A stretch of 64,000 nucleotides of DNA. It comes from Lasiosphaeria ovina (taxonomy: Eukaryota > Ascomycota > Sordariomycetes > Sordariales > Lasiosphaeriaceae). Position numbers and translations under genes: made by a program. The stretch's first letter is position 1; every line of letters starts with the position of its first letter. Of the stretch, positions 1-64,000 are shown piece by piece. The stretch covers positions 196,001-260,000 of the forward strand of contig JAULSN010000004.1 of NCBI GenBank assembly GCA_033439765.1. Reading direction: 5' to 3'. The notes under the pieces were generated by a model. The model was not told the DNA's origin, did no database searches, and saw only the letters and a program-made list of their open reading frames with translations.

Positions 1-417
1 CGGGACGCGCAGGCGGCGACGCGCGACGGGCTGCGGGCGCAGATGGCGGCGACGCAGCGCGAGATTGACGGGCGGCTGGCCGCGCAGCGCGCGCACGCGG
101 AGCGGCTCGAGGCGCAGGCGCGCTTCAACGTGCCGGAACTGGACTTTTGGGTGACGAATTTATGTCTGCGCATCGAGGGCGCCGGCGCCGAGGACCGGCT
201 CAAGTTCGTCTACACGCACGTCGACGAGCGCAGCTGGGACCGCGAGGCCTGGTTCGAGCTTAGCACCGGTAGCCGCGACTACGACGTGCGCCACTGCCGC
301 CCCAAGCTCGAGAAGGACAAGGTCGAGCGCGTGCTAGAGCGTGTGAACGAGACGCGCGAGCTGGCCGTGCTGCTCAAGGGCATGCGCGAGCTGTTTGTCG
401 AGGCCCTCAAGTCGTAG
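1..417 (+). CDS. SPC25: Kinetochore protein Spc25, C-terminal part (5' end outside window)
   Basis: The frame is open from base 1 to a TAG at 415-417 and encodes 138 residues. The first 40 or so are Arg/Ala/Gln-rich and charged, as in the end of the Spc25 coiled coil. The rest matches the globular RWD-like head of Spc25: a conserved F/W-x-L-C-L-R-I-E-G strand, then K-F-V-Y-T-H-V-D, then a Y-D-V-x-x-C-x-P-x-L strand and a final helix with M-R-x-L-F. In the family, Spc25 pairs with Spc24 in the Ndc80 complex at the outer kinetochore, and the head contacts the Mis12/CENP-T side. Only the 3' part lies here, so start and introns cannot be judged. The next gene, MOZART1, is also a spindle component on the same strand. 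Confidence 0.88.
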   Translation, partial: RDAQAATRDGLRAQMAATQREIDGRLAAQRAHAERLEAQARFNVPELDFWVTNLCLRIEGAGAEDRLKFVYTHVDERSWDREAWFELSTGSRDYDVRHCRPKLEKDKVERVLERVNETRELAVLLKGMRELFVEALKS

Positions 418-743
418 CTGCAGTGCAATTGCTATACTCTTCCGTCTAGTGTGCTAGGACTAGATAACCTACGTATCTGTGCTGTAAATCTTAATTCACG
501 GCAACGGTGCGGTTCGGATGCCATGCCAGGAAAGAGCTTTGGGTACGAGATACCTAGGGTTAGGGATAACCGTCCGTTTGATTGGCGAACCGCGTCGCGT
601 CGCGGGACAGTTCCTTGCATCCCATCCCACCTCATCGCCATCACTTGACACTCACGGACAATTCAGTTCAACCAAGTACTATCAAAAAGACATTCCACCG
701 AAGTGCGCGCCCTCCCACTGCACCAAATGAGGTAGCCACCACC
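418..743. other. Intergenic spacer SPC25-MZT1
   Basis: No coding signal was seen. It must hold the SPC25 3' end and the MZT1 promoter and leader. The short frames in it have no recognisable protein character. Confidence 0.6.
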
Positions 744-1118
744 ATGGCACCCCCGGACGAACGCAGCGAGAAGCAGGCCGCGGCTCAACAGGCCGTCGAC
801 ATCCTCCACGAGATCTCCACCATTCTGGTGAGTCCGCTGCTCTAACCTGTAAATTTATATCTGTTAAATAAAAAGAACTGCCACCTCGACCGCCGCACCC
901 TGTCCATCTGCATCTCCATGATCGAGAACGGCGTGAACCCGGAAGCGCTGGCGGTATGTACTCTCAAACCACCACCACCACCACCCCCTCATCCGGAACT
1001 GGTGACTAACCAACCCCCTTACCAGTCCGTGGTTAAGGAGCTGCGCAACGAGGCTCAGGTCCAGGAAGCCCACGCCCAGGAAGCTCAGGCCCAGGCCCCG
1101 CCGGTGCGTCGGAGATGA
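744..1118 (+). CDS. mzt1: Mitotic-spindle organizing protein 1 (MOZART1 / Mzt1)
   Basis: Three exons: 744-827, 876-953 and 1026-1118, giving 84 residues. Intron 1 (828-875) runs GTGAGT to AAG, and intron 2 (954-1025) runs GTATGT to CAG. The joined protein carries the MOZART1 core: a helix with [11 protein letters not shown], then [11 protein letters not shown], then [12 protein letters not shown] and V-V-K-E-L-R. The core is split across all three exons, which confirms the splice sites. The start codon is in a favourable context (CACCATGG). The C-terminal tail is Gln/Ala-rich and not conserved. Mzt1 binds the GCP subunits of the gamma-tubulin complex and helps recruit it to spindle pole bodies. 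The length is normal for the family. Confidence 0.95.
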
Positions 1119-1728
1119 AGCAACCAGGGGCAGGCTCAGCGGTGGCGGCGACGGCGGCGGTATTCTCGTGGAAATCGAGAAACGAGAGATATGCATGGGC
1201 GATCGGAGAAGGGAAGCAGCGGTCATCACAGAGACTGGCCAGCATACGGGGGTGTTTCTTGCTTGCTTACTGGTATGTCTTGTCATGTCGTTTGGCCGCC
1301 TCGTCTCGCTCTCTCGGGTGTAATTAGAGGGTAAGCGGATGGACTGGGTTGGACTGGGCCGGGCTCATTCATCACTGCTGTTTTGGTCGGTTAGTTGCCT
1401 AGGTAGTTGAGAGCAGCCGGTAGAGGACATGATAACCTTCCCTCTTTTTTTCTCACCTTCTGGTTTTGCTCCGTTGTCAAATGTGCTGTCACCACGCCGT
1501 GCGTGTGATATCATGATAGTCGTAAATAGCGTCCGCTGTATGTCTACTTCTTGCGCCCACTCCCTTTTTTCCCTTGAGCTCTCGTCACAGTGGCGACAAT
1601 TCCCGCTCAAACTTTCCCTAGAAATTACCGAGTGCCTTCTCGATATCCGCGACGCCAACTAGCCTAGTATTTCCTAGCTTTCTGGCCCCATTCTCAATCG
1701 CCTGAGCAAGCAGAGCGGTTCCCTATAC
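1119..1728. other. Intergenic, MZT1 downstream region
   Basis: About 600 bases holding the presumed MZT1 3' UTR and then unassigned sequence up to the decayed transposon region. No gene was recognised. Confidence 0.5.
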
Positions 1729-2142
1729 CTAGGTAAGCTTCCTCCGCGAAGGTGGCGGCAACCTCTCGTCAGATAAAGCCGAAGATGCAGAGCTGTTGCT
1801 GATAACCGTGTTTACGTCAGGGTCTGCGCGCATTGCTTCGTCTTCCCGCCGAGCCGCCCGCCGAGCCGCCGCGAAGGCATCCTTTTCCGCTAACGATTTC
1901 TTCTTTCGCTTTGACCTTTGTTGAGATTCCTCGGCGGTACGTATCCGGGAACCAGTGGCTTTTTCGGCCCCGAGGATTTCATCAAGGAGGTCCTTCGCAT
2001 AGGAATTTTCTAACACATAGGGCCTGGACTTCATCCATCGGCCCTCCACAGCGAAATTCACCTCCAAGGCATCCCAAAGGTCATCGCTCGCAAGAATCCT
2101 CCCGGTCTCAACGTTGAAAGAGGCTCCCGAATGATCTAACAT
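1729..2142 (-). pseudogene. Remnant of a MYB/SANT-like transposon-associated protein
   Basis: A minus-strand frame of 137 residues begins with S-G-A-S-F-N-x-E-T-G-R-I-L-A-S-D-D-L-W-D-A-L followed by G-R-W-M-K-S-R-P. This order (SG, a T-G/T-K turn, D-D-x-W-D, then W-x-x-K/R-P) is the second half of the MYB/SANT-like domain found in partner proteins of PIF/Harbinger transposons. The N-terminal half of the domain is missing: the upstream sequence on this strand is AT-rich and has an in-frame TAG immediately before the first Met. The remainder is Lys/Arg/Ser-rich. It is not a closer copy of the MYB-like gene at 17.8 kb, so it comes from a different element. Function is presumably lost. Confidence 0.5.
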
Positions 2143-3653
2143 CTACTTGACCTGCTTCGCCTTCTTCTTCATCTTCATCCAATAATCCTAACATTGTATA
2201 TATAACTCGAATCCTAAAGCCTATAAAGCTTGGAGCTCGTTCAGGATACCGTGGCCCACAAGTACAACGTTGCGATCTTGAGGAATGTATAATTAAATAG
2301 TTTATACTATAGACAATAGTTGAATCGTGATTGTCTCTCTAAAGAGAAACTTATTAGATGCTTTTATAACGTATAACAACAATCCCGTAGTAAAGTTTAG
2401 GGTTAAAATAAGCTTTTCTAGTAGGATCTAGCGAAGCTCCTTAGTATTAAGAATCGTCAATCCAACTTGACTATCCTACTTCTAGGTAAACTCGCTTTTG
2501 ATAGTATCTATACCCTCAAAATCGATAGTAATAATGACGATATTATTTAGTACTAGTGATTTCGAGATAGAATGATTGAGCCCTAGAATTTCAAGTAGTA
2601 TAGAAAGCCCATGCCTCGTAATACTTGGGAGTACCCACGGTACGGCTTCCGGCTCCTCTATATAAGGCTCCGACTCTGAAGAAAGTAATACCGGCGAAGA
2701 CGCCGTACATCGACCTTACGAAGACGACTTTTCCGACCCGTGAGGAAAATGACGATGCCGACCTTCCTATGCCCGGCTGGCAGCCGAAATAGAACCTTCC
2801 GATCCGGTCACCTCAATGGTAGAGAGAGCGCCCGGCCCGACCCCGGCACCCGTTGATAGTCCTATCGATAGTCCTGTTGATAGTTAGTCTAATAGTTATA
2901 ATCAGGCGAAGAAATCCCGTATGAACTAGTCGTTGGAGCTTATATACGAACTAATTAAGGAGGTACACGTGTCCTATTCAGCAGGTCTGCTCGTAACCAC
3001 TAAAAAAGGCGGCGGCTTTCTTCGTGATGTGTATGAAGCGTCGGCTAGCGAACTCAACAAGCGGTCTAGCCTCGCCCTAGTTGAACGGCTACCTTCTGGG
3101 ATTCTAGATACGTCGCGTATTACTAATGAAGTATTTCAATTCTAGGGCGGCTCTCTCGGCGACATACTAGGTATGTTGTGGTGTCCTTTTAATAGACTAG
3201 GTATACGTCGGTGGAAACGATGCTAACTTTACTTTAAAGGCTCTTCTCCTTTTAGTAGCGAAGTGGTGTATTAGTTAATACCAAGATAACGAGGTATTGG
3301 ATATCTTGCGGGATATCTCAACCTGCCCGATTCCTCCTTATATGGACCCTGAAATTAAAGCGGCAGAAGGGCGGGAAAAGAGGCTGGTAAGGAGTCGGAA
3401 GTACCAGTCAAAGCTATAGAGTAAGGAGAAGCAGGATCAAATCCGTGCTGCTCGAGAAACGAGGCGGCGCGAACATGTTTTGGCCCCGGAGAGCCTCGAG
3501 GCGGGCGCCATGATGGTAGCACAAGAAGGATACGGTTCTCACTCTATTCCCTCGACAGCGACGACGCCCGGCCCAACCTCTACAGGCCATCATCCCCTGA
3601 TGCGAGTCGCAATACACCGGGATGACCCGTCGTTCTCACGCCCGTCAGGGTGA
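2143..3653 (+). pseudogene. Decayed AT-rich transposon-type sequence with broken reading frames
   Basis: AT-rich sequence full of TA dinucleotides and stops, unlike the GC-rich genes around it. Two plus-strand stretches still look protein-like. The first is at 2933-3145 and contains E-L-I-Y-E-L-I-K-E-V and K-K-G-G-G-F. The second is at about 3285-3653, contains I-P-P-Y-M-D-P-E-I-K and K-Q-D-Q-I-R-A-A-R-E-T-R-R-R, and is open except for one TAG at 3417-3419. Excess TA and TAG in place of sense codons fits repeat-induced point mutation, but I have no intact copy to compare. The parent element was not identified. Confidence 0.4.
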
Positions 3654-4554
3654 CCGCTTGCGCTACGAAGAGGCGGTGTTGGTGGCAGCGCGCATGAAAG
3701 TATACAGCAGGCGCCGGCGACCTTCCGCACCACCCAGCCGTCGCCCGTTCAGTTGCCCTCCTCCGGCTGTGGAATGGCATCCTTCGCTCGTGGTCTGCAC
3801 GTCCTCGCCGAGACGCACCCAGTACTGCGTGTGCGGTTCCTGCACGACGGCGCAGGGAGTTCCGCTAGTATAAGAGATGCGCTCAGGTGTCGAAGCCGCC
3901 AAAAATGGCGACACGCGCCAGCCAAATTCGGCAGCTAGAACACCGCTTTCTCTGTCTCTGGAGTATATATATATATATATATAAATGTATATGTATATGC
4001 ATATGCGTACTTTGTATACCCTTATTTATGCTGGGTTGCGCTGCGTATGTATGTATACCTTATGTATGTATGTGTAGTGTGTGGTGAGTGTATTTCCGAA
4101 CCCGCTTGCCTCGGCCCGTTGAACGACCAAGACCAAAACAAAAACAACAACCGGAAAAAGAAAACGCCCCTTATCCCGCCGGCCACGCCGCCGCGATTTT
4201 ATTTCCTTCCTTTGATAGACCAAACCAAACCAGACCAGACCAGAAGATCAGGATCAAATGAAGCAAAACAAAACAAAACAAAACAGACACACGAACCACC
4301 CCGCCCGGAATACAGGACAGCTCTCAGTCTCGATGCAATACCTTCCCCCCTTCCCTTTTCTTCTTTTCCCCCTTTTTATCTCTCTCCTCGCTTCTCGCTT
4401 CTCCGTCAGTCTAGATCAATATACTATCTTCAACGCTGACCCCCCTGCTTACCTAGGTACACAGCAACACAGCAACACTACCACTCTCCTCGAAAACCCC
4501 AGATGCTAGATAATAAATTACTTCCCCGTCTGACTAACCACTCACTCACTCACC
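3654..4554. other. Intergenic region with a TA microsatellite
   Basis: No gene was recognised. A (TA)n tract lies near 3963-3984, followed by TATG-type runs to about 4075, then A/C-rich and pyrimidine-rich sequence that is probably the 3' UTR of the minus-strand RING gene. Confidence 0.5.
3963..3984. repeat. (TA)n microsatellite
   Basis: Uninterrupted TA dinucleotides directly visible, followed by degenerate TATG/CATA repeats. Confidence 0.85.
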
Positions 4555-6753
4555 TCACCTGTGTCCCAGCAGGACAATGGCATCGTCCTCTTCCTCGTCG
4601 TCGTCGTCATCGTCGTCGTCATCGCAATTATCATCCTCCGAGCTGCTTTCATCCTCATCACCATCACCGCCGTCGCGGCCCTCGCCGCCGTTGGCGCTCT
4701 CAGCCGACGTGATGTTGCGGTGGTCGTCGCGGCCCCAGAAGTTGAGCATGACGTCGTTGTATTCGTCATCCTCATCATCGTCATCGTCATCCGCAGAGTC
4801 ATGTCCCGCCCACCTGTGATCCCCCGACACAGCCCCCAGAGGGACGCCGCCGGGGAAAGCTCGGGCGGCGCGCGTGCCGGGCGGGTCGGGCGAGGCGGAC
4901 GGCGCGGGGCCGCGCGAGAGCAGCCGCACGAGGTAGTGGCGGGACGGCGACGACGGCGACGAGACGGGCGCGGGAGAGGATGACGCGGGCGAAGACGGGT
5001 CGGGCGTTGTCTCGCGCCGGCTGCCGGCGCGGCGCATGTCGCGGCCCAGCGACAGCATCTCGACCGGCGGCGCCGGCTGGCTGCCCACGGGCGTGTCGCT
5101 GGCGGCGGCGCCGGGCAGGTCGAGCAGGTGCAGCTGGACCGTGTTGTACGAGTTGCACGTGGAGCACTTGAGGCCCAGCCAGTGAAAGGCCGTCTGGCTC
5201 TTGGCGCTGCAATCGTTGCAGGAGACGATGGCGCGCGTGTCGCGGTACTCTAGAGGCATGGGCTGCGTCACGATGGCCATGTCCAGGTTGTGGAACTGGT
5301 ACTCCATGTTGACGCAGCTCTTGTTGCAGAGCGGGCACTTGTACGACGTCTTCATGTGCTCGTCGAAGCAGCGCCGGTGGATGCTGTGCCCGCACTGCAT
5401 GAAGACGACGGGCTTGGGCGAGTTGAACATGTATTCGCCGCAGATGGGGCAGTCGCAGTCGACGGACCGCTCGATGCACTTGTGAAGCCCGGTCATGGAT
5501 ATACAAGCCACGCATTTCTGCGTCGCTGTTAGTAACAAGTCTCTCTCCTTTCTGGGTGGGTGGCTCACTTTGCAGTGGAAAAAGTCCTTGCCCAGGCCCT
5601 GGCCTACCCGGCAGAGACCGCAGTCGTTGCAGTGGTATATCGACTTGTTCGGGTCGTCGTTCCAGAGCTTGCAGATGGAGCAGTAGTAGTACGCGGCCGA
5701 CTCGCCGCACCTGATGCACGTGTCCGAGGCTCGCTGGGCGCAGCCGCACAGCATGCACAGCATGTTCTTGGTCTCCTTGCGCGGCAGCACGTGGTCCTGG
5801 GCGGCATCGTGGCAGAAGCGACACGTGTACCACCGCTCGCAGGCGGCGCACTGGAGCTTGACGTTCCGCCGGTAGTGCTCGCAGCCGAGGACGGGGTGGC
5901 CGTGGTCTTCGAGTCTTGGGGCTCCGACGCTGCCGGTGAAGTCGTCGACCGGCATGGGCGGCGCATATGTCGGACGGACGTCTTCCTCGCTCAGCGGTAG
6001 GTCTAGCGGCCCGGACCCGTCGCCCAGCGGGTTCCAGAACTTCAACGCCTGCAAGGGGTTTGTTGACTCGGCGAGATCATGGGCGCTGACGCCCCGTCTC
6101 GTCGGCGACTCCGACTTTAGGGGAGGCTCGGCATCAGGATCAGGTGACAGCTGCGACTTGGCGTAGCCCTCGAGCAGGATCTGATGCACCAGACGGGCCT
6201 TGAGGCTCTGGGAGATGTCCATGGACTGGACGGCACGTATCCTGGTCCTGAGGATGCCCATGCCGTCGTCTTCGGGCAGCGGCGTGCTGCTCCGAAGAGC
6301 CTCGTTTATCCACACCGGCGTGCGGGGTGGACTGGCTGGTGTTACGTTGGAGGCGAGGGCCGTCGCGAGCTGCGCAGCCGCAGCCGTTCCGGCGCCCGGA
6401 CCGGCTACCGATGCGCCTTGACCAGAACCAAAACCATGCCGGCTCGGCTCGGGCGCAATATCACGCTCGGGCTGGGTGTCGTCGGGGGCGGGAGCGGGCT
6501 GGGCGAGGGGCCGTATGGCGACAGCCGTCAGGCCGGATTCAGACAAGGCCCAGTCTGGTATCCTCCCGTCCTCTCCGCCCTCTTGGATGGCATCTTCAAA
6601 GGCGGGCCTGGGGTCCTGGGCGGACCTGGTCCTGTGGTGCTGCTGCAGCAGGGCGGGAGCCGGGGGGCGGTCTTCGGCGGCGAACCCGGCAGACAGGCGG
6701 CGGGCCTGTCGCAGAACGGGGTTAATGATGAAGTTGGACACGAGCGAGGACAT
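4555..6753 (-). CDS. CHY zinc finger / RING finger E3 ubiquitin ligase (RCHY1-like)
   Basis: Exons 6753-5569 and 5517-4555, giving 715 residues. The intron (5518-5568, 51 nt) has GTGAGC, a CTAAC branch site and CAG. It is a multiple of three with no stop, so read-through would add 17 residues. Residues 1-285 are low-complexity. From about 291 there is a CHY finger (G-C-E-H-Y, C-x-x-C, C-R-F-C-H-D), then paired C-x-x-C clusters to about 395, a RING finger (C-P-I-C, C-G-H-S-I-H, C-P-L-C-N) and a C-terminal zinc ribbon (C-N-D-C, C-S-T-C). This is the RCHY1/Pirh2 order, a ubiquitin ligase. The C-terminus is a long Asp/Glu/Ser-rich tail partly encoded by a GTC/ATC trinucleotide repeat on the plus strand. 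The stop lies beside a GTGAGT, so a further 3' intron cannot be excluded. Substrates are unknown. Confidence 0.9.
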   Translation of the reverse strand: MSSLVSNFIINPVLRQARRLSAGFAAEDRPPAPALLQQHHRTRSAQDPRPAFEDAIQEGGEDGRIPDWALSESGLTAVAIRPLAQPAPAPDDTQPERDIAPEPSRHGFGSGQGASVAGPGAGTAAAAQLATALASNVTPASPPRTPVWINEALRSSTPLPEDDGMGILRTRIRAVQSMDISQSLKARLVHQILLEGYAKSQLSPDPDAEPPLKSESPTRRGVSAHDLAESTNPLQALKFWNPLGDGSGPLDLPLSEEDVRPTYAPPMPVDDFTGSVGAPRLEDHGHPVLGCEHYRRNVKLQCAACERWYTCRFCHDAAQDHVLPRKETKNMLCMLCGCAQRASDTCIRCGESAAYYYCSICKLWNDDPNKSIYHCNDCGLCRVGQGLGKDFFHCKVSHPPRKERDLLLTATQKCVACISMTGLHKCIERSVDCDCPICGEYMFNSPKPVVFMQCGHSIHRRCFDEHMKTSYKCPLCNKSCVNMEYQFHNLDMAIVTQPMPLEYRDTRAIVSCNDCSAKSQTAFHWLGLKCSTCNSYNTVQLHLLDLPGAAASDTPVGSQPAPPVEMLSLGRDMRRAGSRRETTPDPSSPASSSPAPVSSPSSPSRHYLVRLLSRGPAPSASPDPPGTRAARAFPGGVPLGAVSGDHRWAGHDSADDDDDDEDDEYNDVMLNFWGRDDHRNITSAESANGGEGRDGGDGDEDESSSEDDNCDDDDDDDDDEEEDDAIVLLGHR

Positions 6754-7983
6754 GGCGGCGCATTGGTCGTGAGTTCAAGGCTCGCGTCCGGGGCTGCCCA
6801 GTCCAGCAGCAGCGTGGGCGGCACCAAGCGGGAGCGAGAGCGAGAGCGAGAGCGAAGGAGCGACGGGTTGGTTGGCGGGCTGTGCTGTGCTGTTCTGTTC
6901 TGTGCTGTGTTGGAGAATCAAACACTGGAACCGAAGTTGGACAATTGGACCTGGAGGCAGGAGCGCATTGGCCAAAGTAGGAAACTCCCGTCCCGCTAAT
7001 GATTCCAAAGCTGTGTAAGCAGCTACGGTAGCTACAGGTGTAGTATGGGAGGTAGTTGCTTTGCAGAGTCACGGCTGCGTCGATGACTGTCGTGCATGTC
7101 GTCAGATCCTCCAATTGCTCCCCCAAAGCCGCCCGCGGGAGCCGATCCTAGGGCAGAGGGGGGCGGGCAGGCCCCAGGTCCAGGTCCAGGTCCAGGCCCA
7201 GGTTTTCGCTTCTAGTCGAGCCGCGGTTCGCCGATCATGGCCCATGCCCCTGCCCAACCCAACCGTAGCGGTGCACACAGTGCCAATTCCGCTACCAGCC
7301 GTTGCGGCCAGTGCCTGGGGCTGGGCGGTGCTAGCACGGTGCACGGCCTGGCGGGTGTCGGGTCTTGGCTCCCGACATCGTTCCACCGCCGTAATTTCAG
7401 TGGCGGGCGGGCATTGCCTTGTCGAGATGTCCGGGTAAACGCTGCGCTCCAGTCAGGATGAACCGGTTCAGCGAGCATGAGTATGTACGAACACTGCACT
7501 AAATGAGACGCGGCTGCGCTGCTTCGATGCTTATTCGGAAACTGCCTGCCTGATGCTATTTTAGGGTCTCTCTACATAGGTATGTGGATGTCGACGTAAG
7601 GCAGACACCTTCCGGATCTTATGTTGAGCAGCGTGGGCGTCAAGACATTGGATGGTGATCTGTCGTCAACACGCCGCAGTCGTGTCTCATAGAACCGACC
7701 CAGCGACTGATTGTCTTGGTGTCTCCCCAGCCTCTTGGTTCGGCCCACCTGACTCCTCAATCTCACTCAGCTGTATGCGCCTTGTGTTTATTTTAGGCTC
7801 TCGGATTTACAGCTCGAGACCTGTAACGGATACTCCGTACTCAGCTCAGAGTCATTCTGACATCGCAAGATGCAAGTTGTGATTTCAATGGCTAGATTGG
7901 CACTAGCATGCCGCCAAAAGACGGCAACAGAACCGGCCCGGCATAGTTCCAACGTCGAGTCATCCGGCACCTACTACTCGACA
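6754..7983. other. Intergenic: RING-gene promoter and EEP-gene 3' side
   Basis: No gene was recognised. Short repeats are present: GAGCGA hexamers near 6832-6856 and CCAGGT hexamers near 7175-7203. Confidence 0.5.
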
Positions 7984-9064
7984 TCACTCGGGCGCAATGA
8001 CTCGGAATTCTCCCCTGACGCCAAGATGGTCCGTCACCCACCCCTTTTCGAGGTCGTCTTCCTCCATGATCTCTTTGCGGTCCGCCTCGTCCTCGACCTC
8101 GACGTCTATGCCAAACGTCTCAAACCTCTTGGCCTCTATGCCGCCGCAAAAGAGCAGTTTATCTAGCCGCGACAGCCCGAACCGCGTCCGCGGCCGCCGT
8201 CCGCCCATCTGACCCCAAGTCATGCCCGACTCGGCGCCTTCCTCGCCCCCAGTCTCGAGGTATGCGTCCTTGAGCTTGTTTTCCAGGTGCAGCGTCTTGT
8301 CGAAGGGCTGGTGGGCATTCATGTCGCCGCCGAGCACGCTGGCGTACGCCTTGTGCATGAACGACGCCGCCCTGGCCATCTGGAGAGGGCGGATGGGCGG
8401 TTTGGCTACCAGCGACTCGAGGTGCGTGGTGCCGATGCGGAGCGTGCGTTTCCCCGGCAAGTCAATGTCAACGAACAGCGCGTCACGCTGGAAGGCAGTC
8501 TCTTTGTAGTGGACGCGGAAGACGCTACTGACGGGCATTGACTTTGGCACGAGAATGCAAGTGCCTGCACAGTCACAAGTTTGAGCGCGTCGAGCATTGG
8601 TGACTTGACCAAGTACTTCTTATCAGACGAGTGACAGCCCCAGGGAATAAAGGCTACGAACGTAGTGAAGTAGTTCACTTACCGTACCGGTCAGACTCCC
8701 AATGCTCGGGCGTGAGATCGGTAATGTTATAGCCCTGCTGTATCCAAGGCTGGTCCTGGATTTGTTGGAGATCGGTGTCGACCATCTCGTTGAACATGAC
8801 GACGGTTGGCTTGCCGCCTGACCCTTCGACGAGGCCGTGGACGTATTTCAGTGCCGCCTTCATTCTCTGCTCGTCCAGGATCCGCATAAAGTCAATGTTC
8901 CACGCTATGATGGCGAGGCTGTCGGGCGGCGGCTTCTCGCTCTCGCTCTCAGTCTCGCTCTCAGCTGGCTTCCAGGCGCCGTCAACGTATGCAAAGAGCG
9001 GTTGAGCTTTTGGATCCCGCTCCGTCCGCCGCCAGGGTGTTTTGGTCGTGCCCGATGAAAACAT
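7984..9064 (-). CDS. Endonuclease/exonuclease/phosphatase family protein (TDP2-like)
   Basis: Two exons, 9064-8683 and 8564-7984, giving 320 residues. The intron (8565-8682, 118 nt) has GTAAGT and GTGCAG ends, and the join restores D-R-Y-G-T-C-I-L-V. The fold's catalytic signatures occur in order: A-W-N-I-D, F-N-E-M, R-D-A-L with T-T-H-L-E-S-L, G-G-D-M-N-A-H, R-L-D-K and T-D-H-L-G-V. These are the metal-binding Asn, Glu, Asp and His of the DNase I-like superfamily. The layout resembles tyrosyl-DNA phosphodiesterase 2, which removes topoisomerase II adducts from 5' DNA ends. Fungal relatives are poorly studied, so the substrate is an inference. There is no signal peptide, and the N-terminus has a short Glu/Ser repeat. 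Confidence 0.85.
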
Positions 9065-11116
9065 GTTTGAATGCTTTCTGGGGGTGCGTGTGTGTAGTTT
9101 CGCGCGAGTCTCAAGCGAGCATCGAAATAAACGCTGATGTGTTATGTCCTGGTAATGGTGTAACGTCCGGATCTGGCTTTCTCATGTTGGTTAACAATGA
9201 ACCAACTTTGCTGCCTGCCGCATAAATGGGCAGGTAGTACAGATACAATTGTAGACATCCGCGATAAGCAGACCTTCATCCAGCCAAATACACATAGCCG
9301 TTTCGCGATGAATAGTGAACAGTCCTGCCTACCGTTACACTGAGTGTGCGTGGCCCCTGAGACGAAAGGCGGCGATTTAGAAGCAACCGACTCTAGCCCA
9401 TTCAACGCATGATCCGTAGAATCCGCTCTACTCCGTGTCTTCAAGAGTTTTGTCTAAACAAGCGTGCGCACCGAATGTCTGCGATCAGGTGAAGGATGGG
9501 TGCTGTAAGGCTGATGAAAGGAAAGAAAGGAGCTTTGAGAAGCCAAAAAGCATGCTGCTGCTGTGCTACCTGGCAAGGTTGAAACCCGGGATAAACCCCA
9601 AATTCCGGGCTCTTATCTGCCGGTACTGTATATGTACAGCACATATGGACAATACGAATACCTAAGGAGGGGGGGTAAACCTAGATGCCCAGAATCCGTA
9701 TTTCCGCGAGTCTACTCCGTACTCCTAGAATGAGGTAGTTTCTTAGCTGCTCGAGAAATACGGATACCCTGTGCAAGATGGTGTTTCTATACTCGATGCC
9801 TTTTTCCAAATTCCCACCTCTTCTCTCTAGACTGACGCCCTACCAAGGCCACTCAGCGTCTAGAGTATATGAAGGAAGTCGCGCCCAAGCAAGTTCCGGC
9901 AGCACTACCCCGCGCATGCCAGCCCAAAAGGTACCGAATGGGGGGCCATTAGAGGGGTCATTATAGCGCGCGTGGGGTTACACAGGCGGTCGCCTCGTCA
10001 GGCCTTTTGTCTCGTCAAATGGAAGCAATGGAACCCTGACGGATACGGATACCGGGTACCGCAGCTTCCCAGAGCGGCCGGGCAGCCTTGTGGAAATCAG
10101 GGGGCCCCTGGCAGGCGCGCACTGGGTATGATGGTTCAGGGTCCCAGGCGAGCGGGAAACCCAAATGGGATCCCAGATGCCGGCTGGATGGATGACAGAC
10201 GCCTAGCCCCAGGGCAGATTTCAGCCGCCACTGCGTAATGAACATGGCTGTGCCCCGTTTCCCGTGTCTCACATCTGTGCCCTGGAGTTCGAGTTCCATG
10301 CAGTGCAGTACCTGAAGACAGGAGATGCGTCTGCTGCTTGTCAGGCAAGGCGGTGATTTGTCGACCTACCTACGAACTTCTGAGCGGGCCGCGGGCTGAA
10401 TAAAAATAACATGTTCCCGTCCTCTTCCACGGCCCTCTCGGAACCAGGAAACAAGCGCGGCATCTCGAGCGGCCTTGCTTGGGCTTGAAGCGACCCGCAG
10501 CGACGACCCTCAACGTCACGTTTGTTCGTTCCAGTCTCGCCCAGACCAAGCCGCCGCGGCCACCATCACCTTCACCTCAGCTGCTACGCCTCTTGCCGGC
10601 CAAGGCTGGAAGCCGCCTCTGGCGTGCGTGGCTTGTAATTTGGGTTTCTCGCCGCTGCATCTGTCCGTTCCGGCTTGTTTTGCCAACCTACCACATGCAC
10701 AACGACGGGAAATTGTCGAATCATACTGCTACTGCTACTAGTCCTGCTAGCAGCAGCACAGCACTTGGGTTGGAAGGTTTGGCTGCAGTCAGTTCAGCGT
10801 CTGTGTTACTTTGAGAAGGAGCGGGCCTCAACTCGCGCATTCCACCTCACCTCTTCTTCCGCCTTTTCCTTTTGCTTTTCGCCAGTCAAGTATTGCCGGT
10901 CTTGCATACCGCTTGGGCAAGCAGGAGGCCCGCAGCCCGGGACAGAGCTAAAGCTAAGCTACGGCTCTGGCTCGCTCTCGCGCTCTTCTCGGGGCCGCAT
11001 ATGAAGGTATTGCATTCCTAGCCTGCTCCCCCCCTGTCATTGCCATTGCCATTGCCATAGCCATAGCTTAGCTGGTCGGCCGATGCTTCGTTCCGTTCCG
11101 TCCGACGAGACTCAGC
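9065..11116. other. Intergenic, 2 kb, upstream of the HECT gene
   Basis: No gene was recognised. The last 700 bases are pyrimidine- and GC-rich and probably include the HECT gene promoter and leader. The small frames present lack conserved features. Confidence 0.5.
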
Positions 11117-14100
11117 ATGGCGGCTCCTTGGCCCGACAGAGTCGACTCGCACCGCCCGCTCGACCCTTCCCAAAGCCAGAGCCAACCAAGCGTAGCTCCA
11201 ACTCCCCGGCGTCTTCCTGCCCGATCAGCAGCACCTGGTAGCCGATTCGGGACGGCCTCGCGGATGGCGGACCTCGAGGTCCTGCAGAATTTGCGGATTA
11301 ACACCGAATCCGCCTCTTCCTCGGACGACGAAGACTTGCACCCCTCGCGTCCTTCGAGGCCCAGCCACACGCGTTCGATGAGCCATCCGTTCCCGTCGCT
11401 GTTCTCGAGCAAGAAGAAGAAATCCAACCCCATGCCCCTGGACGACTCTGCATCAGACTCGGCCGACGAGCCCAGGCCCAACAAGCCGCAGCCGCGAGGC
11501 CATAGGAATGGCTCTTCTGCCGGCAGCAGGGACTACTCGACGGGGAATTGCATGACGTGCGGGTCGTTGGTGCGCTGGCCCAGGGAGCTCCAGGTCTTCA
11601 AGTGCACCATTTGCCTGACCATCAACGACTTGCAACCACCGGCCCGGGATACGAAGCGGGAGGCCTTTCCAAACACTACTTCACCAGGCGCCGACGAGCG
11701 GCCCTCGCCCAGTGGTAAGGAAGCCATGGCTCAGTTGGGTTGCAAACGACTGCTGACACATGGTGCAGAAACCCCAATTTCCATCGAGCACACAAGGTCC
11801 TTAATAACACAGTCTCTGCGGTCGTTTCTGGCGTCCGTCCTGCGAGCAAGATCGAGGAGGGGGTCATCCGACTTACCAGGGCTGGCCGCGAGAAAGTCAT
11901 CTCTTTCGGTCAGCGACGGCAGGAGCAATGGCCCACTACCTGTGTCGTCTTCCCCTTCACGGCGCAAAGCGTCTGTGGGCTACGAGCAGAGACCTCGGAT
12001 GGACGGACCCTCGGAGCCGGCACATCGCCGCAGCCCATCTCATCAAACGAGCAATGTATTCCGGTCGTACTCTACGTCATACCCAGATGCGCGGCCAACA
12101 CTTGCCGACATAACTTCCCGCTCGCCTGGCAACCAGCCGCCAAGCCCGCAGCCGCCGAGTCCAGGGTCAGAGGCGAGGCGCATGTTCAGGCCGCTGGAAG
12201 ACTACATCGTCAGCTGTTTCACTTCCTTTCACTGCATCAACTCTTCGTTTTCGCAATACCGCCCCAGCCATCCCGCAAAGCCGAGCGTGGACGAGGAGCG
12301 GCGCCGTCACGCCACGGAGCCCCGGCGAGAATCGCAACAAACCACCGACTTTCCCATAATAGACTTGGATGGGAAGCTTCTTCTATTGGGGGATTTTGCA
12401 GAAAACGGCTGCTGGTGGACTGGCGGCCAGAGGGGTGTGGTTCCCGGCCGAACAGCTTCTAATAAGAGTGAGAACAGCCAGTCGCTGGTGAGCTCGAGAA
12501 GCCCCCGCATCGAATGGACGGAACTGGAGGAATGGTATTTAGCTGTGGTCGAAGCGGCGCGCTCGTGGCCAGATGTCTACGACAGTCTGGTAGCTGAGGA
12601 CTCGGGCCTTACGGTGCCTCCAAATGCTTTGCAGGAGATCGAAGCGCAGATTCTCAGCGGACAGGAGCACGTTCAGAGGACTCTCCTGAAGGCCTGCGAG
12701 ACAATTCTCAAGCGGCCGGGGCGACCCATTACCGGACCCCACGAAATCCGATTTCTCTTGATCATATCAGCAAACCCCCTGCTTCACGCCTCGTATAAGC
12801 CCTACGTAGGGGAGTTCAAGCACCCCGAAAACTTGTTATCAGACCAGAGTAGTTCAACCCCACGGAACTCAGGCCCGGCCTCTGGGCGGCATTCCGGGAT
12901 TATCAAGCGCATTGTCGGCTTGATATCGAACGCGCCAAGCGAGTGCCACAACCACCTCGTGGCCTGGTTCGTTAGGTGTCCCGAGCTGAGATTTGTTCAG
13001 ACCAAGGATTTGATCTCGGGGTTTCTTGCGTATCGTCTAATCCGACAGAACGAAAAGAAGTACGAGGTCAAAGTTGATGTGACCGATGGCTTGATACCGA
13101 GCATGGGAGCCGGGCGGTCTCCGGCATCGCTTCATGCTGCCCTGGGGCCATCACCGGGATCCGGCAAGAAGCAAAAGGAAAGACAGAAGAAGATCACATA
13201 CCAGGATGACTGGCAAATAAAGGCAGCCGCGCAGGTTCTGGGCTTTCTATTCGCCGCGAACAACATGGGGCATGCGCGCCGCAGCATTGCGAGTCGCCCG
13301 GACAGCAAAGGCTTCAGCACAAGAGAGCGGGTCCAGGTGCGAGGTCAGATTCTGGCCACCAGCGACTTTTACACCACCCTGCTTGACGAGTCGGATCTCG
13401 TGGCCGACTTTGAGAACTGGGAGAGGAAAAAGGGAAAGTTTTCGTTTTGCCAATACCCGTTCCTATTGAGCATCGGCGCCAAGATCCAGATTCTTGAGCA
13501 CGATGCGAGGCGGCAAATGGAGAATAAAGCCCGAGACGCTTTCTTTAGTAGCATCATGACTCACCGGGCCATTCAGCAGTATCTTGTCCTCAACATTCGT
13601 CGGGACTGCCTTGTCGATGATAGCCTGAAGGCGGTGAGCGAGGTCATCGGGGCCGGTGGCGAGGACATCAAGAAGGGCCTCAAGATCGTCTTCAAGGGCG
13701 AGGAAGGGGTCGACGGCGGAGGTCTTCGGAAGGAGTGGTTCTTGCTTCTCGTCAGAGAAGTCTTCAACCACGACCATGGTATGTCTGTCCCCTAAAAATA
13801 CGGTGCCGGTTACTAACAATTGCAGGCATGTTCATTTACGACGAAGACTCGCAGTACTGCTATTTCAACCCAAACTCGCTGGAGCCATCGGAACAATTTT
13901 TTTTGATAGGTGTGGTCTTTGGCTTAGCAATCTACAACTCGACGATCCTGGACGTAGCGCTTCCGCCTTTTGCATTCCGCAAGCTCCTGATGGCCGCGCC
14001 GAGCCCAGCTGTAACGACCTCCCAACCACGTCAGGCTATGACGTACACACTCGATGACTTGGCCGAATACCGCCCCAACCTGGCCCACGGCCTCCGTCAA

Positions 14101-14745
14101 CTCCTCGACTATGACGGGGACGTGGAGACGACGTTCTGTCTTGATTTTATGGTAGATATGGAAAAGTACGGCCACCACGAGAGAGTCCCCTTGTGCCCGG
14201 CCGGAGAGAGGCGAGCGGTCACAAACGCAAATCGCAGGGAATTTGTAGACTTGTACGTACGCTACCTGCTCGACACTGCCGTGTCGCGCCAGTTTGAGCC
14301 CTTCAAGCGCGGCTTCTTCACCGTCTGCGGAGGCAACGCCCTCTCGCTGTTCCGCCCCGAGGAGATTGAGCTTCTGGTACGCGGCTCGGACGAACCGCTC
14401 GACATTGGGTCGCTCAAGGTGGTGGCGGAATACGATGGCTGGGGATTGGTCAACCCGGCCGAAAACGAGCCGACGGTCAAGTGGTTCTGGGACTCGTTTG
14501 AGCAGGCGTCGCCCAAGGACCAGCGCAAGCTGCTCCTCTTCATCACGGGAAGCGACCGCATTCCGGCCATGGGCGCCGCATCCCTCACGATCCGCCTCGC
14601 CTGTCTGGGCCCCGAGTGCGGGCGGTACCCGACGGCGAGGACGTGCTTCAATACCATCACGCTGTGGCGCTGCTCGACCCGCGAGAGGCTCGAGCACATG
14701 CTGTGGACGGCGGTCCGCGAGAGCGAGGGCTTTGGCTTGAAGTAG
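11117..14745 (+). CDS. hul4: HECT-type E3 ubiquitin ligase (Hul4-like)
   Basis: Exons 11117-11714, 11769-13778 and 13826-14745, giving 1175 residues. Intron 1 (54 nt, GTAAGG..CTGAC..CAG) is a multiple of three and stop-free; intron 2 (47 nt) has GTATGT and TACTAAC. The N-terminus is Ser/Pro-rich and disordered, with one C-x-x-C..C-x-x-C pair (C-M-T-C, C-T-I-C). The HECT domain fills the last 350 or so residues: V-F-K-G-E-E-G-V-D-G-G-G-L-R-K-E-W-F, the N-lobe, and the C-lobe motif P-T-A-R-T-C-F-N-T. The catalytic Cys1143 (codon 14644-14646) is present. HECT ligases take ubiquitin from an E2 as a thioester and pass it to the substrate. Yeast Hul4 acts in nuclear RNA and protein quality control. 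A later Met (about 11264) is an alternative start. Confidence 0.92.
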
Positions 14746-16211
14746 ATGCACGAGTTGTGGACTAAGGGGTATGGTTGGAGAAAGAATTGAATCGGGAGTT
14801 GGCGGCGCGCACCAGCTAAGCCGGATCGACGTTATTGCGCTGTCCTGTGTTTCTCTCTTTGTTGATATGCGGTTATTCGTATCATTTTCGGTTTTGGCGG
14901 GAGGCTGGCTCTGGTCTGGGCATGATGGGGGTGTTAGATTTATCGCGGTGGTCGGCAGGTTCCTGGGAGTATCTGCCCCTTTTCACTCTGTACCCAAAGT
15001 CTTGGAGGGGCAGACGTCTTGGAGGGGGCCGGGTGCGTGGGACGGGGACGGGGCGAACGACAGGTCGCGCCAGTAAGATGTGACGTTTAAAGACTATATA
15101 CCATTATCGAATAAAGCGAGCCCATATGCAGTTGTTTGGCCAACTGAATTGTTTTGACAAGGTACCTTACGGAGTAGATGGTGGTGATTCTGGGTGGTGT
15201 GTGATGCTTCCTCCATACTGGAAGTTATGGCGTAGGGAGATGGATGGCAAGCAAGCGCAAACCCTCGCTCGATAGTCGGAGGTAGGTCATTGAGGTAGTT
15301 ACCTTATTTTCTTTCGTCTGCCACCTTACTCGAGAAGCAACTTCTATAGTTGGATATATCGCCAAAGTGAAAATGACTTATTTATACCCATCACCATACG
15401 GGGAACACACATTGAGATAAATACAATCAAGTATCGACAGAGTCATGCCGGCCCACTCACGAACCTTACCGCCAATTGCCATGCATACCTACCTTACCTG
15501 GTAGATGGATATATGGATAGAGAAATCAAGTACCAAGCGTAGCAGTGTAATCAAGGTAAGGTAAAGCCGTAGCAGACAACTCACTAATCTCGCTCTCGCT
15601 CTTGCTACGGATTTGGCTAGCAACCAGTCGACTCACCGACCTCGCTACGAACATGGTATTACTTCTGGCGATCGATCGATGGGATCTCCCAGGACGTTCG
15701 CTAGCTAGGCTTCGACTCGGCAATGCGGCCGCTCTCGCGCATGATGGGCGACGTTTCCAACTTTCTGGACCTCGTGAACTGTGATCCAGTATGCCGTAGC
15801 CACGTCGAAATGGCAACCAAAGATATGGCTGAGGGTGTACAGAACTTGGAAGATTGTGCAGCAGCATGGTATAGTACGTGATCAATATATCCTCTCGACA
15901 CTAGGCTGGGACATAGGAGGCCGGGATCAAGACTTCGCACTGGCACCATTGTCACATCTACCCAAGTCAAGGCAGTTCGCGCAGAGTGGTGAGAAGAAAT
16001 CGAATTGACCGCAAATGATGACCCTGAATGCAGACGTTTTCCGAATGATCTCTAACCGCCAAACTCCCCACGCAAACCACCCACGTCCAGGTGAGTAGGG
16101 GCATTGCTGGTCGACCCGTTCACTCTTTAGCTAGAGTACATGTCGTCCATGCCGTCCGTCATGCCATTGCAGACAACCCAAGAGAGAGAGAGATAAAGCC
16201 CGCCCTTAGTC
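14746..16211. other. Intergenic, HECT 3' UTR and spacer
   Basis: A possible polyadenylation context (AATAAAG near 15110) follows the HECT gene. The rest holds several TACCTTACC/ACCTACC-type short motifs but no recognisable gene. Confidence 0.5.
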
Positions 16212-17081
16212 CTACGAAGGGGGAGCAGCATCACCACCCCGAGGACGGCCACGGCCCATACCACCACGGCTGCGGGACACGTCAGCAAAACTCACAAGAA
16301 GCCAAAACGGAACCAAACACTTACAACTGAGGAGCAAACTCGCCCGGCGCACCACCATCCTTGCCCTCGCCGGCATCACGGCGGCGATAGCCACCCTCCC
16401 GGTCGCCACGGTCACGGTCACCGCCACGGCCACGGCCGCCGCCGAATCTCCGCTCGCCGCCACGGTCCTCGCCCATCATGCCACGGGGAGGGGCGTGCGA
16501 CCGCTGCTGCTTGATGTGGGTGGCCGGGACAATCTCAGCGGGGAGGTGGAGCCACTCCCGGAGGTAGTCAAGACCCTCGGGGGTGAGGGTGTAGTAGTAG
16601 TATTGCCACGAGAACTGCGTCTTGACGTAGCCACGCGAGGTCAGGGACTGGCACGCCTTGATGACGAAGAGGTTGCGGATACCGGTCTCGTGGGTCGACT
16701 CATAGCTAAAAGGGACCGCGGGTTAGCATCCGCAGCGACAAGATCGGCATGACGGACGGTGTCGTGCGTCTCGCTCGCGCGTGGACAGGCAGTGAAGTGA
16801 AATCGTGCGTGGTGGTCGGGACCCAAGTCCACTCGAAGCCGAATTAAATGAATTGGGGGTTTTCGGGAAACTCGGTGAAACCTACTCCTTCGCAGCGACC
16901 ATAACACCCTCCCGGAACAGATACTGCGAGAAAATGTCAGCTGTGCTCCCTCGCAAGGTCCGATCTGGCTACAATATTTTTTTCTCCGGGGTCGAATATC
17001 GCGGGTTCCGACGGCGCAGAGGGACAGAAAAATTTGGCATACCTCATGTATCGACTTGCGGTCTGACTTTGGGATAAGCAT
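16212..17081 (-). CDS. rps10: 40S ribosomal protein eS10
   Basis: Four exons: 17081-17043, 16923-16886, 16705-16325 and 16269-16212, giving 171 residues. The joined protein begins [13 protein letters not shown] and continues [13 protein letters not shown]. It has the hallmark [11 protein letters not shown] and Y-L-R-E-W-L-H-L-P of eS10, then an Arg/Gly-rich tail. The last intron (16270-16324, GTAAGT..GCTGAC..CAG) sits just before the end. Splicing it yields the conserved Arg-Gly ending G-R-G-R-P, while retention stops at once at a TAA. The protein binds the head of the small ribosomal subunit near the mRNA entry. Having several introns in the first 30 codons is usual for fungal ribosomal protein genes. 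Confidence 0.95.
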
Positions 17082-17598
17082 CTTGGCGGTTGTGCCGTTG
17101 TCGACACGATTGGTGATGTTTATTAGGGAAGGTGTCAGCGGTTGGGTTAGTCGGGAGCTCGAAATTCAAGATCTAAGTGATTTGTGGGCTTGAGGTGTAG
17201 AAATTCGATTGCCCGTAGGGTTGAGAAATAAGCGGGGCACACACCGCCACAGTCAGAAATCTTGGCGCTACGGGAGAGGGAAAGGCGGGGTGTGGCTGGT
17301 AGACCGTGACTGCCTGGCTTGAACGTGACCTGGTACGGAATAGCGTTGGTTTCCGAACGCCGCAAAGTTGACCAAGGTTCGCCACGGCCACGACATTGAC
17401 TGCCTCAACTTCAACGCAGAGGAGGCGGCACATCTGGGCATTCAACCCATCACATTCGGGTAGGGATCTCAACCTCGCATTTTAGTCAAAAGAGGTCTGC
17501 GGTAATATTGTCTGTATTTTGGGTTGTCTATCTGACTTTTGGTCCTTGGTTTTTACTTGGCGGCGTTTGAGTTGTTCGGCGCATTCAACACGCATTAA
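17082..17598. other. eS10 promoter region up to the Harbinger insertion
   Basis: About 520 bases between the eS10 start codon and the target-site copy (17596-17598). It must hold the ribosomal-protein promoter. The transposon therefore sits about 0.5 kb upstream of eS10. No gene was seen. Confidence 0.5.
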
Positions 17599-17640
17599 CA
17601 CCCTGATCGATAGGGGACTGGGCAGGTAAATAACCGGGCA
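17599..17640 (+). repeat. Left terminal inverted repeat of the Harbinger element
   Basis: It begins CACCCTGATCGATAGG and pairs with 20922-20963 read on the other strand, with four mismatches in 42. TAA precedes it. Confidence 0.93.
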
Positions 17641-17833
17641 AAAAGTGAATTACAAGGGTCTCAAAATAGTGGATTTCCTAGATGTATCGCAAAAGGGCCC
17701 ACATTCAGGTCTAGGCCTAGTATGGCCTAGGCGACCCGCATATGGCTCACCGCTTTCTTGGCAATAATCGTAAAATCCGTGATGTCTGAACTTGTGGTAT
17801 TTCGCTCGCATTTTGTACGTGATTTTGGCCAAC

Positions 17834-19192
17834 ATGGCCAGCCCTACCGACCGCCCTGCCTCCGAGGTAGTCATTGACCTCACTGAAGCGACCGAAGTGC
17901 CCAGCCAAATATTCGACTGGCAAGCCGAAGACCCTATTCCTGAGCCAACCGACTTCGGCGATCCTAACGAACAACCTCCTACCTTTCCAACAGAAGACGG
18001 CGATTTCCGTGATATCAACGATCTTCTTAAACCCCCTAGCGCACAGGAGGAAGCCGAGACGGACGTGGGCGCTTCACAGGCGGATACGCCGTCTACTTCT
18101 ACCTCTACGGCGAAGAGGAAGCGATCGTCGACTGCCTCGGCGGCTCGGCCTGTCAGGAAGAAAAAGCCCTCGGCAAAAACACTCGATGCCGGGCCGCCCC
18201 TGATGACAACAAACACCAAGAAACTCCGTATCACCTTCACAACAGAGATGACCGCACGCATCATGGAGTGGTTCCAAGCCTGTAAAAACAGATGCATGTT
18301 CAACAGTACAAAGAAGGCCGACTATACTACTGTGTGGGACGAAGTACTAGGATATTATACGGCCGCCTGGCCGCATTTTACGTAGACTAGGGCTTCAATT
18401 GTCGCTAAGTATGATACGGAACGCCGGCGATTCCAGGTTTGGAAGCTTTTCCTGACATATTCGGGCGTTACGTACGACTGGGTAGCCGACCTACCGAGTG
18501 CGCCAGAGCGTTCTTGGGAGAGCTTCTTTCGTAGGAATAATACGAAGGTGAGGAAATATAACTGGTTGCGTAGCAAGCCTATCGGTAAGCGGGCTGTATA
18601 TGAGGCGGTCTTCTTCCGTGAGAGGGCAACTTGTGGCGATATCGCCGAACCGGGCGAGGTGCCGGCCACACAAGCTACACAGGAGGCCGGCGACGTCGAC
18701 GATGATGATTCTGGCCGCGATAATATTAGCCAGCTTGATCAGGGAAGCTCTGAAGAGGAAGAGGAAGAAGAAGAAGGAGATGAGGATCAGGGCGAGGCGG
18801 GCACGCCTATTAACACACCAACGCCGGTACGTAAGTTAACCGCCGCTCAACAACATCGCCGCGATACCGACCCCGATATCACACCTCTCCGTAACGCTCA
18901 GCCTCTCATTATCACGGCCAAACGTACCCCGAAGTCAGAAATAGGTGGCCTTGGTGACAGCCTCGTCAGCGCAGCTACATTGCTCGCGGCACCACAGTTA
19001 CCCGGGTCGGAGGACTTCGCGCGTGCGGTCGGGGACCTCCAGGCTGGATTTGGCGATGTTTTGAATGCGGAGGAGCTTGACAATTGCTTCAATCAGCTAC
19101 AGAAAGAACTACTTAATTCCGTCAAATGGAATAGATTGAATAAGGAGATGAAGCAGTACTTTGTAAATAGGTGGAAGGATATGGTAACATAG
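17834..19192 (+). pseudogene. Harbinger MYB/SANT-like DNA-binding partner gene with one premature TAG
   Basis: One frame runs from ATG 17834 (context AACATGG) to TAG 19190-19192, 452 sense codons plus one internal TAG at 18383-18385. The domain spans the break: R-I-M-E-W-F and V-W-D-E-V-L before it, then K-Y-D-T-E-R-R-R-F-Q-V-W-K-L-F-L-T-Y-S-G, W-E-S-F-F-R-R-N and W-L-R-S-K-P-I-G after it. That order is the MYB/SANT-like domain of Harbinger accessory proteins, which bind the ends and help the transposase enter the nucleus. An acidic stretch and a C-terminal helical region follow. The TAG lies in ACG-TAG-ACT; a single C-to-T change from CAG would make it. A possible 55-nt intron there would shift the frame, so it does not explain the stop. 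An upstream Met at 17792 is in frame. Confidence 0.75.
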
Positions 19193-19330
19193 GTACGATT
19201 TTCTTAGCCCGGGTAGCATATACCGCGGTAAGGTCGCGCGGGGCATATATTCAATTACGCCTCAATTTTTATATCGCCAAAACCACATATCAATCTTATA
19301 AGCGCCGTCTTCTTCAATCAATCTATTCCT

Positions 19331-20557
19331 CTAACTACCTCTATACCTTCTATACTGCTGCCATAGTACTGACGATATTTCGTGCCTTATAATATCAGGG
19401 TGCCGCCCGCCGACTGAAGTTTCCGCCCTTATATTTGCTTGCGCCATTCTATCGGTATCTTGATCGCTAAGTGGTTCCTTTCCCCGGTGGAAAATGATGA
19501 AGTTATGAAGCCCAGTTACGGCATAGACTATACTGACCTGCTTCGGCATGCTATACTCGATAGGAGCGATTCTAACAATCTTCCACCGCCTTTTTACCTG
19601 CCCGAATGCCTGCTCAACAGCAACACGAATACGTGCGTGCCGCAGATTATATAGCTCCTTCGCATCGAGTGGAGGCGAGTCTGCATTCGCCCAGTCTTGA
19701 AGATGGTATCGTACGCCCGGAAAAGGAAGCATTAAGCCGTGACGTACGCCAAATCCCGCATCCACCAAAAGGAAGCGATTCGCGGGTACTCTGAGCGACC
19801 GGCCGAATGCCTGCGCACATAGCGATGCGTCGTTGAGCGAACCTTCAGCGCCGGCGAGCACATAACTGAAGGAATAGTCGGACCTGACGGCGGCGAGTAT
19901 ATTCTGCGTAATGCGGCCTTTCCGGTCTCGCCACCGAATTTGGTGAGATTTCTTGACGAAGGCGGCTATATGTGTGCCATCGAGCGACCCGATACAACCG
20001 TTGAAGGCATTGAGGGTTGGATCGAGTTCGACGATCGGCTCCATCCATTCGTCCGTCGGCTGTAGTACAAATGCCCTGTGTAAGGACACAAGCATGGGCA
20101 GTATTTCGTCAACTATCGCGGAGACAGAACTCTGGCTAATCTGGAACTTATGCGCAGTATTCCTTTGAGTCTCGGCGTGGGCGAAAATCCATAATAATAC
20201 CATAAGCTTCTGTTCAACAGACTGATACTGTGAGGGCCTCAGATCTGTATGTTCTTGGAGCCACGTCACGAGCTTGATAAAGGTGGCCTTGTCAAGGCGG
20301 AAAAGGTCCTTGAATTGTGTCTCGGAGCCATTGAAGATCGCGTCGGCTATCTTTCTTGCACCGCGCGGCCCGCCAGGATGGATTCTTTCACGGGGACCCT
20401 TTGGCAGCGGGTTTCCACCGCCTAGAATTACTCGAATCGAGAGTGCTGCGGCAGACGCAAAGGCAACGCGGTTGCGGTATGATTCGGACATAGCGATGGT
20501 AGTTGATGGTGTTGAGGAACAGCTTATAGCGGTGTTTACCCTATATTTCTGTTCCAC
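19331..20557 (-). CDS. PIF/Harbinger DDE transposase
   Basis: An uninterrupted frame of 408 residues. A second in-frame Met (codon at 20491-20489) would give 386 residues and may be the true start. The N-terminal half has a helix-turn-helix-like region (Q-K-L-M-V-L-L-W-I-F-A-H and Q-I-S-Q-S-S-V-S). The DDE_Tnp_4 catalytic triad is visible: Asp in C-I-G-S-L-D-G-T-H, Asp in F-L-L-V-D-A-G-F-G, and Glu in R-V-A-V-E-Q-A-F-G-Q-V-K-R-R-W. It cuts at the terminal inverted repeats and integrates at TWA targets. All three acidic residues are present and no stop or frameshift is seen, so the protein could be active if expressed. It converges with the MYB-like gene, 138 bases between them. Confidence 0.93.
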   Translation of the reverse strand: MEQKYRVNTAISCSSTPSTTIAMSESYRNRVAFASAAALSIRVILGGGNPLPKGPRERIHPGGPRGARKIADAIFNGSETQFKDLFRLDKATFIKLVTWLQEHTDLRPSQYQSVEQKLMVLLWIFAHAETQRNTAHKFQISQSSVSAIVDEILPMLVSLHRAFVLQPTDEWMEPIVELDPTLNAFNGCIGSLDGTHIAAFVKKSHQIRWRDRKGRITQNILAAVRSDYSFSYVLAGAEGSLNDASLCAQAFGRSLRVPANRFLLVDAGFGVRHGLMLPFPGVRYHLQDWANADSPPLDAKELYNLRHARIRVAVEQAFGQVKRRWKIVRIAPIEYSMPKQVSIVYAVTGLHNFIIFHRGKEPLSDQDTDRMAQANIRAETSVGGRHPDIIRHEISSVLWQQYRRYRGS

Positions 20558-20921
20558 TGCTCCAACTACCCCTCAATTGATCGAGAGGCGCCCTGGGTTG
20601 GCTGACATAGCCCACTTTTTCATCTTCTACGTACAAAAGCCTTCATGCCCGGTATTCTACCGGGCAGATTTGGCCGGGCAGAATACTGGCCAGTTCGAAG
20701 CCCAAAACACCACAAAGTGAGCTCACCTTACCGCATTAGGAAGGTCATGATGCCTGACTCGGGCTGCATTAGCGTGGTACCTACGTTACAGGGTTGTGGC
20801 CTTTGGAAACCATGCTTGGTCTCCGCAAACTCTTCCTTAGGGCGAAAATTGGTGCCCGAAGGGGTCTGGCGCGAACAAAAAGTCGATTAAATCTTTTTGG
20901 GGTCCACTCCAAGACCAAATC

Positions 20922-20963
20922 TGCCCGGTAGTTAACCTGCCCAGTCCGCTATCGATCAGGGTG
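20922..20963 (-). repeat. Right terminal inverted repeat of the Harbinger element
   Basis: Its reverse complement begins CACCCTGATCGATAGC, matching the left end. It is followed directly by TAA. Confidence 0.93.
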
Positions 20964-21318
20964 TAAACATCCAAATGGGTGTGTTTCGGCGGCTTGGGTT
21001 GTTGGTCTTGACCCTGGTTCGGCACTTTATTCATTATGGATACGCGCTCACCCCGCGAGGTAAGTTTACAGCACTAGATACCTCTTAACTACCTAGATTT
21101 ATATTACGGGCGTGCTCAACTACCGCAACTAGTACCGTGCTTTCTCTCTCGTTTTTGCTACGTCAACATCGTAATCTATAATACAACACCCCCTAACTAG
21201 CGCTATCTGTACTAGACCCCTGAGGGTAACCTCGAAAGAAGCGGTCTTGAGAACGGCAGGTATAGAAGCGATATCTAATATTTGTACACGAAAATCCTCA
21301 AACTCTGCCGTAATAGCA
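20964..21318. other. Spacer between Harbinger element and thymidylate kinase 3' end
   Basis: About 355 bases with no coding signal seen. It contains the right TAA target copy and presumably the kinase 3' UTR. Confidence 0.5.
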
Positions 21319-22458
21319 TCATGATACCCTCCTCACGATATTGCCGACCTCCCCATTCTCGACCGCTTCTACCCTTATCTTGACCACTCTCCACACCTCT
21401 TCCGCCACCTCCTCCACAGACGGACTCGCATCAATTACATACAGGTCCTCTTCTTCTTGCCGGAATAGCTGCTCTGTGCCTGTCAGAGTCTCAGGGGTCG
21501 GCGGGCCTACGGCAACCGCAGCTTCCCCGGCGGCGGGCGCGCTGGGCCCGCCGCCCGCCGCCGAGCCGGCTACGGAGACGGGGACGGTATTGATCTTGCC
21601 CATGCTGAGGCCCCAGAACAGCTCGCGTACGCGGCGTTGCATCTCGCCCTTCTCGTACACCTCGCCGCCCCAGCCGCCGCGGCCGCGCGCCTGCGCTTCG
21701 TCCAGGTCGAGGAACAGTACCAGGTCCGGCCGCGGCAGCCCAATCTCGGGCGCCCGCGCCCACGTCAACGACAGCGCCGGGTTCTGCTTCGCCGCCGAGT
21801 ATACGATCCCGCTATGGTAGTACCGGTCGCAGACCACCGTTACGCCCGAGTTAAGGAGCGCCACGATAGTTTTGCTGTGGGGTTATATAAGTTGCGATCA
21901 CACTAATAGAGGTGCTCTAGGGGGGGCAGGTTAGATTGACTTACGCGGCCTCCCACCGGTTCGTTGTGAAGAGCAGGTGTATAGCGTGGTCGTCCATTTC
22001 GACCTGGCTCTTGAGGTAGCCGTCGATCATCTGCCCGATTGGTGTTGTGCGATCTTGGTTGAGGCCCTTGCATTAGCACGTCTGTCTGTCTGTCTGCGTA
22101 TGTGTCTTGTCCCCTTTCTATCTCTTCTTCGTACTGCTCCTCAATAATACTACGTTGCGAACGCCATTGACCTGGCCCAAATCTTCTGAGACATACCCGG
22201 AAACCGCATCACTTTGACCCTGCGCCCCAGCTCGACAAAGCGCTGCTCGAGGAGCTTAACCTGAGTGGTCTTGCCGCTGCGGTCGAGGCCCTCGAGCACC
22301 ACCAATGCGCCGCGGACGACGGCGGCGCCCGAGCTGGGCACTTCTCCTGCGGCAGCTGGCGACGGGCCAGACGAGGCTGTCGAGCTGGTGGTGTATGGAG
22401 GAGGCGCGAGCGCCGACACGGCTGAAGCGGCCGTGGCCAGGTCGTTGATCGACGCCAT
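21319..22458 (-). CDS. CDC8: Thymidylate kinase (dTMP kinase)
   Basis: Three exons, 22458-22197, 22053-21945 and 21874-21319, giving 308 residues. The splice joins rebuild R-F-P-D-R-T-T-P-I-G and W-E-A-A-K-T-I-V. The P-loop is G-L-D-R-S-G-K-T-T (about residues 57-65), followed by the family D-R-T-T-P-I-G and D-R-Y-Y-H-S-G motifs. The enzyme phosphorylates dTMP to dTDP, an essential step of dTTP synthesis. It is about 90 residues longer than a typical dTMP kinase. The excess is a low-complexity Ser/Ala/Gln-poor leader of about 50 residues before the P-loop and a Gly/Ala/Pro-rich insertion before the last helix (Y-V-I-D-A-S-P-S-V-E). A further in-frame Met at 22500 would add 14 residues; I chose the later one because little precedes it that looks conserved. 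Confidence 0.93.
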
Positions 22459-23049
22459 CCGATAGGCGATGGGCAGCGGCGGGCAAAAACAAGACGACAA
22501 ATTCGCTGGAACAAGAGACGGCGGGTGGGCCCAATTGACCGCGGGAGAGCTATTTCAAAGTGGAATAGGGACGAAATACTATAAATAGGTTCCGACTACG
22601 CAGGTTATTGTCATGTATGGTTTACTTTTCTTTCACCCGAGACGAGAGAGAGAGAGATCCGGCTTCAGCCTCGCGCGTTGCCTGCCGAGAGACCCCGCAC
22701 TGCCCCAGGGAGGGTGGCATGACACTCTCCAAATTCCAGGGGCGGCCGCGGGGTGCCAAGCCTGAGCCTTGGTGGGGTTCCAGGGGGCACTTCGACTTGA
22801 TAGGGGCACTTCCTCCCGATCGACCCTTAACTCTTCAAAAGTCCCTCTTCTGCAAAAGCGCCCGTCCTCACCACACTCTTTCTTCAAAAATATTTCATTC
22901 AACCGACGATACGCCAAAAACATCACACACGCATCACCATCGCATCACCATCGCAGCCAGAACATCGCAGCCAGGACAGAACGCAGCCAGAAGTTGCAGC
23001 CACATACCTCTACGCAGGGAGCCACGAATCCCAGACACCCCAACTCAAC
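22459..23049. other. Divergent promoter region, thymidylate kinase / SDE2
   Basis: The two genes start head to head about 590 bases apart. A CTATAAATAGG sequence lies near 22579. A CATCACCATCGCA-rich leader precedes the SDE2 start. No gene was seen. Confidence 0.5.
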
Positions 23050-23991
23050 ATGGCACCAAGCAGAATCAACGTCCTGGTGACCAGCTTCGCCGGCACCGGT
23101 CTCCCGTCCACGCTATCCCTGGCGCTGCCACCATGGACAACCATCAGCGAACTGCAGTCGGAGCTCGACGGGCGGCTCCCGCCGTCCATGGCCAGCACGC
23201 AGGCGCGGCTACTCGTGACGACACTATCGAGCCAGCACCTGCCCACCACATCCACGGCGCCCATCTCAGGGCTGCTCTCGAGCGGGGACGACGACTTCCT
23301 GTCGCTGCGCATCTCAGTGCCGCTGTGCGGCGGCAAGGGCGGGTTCGGGTCGCAGCTGCGGGCGGCGGGCGGGCGCATGTCGTCGAAGCGCAAGAAGAAC
23401 GCGGCGGGCGAAGAGAACGGGTCGAGCCGCAACCTGGACGGGCGGCGGCTGCGCACCGTGACCGAGGCCAAGGCGCTGGCCGAGTACCTGGCCGTCAAGC
23501 CGGACATGGACCGCAAGGAGAAGGAGAAGCGCCGGCAGCGGTGGCAGGAGATTGTCGACATGACGGAGCGTAAGCAGGACGAGATCCGGCGGGGCGGCGG
23601 GCCATCCACAGGTGCCGCCGGGCTTGACGGCAAGTGGGTCGAGGCCAAGGAGGAGACTGGCGAGCGCACGCGCGAGGCCGTGCTCGCCGCCCTCAAGGCC
23701 GGCAACTACAATGACAACCTTGTGCTGGGCGAGTCTCCGCCCCTCGCCTCGTCTTCTGCGTCATCGTCAACCGGAGGGAAGGACGCGGTCATGAGGGACG
23801 ACGACGATGAAGATAAAGAGGACGATGAAAGCGGCGAGTCAAAAGCCACCACGCCACCTTCAGAGCTGGAATCCACCAACAAGGCAAAGCCACGGACCTT
23901 TTTCGGGTTTGACGAAGACGACGAGTTCATGAGCTCGGACGACGAGGAGGAGGAAGTCAAAGGCAAAGGCAAAGGGAAAGCTGCCAAGTGA
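23050..23991 (+). CDS. sde2: Sde2: ubiquitin-fold splicing and genome-stability factor
   Basis: Single exon, 313 residues, ATG in a good context (CAACATGG). The first 95 residues form the divergent ubiquitin-like fold, ending at the hallmark C-G-G-K-G-G-F-G-S (residues 93-101). In the family, ubiquitin proteases cut after the two glycines to free a Lys-starting Sde2 that joins the spliceosome. Next is the Sde2 domain ([16 protein letters not shown], then a basic helix [11 protein letters not shown]). The C-terminal part is acidic, with Asp/Glu runs and a F-F-G-F-D-E-D-D-E motif. Fission yeast Sde2 promotes splicing of particular introns and supports telomeric silencing. The intron-dependence is of interest because several genes here have very small exons, but no link is shown. 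Confidence 0.92.
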
Positions 23992-24476
23992 ATGACAACT
24001 GATCCGTGGCCGATCACGGGCTCGCCTTTTCGTCTGTATCGTCAATGGAACTGCGGAGTCATTCAGCTTGGACGCTGTATCGGAGAGGAGAAGTTTATCG
24101 ATTTGTATTATGATCATGTGTTGTTGCATCTTGGAGTTTCCAAGGATGTGTGTGAATAAGGGCGGACAAGCGTGCTTTAAAGCTGGGATTTGGGATCTGG
24201 CGTTTTTTTGGAACCATACGGGGTTCTCTATAGTTCACATTCCATCTGGTTTATTGGAGCAGGCGGCATATACAACCTGCTAAGGCATTTTTTCTCTTTC
24301 ACTCGAGACTATTCACGGCTTCCTCTGACATATGAACAACACGAACCCGGATTTCTCTATGTGCATTGCCCTCGGCTATCGTGACTGTGTTTGATACAAC
24401 AACCTGGACGTTGGGGTGATCCTTCGCGTCTACTGACTAAGCGCCATCCTCCCACAGAACATCATCCCATGACGCC
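23992..24476. other. Spacer between the convergent SDE2 and COX12 genes
   Basis: Two convergent 3' ends share this stretch. No coding signal was seen. Confidence 0.5.
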
Positions 24477-25293
24477 CTACTCCAAGCGGGCTGGGAAGTT
24501 TCCGGCCTCTGAAAATCACTGTCAGCTCGCTGCAAACAGAACCAACATAGATCAAGTGAACACCAGGTTAGGCGGGGGACGGGGGGAAAATGTTCGCCGT
24601 ACCTCGCTGCTCATCCCACCGTTGATGCCATCCGCTCGGGCAGAGCGACTTGTAGGCTAGGTAAAACTGCGGGCGGCTGGTTTAGCAGATGCCGCCACGA
24701 TGCGGCGGTATGAACCCCCTTCAGGGTCTGAACAAACTGACCTGGCGGCACGGGGCAAAGTCCTCGCCCTTGGCCAGAATGCACTTGTGGTAGTCGACAT
24801 AGTTCTGCCAGCAGTGCTTGGTCTGGTTGGTGTTGGGGAAGCGAGCGTCGACACCTAGTGAGCGAGGTAAAAAAAAAAGAGCCGTTAGTTAGTCAATTAG
24901 GATTCGTTTCTCTTCCTTTGCTTGATATCCGTCCTTTCTTTTCGTCGGCTGCTTTTTGTGCTCGTCACAATCTATCCCATCCGCGATTGATTCGAACTCC
25001 TGCCCACGGCCCTTCATTTTTCCTCACGCCTCTCCCCTTGCGACGGCGAGCTCGGAATTCCCGCGGGCAAAGATTGCGTGGGTGAAAATCAGAAATTGGA
25101 TATGAGGGGTGGCATACCAGCTGGACAAATGTTAGCAGAGATCCCGTTGCCCTCCACGATCAGGCCATATTTTCAACTAGGGAGGTTTTTTTGCCGAGCG
25201 AATTGAAAACAGGCAGGCAGGCAGTCATCTGGGATGGACGTCCATACCTGTGACGAACTTGAAGGGCTTAGTCTCGCGCTCGTCGTCGGACAT
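24477..25293 (-). CDS. COX12: Cytochrome c oxidase subunit 6b (Cox12)
   Basis: Five exons: 25293-25248, 25120-25118, 24854-24742, 24666-24603 and 24508-24477, giving 85 residues. The protein has the Cox12 features: K-P-F-K-F-V-T near the start, [12 protein letters not shown], and the twin-cysteine motif [11 protein letters not shown] (Cx9C) with [12 protein letters not shown] (Cx10C). The end is R-W-D-E-Q-R-E-A-G-N-F-P. It is an intermembrane-space subunit of complex IV, oxidised through Mia40. Exon 2 is only CTG. It is preceded by GCTAAC and CCAG and followed by GTATGC, and it restores T-A-G-V-D, the same spacing as T-A-P-F-D in the mammalian protein. Skipping it keeps the frame but removes one residue. 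The last 10 codons come from the fifth exon. Confidence 0.93.
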
Positions 25294-25742
25294 GTTGGGC
25301 GATTTAGTCAGAGATCTCGCGAGCTGGTCGAAGGGCGCAGTGCAGCTCAATGGCGTGGAATTGGCGACGGCGGACGGGCGGGTGTTGACGGAGCTGAGAG
25401 CTGCAGGTGAGGTAAGGTCAGGTCGGAGCATTCCAGCACAGCACGCACTCCATGATGCTGCGCGAAGCGAAGTGGATCGTTCGGCTTGCGCTTTGGGCTG
25501 GGCTGATTGGCTGGCAGCCTGCGGGCGAAATGGCCTGATCTGACTGGATGATTGTCGCTTCGAATGTGGGGGCGGCACCGACCCGTACCTTGGTGAGGTG
25601 GGCAACCGAGCTTCGATCAATTGACTGTCCATTTCCGACCTCTAAACTTGCCCTCTCAAGCTTTGGTGTCTTGTAGAACGAGTTGACCGGCAGCGCAAAT
25701 CAACCCACCCTCACACACACCTCTTCACTCTCCCCCGACAAG
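25294..25742. promoter_or_regulatory. Shared divergent promoter, COX12 and B12D/MLRQ
   Basis: The start codons of two respiratory-chain genes face away from each other across 449 bases with no other gene between. No specific factor site could be assigned by eye. Confidence 0.55.
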
Positions 25743-26337
25743 ATGCGTGCCACGAGAGCTCTCCAGATGTTCCGCCCGACGGCGCGCATGATGCGGCCGG
25801 TGCCCGTAAGTTTAAAGGCGTCCTTCCCCCCCCCGGGTGCGCCGTTTCTCGAGCCCCATTGCGTCAGAGCTAACCTGCAAACCTGCGAGCCAACAGAAGG
25901 AGGATCAATCCGGTATGTGCAAGCCATAGAAAGCCGCACAGCGATGGGCATTTTCGAGACGCATTTGGCCTTGGGAAACAGAGCTTGGGGCTCTGTCCAT
26001 CCACGGGGGTGGTCCTGAAGCTGACGAACAAAACTCTTGGATACAGCCCACACCATCTCACAACGCCTGCGGAAACTCAAATCGATCCCGCCCGAGTTGA
26101 TCCCCCTCGGTGAGTATACCATCTATGTCTCCGTATCGTCTCACAGCATTCGAGGATTGCCTGTTTCTTACCTGTTCTCGCCGTCCAGGTGTCGTCGTCG
26201 CGTTCGCCGTCGGTGCCGCGTTCTACTCCAGCATGCGCCACTTCTTCGTGGACAAGACGCTCCGCCTCAAGCGGCAGAATCGCGCTTCGGAGAAGCACGA
26301 GCACGCTTCTTCGCACGGCGATGCCGAGCACAACTGA
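25743..26337 (+). CDS. B12D / MLRQ (NDUFA4)-family mitochondrial membrane protein
   Basis: Four exons: 25743-25805, 25897-25912 (16 nt), 26047-26109 and 26189-26337, giving 96 residues. The donors are GTAAGT, GTATGT and GTGAGT, and the acceptors are CAG. The N-terminus is Arg-rich without acids (M-R-A-T-R-A-L-Q-M-F-R), as in a mitochondrial targeting peptide. Then comes I-P-P-E-L-I-P-L-G-V-V-V and one membrane helix, V-A-F-A-V-G-A-A-F-Y, followed by V-D-K-T-L-R-L-K-R-Q. This P-E-L-I-P-L plus helix pattern is the B12D/MLRQ family, whose mammalian member NDUFA4 is a complex IV subunit once assigned to complex I. The His/Glu-rich tail is variable. Its neighbour, COX12, is read divergently from the same spacer. 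The family call rests on a short motif. Confidence 0.78.
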
Positions 26338-26798
26338 GCGGGGCCTTGTGGGATGGTCTGTAGCTCGCGGGGAGGGCGGAGTTATAATTATTGCCAGGAA
26401 GGCAGTAAGCCTGTGTATATGATGTCTGGTCATGGCTGGCTGTCATAGGAATCCAAGATCCTCTGCCGGCCCATCCTTGATACGTGTGTTTTAAGAACCC
26501 CTGTCAAAGTCAAAGAAGAAGCTGTCTTTCTGGTTTGCGCTTTCTTAACCAACGGTTGCCTCTGACACGCAGTAACTATATGAGACTCTTTTCTTCGGGT
26601 ATCATTCATTTTCCTTTCTTTCCCATCCTTCTCGTCATTGAGGAACTATTGTCATCGCCGGGCCGGAACAACATGCATTAGAACCCACGGCGTTCCTTCA
26701 TGCCTCCCTGGTTTGCGAGCCAAGGAGCAGAACGACGGCGCTAGAAAGACTCAAAATTTAGCGCGGGTCGGTTTACTCTTGCAGAGAATGAGATAAAT
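26338..26798. other. Spacer between the convergent B12D/MLRQ and RRM genes
   Basis: About 460 bases of presumed 3' UTRs. No gene was seen. Confidence 0.5.
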
Positions 26799-27361
26799 TC
26801 ATTCTGGCTTGGGCCCTGCCACATCCAGCCCCTCGAGGCCTTGCATTGGATCATCAGGCCTTGAGTTTTGTGCCTGGTCTGTGGCGAGGCGGTCCTCCTC
26901 GCTAACGGCATTCTCTGCAAGCCACCCTTCCTGTATTTTGTCTCAGTGAATATGCTCGGCGACACATGATGAAAGAGCGTCAAGATAGAGTGAGCCGTAA
27001 AATGAGGTAGCCCTGTGCATATGTTTCTCGCACTTACCTGCTCCCAGAGGGCCGTCTTGCTCCCGAGCCCGCCCTGGTTGGCGCTCTTGGGCACCTTGGC
27101 CGCCGACACCTTGATGGCGCGCCCAAACAGCTCGGCCTGGTCCATGTTGTCGATGGCCTCCTTGGCGTCCTCGGCGTCCTCGTACTCGACGTACGCGAAG
27201 CCGCGGTGCGGCTCCGTGGCGTTGGGGTTGTCGTTCTTGGGCAGCGACACGTCAGCGATCTCGCCAAACGGGATGAAGGCGTCGTGCAGGTTGCCCGCCG
27301 TCACCTGCGGCGCGAGACCGCCAATGTAGACGGTGGCCTTCCAGCGTGCCGTGTCCGTCAT
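26799..27361 (-). CDS. Single-RRM RNA-binding protein (PPIE/Cyp33-like RRM)
   Basis: Two exons, 27361-27038 and 26930-26799, giving 151 residues. The intron (26931-27037) has GTAAGT and CAG ends, and the join gives A-L-W-E-Q-E-G-W-L. The RRM fills residues 8-90: RNP2 is V-Y-I-G-G-L and RNP1 is R-G-F-A-Y-V-E-Y. The surrounding pattern (T-A-G-N-L-H-D-A-F-I-P-F-G-E-I, D-A-E-D-A-K-E-A-I-D-N-M) is close to the RRM of the spliceosomal cyclophilin PPIE. There is no prolyl-isomerase domain here; the C-terminus is a short acidic tail ending G-L-E-G-L-D-V-A-G-P. It is likely nuclear, and its RNA target is unknown. Confidence 0.88.
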
Positions 27362-28383
27362 TTTTTCCTGTGTATTGTTCTTGTCTTGAGGTTTCGAGTC
27401 TCAGTTCGGAACTTCGGTGTGTTTCTGGCGCTTTTGTCAGGGTTCGGGTTCAGGCTGTTGCTGTAATTGCTGTAACCACGGCGAGCTTGAGTTGTGTTTT
27501 GGGCGAGTGAATTGACAGTGCGAAGGCAAATCCTGAACCCAGCTGCAGACCGTTGATGGCGCTAGAATACTCGCAAAACTCACACTACGCCTAGAAGTTG
27601 GTGGACTTCACATGAATTCCAAAATATCCAACGTTGTTCCTATTCAGCGATATAAAGTGTCTCAACCTCTTTTCATGAGGCAGTCGTCCAGAGAGATTTG
27701 ATACTCAATCAAGCTTGAATCACGTGAGGTGAGAAGAGGCTCCCTCGTCCCTCCCCTGTTTGGATAATTGAAGCCCCACCTGATCCTTCACCTCACTCCT
27801 TTAATTGCCGGGGATACAGAACAGAAAAGACTCGCACGTCATACTTGAGGTCGTTGAACTTTGTAGTCACAGCTCTGCATACTCTCCTGGTTTAAATTTT
27901 TTAACTAAGAAACTATTGTGAAGCAGGCAAATATCTTCCTGCCTCTCCTGCCAGAATTCTATAACTTTGCCCTTAATCGCAGGGTTGGGATTGGGGCCCG
28001 GGAAGTTCACTATCTTAGTCAGCTAGTGGAGCACAGAATAATTCTTGCCCATCTGGCATTCCCCTGTGGGCGGCGCATCCTCGACAGCTAGGGGGTGCGT
28101 CAGGGAATCTGTGCAATCTGGCAACACGCCAGCAACTTGCAGTCGAACCCGCGCAGCCTGATCCTACGGCTCAGCAATCGGCGGCTGGGTTTCTAGAGAT
28201 CTGGTATTTCTTTTGCCTCAATTGCAATCCTTCTACCCTCTGATTTAGCGTCACCAAACCACTCGAATCGCGGGACTTTGCGCGTAACAATCGTCGCTTC
28301 CCCTCGGCCTCTGCTTTGTTCTTACCACCTACCACCCACCTACCACTTACTCGTCACCTCTGTTCGCCCGCCATCTGCCCGCC
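27362..28383. other. Divergent promoter region, RRM gene / SEC31
   Basis: About 1 kb between two start codons facing apart. The last 130 bases are CCACCTACCAC-rich leader. No gene was recognised. Confidence 0.5.
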
Positions 28384-31300
28384 ATGGTTCGGCTGAGGGA
28401 GATTCCGCGGACGGCGGCATTTGCCTGGTCTCCTGGCGCCAACCCGCTTCTCGTCACGGGCACCCGGTCGGGCGCGGTCGATGCCGACTTCTCGGACGAG
28501 ACCAAGCTCGAGCTATGGGACCTCAAGCTCGACAGCTCTGACCAGGGGCTCGAGCTCCAGCCCCTGACCAGCATTACTACCGAATCTAGGTATGCCTGCC
28601 ATGCCGCTCTCTGTTCTGGTGCGAAGCACAACTGACCAGGCACGCAGGTTCTACGATATCGCATGGGGCCTGCCCAGTGCCGAACATCCCCGGGGCGTTA
28701 TTGCTGGCGCCATGGAGAACGGGCTGCTCGAGCTGTGGGATGCCGCAAAGCTCATCGCCGGTGAAGACGCACTCATGTCGCGCACTACAAAGCACACAGG
28801 CCCCATCAAGTCGCTGCAGTTCAACCCGCTGAGGCCTCAGGTGCTTGCCACGGCAGGCGCCAAAGGTGAGCTGTTCATCTGGGACATCAACGACCCTTCG
28901 ATCGCCTTCCGCCTAGGCACCGCCGCGGCCCATGATCTCGAATGCGTAGCCTGGAACCGGAAGGTCGCAAACATTCTGGCAACGGGCAGCGCGGGAGGTT
29001 TCGTTACGGTCTGGGACTTGAAGACGAAGAAGGCCTCCCTGACTTTGAACAACAACCGGAAGCCTGTCAGCGCCATTGCCTGGGACCCCAACAACTCGAC
29101 AAATCTCTTGACGGCCACTTCCGACGACAACACCCCCGTCGTCCTTCTCTGGAACCTCCGGAACTCGCAGGCGCCCGAGAGGACCCTCCAGGGCCATGAC
29201 CAGGGCGTGCTGTCGCTGTCGTGGTGTCAACAAGACCCTGGTTTGTTGATATCGTGCGGAAAGGACAACCGAGCCCTGGTGTGGAATCCACAGACGGGCG
29301 AGCGTTATGGCGAGTTTCCAGAGGCAACCAACTGGACCTTCTCTACGCGATTCAACCCCGACAACCCGGATTTGACGGCTACCGCGTCGTTTGATGGCAA
29401 GATCACAATCCAGACCCTGCAGAACACCAACCCTTCAGCCTCTCCGGCCGCTCAGAGCAACCTTGATGATGATGATTTCTTCTCCAAGGCCCCGACTCAG
29501 CTTCAGGTGGCATCCTTCTCTCTTGCGAGGCCACCGGCTTGGCTGGAGCGTCCTGTCGGTGTCTCATTTGGCTATGGCGGCAAGCTTGTTATTTTCAAAA
29601 AGAACGACACCGCCCCCGGTCAACCGCGGTCTTCAAAGATACAAATATCAGGGTTCTCTGTCGACTCGGACATTGGCTCGGCCACCGAGGCTTTTGAAGC
29701 AGCATTCAAGACTGGAGACATCACCAGCATCTGCGAGACTCATCGGCAGAACGCGAGGACTGAAGAAGAGAAGGCTGAATGGCAGGTGTTGCAAACTCTG
29801 AGCGATTCGGATGTGCGGACCAAAATCGTTGAGTATCTCGGGTTTTCCAAAGACGAGGACCCACTTAACGGCGCCGAGGAATCCGAGGCCCCCGAAGTCA
29901 CAGTGACCGAGACTAAGGAACCCGAGCCATCTTCGCTGCTGCAGCCCAACGGCGCTGCGTCGCCCAAGAAGCATAAGCGGGTGACGAGCATGTGGGGCGA
30001 TGCCGACGATGGCGATGATTTCCTGTCTGACCTTGCCTCCACGAAGGGAGCGAAGACCGACAAGCCCTTTCACATTTTGGGCGAGGGAAATACTGGTCTC
30101 GAAGATCAGATCACCAAGGCCATCATTCTTGGCAATTTCGACAAGGCCGTCGATATTTGCTTAAAGGAGGGGAGGGTGGCGGACGCTTTTATTCTTGCCA
30201 ACTGCGGCGGCAAGGATCTTGTGGAGAAGGTGCAAACGGCATATCTTGCGGAAAAGCAGGGGAGCCCAAGCTACCTGCGACTCATCAGCTCCATCGTGGC
30301 GAAGAACCTCTGGGATGTCGTCCACAATGCCGGCCTCTCGAGTTGGAAGGAGACTATGGTCACGCTGTGCACATTTGCCGACCCGTCCGAGTTTCCCGAT
30401 CTTTGCGAGGCCCTGGGCGACAGGGTCTACGAGTCGGGTTCCAGAAAAGATGCGTCTTTCTGTTACCTCGTCGGGTCCAAGTTGGAGAAGGTTGTGGGCA
30501 TCTGGATCGCCGAGTTCGAGGAGGCAGAACAGGCGGGCATGAAAGAGTCTGGCGACGACTCGACCTTCTCGGTCCACGCCAGATCGCTACAGCAGTTTAT
30601 CGAAAAAGTCACCGTCTTCCGCCACGTGACCAAGTTTGCCGACGAGGAGAAAAACCTCGCCAGCGGGTGGAAACTTGCGGCTCTGTATGACAAGTATACT
30701 GAGTACGCGGATATCGTGGCTGCTCATGGGCAACTCGCCATTGCACAGAAATATCTCGACCTCCTTCCAAACAATTTCCCAGCGGCTGAAGTCGCCCGAA
30801 ACCGTGTCAGGCTCGCCTCCCAGAAGGCCGCTCCTCAGGTCGCGACCCGGCAGCCTGCGGCCACCCGACAGCCGGCACCATCAGCCCGATCCTCGTCTCG
30901 TGCAACACATGCTGCCTATCAACCCCCGGCAGCTGTTGCTCCTGTTGGACCGGGCCCTCTAAACCCTTATACTCAGGCCACTCAGCCTCAAGCCTCTGCT
31001 CCTGTAGCTAATCCATATGCGCCTTTGAATGCAGGGCAATATCAGCCCCAAGGGTCATCAGCGTATGCTCCTCCCGGATATGCGCCCTCTCCACCGTCAG
31101 TTGGAAGTTACGCACCTCCCCAAGCATATCAGTCACCCAACCTGCATGGGGCGCCTCCACCTCCTCGAAGCGTGGGTCCGCCGCCAAAGGTCAACAAGGA
31201 CGTGGGTAACTGGAACGATGTCCCGGTCGTCTCAAAACCCCCTCCGGTCCGCAGAAGCACCCCAAGTGTTGTGCCAGTAAACTCGCCCTTCTCTGGACAG

Positions 31301-32267
31301 CCCGGCTTGCAATCCCCGCCGCTGGCTGGCCCCTATCAGCGAAGCGTGGCCACACCACCCCCACCACCTCCCAAGGGGTCTGCGCCTCCTCCCCGGAATA
31401 TAGCATCCCCGCCGATGGGCCCCCCGCAGCCCAGCTACCAAGGAGCAAGGCCTTCGTCGGTGGCATCTAACTCTGCGCCAAATCCGTACGCGCCTCAGGG
31501 CGGGCTAGGCGCTGGCTTGCCAAATACCCTGACGGGACAGGCCGTCCCCAGAACCTCGTCTCCTTATAACCCTCCGCCCACAGGTGCGCCTCCCTCGAGC
31601 AGATATGCGCCCGCGCCCGCGCCACAGCAGTTCAACCAAGGTGTTTCGCCTCAATCAACTGCTCCTCCGTCATTTGCCCCTCTAGCCCCTCCCCCCTCCA
31701 GCCCGTATGGTCCGTCTTCCCAGCAGACAGCGACACCTCCACAACAGTACCCACCGCCGCCTCAAGGCTCTCGGCCCCCTGGGGGTCCTCCGCCGTCTGC
31801 AGGACCTCCCGCGGCTGTTAGGTCGCCTACGATGTCGTCGCCGTCTGCCCCACCAGCTAGGGAGAGATATCCTCCCGGGGACCGGTCACACATCCCTCCT
31901 GATGCGCAGGAGCTGGTAGAGATTTTCAGTGCGGATATGCAGCGGGTGGCGTCCAAGGCTCCTGCATCGTTTGCTCCTCAAGTAAAGGACACACAGAAGA
32001 GACTTGGCCTCCTATTTGACCACCTCAACAACGAAGAGCTGGTCAAGAAGGAGACGATTGACCAGCTAACTCAGCTGGCGGGGGCACTCTCGGCCAGGGA
32101 GTACGACGCGGCACACCGGATGCAGGTGGAAATCCAGCGCGACAGAACAGAAGAGTGTGGGCAGTGGATGGTAAGTGCTCCGTATTCACGTGTTGTACTA
32201 TGAGATGCTGACTGAGCCCTAGGTTGGAGTTAAACGTCTGATTACCATGAGCAAGGCCACACCGTGA
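28384..32267 (+). CDS. SEC31: COPII coat outer-shell protein Sec31
   Basis: Three exons, 28384-28589, 28648-32170 and 32223-32267, giving 1257 residues, the usual Sec31 length. The first join rebuilds [10 protein letters not shown], and the last exon adds only 14 codons. Residues 1-350 are a WD40 propeller (repeats ending L-W-D, I-W-D, V-W-D, L-W-N, V-W-N) that begins [10 protein letters not shown]. An alpha-solenoid follows (about 430-770, starting near [22 protein letters not shown]). A long Pro/Gln/Ser-rich region (about 800-1130) is the Sar1/Sec23-stimulating segment, and a helical C-terminal domain ends the protein. With Sec13 it forms the outer cage of COPII vesicles leaving the ER. The GCxPPP-like proline stretch is typical. 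Confidence 0.96.
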
Positions 32268-33043
32268 GCGCGAAGGGCAGAGTGTAGCATGCATAGCAGT
32301 TAGTTCCTAGAAGAATGTAATCATGCCGCAGCAGAAATGAGCAAGGTAAAATTATCAGTCGATGCGATTCTTTCCCGGCCCGCCTCGTGGAGTTGCGATG
32401 CGTGAAGTGTATTCCGTAGACAAGTGTAGTATAATACCCAGAAATCTTGTCCTCTGATCAAGAAAGATGAACTGGAGAGTGGAGTGTCTGCTTCTCCTGT
32501 CATTTAAGCTTGTCGGGTCTTGCCTTTCTTGTGATGCGGCAGCGTGTGTTGTCCTTCTCTTGCACACGTTTGTTGTTGATTGGGAAAGGGGAGGGGTCAA
32601 GGTTTTATTGTGGGGATTTTTTATAGGCCAGTGAGTCCCCGATTAGATAAGGGATTAGCAGTGTTGCTGTCACTCTTGCAGCGCGGACAGCTCAGCTCAG
32701 CTCAGCTAAATAAATCCATCAAACCACCACGTTTCCACCTCGCTCAACGGCAGGCTGTCAAACGACGTCACACCTTTCTTTCTCTTCAGCATTCGAGAGG
32801 GCAAACTCTCGACAACGCCGACACACTCGCACAAGAACTCTTTGGGGATTCGTCATTTCGCACACGAACGGCCGAGGTTTCTTTTTACAATATAAAAAGA
32901 CACTAGTTCCACAAAGCCGGACGACTGCGACAGTGCAATAGGGCGCCTTCCTTGTCTTGGCTGCCTAGGTACCTAGCAACGACCGGGGTGCCGACCACCA
33001 GCAACACCAGCACCAGCAAGAGAGACGAGACACGAGACCAGCA
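32268..33043. other. Spacer SEC31-GET2
   Basis: SEC31 3' UTR and GET2 promoter. A CAGCTCAGCTCAGCT run lies near 32687-32708. No gene was seen. Confidence 0.5.
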
Positions 33044-34287
33044 ATGACGGAAACCACTGCTGCGGCCGACGCCGCCGCCTCGGCGCGCGTCGCCGAACAG
33101 ACCCGCCTCCGCAAGGAGCGCATCGCCGCCAAGATCAAGGCTGGCGGGGCGTCGCGGCTCGGGAGGATCCAGGGCTTGAACGGGCGAGGTGTGTTTTTTT
33201 TTCCGTCGTGTCTTTTTTTGTTGGATATGAAGATTGCGCTGTGATGGAATGAGAAGGTAGTATAGACGGCTAACGCTGGTGGTCTGTGTGTGAAGACGTA
33301 GATAGTGCTTCGCCGCCTGCTGCTGCTACTACTGCTGCTGCGACGACGACGACGACGGCGAAGCCGGCGCCGACAGAAACCCCCGCGCCTGCTGCTGCCG
33401 CTGCCGCTGTACACGCCGACCCCGACGAAGTCGACATCTCGACGCATTACTACCAGCCTCCAACGCGAAGCCGGCCGCCGCAGCCGCCGCAGCCCAGTGC
33501 CGGCGACATGTCCGAGGCGCAGCTACGGCAGATGATGCTGGGGTTTGACGGTCCGCCGGGCGGCGCGGGGCCAGACATGATGGGCGGCATGGGCGGCATA
33601 GGCGGCATGGGTGATATGGGCGGCGACGACCCCATAATGCGCATGATGATGCAGATGCTCGGCGGGCCTGGAGGGGCAGGAGGCATGCCGGGGCTGGGCG
33701 GGGCAGGCGCAGGAGGGGACATGCCGTTTCCGTTTCCGGGAGCAGCCGGGGGGATGGCGGGCGGCCCGTTCGGCAACATGCCGTTTCCGCCCATGGGGCA
33801 GCAGCAGCAGCAGGCGGTCGTGCTGCCCGACCGCTACGCGGCGCTGTGGCGGCTGCTGCACACAGCCGTCGCGCTCGGGCTCGGGATGTACATTGCGCTG
33901 TGGACTTCGTTCAGCGGCACCAAGGCGGAGCGGACCGCGGCTGCGGCTCGCGCGGCGTGGACCGACGTCACCGAGGAGCAGCGCGAGCGGGACGACGAGC
34001 AGACGCTGGCGCGAAAATTCTTCTGGACGTTCGCCACGGCTGAGGCGCTGCTGCTGACTACGCGCTTCTTCGTCGACCGCCGCGGCCGCCGCAGCCCGCT
34101 CGGCGGCGCCGGCGGCGCCGGCGGAATAGGCGGAGGCCTGCTCGGCATGGCCGCTGGGTTTATTCCCCAGCCCTTTAAAGGCTATCTGGAGCTCGCGCTG
34201 CGCTACTTCCAGATTTTCAGTACTGTCAAGGCCGACGTGCTGGTGTGTCTGTTTGTGTTGGGCGCGTGTTCGTGGTGGAGGTCGTAG
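33044..34287 (+). CDS. GET2: GET complex subunit Get2 (tail-anchored protein receptor)
   Basis: Two exons, 33044-33188 and 33296-34287, giving 378 residues. The intron (107 nt) has a GTGTGT donor, a GCTAAC branch site and AAG. The N-terminus has the cytosolic Get3-binding basic helix Q-T-R-L-R-K-E-R-I-A-A-K-I-K followed by G-A-S-R-L-G-R-I, a Get2/CAML hallmark. Next is a disordered Ala/Thr/Pro region and a long Gly/Met/Pro-rich stretch. Three C-terminal hydrophobic segments are visible: L-L-H-T-A-V-A-L-G-L-G-M-Y-I-A-L-W, T-F-A-T-A-E-A-L-L-L-T, and V-L-V-C-L-F-V-L-G-A-C. With Get1 it receives Get3 and inserts tail-anchored proteins into the ER membrane. The Gly/Met-rich insert is unusually long, which may simply be species-specific. 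Confidence 0.88.
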
Positions 34288-34820
34288 GCGGGAAAGAAAT
34301 TGTAGACCGGGGGATGGTGCCTACTTTTGCTTCTTCGGGGAAACAGGGTGACTACTGACTAGTCGCCTGGCGACAGTAGAATAGAGTAATGGATATGAAA
34401 TATTGCCATCTCTCTCTGTGTGTGTTGATTCTTGTGATATTTCTATCAATGACCAGCATCTTTCATTCCGTAGCATGCCATCGGCCTACTGTAAGCCTGC
34501 CCACCATGAAGAATCCCGCCTGCTTCAACCGCCATGTTTTCTCTAGTCGACTCTCATTGTGTATGTGCATACATGTATGTACGATCTGTGTGCGTGCGTG
34601 TGTGTATAGCCTCCCTCCTCTGTTTCCGCCGCCCGTTATTTCTTTCTTTCTCATTCTCTCCTACAGGCACAAATACCGTGGCTCTCTGCTGTCCACTGGA
34701 CGGACTATTACGGTGAGAGCTCGCGTCCTGTATATGCATGTTTCCAGATATGTAATACATTTGCATATCCTTACATGTACACTTCATAGGTAGGCACCTA
34801 GGCACTTGTTTACCTACCTA

Positions 34821-34842
34821 TCGACTCGACTCGACTCGACTC
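34821..34842. repeat. (TCGAC)n short tandem repeat
   Basis: Four full units and a partial one read directly. Confidence 0.8.
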
Positions 34843-35621
34843 TGTTGAGGAGCGACCTCTCACCCACGGTGTTGTAACTAGCTACGATGAGAGACGGCTT
34901 GTGCCCATTAATTACCATGTATATATCTACATACATTATATCCCGAAAGACGTGTGTATATGTGGATTTCGTTCCATGGACCGTAGGACACACTCATTGG
35001 CAGAGACCTGTTCCCGCAATCCATTTAGACACGCCACTTGTGGGAAAGAAAAAGCCCTGCCAGTCTGCTATCAATATCTACACGCGCCGTCTGCTGTTGT
35101 ACAGTACATACGTAGGTTCGCCCGTCATTATACCTAACCCGACCCATGCACGTCTTGCCCTGCTGGTATTCGACCAAGAGCCCCGCCAGTGTATAATAAT
35201 AATAATAATAGAGAAATACCATATGCCCACGATCAGAAAGAGGCCAGGAATCTAGAACCTGTCTCACAGCTGCCGGTACACCAGCAGACAAGACAGACAG
35301 ACGCCTGCTACCTCTACCTACCTAATAGTTCTGGGCGACAACAGCTAGCTAGCTAGAACCTGGGCCCATCACAGACAGAACCCGTTTTTTCTTTCAGGTG
35401 AACGAACGGAGCGAGCTGCTCTACTGAAGCTATCGTTGGAGAGCTTATGAGCCGAGCCGTAAGGTGGCGTACGTAGTCCTCGGGCGGAGAGAGACTGCAT
35501 TCTCAACTTGATTCCATTTCTACCTACACCGAATGGTTCTCGATTAGGGATTGGCTAGGGCAGTTCTGGAATCTTTTCTGGGGATTGGTCGACCGGAAGA
35601 ACTCCTGAAGGAAAGAAACGA

Positions 35622-35675
35622 CTTTCGAGCGTAGAGAGCAGCCCGCCGCAGGGGCTCCGGAGGACCGCCGGAGGC
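35622..35675 (+). repeat. GC-rich hairpin repeat, copy A
   Basis: Runs from CTTTCGAGCG through GCCCGCCGCAGGGGC to GCCGGAGGC, followed by a purine tail (AAAAGAGAAAGAGGAAAG). It shares order and sequence with copies at 44589, 53932 and 59204. Confidence 0.8.
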
Positions 35676-35941
35676 AAAAGAGAAAGAGGAAAGAAGAAAA
35701 AGAGGCTGTTAAGCTCCTATACCTGACTTGCCAGGTAGCGTGGTTTTATATTGCTGCTTCGAGCAGTTCAGAGTTTGGTTCGGCAGGCAAGACAGAGCCA
35801 AATAGACAGGTGGAAGTAGACCGCCCAGACACAGCAACATCAAGAACTCGTTCCATGTATTTACCATGCCCAATCACTCAAATATGTACTAGAATTGACT
35901 GCAAACCAAGAATACATTACACTGGCACAGTCCACCCTCTC

Positions 35942-37605
35942 CTACGGCTTCAGCACAGTGCCCAAGACGCTCCCGAGAACGCCGCGGACGCCGGCCTTGT
36001 TCTCCACCACGCAGGTGAAGACGACGGCAGTGCTGAAGGCAAAGACAAACGTCTCCCGCCACTGCTTGTCCCACGCGTAGCGGCGGGGGAGCAGGGTGGC
36101 GAGCGCCCGCGGCGCTACAAACAGCGCCATGTCCTTCCGGCGGCGGGCGTTCTCAATCATAATGCTCCAACCGCACAGAACACAGCCCGAGGCGACGCAG
36201 AGGCCGCCGTCGATGGCCTGTCGTGCGGCTGTGCCGGTGCTCAGCAGGCGGGGACCCAGGCGCGTGCGTGCCAGGCACACGCCGTAGAAAAAGAGGGAGA
36301 TGAACGCACCCAAGAATGCCGAGGAGCGCACTGCCGAGATGACGGCCCGCCTGATGCCTTTCAGGTTTGGGCTGCGCACGGCGAGGAGCAGCGTGAGGGG
36401 CAAGTAAGTCGCCATGGCCCACCGGAAGGAGCGCACGAATCGAGTCACGGTGTGTAGCTCGCACGACGAACCCCCTGAGCCCATGTGGACCATCTCGCAG
36501 GGAAACGGGATGGACTTTGCCGGGTCTCCCCATTGCACTGGCCACCCGTAGTCGGCGCACATGGCACCAAGCAACGGTGCCTGGCCCGTCTCCTCGCCAT
36601 AGCGCAGCTCGCCCTGTCTGCAGCGCCGCAACGCCTCGATCAGGCGGCCATCGACGGCGGCGGCTGAGCTGATCCATTTGTTGTAGGACCTAGGCAGGCG
36701 AGACGGGCGATATATCCACGTCCACATGATCAGGCCGCTTGACAAGGCAAACATGGCCGGATCAATGAGGCGCGATATGGCCCTCTCGAGCCTGGTCCAC
36801 TTCTGCGCAGTGAGCCGGCGCGTCTTGCGCCGAGCCCATAACTCGCCGACGATGACGTCGAGAGCACGCGTGGCGGCGAAGAGTGACAAGTCCAAGGTAC
36901 GTCCGGCATACCTGATGGTCGTTTGTTTCTCGGCGCCGTTCACCGAGTGGTCATCTCCGGGGTTGGGGGTGACGGTCTCGGTGAAGCTTGGCGTCTGCTT
37001 TGACTGAAGCAGCCGCAGGCCGAACCAGGCGGAGATGAAGGAGGCAACCCATCTCGACAGTCTTTTGGAAGGACGATATTAGCACACGACTAGCCCCTAT
37101 TTGGTGGCAGGGGCACCTGGCACGAGCAAGAAGTCACTCACCTCTTGCGCGCCAGCTCCGAGAGATTCCGGGCGAAGTGGTTGAAAACGATCTCGAGGGG
37201 TACCTGTAAGAGGCGTGGCCGGTATTAGTGATATTCTGTCATGGGTGAGACTTGGGACACACACACCTCGAGTAACGTGCTGCCGCCGACAATGGCGGCG
37301 CAAAATGTGGGGAAACGCTGTAAATCGAGGCCGCCGAGGAGGACGTGGCGCAGGGAGTCGAGAAAGAGTTGGCCCTGTACGTGTACGCCTTTGGTTTTTG
37401 CCTCTGCATCCGCAGTTCCGCCGGGCGTGTCGCGGGCGGGAACCTTGTGTCTCCGGCGTGTCAGGTGTTGCAGCAACAAGGTTAGGAGGCGAGGAGCCAC
37501 GGCCGACGCATAACCAAGCAGATATGCGCGCACGAGGGGCCGCAGCACCGGAGGGATCCCGTCATCCCATCTCGCCCGGCGGCTGGGGACCCGCGGCGAC
37601 ACCAT
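35942..37605 (-). CDS. TMEM135-like multi-pass membrane protein
   Basis: Three exons, 37605-37267, 37203-37142 and 37061-35942, giving 506 residues. The donors are GTGTGT and GTGAGT; the last intron has GTGCTAAT before AAAAG. The joins rebuild G-G-S-T-L-L-E-V-P-L-E-I-V and A-R-K-R-L-S-R-W-V. Typical features are L-R-H-V-L-L-G-G-L-D-L-Q-R-F-P-T-F, F-A-A-T-R-A-L-D-V-I-V-G-E-L-W, Y-N-K-W-I-S-S-A-A-A-V-D, a Cys-containing C-A-D-Y-G-W-P motif, and several hydrophobic segments (for example Y-L-P-L-T-L-L-L-A-V and F-L-G-A-F-I-S-L-F-F-Y-G-V-C-L-A). Fungal proteins of this type resemble TMEM135, a peroxisome- and mitochondria-linked membrane protein. Its biochemical role in fungi is not known to me. 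Confidence 0.82.
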
Positions 37606-40600
37606 AGACGCGCTCCGCCGAGACCCAGGACAGCGGCGAGGGCTTCCGTCCGGACCGAAGGTAATAAGGGGTGGGCACGTCCGTAGCTGAGTAGGGTGCG
37701 GATAGCTAGATGTGAGGTAGGTAGATACTAGAATATTCTAGGTGGGATGGCAAGGTATTAGAGTTAGGTTGTACGGTATGATATAATAATTTGCTTTCCG
37801 CTCCAACAGCCACCTCCTGTCCCCTCATGCAGGCGTGCGAACGCCATGGCATAGCGCTGTCCGAGGCAAGCCGAAGCAGAAGCCCCTCAGCTAAGGTATG
37901 CTAGGAAATAACGGACTGCATTCGACAACTTGGAGCTACGTACATACGTAGGTGGCTGGGTACCTTAGGTAGTTAAGTGTTTGGGGCGACTGGACAACTC
38001 ACCAAAGGCGCTGTCCAGGAATAGGACGCGATAGTATGTGCGGGCGCGGGCGCGGGCGCGGTCGCGTTCGGTTGTTAAGCTGTCCAAGTGACACGCTCTG
38101 GCAGAGAAGCCACAAGGTCGTCGTTGCTTGGAGAAACTACCGAGGTACGAAGTACTTGCTCTGGCTGGGCGGTTGCCACTAATCAGTGCGCGCTCGCCTG
38201 ACTTGGCCAAAGCTGGTTACTTGAGCTTGAACTTTTTGCTCGGTGTCAGCTTGGAGCAGGACTTAGGTTGAGTGTGGACGAAGTCGGCAGGTCCAGTCTT
38301 TCAGTTACTAAAATGCATTGCCTTGTTGGCTCCTTCCCTAGTCGACGTTCCCCCCTGTTTTGAGACCGAACGCGTCTAACCTCGGCGCGCGGAAGGTGTA
38401 CCTTGCAGACACTGCAGATGAAGCACGTTTGAGTTCAAGTGTTGTGACGACACTCTGAGTACGGTCAAAATGGCCTCAACGCCCAATCAATTGCCAAGCA
38501 ACGTAAGTGAGCTTGCCGGTTGGGAGTGGAAGGTGCAGATGATGTCTAATGGAGGACTCTTATCTCAGCATGTCACCTCAGGTCAGGCAACGAAAGAAAC
38601 CTGAAACCGTAATGCAACCTTGCACGCCCTTCAGCCTTAAGCTTCTCCTACGTAATAACGGAACCTATAAGCAGCAAGGCACCTCACGCACTGAGAGAGT
38701 ATGTGAAGGCATCCGTAACAACTTCCCATTACTCTCCACTCCAGCCGCCGACCTGCACAGACCAAAAAGACACGGGAGCACCCGCGCCTATTCCATGCCC
38801 AGAAGGGAAGCTCTTAGCAGCTTGCAGCCCGTCACAGAAATACGGCGACGCGAAACACACTTGTAAGTTGCAGGGGCTCTCAGCAGAAGCCCCACCCCCG
38901 CAAGAATCCTACCAACATCCTTGTCACCACCTGGGAGGATCTTGGAATCGCCCGCCCAGGCTCAGGAGTCGACCCGAGGTTGACAGGAACACTGCCTAGG
39001 ACAGCCTGCAGCTGTTTCGGGGAGCTAGATAATAAACCGCAAGCCGACCTGCTGTATGTACGTAGCTTGCGAACTGCTTCGAGGTGTGCTTGTCGACGCA
39101 CATGTAGTTTAAGATTCGGTAGTGCGGTTTGGAGGTATACCTCCCCCGCATTTGCTGCTCACCTGCGGAGACCCAAGGCGCCCCAACAAGAAAAGATGCT
39201 CACCCGAATATCTGGTCGGAATCAATCGGCCTGACGAGTTGCCCGGCTTTGGCGTGCTGTGTATGTACATACGTAGTAGCTCCTCGTGCCTTCTTCTGGG
39301 CGGGAGCTTCCATGTATACACCCATCCCTCCCTGTGGATGCCGTTGCATACTCGAAAACTCCAAAACTTGAACAGGGCGAAGCGAGAGCGCAGTTGGCTG
39401 CTACTACGGAGCATTGCTTGCCTGGTGAAACGCTGCCGCGTCCCCAAGTCCAGCGACGGCGAGTCTCTCTGTAAACTGAGAATACTATGTATGCTCCTAG
39501 TCCTGAAGCTACACCATACTACGCACACTAGGACTCTGGTTGCCGGTAATGAAAAGCTTCGACGGGACAAACGCGGGGCTCCGAGAACTCGGCGGGCATG
39601 TGACAGACCCTCAGCGTCGCCCACAGCAAATATATCGCGATACAAGGATCCGCGGCACGACATTCAGGTTCGCATCGCAAAAGGCGTTGTCTGCCAAGGG
39701 GCAGGGATGCGCAGTCGCTACGGCATATAAGCATATGTGGCGCAAATTGGGGCACTAGGCCCTCCATACCCCGTCCTGTCCTCTCGCTATCGTCCGTGGA
39801 GTCTTGTTGAGTTAAACCTGGGGCTCCGTCCATCCCATCGTTTGTTTTGCTGCTCGCTCCGGTTTCTCGCTCTCTATATCTTCGAGATCGAAGCAACAAT
39901 AGCGTCTTTGAGCGCTGCCATGGTCAGGATTCTAGTCCAGGGCCTTCCGCGTTGTTTGACTTCCATGTTCCATTGCCCGGATTCCGGGCGCCCCATCTAA
40001 AAAAGGCTCCGCTCGTCCCCGTGACTGAATTGGAGGTGCCCCCCTGCTCCTCGAGATCCATCTCGCTATTCCGCATTTTCCCAGCTCTGCAAAAGCACCC
40101 ACTGCCGCAGCTGCTCACACCACAAACACTCGCGGGACACTGGGCCTCACTCGGTCTCTCCCAGTCCAGTCTGCTCCCGGCCAGTCCCGTCTCGCGCGTC
40201 GCCGTCCCTGCGCCCGGGCCCAGGCCCTGAAAATACAACCTACGAGCCACTACCATCGCAGCTCTCTGGGGAGTCCCGGGATTTGGCTGCGGGTACCTAC
40301 AGTGCCGTCGAGCGTGCTTGCAGTAGTACCTACCCCGGCGGGACATTGAGACTCGCAGCAAACTCGCAGGCTCCAGTTCCCACCTGCCGACCCATATTGA
40401 ATAACCTACAAACCTACCTTGCTGGCATTGGAGGATCCCGCAGACGGAGGCTGCGCGGGGTGTACGGAGCCCAGCCCAGCACAGCACACCCGCCCGCCCC
40501 TTCTGGCCGGCTCGATCTAGCTTGGCACCGACCTGAGTTACTACCAAGTAGTCGACTCGTCGGGCTGTCATGTCACGTCACGGCCCCGGGGCCGCTTCTC

Positions 40601-41072
40601 TGCATCTCAGGCTGCATGCGGTGCCGTTTGGAACCTCGCACCGCCCCATTCCCGGCTTTTGACGACGCGCACCTGCCCGCTTTGCCGCCCTGCCGCTGTG
40701 CCCAAGAGCCAGCGCGATCGTGCCTGTCCTGGCCGACGACCTACGCCAGCGCCCGCCCGGCACCTCTTGCTTCTTCCGTCATATCTTTGTTGTTCTGTTT
40801 TGCTCTTTTTTCGAAGCTCGGAGGAAAGACGTGCTTTCCTGGTGGGTCTCTTCGGCACCATTCTTTTTAACCGCCCTTTGTAAACCTTTCGACGCCGCCC
40901 TTGTGCTGTCCTATCGACCTTATGAACCTCGCGTCGCCAGGCCCGGTTCAGTATCTGCCACATATACAGTTACGATTACGACCTCCAGATCACACAATAC
41001 GCCACTTGTTTGTATATATCTTGGATCATCAGTTCATGTCGCCGCTGGGCGCGTGGTGCAGCGTTTCGGACA
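37606..41072. other. Long gene-free region upstream of the bHLH gene
   Basis: About 3.5 kb. GGGCGC repeats lie near 38040-38060. No frame had recognisable domains; a 215-residue minus-strand frame at 39924-40571 lacks coding character. The last kilobase is GC- and pyrimidine-rich and is probably the promoter and long leader of the bHLH gene. Confidence 0.5.
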
Positions 41073-43407
41073 ATGGCCCAGACCTCAGAGAAGCTGGCAG
41101 ATCAGTTTGGGGCAGCTGGTTCGTAGACATGTGGCGCCGTCACGCCGTCCGGCTTGGGGCAGCAACTTGGCGCTAACTTGCTTCCACCCAGATACCCCCG
41201 TTCCAGACATCGGCAGCATTGTCGGTAACTTTGCCCTCGACGCCACCACCGGTTCGTCCTCCCCTTCGGCACCGGCAACTCCCTGCCTATCGTAGCACAT
41301 CCAACTGACCTTGCTACGCTACCAGATAGCATCAACCCTTCATGCCTAGACGTCAACTTCACATACCATAGTTCGTCTCTTCTCGGTGGCTCACGCAATT
41401 ACCCCCGCTCCCTTGCACTGGCTGACCCTACTGTCGTTGCCAGATCCCGACGGGTTACTACCAACAGACGCTACTATGGGCGGGCTATCCGTACCCTATC
41501 CCTCGCCCCCCTCTCGGGGATTTACAACTTCGGCGCTCAAGAACACGGAGTTGAGGAATCATAAGAGTCCTGGGCCGAGGGGAACATTGATGCAGAACGG
41601 CCCGTTGCTGACGAGGACCGACAGGCATGATCTGGACGGCTTCTTCGATCTCTTCAACTCTGCTGCCTCTGTCAATGCTGCAAGGTTTAGCGAAAACGGC
41701 AACAATTTAAATAGCTGGAATTTCCCGCCTGATCTGCTGGACCATACGGTGCAATATCCTGGGGCGCCAATATTTACAGGCTCGGGTCTGCAGCATGTGA
41801 ATCCGCAACAACTTTCAACACAGCTAGGGGAGCCATACTTGGCCGAGGCAGTGTTTACACCGGGGGACCAGTTTCAGACGCCACACCATGCACAGAGACA
41901 AGAGCATTCACCGCATCAACAGCAACGACAGCAATACTCAGCGCCACAACAGCATCTGCCGCCTCAACAGCAGCCGCCACAGAATTATCAACCACCACAA
42001 CACTATACGCGGCAACCACAACAGCATACGCAGCTGGAGCGAACAACGTATCCGCAACCGCCAGCTTCTCACTGGGCTAGCCAGCATCAGGCACCCGACG
42101 TCCTTGCTGCTGCGTCTGTCCTGTCGCCCCCAGGCACCTCAGCCCTACATCGAATATCATTCCCGCATGGACTGCCGGTGCCCGTACAGCCCGCAAGGAA
42201 CAACTCCGTGGCTTCTGTGACGACTTCATCCCATATGTATCCCACGGCTTCTACGCCTCCTCTGGCCGTCCCTGCCGCCGCCGAACACCAGCCCATGCAA
42301 GCACAGTACCCGTTTGGCTACAGGACCGAATCCCACCACGGATCGCTTAACTCGGATCGGGACGATACCTTGACACAGATGATGTGGGGCGCTCGTAACC
42401 CGGTCCCCGCTACACGGGCGCCGCCGCCTGTGGAAGTGCAATATGGCTCGGATACGAGCTTCAACAGGCCGAACTACATCCCGCAGTCGGCTGAAGATTC
42501 GAGCGAGGCTCTTTCGAAGCAGCAGATTTCGTATCTTGATTGCCTGACAGTCAATAAAAGCGCCGTGACAACGCGGGCTTCGAGTCCGTTGCAAGCTGCA
42601 GGTTGGGCGGTGCCTCCTAGTTCCCCAAAAACCCAACACAAAACACCACGACGTCCGTCTGGGCGGTCCAAGCATCGAACGCATAGCTCTACAGAGTTGG
42701 GCTCAGAAGTGCCCTTGCACAAGCGGATAAAGCGGGAGGAACAGGAACCCAGCGCGAGTGACGAGAGCGAGGAGGAATACGAAGAAAATGAAGGGCCAAA
42801 ACAGGCGGACCAGTCGCCGGCTAGGGGCAAGGCAAGAAGGCCAAGCAGGCCTAAGAAGCCGACCAAGCCGAGGAGGACAAGCAAGTCGATCAAACTGGAA
42901 GACGCCGGGGAACCGGACGAATCCAGGTGGGCCACGTCTCAGGAGAACCTCTCTGGCAGCAAAACCCCCTCTGCCGGCCGGAAGCGGAAGTCTCAGACGG
43001 AAGGTGAGAGTGAAACGAGCTCGCCCGCAGCCACTTCTGCCTCACCGCAGAAAGATGCGAAGCCCAGGTCACAGTCTCGTTCCATTGCCAGCGTTGGCAC
43101 GCCCCAGGTTCCCAGACGAGAAAACTTAACGCCGCAGCAAAAACGCGACAACCACATAAAAAGCGAGCAGCGACGGCGGTCCTTGATCAAGGATGGTTTT
43201 GCGGATCTTAGCAAGATTGTTCCCCGGCTCAGCGGCGGCGGATTCAGTAAAGCCAATGTCGTCAACTACACGGCCGAGTGGATCGAGGAGCTGAAGGAGG
43301 GCAACATGAGGCTGCGGGAGCAGCTCAGACTCGCAAATCTACGTGATGATCCCGGACACGGCGAGGACGGGGATGACGCCCCCGAGGCAGGTGCTGACGG
43401 AACCTAA
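41073..43407 (+). CDS. bHLH transcription factor
   Basis: Proposed exons: 41073-41118, 41192-41251, 41326-41370 and 41444-43407, giving 704 residues. All three introns start GTTCGT and end CCAG, with CTAAC or CTGAC branch sites, and the frame stays open. Without these small exons the gene would start at a Met of the last exon (41476 is the next plausible one). The middle is Gln/Pro/His-rich and disordered. A basic region (R-P-S-R-P-K-K-P-T-K-P-R-R) and an acidic patch precede the bHLH at about residues 612-675: K-R-D-N-H-I-K-S-E-Q-R-R-R, then helix 1, a G-G-G-F-S-K-A loop and helix 2 W-I-E-E-L. His, Glu and Arg of the E-box-contacting set are present. The target genes are unknown; it could be an Ino4-, Max- or Mlx-like factor. 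Confidence 0.85.
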
Positions 43408-43804
43408 GCTGATAAAAGCTGCGGGCAACTGATGAGGCTGGTGGTCGGTCAGGAAGGGGCCAAAGAAGAAAAAGTGCTAAAAAGGCGTTTGATGCTTCAA
43501 GCGGGCCTGAGCGGCAGGCTCACGAATACCCTGTCGGTACCATAGCAATGTAGTAATAATATTTAACTGTAGACGGGGCGGGTATGGGAGGCGAGTCCAT
43601 GGAGGTGTAGCATTTTCGCGTGTTTGGTGTTAAGAGAGGGTTGAGCTGGGGCAAAAGGGGGTGGATGGCGTCTTTTGGTTTATGATACCGTTAGTGGATA
43701 GGGGAATGGAAGTTGTGGTCGCTTGCGATTGCTTTTTTGCGTGTTTTAATCTTGTTTCGTCTTGTCTCTGCTGGTGACTGCTGGCGGGAGGAACTTGTCG
43801 GGCG

Positions 43805-44200
43805 GGCCGGGTTGAGTTGAGACGAGTCAAGTTCAGCTGAGCTGGGCCTGAATTGACTTGTACATGTCCTGAGCTGCTGGGTTGACTTGCACATACATGT
43901 TCTGAGCTGGGCTGAGCTTCTGGGTTGACATTACTGTGATGATACCCGAGTTTAGAGCCGAACTGACTTGACTTGAACTGGGTTGTGTTGTTGAACTGAG
44001 CTGAGCTGATCTGGGCTGGGCTGGGCTGGGCTGGGCTGGGCTGGGCTGCTGGGTTGAGATGACGATGACCTGGTCGATACCTGAGGTTACGAGTCGAAAT
44101 TAGAGTCGGATTGACTTGACTTGACTTAAACTAACTTGACTTGAACTGAGTTGAAGTAAGTTGAACTAAGTTGACGTGGTTTAAGCCAAGTTAAAGCAAT
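43805..44200. repeat. Degenerate pentamer array (TTGAC / TGAGC / CTGGG types)
   Basis: Repeated TTGACTTGACTTGAACTGAG-like units, interrupted by other sequence. A pure (CTGGG)n block lies at about 44011-44047. Confidence 0.75.
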
Positions 44201-44528
44201 GAGGTGCTGCTCCTAGCATTGTTCTTGCTATTACGTCTATGTTGCTATTAACGCTGCTATTGCTGTTGATGTTGCTGCTAATGTTGATGTTGATGCTTTA
44301 TCGTTATTGCCGTTATATTTTGTTATATTTCGTCTGCTCGAGGAGGGACTTCCACAGTTGGATCTACCTATCACCGAAGGATAAGGGCTTACCGGTACCC
44401 ATCACCACGCACACACTACTTGAGCATTTGCCGCGCGCGGTACAGCAAAAAAAAGTCAAACAATTAATTCAACGGCACTACTCCGACCAAGTCATGCGTT
44501 ATTGCTGTCATTGTTCTCGTCGCGGCCC

Positions 44529-44532
44529 TTTT

Positions 44533-44576
<44 letters not shown>

Positions 44577-44585
44577 TCCTTCCTT
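44529..44585. repeat. (TTTC)n microsatellite
   Basis: About twelve TTTC units directly visible, abutting GC-rich repeat copy B. Confidence 0.9.
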
Positions 44586-44588
44586 TTT

Positions 44589-44630
44589 GCCTCCGGCGGC
44601 CCTCCGGGGGCCCCTGCGGCGGGCTGCTTT
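44589..44630 (-). repeat. GC-rich hairpin repeat, copy B (short)
   Basis: Read on the minus strand it has GCAGCCCGCCGCAGGGGC and CCGCCGGAGGC followed by a purine tail, here expanded into (GAAA)n. The CTTTCGAGCG start of the other copies is missing. Confidence 0.75.
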
Positions 44631-45754
44631 CCTTTCCCTCATACTATTAAACAAACCAGAATCTCTTTCTTTCTTATTTTAGCTCTATCTGATCGACCAG
44701 TTCCCGTTGTCGATCACATAACTACCTTATCTACCTTGGGTACGTAGCCAATACCCGTGCGAGAAACTCTCATGTCAAAAAAAGAAAAGGGTATAGAAGA
44801 AAGCTTTAGAGAGATCGTCTCTCCACAAAAGGAGCAGCGTTCTTCATTTATTTACAGGAAGAGGAACGGGAACACACCGATCGAGCAGTGCCATATTTTC
44901 AAGGGGGCTGCTTTCCCTGGGGCGGTTACCTTGCCTTGCCCTGCCCTGCCTTGCCTTGCCTTGCCTTATAGTGTAATACCTCAACTTCCCGACCTGACCT
45001 GACGAGCGGTCTGATGGATGGATGGGCCATTAAAAAGGGGCAGAAGAAGAAAAGAAGAAGAGAGCAAGTACCTCTAACCAACAAAAATACACACACTACT
45101 CCGTATACAGAAGGTGGATGAAGGGTTATTATTGTCTATTGTAATTAGATACCAACCTCAGAACCTGTCATGTATCATGACTATCATGCCCGCTGTTGTT
45201 ATTAGTGTTGTCTCACGCTGAGAATATCATCTCGCCACCAGCGCCACGATCTTCGCTTGTGCTTCTCTGACAGGCGAGGCAGAGGAATGCAGGATTGTAG
45301 AAAAAAAGAAAAGAAAAAAAGGCGTTATCACGATTGTGTGTAAGTCTGTCCACGTGTGCGTGTCTGCGTGTGGGTAATGTGATTATCCATACTGCGTATG
45401 TGTGTGTGATTCAGAGAAGAAATATCGAAAACCGTGCCCCTTCCTTCCTCGCCGACGCGTGAGGGCCATGGTGGTGGTGGTGTCCTACCCAGATGCCATC
45501 CATGACGACATGGACACGAACCACAAACAGCAGTAACAAAAACGGCGCCGGGAACGGCAAAGGAATATGCATAAATGCCTTACCTCATCCTAGCAACCTT
45601 ACCAATCCTGAAGGTGGTCTCGGTGAATTTACAAGTCTGTCTGTCTGCACAGACAGAAGAAGGAATGGGAATGAATGGGGGAGGGGGGGCGAAGGAAGGA
45701 AGGAATCCCGCCAATAGTCCCGTTCGTCCCCGTGCACATACATGCATACATGCA

Positions 45755-45778
45755 CATCCATCCATCCATCCATCCATC
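45755..45778. repeat. (CATC)n microsatellite
   Basis: Six CATC units read directly. Confidence 0.85.
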
Positions 45779-46363
45779 GGCTGCCATCCATGTTGGACGT
45801 GCGAGAGAGGCACGGAAAAATGTGGCTACTGACGTTCCTTGGACTTACTGAACGTGCGGGCGTGCGTGCGTGTAGCCCCTAGAAAAAGCAATGCAAAGGA
45901 TTATAGGTTCTCTGGTGCTGCTCGTTCGTTGTTTCCCTGTAGGAATAATACCGAGTAAGGTGTGTACTGTACATGCTACGTCCCCGTATCTGACGTGCCC
46001 CCGTCCCCACCCCTATCCCCATTCCCGCGAGGAAGTCGGAGTCGGGATCGGGGTTCAGTGTGTTTCTTGGCGGTGGTTATGTGGTTGCGGGTTTCGAATC
46101 CGTAGCCCCCGACTTACACTCGCATGTTAGCTACGGATGCGAGTGAGCTCGAGTAGAGGTCTATCAATTATGTGCGTCGAGTGACGGGGCCAGGGGGGCA
46201 ACCAGGTGAATGGCTGGATGGGACACTGACAGCCGACTTATTTTTGGAGCCTGTTTCTTGCTTTTCCGTCTACCGATTCTCAAAACACATACCATTAATA
46301 GCATAGGCACATACGCACGTAGGCTGGACGTGGAATGTAAATTGGATCCCAGTGTAAGCCGGG

Positions 46364-48518
46364 TCATGTATCAGCCTCCTCTTGCTCCATGCTATGGAAT
46401 CTGTCGTGGGCAGACTGTGCAAAGCGGGGCATAAAGCGGCCACACAGAGGGCACTGCTCCATGTCCTCGCGGTAGTTGCTGCCATCGTCGTCCTGGTCCC
46501 ACGTGTTGTCATCAGAAAAGCCGGCGAGCGCGCCGCTGCCTTCCTCCGCAGTGCCATCGGGCTGTCCAGATGCTGCTGCTGCTGCCACTTCCCACCCGCC
46601 CCCCTCCCCGCTATCATTGCTGTACTCGGTGAACTCGCGGAGCACGTCTTCTTGCCGCCGGAACATGGTGGCAATGTTCTTGTTGTTGGCCACGCCGCTT
46701 TTCCCGTCCGCACCTCCCGTCATGTTTGTCGCGCACACGTTGAGCAGGCCAATATTCCACCCACGAGCCTGCTGCTGCGGCGGGTAGAGCTTGTAGAAGA
46801 GAGGAAGTAGCGTCTCAGCCACGAGGCGATCGGCAATCTCATCTGCCGGGACCGCCGGGGCGTTCAACACAAAGTCTGGCATGGGCGCGCTCCGGCTGGA
46901 CCGCGACCAGTTGTATGGCTTCCCCTCTGCAGCAGACGTTTTCGGCCGCGTGGTGAGGCGGATCGTCTTGGGATACGCCAGCCATGTCGGTTTCGGCAAC
47001 TCGACGGCCGAGCTAGAAGTAGCATTCAGGCCGATGTCGCGGCTGGAGTGGTGGAAGTAGTCGTTTCTATTGTCAACGTCCTCGACAAGGTCTACAAGCA
47101 TTCGCCGCAGAAGAGAAAGGGACAGGAGGAATAGTTCGCGGGTGACCTCGGACACCTCGTTCAGCCCCCTGTACGTGTCTTCGATGCTAATCTGGGTAGG
47201 CACGTCACGGGCCGGCTTCACCTCGGTGTCGTCGACGCCGTGCAAAAGTGCCCAAACCTTGGCTCCCAGCCCCTTTTCTGAGCCGGGCCGGCCGCCGAGG
47301 AGATTCTGGAGGGTGGGAGCTGATATTTCGGCGTGAGTGCGCACCTCGCCTACAGTTAAGGAGCACTCCATTGTGTGGAGGTCCACGTCGGCGAGATCGG
47401 GCACTTCTCCGCTCGTGACAAACGCTTCCAAGATGTGTGTGGTTTTGGCCCCTATGCCCGGAACTTTCCGGAGGCGGTGGCCGTCCATGAAGGACAAGAC
47501 ATGGTCGTCATGCAAGGCAGCAAGCGCCGTCTGGTTCCTTGGCTTGTTCTTGTCGCCGACCAGCTTGGCCAGCAACTTGCTCGTGGCAATGCCACACGAG
47601 GACGTGAAGCCGTCCTGTTCAATCTTCAGGCGAATGTAGTTTGCCAGGTGGGAGGCTACTAGTAGGCGTATAGCTAGAGGGTTACTGTCAAGGACAGCGG
47701 CGGCAGCAGCCTGGGCGGCGTCTTCGGACCCGCAACCGTACACGACGCAGCCAGCAAAGGCAGAGGCGTCATACTCGAAGCCCTGTTCGGGGTCGGTGCG
47801 AGACAGACAGAAATAGGAGCGGGCCAGGGTGTTCCTGTTGAGCAGCTCGATATTGTATGCAACCACGTCGGTGACATCGAGGAACACCTCGTCCAGGCCG
47901 AGGCGCTCCGTCTTGCCTGACCACGAGTAGGCGCGCAGCAGGGCGTAGAGGCGCTTGGACACGTCGCGGAAGGGGGTCAGGTCCTCGCCTTCGACGATGA
48001 CCAACTCGGGGCAGACTTTTCTGGCCTCGGCAATAAGCATCAGCTTTTTCACGCCGCGGCGCCTCGCGGCGTAGTTGCAAGTGGCCAGGATGCTCTTCTG
48101 CTTGATACCCAGAGGCACGGCCTTGAGGGCGGGTTGCTGGTTCTCGACGCACTGCACTCGACGCGCGACACGATAACAGAAGCCGCCATGTGTAAGTACT
48201 CTTGTTCTGTTGGGTGGGACACGGCTGCCTTACTACTATGTAGCACGGGGACGGGTGGGAATACAAAAAGACAGGACAGGACATGCCTGGGCGTAGAAGC
48301 AATCGATATCCTAATCACTCGTGTTTCCAGTCAGACAAGAGCCCCTTCACTCATAGTACACGGTACACGGCATACGCGGGACATGAAATGGACAGAACAG
48401 GCAAATGCTAGACTGAGGTATAGATAGGTAAGTAAGGAAGGGGCGGGAGGATTACAAAGTGCAAGACGACGCGGTAGTCATTTCTGCGTGGCGCCTTCTT
48501 TTTGGGACGATGGTCCAT
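46364..48518 (-). CDS. Y-family translesion DNA polymerase (iota-like)
   Basis: Three exons, 48518-48456, 48310-48287 (24 nt) and 48151-46364, giving 624 residues. Intron 1 has GTAATC..CTGAC..TAG. Intron 2 (48152-48286) has a GC donor (CAG/GCATGT) and ends CAG. The joined start reads R-V-V-L-H-F-D-I-D-C-F-Y-A-Q-C-V-E-N, the first catalytic motif. Then come P-L-G-I-K-Q-K-S-I, C-N-Y-A-A-R-R-R-G-V, and the second metal-binding motif L-G-L-D-E-V-F-L-D. The thumb has K-V-P-G-I-G-A-K-T, and the little finger follows. Near the C-terminus is a C-P-L-C-x11-H-x3-H zinc finger, a likely ubiquitin-binding (UBZ-type) module. Such polymerases copy past damaged bases on ubiquitinated PCNA. The iota versus eta assignment is by motif resemblance only. 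Confidence 0.88.
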
Positions 48519-51271
48519 GGCTGGAGCTTGGTAAGATACCTTGGGGAAGGAAGGTGAGATGTAGTGCGCCACGATCGGGTCATCTGGCAATCTCATCGCT
48601 GGGTGCCGTCCCCACAAGACCAAAGACGGGGACTTTCGTTGCTATTTTCAGCCCGAGATTCTGGGGAAGCCCGGCCTGGAGGAATCGCAATGGAAATGAG
48701 GCGTGATGCGATGCGGTGCGATGCGATGCGGCGCGATGCGATGCGATGCGTGGCGACCCAGGCCCGAGGCATCAAGCCTGAGCGTGCGGCGTTTCCGTAA
48801 TTACGCGACGAACGGGCCGGCCGACGTGGTAAGGTACAGCTGATACACACTACTTACTGTGTAGTAAGGTGGACGGATTGTGACTTGTTCTGTTTGCCCG
48901 GCTTGGAAGGTTGGACCGACCCAAGCCTACCAGCTGGTTGGTGGGGGGATCCAGATTTCCGGTCCGCTGGATTGGTGGGCGTTCTATTTTAATCTGGCAG
49001 TTGCTTGATGAGCATTGAATTAGCCTATCATGCGCAGCCGATCTAGAGGTGGGTCACTGTCAAAGCACACCCAAAAGCCTCTGCGGCCAACACACCTCCA
49101 TCACAGGCTTTGCACTGGATGCTCTGCGAAGGTCCAGAATCTGAAATCCGATCGTCTGTCCAACTGCACACTGTATCGCATGCAATGCAGAAAGGACTTG
49201 CGAACCAACGGTTAAACAGGCACCCGGCTCGCCGTTGCTGCGTACAAACATTCGTCCATGGACCATGGCAATCATGTCTTTTCGATAAAACTGCTAATAA
49301 TAGCGATAAACTTTGTCGTCGCTCGGATCTTGGCATGGAAATTGCAGATCAGTGTTTTGGCTGATGCTTGCCCTGTCCTGGCCCCCGGACGTGCATTGCA
49401 CGGCACGAACCCGCGAACTCACCAACCGCGCTGTTATTTTGGTCCCCAGCATTGACGGCTGGGTCCAGCACGCCGGGATGGAATTTGTCAATACGACCGG
49501 AGCCGCAAGATCCCGTCCTCTCTCGACATCTGTGCGGCACGGTAGGGCTCGATCTACCCGGTACGCTCGCTCCATTTTAGATCTGGGTAAGTTGTCAAGC
49601 CGTAAACACTGAACTGGACAGGACAGGACTGGCTATCCGGAGGATCTCAACAGCCACCCGGGAGCCTCACGGAATTCCCACACCACACTCCGTACAGTGA
49701 CTCGGTACCTTGTCCCAACCCCGATCGTAGGATCTCTGTGTTAGGCCTCGACCCATACCGAGTACACGTGGACGAATTCCTTCGCAAAAGAATCGTCGGT
49801 GTCACCACGAGACTAGCTGCCGTCACGTCATTGCAGGCTACGTATGGCGCTCATTCTGGGAGCCGCGGGCCAGCCAACCGAACGGGCCCAGTCGGGCACA
49901 GTTGCGCTAGCAGTTTATACGATCTCATTCTCCGGACACCCGACGGTATCGTCCCTGCTCGTCTTCTGGCCGTAGCGGCGTTGTCATCTGGGTAGATCGA
50001 TCAATAACATACTAAGCGAGAGGCACAACTTTGCGCTAGCGATTTTCGTAGCGTTGTTGTTGGCTGGGTTGGGAGTGGAAACCGAAATCCTTCTAGAACA
50101 ACGCTCGCAGTCGAAATCATGCGACGCGAGCGGATAAGGTCCATTTCCATTCCTTCTTCCATCGGGCGGAAAGTGGGCGAGATCGCGGCTGCGGGACGAG
50201 CGGTGGTGGTGGTCAACTTGTTTGACTTGGATTCCAAGCCAAGCTCAGTTCGTCAAGAGACTGAACCAAAGACCCACCCGCCCCGGCCAGAACCAAGCAA
50301 AACGGTCTCTCCGACCCTGGCGTCTATTATCGGCTGCCGGCTTCTGCCGCTTGACCGCATTCGGGCGCTCTAAATCTGCACAAGACAATTAGACGCGAGG
50401 TGACCGGGCTTGCATGTGCCCGCAGACGGCAGCGGCGGCTGCAATTGGCTGCGTGGGCGCTTGCGCTCATGCATTGCAGGCGCCAGGCCCGGATGGGCGA
50501 CAGCTAGGGACGGCCATTGGATTGGGCACCTTTCTTCCTACGACCCAAGCGGACCAACTAACCTGGAAGGCGCCACCATTGCTCCTGCCAGCTCGTCACA
50601 CAGGGAGCAGAGTGAACGGCCGTCCACACAGGGCAGCCAGTCAACCAGGCGAGCCGGGGGCACTTGGCAGGCCTTGCTCCTGGTTCGCCGGCTTGTCCCA
50701 CCACACCACCCACACTCACACCCACAGTCCGCAACGACGCCCAGCGAGCAGGGGCATCACGGACATCGCGGGCCTTTCTAGTTTCTGGCCTCTCCGGCCT
50801 CCCGCGATGCCCCTCTCGAATCGCGTCTATTGTGTGCCCCAACACTGCATGGCGCATTAGTTCGCGAGCTCGAGCCGGCCCTGGCGCTTCCTCTTGTGCC
50901 CTGTACACTGACTGCACTACACTGCACTGCACCGCACTGCACTGGAGGGTTGCTGGCTGCCGAATCGGTCAATGGAGTTTTTGGCTTTGGTCGGCCCCCA
51001 TCCCATCCGTCCCATCGCGTCCCATCCCGACCCTACCCTGCCCATCCCCGTCCCCATCCTCGCTAGCCGCCAGCCCAACTTCATTCTCGAGTACATGTGT
51101 GGTATATAGCCGCTTGCTCCCCTTTGATCACCCAAATCTCTCCCAACACCGCTTCGATCTATTTTGACGTCTGTCGGCATCCGAAGGCCCTCGATCAGTT
51201 GGCTCCAGGACCACATGGTGGCTTGCTGCTTGTCTTGTTGCAAGAGCCAAAAATAACACCCTTGAATCGCC
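48519..51271. other. Gene-free region, 2.7 kb
   Basis: Contains a (GATGC)n array and, at 50890-51060, CACTGCACTGCAC and CCCATCCC repeats. No recognisable gene. The 3' part is the presumed promoter and leader of the gene starting at 51305. Confidence 0.5.
48704..48751. repeat. (GATGC)n short tandem repeat
   Basis: About nine units, some with GGTGC or GGCGC variants. Confidence 0.85.
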
Positions 51272-51304
51272 GTGGCCATAAACCGGCCCAACACCTCTCC
51301 CGAC

Positions 51305-52909
51305 ATGTCTTCGTCACCCCAGAGCCCGCCGAGAAGGCCAAGGTTATCTCTTCAGATCAAGGCCTTGGCACATGGCGCAACCGTCCAGACGTCGCGGAAC
51401 CTCGCTGCCGCAGTCGACGTCACATCTCCAACCGCCTTCAACACCCTCTCCAATGTCTACGCTACCACGGTGGACCGGTCGACGCCCGTCCAGGACAAGC
51501 CGCCAGCGAACAACTTGACGGGAGGGAGGCCGGTGCTTCGCCTGCAGACGCAAGATGGCCCCGGCGCAAAGGAGCGCCGATTACACACTCCCTACCTGGG
51601 CCCGTTGCTCGACACGCCCCTGTCGGCGCAGCCCAGGTCCCCGGCTACGGGGAAGGAGATCCGGTTCCCCAGCGCCATGACGGCCACGCCGCCCATGTCG
51701 GCAGCAGAACAGGAATGCCAGGTCTTTACCTTTGATAATTCATCCACCACACCCGCTACTACGCGCCCATCCAGAGGGGGCCAAACACCGACGACACAAA
51801 ACCCCAAGCGGCGGACGACGATGCCTGCCAAGATGGCGAATCTTCCGTACACCCAGTCTCGGAGCCTGCGCAGCATCCTTCGCAACTCGCCTCTCCCGCC
51901 ATTGAGCACAACCACGCCCATCTCACCGAGGAGACAGTCTGTGCGCCTGCAAGAGAAGGCTGCACGGCGGGTCGCCTACAACAGCCCCCTTTGCCAGACC
52001 ATCACGACAAGCAAGTACACAAAGTCGCACGTCGACCTGCTCAGCGAGGATGCTACGCCCACCACACCATCCATGGCTTCTTCGGACGAGGACGTTCTGG
52101 ACCAGACGATGGCGTACACGGGCAACGAGACGCGCGACGGGGGCCAGACGCCAGGCCCTTTTGAGGAGATGCGACGGCGCATGACCACGCTACATACATC
52201 CACCCCGATGGCAACCACTCCGGCAACGGCGGGCGGTATCCGGAAGCGCGGGAAAAAGAAGGAGAAGAAGCGCCGGTGGGTCTGGACCATCGGCCAAGAA
52301 GCCGAGGATGGCGAGGATGCCACCAGCACCTACAGCGCCACCAGCGCAGTCAGCGCAGTCAGCGCAGTTCCGGACATGGGAGACGAGGCCGACGTGCCGA
52401 AACAGGAGACGCTGGCCGTGCCCGTTATCGCGCTACCATCGCCCAGGCCGAGGACCAGGATGCAGGCTGCCCGAGCGGGTGTCCTGCAGATCCCCGTGAC
52501 CACATCTACCTACCTGCCTTCTCGGGCGCCACAGGCATCGACCCCGGTGCCACCCGAGGCGTCGACACCGATACCGCCAGCCTCGGGAAGCCCCGCGACA
52601 CCCGAGCCCTTCACAATAGCGCTGGAGCCGCCCACGCCGAGCGTGGAGTCCATGGCCAGCACAAGCCACAGCTCGGTATTCGAGGCGTCGGGCGACGTCG
52701 AGATGTCAGACGCCAGCAGCTTCACGTCCGAATACGACGACGCCAACAAGCGGCTCGACCCCGATATGGATATGGACATGGACATGGACATGGGCTCGGC
52801 CACGCCGACCATGACGGCCAGGCCTGCATACACGGTGAACGAGGACCGGGGCTGGGCTCCGTGGCTGTTCTCGATGCAGCAGCCGGACCGGGCAGAGGCG
52901 TGCCCGTAG
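51305..52909 (+). CDS. Conserved-looking disordered fungal protein, function unknown
   Basis: Single exon, 534 residues from the Met at 51305, or 545 from the in-frame Met at 51272. I did not recognise the family. The N-terminus is S-S-P-Q-S-P-P-R-R-P-R-L-S-L-Q-I-K, and a segment S-P-T-A-F-N-T-L-S-N-V-Y follows. The middle is rich in Ser, Thr and Pro with T-P and S-P sites suited to proline-directed kinases. A highly basic patch, K-R-G-K-K-K-E-K-K-R-R-W-V-W-T-I-G, is the best candidate for a nuclear localisation or binding element. Further on are ASTP-type repeats and a (D-M)n run from a GGACAT repeat, and the end is W-A-P-W-L-F. No enzyme motif, signal peptide or membrane helix was seen. It is treated as a gene because of length, codon use and structured motifs. 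Confidence 0.8.
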   Translation: MSSSPQSPPRRPRLSLQIKALAHGATVQTSRNLAAAVDVTSPTAFNTLSNVYATTVDRSTPVQDKPPANNLTGGRPVLRLQTQDGPGAKERRLHTPYLGPLLDTPLSAQPRSPATGKEIRFPSAMTATPPMSAAEQECQVFTFDNSSTTPATTRPSRGGQTPTTQNPKRRTTMPAKMANLPYTQSRSLRSILRNSPLPPLSTTTPISPRRQSVRLQEKAARRVAYNSPLCQTITTSKYTKSHVDLLSEDATPTTPSMASSDEDVLDQTMAYTGNETRDGGQTPGPFEEMRRRMTTLHTSTPMATTPATAGGIRKRGKKKEKKRRWVWTIGQEAEDGEDATSTYSATSAVSAVSAVPDMGDEADVPKQETLAVPVIALPSPRPRTRMQAARAGVLQIPVTTSTYLPSRAPQASTPVPPEASTPIPPASGSPATPEPFTIALEPPTPSVESMASTSHSSVFEASGDVEMSDASSFTSEYDDANKRLDPDMDMDMDMDMGSATPTMTARPAYTVNEDRGWAPWLFSMQQPDRAEACP

Positions 52910-53514
52910 TTTTTTCTTTTGTCTTTTTTGCACTGGGTTGGCGCGCTTTTGGCTTACCTTGCATCATGCGGAAGCGGGGAAAAGAGAGAGATAAAACACA
53001 TATCTATATTTTTGAGATACGTCGTTGTTTTTTTTACGGAGGGGGGGTAGCTAATGGTTTCTTCATGTACATGATGGATGGGAAGGGCGAACAAGCAAAC
53101 GAACGAGCGAACGAATTCATGATGGGCGGGTGTATGGCATAGTCGGGTTATTTAGGTCGGGTCATATGATGGGAGAGGACAACCCAAAATACCAAAACTC
53201 AAACGTATTATTTACCTCCTACTTTACCAATGGCTTGCGCTTGTGATGACAGACTTTGCGGCGGTTGGTGTGATTGAGTGTGAGAGTGGGTTGTGGGATT
53301 TAGACTCGGCTCTGGTCTCTCGTCTACCACAACCCACCTCACCTTGCCTCACCCATCCATTGGCGAGAATACATGGCAATTATTAAACGTTTTATTCCGG
53401 TTCATTTCGAGGATAAGGTAGCTTGGGGGAGAGGGGGGGGCCATATGTGTAAAGGTGAGAGTGGGAGTGGGTTCTGGGGTTGAGCGGGTTGGGCTGCGAC
53501 TGACTCTGTACTAC

Positions 53515-53641
53515 TGTGTAATGCAGGGAAGTTGGCGCCGATCGATCATCCCTTTGATGGAACTACGAAGCACACTGTGTAATGCAGGGAAGTTGGCGCC
53601 GATCGATCATCCCTTTGATGGAACTACGAAGCACACTGTGT
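53515..53641. repeat. Perfect 61-bp direct tandem duplication
   Basis: A unit beginning TGTGTAATGCAGGGAAGTTG at 53515 recurs identically at 53576, and its first six bases begin a third copy at 53637. Confidence 0.92.
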
Positions 53642-53931
53642 AACTTCCTGGGGTATGGAAGCGCGAGCTGTTACCGGCGCCGTGCCGTGGGCGGTTCGCT
53701 GCTCTTACTTTATTTTTTCTTTCTTTCTGTGGCAAGAGTTGAACAGCATGGCGTTACATGTACGGATAATAAGCGCCGTCTTTGCTTTCGGCTTCTATAC
53801 GTACTCCTTTTTCGACTTGAAGGTTTCTCGACGAGGGATTGCCTACCTAGTACCTGGGGATGCGATTAGTCGATCGGATAAACGTGCAATAATAAGAATC
53901 CCAGAGACTCCAAGCAAAGGAGATAAAACGG

Positions 53932-53986
53932 CTTTCGAGCGTAGCGAGTAGCCCGCCGCAGGGGCCCCCGGAGGACCGCCGGAGGC
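53932..53986 (+). repeat. GC-rich hairpin repeat, copy C
   Basis: CTTTCGAGCGTAGCGAG, GCCCGCCGCAGGGGC and CCGCCGGAGGC in order, followed by AATAAGAAAGAATGAAAGAAAG. Confidence 0.82.
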
Positions 53987-54970
53987 AATAAGAAAGAATG
54001 AAAGAAAGACCAGCGCACGTAATATTGTACGTAGGTTAATCCTGACAGAGCACCGGGCACGCGCTAGAATCAATTCCGGATAGATAACTAGGCGTTGTAA
54101 GTGGTCATTCCGGCTGTTTTGTGTCCTTCTGATGTAATCCCATTGTCTTGTCTTCCATGCCAAGCCACGCCGCCTGGGCCGTCAACGTCATTTTTGTCTC
54201 TCAAACCCCCGCCCGCCCGGCACCGGCACTGGCACCGCGCCTTGTCGTCTAGTCTATGGAGCAGCATTCTGTTGCAAGTGATAGGTAGCGGTAATAATAA
54301 ACGGAGAGAGTGGGGTGGGGCACTTGTTTGCGGTGTGTACTGTGGGGTGCGTTGTTGTGGAACCGGCGCGGCGGGCGTTGACGTCATAGCCGGCTCGCGA
54401 CTTCCTTCCACTGAGCTCCCCTAGCCTAGAGCGCGCAAGAACTAGATTTCGATTTTTTTCTTGATGGCGGCCTAGCTCCGCAGGCAGTGACGATCGAGAT
54501 GTGTTATCTAATGTTAATATGCCAGCCGTAGTGTAGAGGATCCACCACCCGGCCAATGACACCAGCCTGGCGTTGGCTCGGTTCTCTTGGTGACTGCTTA
54601 GTGGGCTTGACGGTTTGCATCTAACAGAACTCCAAGAGCTCCCAATAGGGCGTAGATCAAGCCACACTACGTAATCTGTCTCCGTCTGCTCGTTTGTGCC
54701 TAGGAGGCCAATATATTTGTGTGTCCGGTCCATTTTTCCTGCTCTTTACTCACATCCACTACTTACCTACTCATCACCGCCTCTCGTTGCAGTCACGCAG
54801 AGTTTCGTCTCCACTTACTCTTGACGGGCGAGTAGCTGGGCTGCGCAGCATCTTGAGTACAACTTCTAGAAATATTAGGACCTTGACTTACCGTAGAGGG
54901 CGCGGGCAGCAGTGCCAGTCGAAGCCAGTCTCTGGGCTGTTCCTCGTGACGCGGGCATAGCATCACAGCA

Positions 54971-57900
54971 ATGGAGACGCAGGAAACGGTGTACCCCTCG
55001 GGGCAGCACTACTCGGGAAGAAACCGGATCCCAAACATCAAGCAGTTTGTCGAAGGCCTCGACCGGCAAAAGAAGCACCGAGATGCCCAGATCGACAAGC
55101 AAAACCAGAACGGCACCGCCAACGGCAAGGCCAACAGCAATACTGATGGCGCCCGAGACCACATCCCCACCCAGAAGACCGGCAAGAACCGCCGCACCAT
55201 CCGCGACCCTGTCACGGGCAAGGACGTCGAGATTGAAGACATTAGTTCCCAGCACCTCAAGGCCGCCGAGCAGCCAATGGCAAGCATCCATCCCTCACAT
55301 CTCCCGAGCACTCGCTGACATAGTATCACAGTTGACAATCCCGAATGCAAACCTCGGAAAGGACACAAAGGTCCAGACCGATGCCCGCCAGTCCGGCGAG
55401 GAGTACCGGGTCGCCCAGGACGTCACGGCCCCCCCGGACCCCGTGGCCGAGGGCTCGACCACCGATGTGCCTATCCACGGCGAGAAGACTAACGTCTTGT
55501 TCCACCCCACCCCGACGGTCAGCTACGAGCCCATGTTCGAGACGGTCGAGGCCCGCGCCAACGTCCTGTGCGCCGGCGTCTTCATCGCAATCATCTTTGT
55601 CGGCAAGATGTTTGGCGGCAGCCTCTGGGGCCTGGTTCCCCTCGCCGCCTGTGTCGCCTCTGGCGTTTTCCTGTGGGCCAAGGACCTCATCCGCCAGGGC
55701 CGCGACATCGAGTGGTCGAGCGAGAAGAAGAGGGGTGATACAGCCGTCGTGAACCTGATCCCCGAGTCGGTCGAGTGGCTGAACACGGCCGTCGGGCTCA
55801 TCTGGGGGCTTATCAATCCGGACATGTTCGCCGCTGTGGCTGACACCCTCGAGGACGTCATGCAGGCCAGCGTACCTGGCGTGATCGAGAACGTAAAGGT
55901 GAACGACATCTCGCAGGGTAGTAACCCGCTCCGCATTCTGAGCTTAAGAGCCCTGCCGGACTCGCAGGTTCAAGACCTCAAGGCCGAGATCCGCAAGCAG
56001 GACGAAAAGGTCAAGGACCCGCAGGAGCTTGCGGCCGACGAAGAGGGCGGCGACTTCTACAACCTCGAGGCCACCGTTGCCTACAACTCCCTGCCGTCCA
56101 GCGGCGATGTCTCCTCCAAGGCCAAGAACATGGGCATGCAGCTGGTGTTTTATCTGGGAATCAAGGGCCTGTTCGGCGTCCCGTTCCCCGTCTGGGTCGA
56201 GTTGAACCGGCTTGTGGCGACGGCCAGGATAAGGATCTCGCTGGCGCCCGACCCGCCCTTCATAAAGACGCTGAGTTTTACCCTCATGGGCCTGCCCAAA
56301 GTCGAGGCGGGCTGTGTGCCGCTGATCGAGAAGGGCGCCAACATCCTCAACCTCCCCGTCATTTCAAACTTTGTCAACTGGGCCATTGCGGCTGCCGCCA
56401 ACATGTATGTCGCCCCCAAGTCGATGACACTAGACATTGGCAAGATGCTGCAGGGAGACAACATCAAGAAGGAGACCGACACCCTCGGCGTCCTTTTTGT
56501 CAGGATCCACAAGGCCGTCGGGCTCAGCAAGCAGGACCGGCGCGGGAGTGAAGGTGGTGGCTCGGACCCATATATATGTGTTTCGTTCTCCAAGTTTGGC
56601 AAGCCGCAGTACTGCACACGCGTGATCCAGGACGACCTGAATCCCATCTTTGAGGAAAGCTGCGCCCTGCTGGTCACCTCGGACATCATCAAGGCTGACG
56701 AGCAGCTGTCTCTCGAGTTGTGGGACAGCGACCGCAACTCGGCCGACGACGTCGTTGGCAAGGTCGAGCTGAGCATCCAAAAGCTGATCCAACATCCCGG
56801 CAGAATGTTTCCCCAGGTCTCCAAGCTGAGGGGTCTCAAGGCCGAGAGCACCATGCCCGGCGAGCTCCATTGGGAAGTTGGCTTCTTCGGCAAGACGCAA
56901 TTCAGGAGAGCCCTGAGGACGCACGGGAAGGATATGAACCTTCCCGAGGAGCTGCGCGACAAGAAGGAGCTGCAAGACGACAAGGGCAGCCTCGATAACG
57001 CCGAGGAAGACGCTGTGGTGCACACGCCTCCCGACCCGCTGTGGCCGAGCGGCATCCTCAGCGTCGTTGTCCACCAGATTGTCAACCTCGAGCTGCAAAA
57101 CGTCAAGGGCTCCAACGGCAAGAGAAAGGGCCGAGAGTTCGAGCCCGCCCGGCCCGACACGGGCGAGGTCATGGAGGAGCAGGGAAAGAAGCTGCCCAGC
57201 GCGTACTGCACGATTCTGCTGAACGATGAGCTGGTCTACAAGACGCGGACCAAGGTGGTTTCGTCCAAGCCCATCTTCGAGGCGGGCACCGAGCGCTTCA
57301 TCCGCGATTGGCGCTCGGCCATCGTGACGGTCAGTGTGCGGGACTCGCGTAACCGACAGCACGACCCCATCATTGGCGTCGTCCCGCTCAAGCTTTCCGA
57401 CGTCCTGCAGACTAGCAGCCAGAACACGCGCTGGTACCCGCTCGACGGCGGAATCGGGTTTGGGCGCATTAGGATCAGCCTACTCTTCCGCTCTGTCGAG
57501 CTCAAGCTGCCCCCGCCGCAGCTCAGCTTTGGCGAGATTGGCACCTTTGAGTTTGCGAGCGACAAGATTGTGGCGTCAAACTACGCAGCGTCCAACAAGG
57601 TGAAGCTGAAGCTGCGCACCGGCGGCAGCTCTGCCGTCGTCAAGACGGACGTCTGCTCCAAATCCGCAGACGGCATGGGTCTCTCGTGGGACATCGCCGG
57701 CGACGACAAGAACCCCAAGGTTCGGCTGCCGGTCCGGTTCCGCTACCGGTCGCCCGTCTTCTTCGAGTTCCACCCCACGGGCAAGCGCCACGCCGACACG
57801 TTCGCGGCCATCTGGCTGCAGGACTTGGTCGACAACGAGGAGAAGGACTTTGACATCCCCATCTGGCGCTGCAACAACAGCATGCGGCTCTCGCAGAACT

Positions 57901-58772
57901 ACATCACGGAGCGCAACTACCGCACGGTGCCGGACCTCAAGATCGAAGCGATTGGCCGCCTGCACTTCCGCGGCCGCTTCAAGCCGGGCACCGACCGCGA
58001 CCACCTCAAGTTCGTCAGCGACAACGACTCGCGCGAGACCATCGAGAGCTGGGAGGCATGCTTCGCCGAGGGCGTGCGCGCCGAGCACGTGACGGCCGAC
58101 GTGCCTGAGCTCGTGCAGAAGCTACACGAGGAGAGCCTGACGCAGGGCCGGGACGTGCTGGCGCAGGCGCCCGACGAAGACAAACAGAAGTGGCTGGCCA
58201 AGGACGGCACCGACTGGAGCGGCGCGTTCGGCCAGGACCCCAAGGAGCTGCTGAGTCTGCACCGCGCCAGCAGCAGCGAGGACTCGGGGCGCACCGAGGA
58301 GGAGGAGGACGACGACGAGGACGATGGTGATGTCGATCTGGGCATTGCCGACGCCAACCACGACCCCGAGGGCGGCGACCATGAAGACGGCAGCGAGTAC
58401 GTGTTTGGCGAGGCCAGCGGCAACGGCAACGGCAACGGGTCAGCTCTCGAGGGCACGCAGTCGGCCGACACGCAGGCCAGCTCGGCCAGTCGGTCGAGCC
58501 ACAGCCACAGCAACAGCAAGAACCCCATCAAGCAATACAAGGACTACAAGAGCCGTAGCCGCGACCTCCACCGCCAGCACCGCGGGCTGATGCAGTGGTA
58601 AGTACAAACTTGAGTCGGCACGACTGGATAAACAGAGCTGACATTTCGCAGGAGGCCGATGCGCAACGTCCAGTTCGCCAAGGACGAGGCGCTGTTTGCC
58701 GCGCGCCGCCTCACAAAGGTCGGCAGCCTGAGCGGCCGCAAGCCCGACGTCGAGACCGAGGTCAATGGCTGA
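54971..58772 (+). CDS. mug190: Mug190-like SMP/C2-domain lipid-transfer protein
   Basis: Three exons, 54971-55279, 55332-58597 and 58652-58772, giving 1231 residues. Intron 1 (52 nt) has a GC donor (ATG/GCAAGC), CTGAC and CACAG; there is no GT that would serve in its place. Intron 2 has GTAAGT and CAG. A paired hydrophobic region lies near residues 190-230 (V-L-C-A-G-V-F-I-A-I-I-F-V-G, then L-V-P-L-A-A-C-V). Next is an SMP-type lipid-binding domain (E-S-V-E-W-L-N-T-A-V-G-L-I-W through M-G-L-P-K-V-E). Two C2 domains follow (V-R-I-H-K-A-V-G-L-S..D-P-Y-I, and V-V-V-H-Q-I-V-N-L-E-L). The tail is acidic and Ser-rich. This layout matches fission yeast Mug190 and tricalbin-like ER contact-site proteins. 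Lipid transfer is inferred from the fold. Confidence 0.9.
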
Positions 58773-59770
58773 TGTGAATGTTCTCTTTCACATCCGACGA
58801 GTTTGCCGGTACGGAGGTTGGCGCTGGAGGTGTTTGTTACTCAATTGTTTCTCGGCCGATACCGCATGAGAACCTAGAAAATTGGAAATCCGAATTGGAG
58901 AAGGATCGCGCACAACAGACATGTGTAGAACTCCCGAGGTTGTAAAATAGGTGTACGTACTACATGGGTAGTCTCTATTCATTCTACAATAAAAAGGCAA
59001 TGAATATTTCACCATCTTGAATCTATGCCAATGTGTGCTGTTGTGAGACTCTCAGCTGCCAGTCATGTCCTGACTGAGACCCTGGGCGTATGTATGTATT
59101 GTGAGAAAGGGAAAGGGGCAAGATGAAAATACGCCACTTGACCATAGTATCCGTAATTACATATAGCTGAACGGCCTTTCTTTCCTTCTTTACTTCTTGT
59201 TTTGCATCCGGTGGCCCTCCGGGGGCGCCTGCGGCGAGCTGCTCGCTGCGCTCGAAAGGCGCTCTTAGCTTAGATAGATGGATATCAACTCGCTTCGTCG
59301 TAGAGACGACAGACAATAGGCATGGAGTTGAAGTGAAATGGCTTATGCGAAGTACCCGTCACCATGCATGCACACGCTGAAATAAATACAATTCCGAAGA
59401 GTCGGTATTTGCGACGGCGTCATGGGTGATGTGTGCGTATGTTTTATGGGTGGTTATTCTGCTGTCTGGATTGTTTTGGTTTTTTTGTCGTTGACTATGC
59501 ATGGTTTTTGGGGGGATGGCTTGGTGGTTCATTGGAGTACTTAAAAAGAGCAACTGTTTGGCGGCCCGCATCATCTGTCACTTACTCATTCACTTACTGA
59601 CATCTCCATTCCATCTGCAATCACTCATCCATTCATCGCCTGACCTGCAAACTACACTGCACTGCACTGCACTGCCATCAACGGACAGGTTCCCAAAAAG
59701 CCTCGCCAGATAAACGTCTTTTTTACAGCCCGCTTTGCACCCCCAAAAAAACAACAGCAAACAGTGAAAA
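58773..59770. other. Spacer Mug190-PITH with GC-rich repeat copy D
   Basis: About 1 kb without a gene, including the repeat at 59204-59258. A CACTGCACTGCACTGC run precedes the PITH gene. Confidence 0.5.
59204..59258 (-). repeat. GC-rich hairpin repeat, copy D
   Basis: Read on the minus strand: CTTTCGAGCGCAGCGAG, GCTCGCCGCAGGCGC and CCACCGGATGC, then a purine tail AAAACAAGAAGTAAAG. It is the most diverged copy. Confidence 0.78.
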
Positions 59771-60787
59771 ATGTCAGGACACGCCTGTCACGACGAGCAT
59801 TCGCATGCCCACGGCTACGATCCTCATGACCACGACCACACAGACGACATCGCCCCGGCCCTACAGGGGTCGCTGTACCGGTACATCGCGTTCAACGACA
59901 TCGTCACGCTGAACGAGGACGCCGCCGGCGCGGGCGCTGCGGTTGTCAAGAAGACGTGGGCTGAGCGCCTCGATGCGGACCCTGAGCTTGCGAGCGATGC
60001 GGATGAGCAGTTGTTGATGAATGTGCCGTATGTATTGTTCTCTCATTACTTTATTCATTTGTGTGTTGTTTTGTGTTGTTGTCTGCTGCGGTTTGTTGTT
60101 CTTGGGGGTAAGGTTTGTATGATGTATGGATGTCTAGTACCCCCCTTTTAGGTGCCCCCCCCTTTTTTTTTCTTTACGTACCTTTTCTGTTTATTATATC
60201 CATGCACGATCACGGGGGAGTTTACACTACACGGTGTAGGTGGATTTAGACAAGCCCCCTCCCTCTTACTGCTCAAGTCATCACCGTCGATGCACAACCA
60301 CCCGGACACACACACACACATACACACACACATAGGGAGAGAGAGAACTGACAAACGCAGCTTCACGGGCCAGATCAAGCTGCACGCGATCCTGCTGCGG
60401 ACATCCGACAGCGCCAGCGCGCCGCGCACGCTCAAAGTGATCATCAACCGGGACAACGTCGACTTCAGCGCGGCCGAAGACGCCGAGGGCACGCAGACGT
60501 TCGAGCTGGCGCGCACGAGCGAGGTGCAGGAAGTGGCGGTGCGGCGGGCGCGGTTCAGCGCAGTGCGGCGGCTGAGCCTGTTCTTCAGCGACAATTTTGG
60601 TGACGGTGATGAAGATGTTACTCGCATTTCGTATGTCGGTTTCCGCGGCGAGCCCGGCATGCCGCTCGGCCGCGCGCCGCAGAATATCCTGTACGAGGCC
60701 ACCGCGAACCCGAGCGACCACAAGCTCAAGGGCACCAGTGTCAGTGCCATGGGCGGCGGCATTGGCGGGCGGGGGCCGGGCGTGTAA
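59771..60787 (+). CDS. PITH-domain protein (PITHD1-like)
   Basis: Two exons, 59771-60027 and 60361-60787, giving 227 residues. The join rebuilds L-L-M-N-V-P-F-T-G-Q-I-K-L. The N-terminus is His-rich (C-H-D-E-H-S-H-A-H-G, then H-D-H-D-H) and could bind metal. The PITH fold follows: L-Y-R-Y-I-A-F-N-D-I-V-T-L-N-E, then V-K-L/I-K-L-H-A-I-L-L-R, L-K-V-I-I-N-R-D-N-V-D-F, and I-S-Y-V-G-F-R-G-E. This domain is also the proteasome-binding C-terminus of thioredoxin-like TXNL1. The 333-nt intron is several times longer than most here and carries a (CA)n microsatellite just before its branch site and acceptor (AACTGACAAACGCAG). There is no thioredoxin domain. Confidence 0.92.
60306..60332. repeat. (CA)n microsatellite inside the PITH-gene intron
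   Basis: About thirteen CA units with one TA interruption, read directly. Confidence 0.85.
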
Positions 60788-60834
60788 TTAACTCGGTGTC
60801 AAAAAATTATTTAATTTAGGCAGTCTACGTCAGA

Positions 60835-61740
60835 CTACATAAAGTCGTCCTCCCAGTCGGAGCCGCGGTCCTGGTTGCTCATGCCGGCCATGTTCTCCTC
60901 GGTGAAGATGTCGTCGTAGGCGTGGTCCTTCTGCCACTTGAGCTCCTGGCGCTCCTTGGCGACGCGCGCCTCCTCCTTGCGCCGCGCCTGCTGCGCGGCC
61001 TGGTCCTTCTTGCGAAGCTCGCGCAGCCGGCTCTCCTTCTCCTCGCGCAGGTCCGGATACTTTTCCTCCTTGGTCTTGTTGAGCCGGTTGACGATGGCGT
61101 TCTCGCGCTGCGGTACCACTATCCGCTTGACCTGGGGCATGGTTAGGGGGGGGGGGGGGGTGTGTTATCAGGGGTGGGGGGAACCTACCTTCTTCGGATC
61201 CTTGAAGCTCACCTGGCCGACGGCCATGCTGCCGTCCTTGCGCAGGTTGGACCATGGCGTGTAGATGACGGTGATGTTGTCCTTCTTGTTGCCTGCGGGG
61301 TTCAGTCACGGCATGTTTCGTCAGACACACAAACTCACCCTCGATCGAGTTGGCCTTGGTTAGCTGGACCAGGTCGGTGAGCAGGTCCTCGGGGATGTCC
61401 TCCCAGGTCTCGCCCTCGCGCAGCCGCAGGTAGATGTGCGCGCTGGACAGCTTGTCGACGTGGAACTGCGGTCAGAGCATGAGATGCGTCCAGACAGGAA
61501 GTGGGTTTGGTTTCATACCCTAGCGAGTCTCAGTCCACAGCTTGTTTCTGGTGGGAAACCAAGACCAAACTCACCAGACATCCTCTTCCCAGCCGTGCTG
61601 GATCAGCTCCTCGTCTGTTGCAGTCAGCGATGAGCGCGGGGCATGTAAGAGTTATTGATGGACATACTCTCAAACTTGTCCTTGCCGACGTAGACATAGG
61701 CCGGCGGATCGACCACGTTGGACGTAAAGTAGAAAACCAT
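60835..61740 (-). CDS. JLP2: CCDC25 / Jlp2 (NFACT-R domain protein)
   Basis: Proposed exons: 61740-61668, 61614-61575, 61519 (one base), 61465-61339, 61292-61189 and 61131-60835, giving 213 residues. The protein matches CCDC25 along its length: [58 protein letters not shown], then a charged coiled coil and a D-W-E-D-D-F-M end. The TG of the Trp codon ends one exon and F-H-V begins another out of frame with it. A lone G between CTAG and GTATGA supplies the missing base and restores the invariant Trp. Both flanking introns are then normal (55 and 53 nt). Mammalian CCDC25 is a membrane DNA sensor and yeast Jlp2 is uncharacterised; the domain is RNA/tRNA-binding in NFACT proteins. Confidence 0.9.
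61519..61519 (-). other. JLP2: Candidate single-nucleotide exon of CCDC25/Jlp2
   Basis: On the minus strand the context is GACTCGCTAG / G / GTATGAAACC. It supplies the third base of the Trp codon TG-G. Confidence 0.7.
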
Positions 61741-62268
61741 CTTGATGTACTCAAAATCCCTCTAAAAAATAAAATAAAATAAAAAGAGGTGCACGCTATC
61801 TGCTAATGGCGCAGTCTCTTAGCCCGCCGGTGGTGGCAGTTGCGATGCCGTCAGCTGCGAAGTCGAGCAAAAGGCATCCACCAATCGAGATGGTTTGCAG
61901 ATCGAGAGGCTGCGAGCAAACGCCAACCGACCGCGGTCTTCAGCGGGGAAGCCCAAGCAAGGGTTAGGGTTGTCCCTCTACACGTAACTGCCTCCAGCTG
62001 TCACCCCAGCTGCGCCCTGTGTTATCGGGGCATCACTCTATCGGAATTTATTTGCAGCAGCTTCAAATTTCTGTCGACTCTGGCTGGGCATACAAACTTG
62101 GGGCCAAACCACCTCCACCCGCCCGACGACAGCCAAACCCCCGGCCAATGCCCCGAACTTGCCGATAACATCTCACTGCGCCCCCCCGGCCGAGGGCAAT
62201 TGACACCCGAACAGGGCCACCGACAACAAACAAGAAAGAAGCAGCAGAAGACAGAACACAACACAGAA
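61741..62268. other. Divergent promoter region, CCDC25 / mitochondrial uL3m
   Basis: About 530 bases between two starts facing apart. The last 60 bases are a purine-rich leader before the uL3m ATG. No gene was seen. Confidence 0.5.
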
Positions 62269-63378
62269 ATGGCGCCCCGGCTGCCGGCGCGCTGCTGGCG
62301 GCAGCTTCAGCCGACGTCGCTCTCGCGGCCCTCGCTCTCGCCCACCCTTCCACTCGGCCTCGCCCTCCCCCCCGCCGCCCGCCTCCTCTCCCACACCACA
62401 CCGCGCGGCGTCAAGTACGGGTGGAGCACGCAGTCGCCCAAGGCGCGGCCGCGGCGCTTCAACCAGCCGTCCATGGGGCTGCCGGAGCCGACGACGGGCC
62501 CGGCAGCCGCCCTCAAGCGGCGCGAGCGCACGACGCCCAAGAGAACAGGCGTGCTGGCCATCAAGAAGGGCATGACGGCGTTCATGGGGCGGAGCGGCAC
62601 GCGAATCCCGTGCACGGTGCTGCAGCTCGACCGCGTGCAGATCGTGGCCAACAAGACGCGGGCCCAGCACGGCTACTGGGCCGTGCAGGTCGGGCTGGGC
62701 GAGCGGCAGCCCGACAACGTCGGCGCGCCCATGCTGGGCTTCTTTGAGGCGCGCGGCATGGCCCCCAAGCGCGACATGGCCGAGTTCAAGGTGCGCGACC
62801 AGACCGGCCTGCTGCCCGTCGGCGTCCAGCTGCTGCCCGACTGGTTCCACATCGGCCAGTGGGTCGACGTGCGCGCCAACAGCCGCGGCATGGGGTTCGC
62901 TGGTGGCATGAAGCGCCACGGCTTTTCCGGCCAGGAGGCCAGCCACGGCAACTCGCTCAACCACCGCACCATCGGCACCGTCGGCCCGTCGCAGGGCGGT
63001 GGCTCGCGCGTACTGCCCGGCAAGAAGATGCCCGGCCGCATGGGCGGCCAGCAGGCCACGATTCAGAACCTGCCCGTACTGATGGTCGACAACGAGCTCG
63101 GCATCGTCGTGGTCAAGGGCAACATCCCGGGGCCCAAGGGGTGCACGGTCAAGATCCAGGACGCCGTCAAGAAGCCGCCCCCGCCGCAGGAGTTTATCGA
63201 CGAGACGCGCAGGGTGCTCGACGAGCGCTTCCCCGACGCCCAAGAGCGTCTGTCTGAGGCGCGCAAGAAGCACATGGAGCTCAAGGAGGCGCGCAAGCAG
63301 GGGCGGATATCCGAGATTCTCAAGGCGGGCGTGACGGGCGAGGACGTGCCCGAGGCCACGGAGAATGCGCGGGCCTGA
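62269..63378 (+). CDS. MRPL9: Mitochondrial large-subunit ribosomal protein uL3m (Mrpl9)
   Basis: Single exon, 369 residues from the ATG at 62269. The frame is open further upstream to 61840, but that part has no conserved character, and the chosen start gives a basic, acid-poor presequence (A-P-R-L-P-A-R-C-W-R). The uL3 fold follows: G-V-L-A-I-K-K-G-M-T-A-F, V-Q-V-G-L-G, G-Q-W-V-D-V-R-A-N-S-R-G-M-G-F-A-G-G-M-K-R-H-G-F-S-G, S-H-G-N-S-L-N-H-R-T-I-G, P-G-K-K-M-P-G-R-M-G and L-G-I-V-V-V-K-G-N-I-P-G-P-K-G. These are the L3 signature loops that reach toward the peptidyl-transferase centre. The charged C-terminal extension is typical of fungal mitochondrial versions. Confidence 0.95.
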   Translation: MAPRLPARCWRQLQPTSLSRPSLSPTLPLGLALPPAARLLSHTTPRGVKYGWSTQSPKARPRRFNQPSMGLPEPTTGPAAALKRRERTTPKRTGVLAIKKGMTAFMGRSGTRIPCTVLQLDRVQIVANKTRAQHGYWAVQVGLGERQPDNVGAPMLGFFEARGMAPKRDMAEFKVRDQTGLLPVGVQLLPDWFHIGQWVDVRANSRGMGFAGGMKRHGFSGQEASHGNSLNHRTIGTVGPSQGGGSRVLPGKKMPGRMGGQQATIQNLPVLMVDNELGIVVVKGNIPGPKGCTVKIQDAVKKPPPPQEFIDETRRVLDERFPDAQERLSEARKKHMELKEARKQGRISEILKAGVTGEDVPEATENARA

Positions 63379-63530
63379 TTTTGTCTGTTGCATCTGTAGT
63401 ATAGACGGCAGTGAAGATGTACAATACAGTAAATTTACATGAATGTAGGGTTTCTGCTGGCCATATCTGATGACTGTGATGTGTTGGTTGTCTCTCCGGC
63501 CACCCGTCTCTCCCAACTACCTCTCCCCCA

Positions 63531-64000
63531 TCAATCCTTGTTCCTCTCCCCCTCCCTAACCTGCACAGCAATCATCTGCCTGAACCCCCGCGTCTCCTCA
63601 TCATCATCGTCCTCACCAACATCCCTCCCACCCCCGAAACCCGCCTCTCCCGGCCCCGTAATCCCTCTAAACGGATCTTCCCCCTCAAGCAAATCAATAA
63701 CCCTCCCGTCCGCCGTCTCAAGACTCCACTCCAGCGTCTCGAACTGCGCGCGCGGCGTCGCCCGGCTGCTCGCGAACCGCATCCACCCGCTCCCGCGCGT
63801 GCCGCGCACGGCAAACCGGATGTCGATCCGCCCGTGCAGCTGGTTCATAGTCCCCGAGATCCAGGGGATCTGCTGCGCGAAGTAGATCTCGTCGCCTAGA
63901 TATGCGCGCGCTTTGCGGTTCGTGCGTAAAGCGTAGAGGGTCGAGCTGACGACGGGCGAGGAGAGTTTCTGGTAGTTGAAGATGGCGACCGAGGAGAGGG
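63531..64000 (-). CDS. COA1: Cytochrome oxidase assembly factor Coa1, C-terminal part (5' end outside window)
   Basis: Open on the minus strand from the window edge (first full codon at 63998) to a stop at 63531-63533, giving 155 residues. It reads F-N-Y-Q-K-L-S-S-P-V-V, then S-T-L-Y-A-L-R, Y-L-G-D-E-I-Y-F, I-P-W-I-S-G-T-M-N-Q-L-H-G-R-I-D-I, and T-L-E-W-S-L-E-T-A-D-G-R-V-I-D-L-L. This set is the Coa1 family domain, an inner-membrane factor that acts early in Cox1 maturation with Shy1 and Mss51. The membrane helix and targeting sequence lie outside the window. The tail is Asp/Glu-rich and variable. Confidence 0.88.
   Translation of the reverse strand, partial: LSSVAIFNYQKLSSPVVSSTLYALRTNRKARAYLGDEIYFAQQIPWISGTMNQLHGRIDIRFAVRGTRGSGWMRFASSRATPRAQFETLEWSLETADGRVIDLLEGEDPFRGITGPGEAGFGGGRDVGEDDDDEETRGFRQMIAVQVREGERNKD

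Follow-up and report, generated by a model that had tools for sequence, protein, structure and literature searches.

The window, by which we mean the whole 64,000-nucleotide stretch of Lasiosphaeria ovina DNA that was analysed, carries a CCDC25/Jlp2 gene on the minus strand from 61740 to 60835. Its spliced product of 213 amino acids differs from the L. miniovina protein (P0001) at 3 of 213 residues. P0001 matches PF05670 (NFACT-R_1) with 113.3 bits against a curated cut-off of 29.8, and its residues 1-179 align at an E value of 4.7e-63 with coiled-coil domain-containing protein 25 as found in PDB chain 7eof. Comparison of P0001 with RqcH gave an E value of 0.32, and the similarity to CCDC25 is long and not confined to the Rqc2/RqcH type. 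Judged by these comparisons, the gene is a fungal CCDC25/Jlp2 orthologue with an NFACT-R domain; JLP2 is the gene name given by some depositors. Genome-wide DNA and protein searches placed CCDC25/Jlp2 matches at one locus only, and the remaining PF05670 matches in the genome were two, adjoining each other on C32. The gene seems to be single copy, and a paralogue was rejected on these searches.

A uL3-like open frame at 62269-63378 on the plus strand, which by its motifs we take to be mitochondrial ribosomal protein uL3, is divergent to CCDC25/Jlp2, and the two share a short common intergenic region. At 61146-61160 the plus strand has a run of 15 G, which reads as C in the gene; it stands just upstream, in gene sense, of the CTAAC branch-like site in the intron between exons 5 and 6. 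A scan of viral contigs and prokaryote genome contigs for fungal CCDC25 DNA found none; a contig binned as uncultured bacterium holds a relative of the CCDC25 domain at 30% identity (L110:5001-5294).

Exons and introns of the CCDC25/Jlp2 gene, in positions of the window
Feature	Position	Strand	Description
exon 1	61668..61740	-	73 nt coding, ATG at 61740; spliced translation fits P0001
intron 1	61615..61667	-	53 nt, GTATGT...CTGAC...CAG
exon 2	61575..61614	-	40 nt, last letters GATGTCTG
intron A	61520..61574	-	55 nt, GTGAGT...CTGAG...GCTAG
exon 3 (candidate)	61519..61519	-	single G, third base of Trp38 codon TGG
intron B	61466..61518	-	53 nt, GTATGA...CTCAT/CTGAC...CGCAG
exon 4	61339..61465	-	127 nt, starts TTCCACGTCGAC
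intron exon 4/exon 5	61293..61338	-	46 nt
exon 5	61189..61292	-	104 nt
intron exon 5/exon 6	61132..61188	-	57 nt
exon 6	60835..61131	-	coding up to TAG stop

Splice solutions at the Trp38 codon

Exon 2, ending in ...GATGTCTG, is separated from exon 4, TTCCACGTC, by 109 nt (GTGAGT...CGCAG). As the initial annotation had noticed, a direct join of the two exons changes the frame; translation then stops after 72 amino acids. The annotation had proposed that CTAG/G/GTATG divides the 109 nt into a 55-nt and a 53-nt intron with a one-nucleotide exon, G61519, between them, and this division, with its sequence and coordinates, proved exact on the minus strand. One- and two-intron solutions leading from exon 2 to exon 4 were enumerated. 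Donors could be GT or GC, an AG as far as 60 nt inside exon 4 could be the acceptor, and no intron was shorter than 40 nt. Ninety solutions stay in frame to the normal C-terminus, seven of them with a single intron, and D-V-W-F-H-V-D-K is restored by just one of these 90 in-frame GT/GC-AG solutions, the one-base exon. The block completed by G61519 is identical in PDB chain 7eof (CCDC25), which bears out the earlier statement that the base supplies the Trp of a conserved block. The 22-nt exon (61519-61540) that the annotation had offered as an in-frame alternative was rejected, for it requires a first intron of 34 nt and the shortest of 40 introns inferred in the genome has 46 nt.

Chance estimates were obtained from 20000 dinucleotide shuffles of the 109 nt. 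The pentamer AGGGT, flanked on either side by 46 nt or more, appeared in 245 shuffles, AGGGT with a branch-like motif in both halves in 52, and AGGGT with both branch motifs and equally good splice scores in none. The same three patterns occurred in 7, 0 and 0 of the 447 other 109-nt GT...AG stretches in the window.

The splice signals were compared with a reference set from the same genome, consisting of 40 introns inferred from gaps between adjacent Pfam matches; some of these are doubtful, and all 40 trained the splice scores, while score quantiles were taken from the 35 without a residue-gap penalty. The reference introns measure 46-141 nt with a median of 65, the search having permitted lengths down to 38. 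Intron A has a donor score of 10.3, above the upper training quartile of 9.8, and a weak acceptor score of 2.8, under the 10th percentile of 3.7. Its branch-like motif, CTGAG, stands 10 nt before the intron end and is atypical against CTAAC or CTGAC. In intron B the donor (6.3) falls slightly under the lower quartile of 6.5 and the acceptor (5.5) is over the median of 5.2. The initial annotation had assigned a CTGA-type branch site to each intron, which calls for correction: in intron A the motif is this CTGAG, and the CTGAC of intron B lies 6 nt before the end, nearer than all 26 inferred branch sites (10-24 nt, in a procedure that itself favoured distances of 8-25 nt). Because it lies so close, branching in intron B is more likely at the CTCAT 14 nt before the end. 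Taken together, the splice signals of introns A and B are acceptable, not exemplary.

Gene models of relatives at the same codon

Three protein searches, of which the best 120 matches each of 3891, 3990 and 3949 were taken, yielded 313 distinct relatives. The 269 listed relatives with an ncbi source are referred to here as genome models, and individual records were taken as listed. The other 44, with lgn, jgi or ena sources only, come from short contigs, the longest under 5.3 kb, and their unbroken frames of 213-226 amino acids across the intron positions suggest that they are cDNA. Sordariomycetes were grouped as P0001-P0214 except P0100 and P0118, by listed names and, for unnamed records, by the list.

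Among the matches listed, the Trp codon is broken in 101 of the 186 Sordariomycete genome models and intact in 85, L. miniovina P0001 included, while the other three introns of the gene are broken in 2, 1 and 4 of the same 186. Non-Sordariomycete genome models in the list are broken in 7 of 83 cases, with 76 intact. No listed short contig is broken, whether Sordariomycete (0 of 26) or other (0 of 18), and the Trp motif is kept in all 44 of these putative cDNA sequences. If anything, broken models are under-represented, because the best-120 lists were ranked by score against intact queries.

The kinds of error in the broken models bear on the DNA of the relatives. Under the arrangement TG/A/G/B/TTC, where A and B are the two introns, a gene model is expected to go wrong in one of several ways: by prolonging exon 2 into intron A (W, then a TNN codon), by starting at exon 3 (W then V from GTN, or D then G from GGT), by ending either at exon 3 (R, from AG+G) or at the acceptor of exon 4 (NAG, giving Q, E or K), by dropping V-W, or by jumping to the AG within exon 4. 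Of 108 broken listed models, 107 were parsed and P0204, damaged upstream, was left out. All 107 fall into the classes expected from TG/..AG/G/GT..AG/TTC, under class rules drawn up once the data had been seen. V-W is dropped in 59, exon 2 is extended in 15 and a jump occurs in 13; another 10 start at exon 3, 5 end there and 5 end at the exon 4 acceptor. Exon 3 is thereby indicated by 15 of the 107, and the 72 with V-W dropped or a jump are explicable without it.

Two cases are particularly strong. The models P0147 (F. keratoplasticum) and P0165 (Fusarium sp. LHS14.1), whose sources presumably belong to the F. solani complex, can be read as one string, GGTGAGGTCGCATGGTCAAC plus one base, translated in two frames; such two-frame compatibility was found for 7 of 20000 random peptides, and F. 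solani P0113 fits the first two codons of the string. Thermothielavioides terrestris P0076 reads D-G-M-E...K-L-T-R-P-A-A-Q-F, which fits G plus a retained intron of 65 nt with a GTATGG start, CTNAC and a CAR end (GGN ATG GAR ...). Since gene finders put the starts of internal exons after AG, AG/G/GT is implied in the Fusarium solani complex and in Thermothielavioides. The mistranslated intron pieces in the 15 models suggest that these relatives have the same AG/G/GT.

Models entered under one species or genus name disagree at this codon. Fusarium avenaceum is intact in P0132, lacks the two residues in P0144 and in P0181 reads I-C before jumping to AHIY, and P0132 and P0181 agree at all 198 other positions. 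Clonostachys rosea has VWY in P0145 and a deletion in P0157, and the six listed Apiospora models contain five different junctions. V-W is missing from the Trichoderma reesei genome model P0194, along with 8 other residues; the short contig P0123, identical to it at 190 of 190 compared positions, has V-W. Similarly, the broken Glonium stellatum P0257 and the intact short contig P0227 are alike at 198 of 198 positions, and the broken Cenococcum P0264 and the intact short contig P0230 at 197 of 198. We read these disagreements as gene finders meeting a junction that lacks a canonical solution.

The gap at the codon could also be closed by one non-canonical intron of 108 nt, with ends GT..CA or, one base over, TG..AG, and with no one-base exon. 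Its removal would yield exactly the right mRNA, GATGTCTGGTTCCAC. Such an intron requires, however, a splice-site pair outside GT/GC-AG; it is long, yet still inside the inferred range here (46-141 nt, median 65). It also predicts no internal AGGGT, and it leaves unexplained the 10 models best read as starting at G/GT and the 5 ending in R (AGG before GT). We regard this explanation as very improbable.

Less credible again is that one canonical intron is used and the protein is altered, the intron being either 61579-61466, which deletes V-W, or 61574-61443, which deletes W-F-H-V-D-K-L-S-S. Both stay in frame, and public models take similar routes, V-W being dropped in 59 and exon 4 entered by a jump in 13 of the 107 parsed broken models among the matches listed. 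The second, a 132-nt intron with its acceptor inside exon 4, even has the best per-intron score among the 90 solutions (20.4 on a crude scale, vs 14.4 for the one-base-exon solution). Either intron nevertheless deletes a block kept in the 7eof CCDC25 chain and in 44 of 44 short-contig sequences, and for this the acceptor inside exon 4 was rejected. The first uses a GTCTGG donor, correctly described in the initial annotation as deleting Val-Trp, and was rejected on its donor score of -1.0, near the training minimum of -1.2. Finally, the annotation had left room for a base-call or assembly error that lost one base beside one ordinary intron, and this has next to no probability: an extra base would restore the phase with a single canonical intron, but a local error cannot break the same codon in 101 of 186 listed Sordariomycete genome models of many genera while the other introns of CCDC25/Jlp2 are mostly fine in listed models.

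We consider it highly probable that the Trp38 codon, TG/G, is split by two short spliceosomal introns and that the exon between them is the single G at 61519. Use of this exon in vivo in Lasiosphaeria ovina, the order of intron removal and the same base in relatives are inferred. The phase gap seems to be conserved throughout the Sordariomycetes, and perhaps further afield, and is probably due to the same one-base exon.

Probable intron removal, possible age and published one-base exons

The two introns would probably be removed in succession, since both sets of splicing factors are unlikely to fit on the AGGGT pentamer simultaneously. With either intron gone, a normal splice site would remain for the other, TGG/GTATGA or CTAG/GTTCC. 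Skipping of the base would give the frameshift with its stop after 72 amino acids, retention of intron A a stop directly after Trp38, and retention of intron B a stop one residue later. Where fungal introns are this short, the intron and not the exon is probably the recognised unit.

Broken models outside the Sordariomycetes, among the matches listed, belong to Coniosporium, Lophium, Glonium, Cenococcum, Bathelium, Cryomyces and Lichina. V-W is lost in all seven (P0232, P0250, P0257, P0264, P0283, P0296 and P0305), with Q instead in P0232. Because the near-identical Glonium and Cenococcum short contigs are intact, the gap may predate the split of the classes. Many of the 76 intact non-Sordariomycete models are, we assume, Pleosporales. 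It is slightly less likely than not that the exon goes back to an ancestor shared by Sordariomycetes, Lichinomycetes and Dothideomycetes (Glonium, Cenococcum, Lophium, Bathelium and others). In that case stepwise splicing would have preserved it in these classes, and groups such as Pleosporales would have lost it together with its introns.

At the ratchet points of recursive splicing no base is known to be left in the mRNA. Those described in Drosophila resemble the present arrangement in their juxtaposed acceptor and donor and in the stepwise removal that this suggests, but they lie in long introns (PMC8605326), whereas the two introns here add up to 108 nt and one base would stay. In a fungal mitochondrial rnl gene one base is likewise reported between two introns, which are group II and not spliceosomal introns (PMC12308204).

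The initial annotation had called a codon split around a one-nucleotide exon exceptionally rare in any organism; this has to be qualified, such exons having been published for plants and for Fusarium CYP621A. The Arabidopsis APC11 exon is, like the candidate of CCDC25/Jlp2, needed for the reading frame of a conserved gene, and it differs in that its base is an A, in that its region spans 422 nt against 109 nt, and in that it was proven by cDNA and base-substitution constructs (PMC4674806). The 1-nt microexons of plant APC11 and VPS55 are described as deeply conserved, absent from reference annotations and subject to intron loss in some lineages; they have RNA-seq and RT-PCR support, with alternative isoforms in some species (PMC8831610).

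A close likeness is Fusarium CYP621A, a fungal nuclear gene with a single G in AG/G/GT, where the base is needed for phase in a conserved motif and gene models are wrong (PMC12940212). Its abstract presents the exon as the first of one nucleotide in any fungal gene, and the paper, of 2026, reports 18 SRA reads from two species (PMC12940212). In CYP621A the G has the middle position in a Gly codon (PMC12940212), and in CCDC25/Jlp2 the third position in the Trp codon. CYP621A belongs to a P450 family with 20 orthologues of one genus, rarely expressed according to its authors (PMC12940212); CCDC25/Jlp2, in contrast, is a widely conserved gene with signs of the gap throughout a class and perhaps beyond. 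For the origin of the CYP621A exon it has been argued that one exonic base was lost at an intron boundary in the conserved motif and that the loss was then rescued by a cryptic AGGGT (PMC12940212). The CCDC25/Jlp2 exon may have followed the same route of base loss and rescue. A literature search of open-licence PMC papers, by title and start of abstract, found no report on CCDC25/Jlp2 gene structure.

CCDC25/Jlp2 would add a new fungal one-base exon, seemingly older and broader, whose breadth and fraction of broken gene models are what make it notable. It exposes a systematic annotation failure, with 101 of the 186 sampled Sordariomycete genome models among the matches listed wrong at one codon. 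Its signature is a conserved codon at which models go wrong in various ways and transcript-like sequences are intact. Protein databases could be searched with it for further one-base exons, and one-codon discordance among models of the same species could serve as a screen for more of them. Should the exon date from the common ancestor of the three classes, few one-nucleotide exons on record would be as old or as widespread, and it would account for the wrong gene models that about half of the genomes sampled from one class contain. An exon of one base tests the lower limit of exon recognition, with no exonic sequence left for the splicing machinery, and a case common to many culturable fungi would open the mode, order and accuracy of its splicing to direct study.
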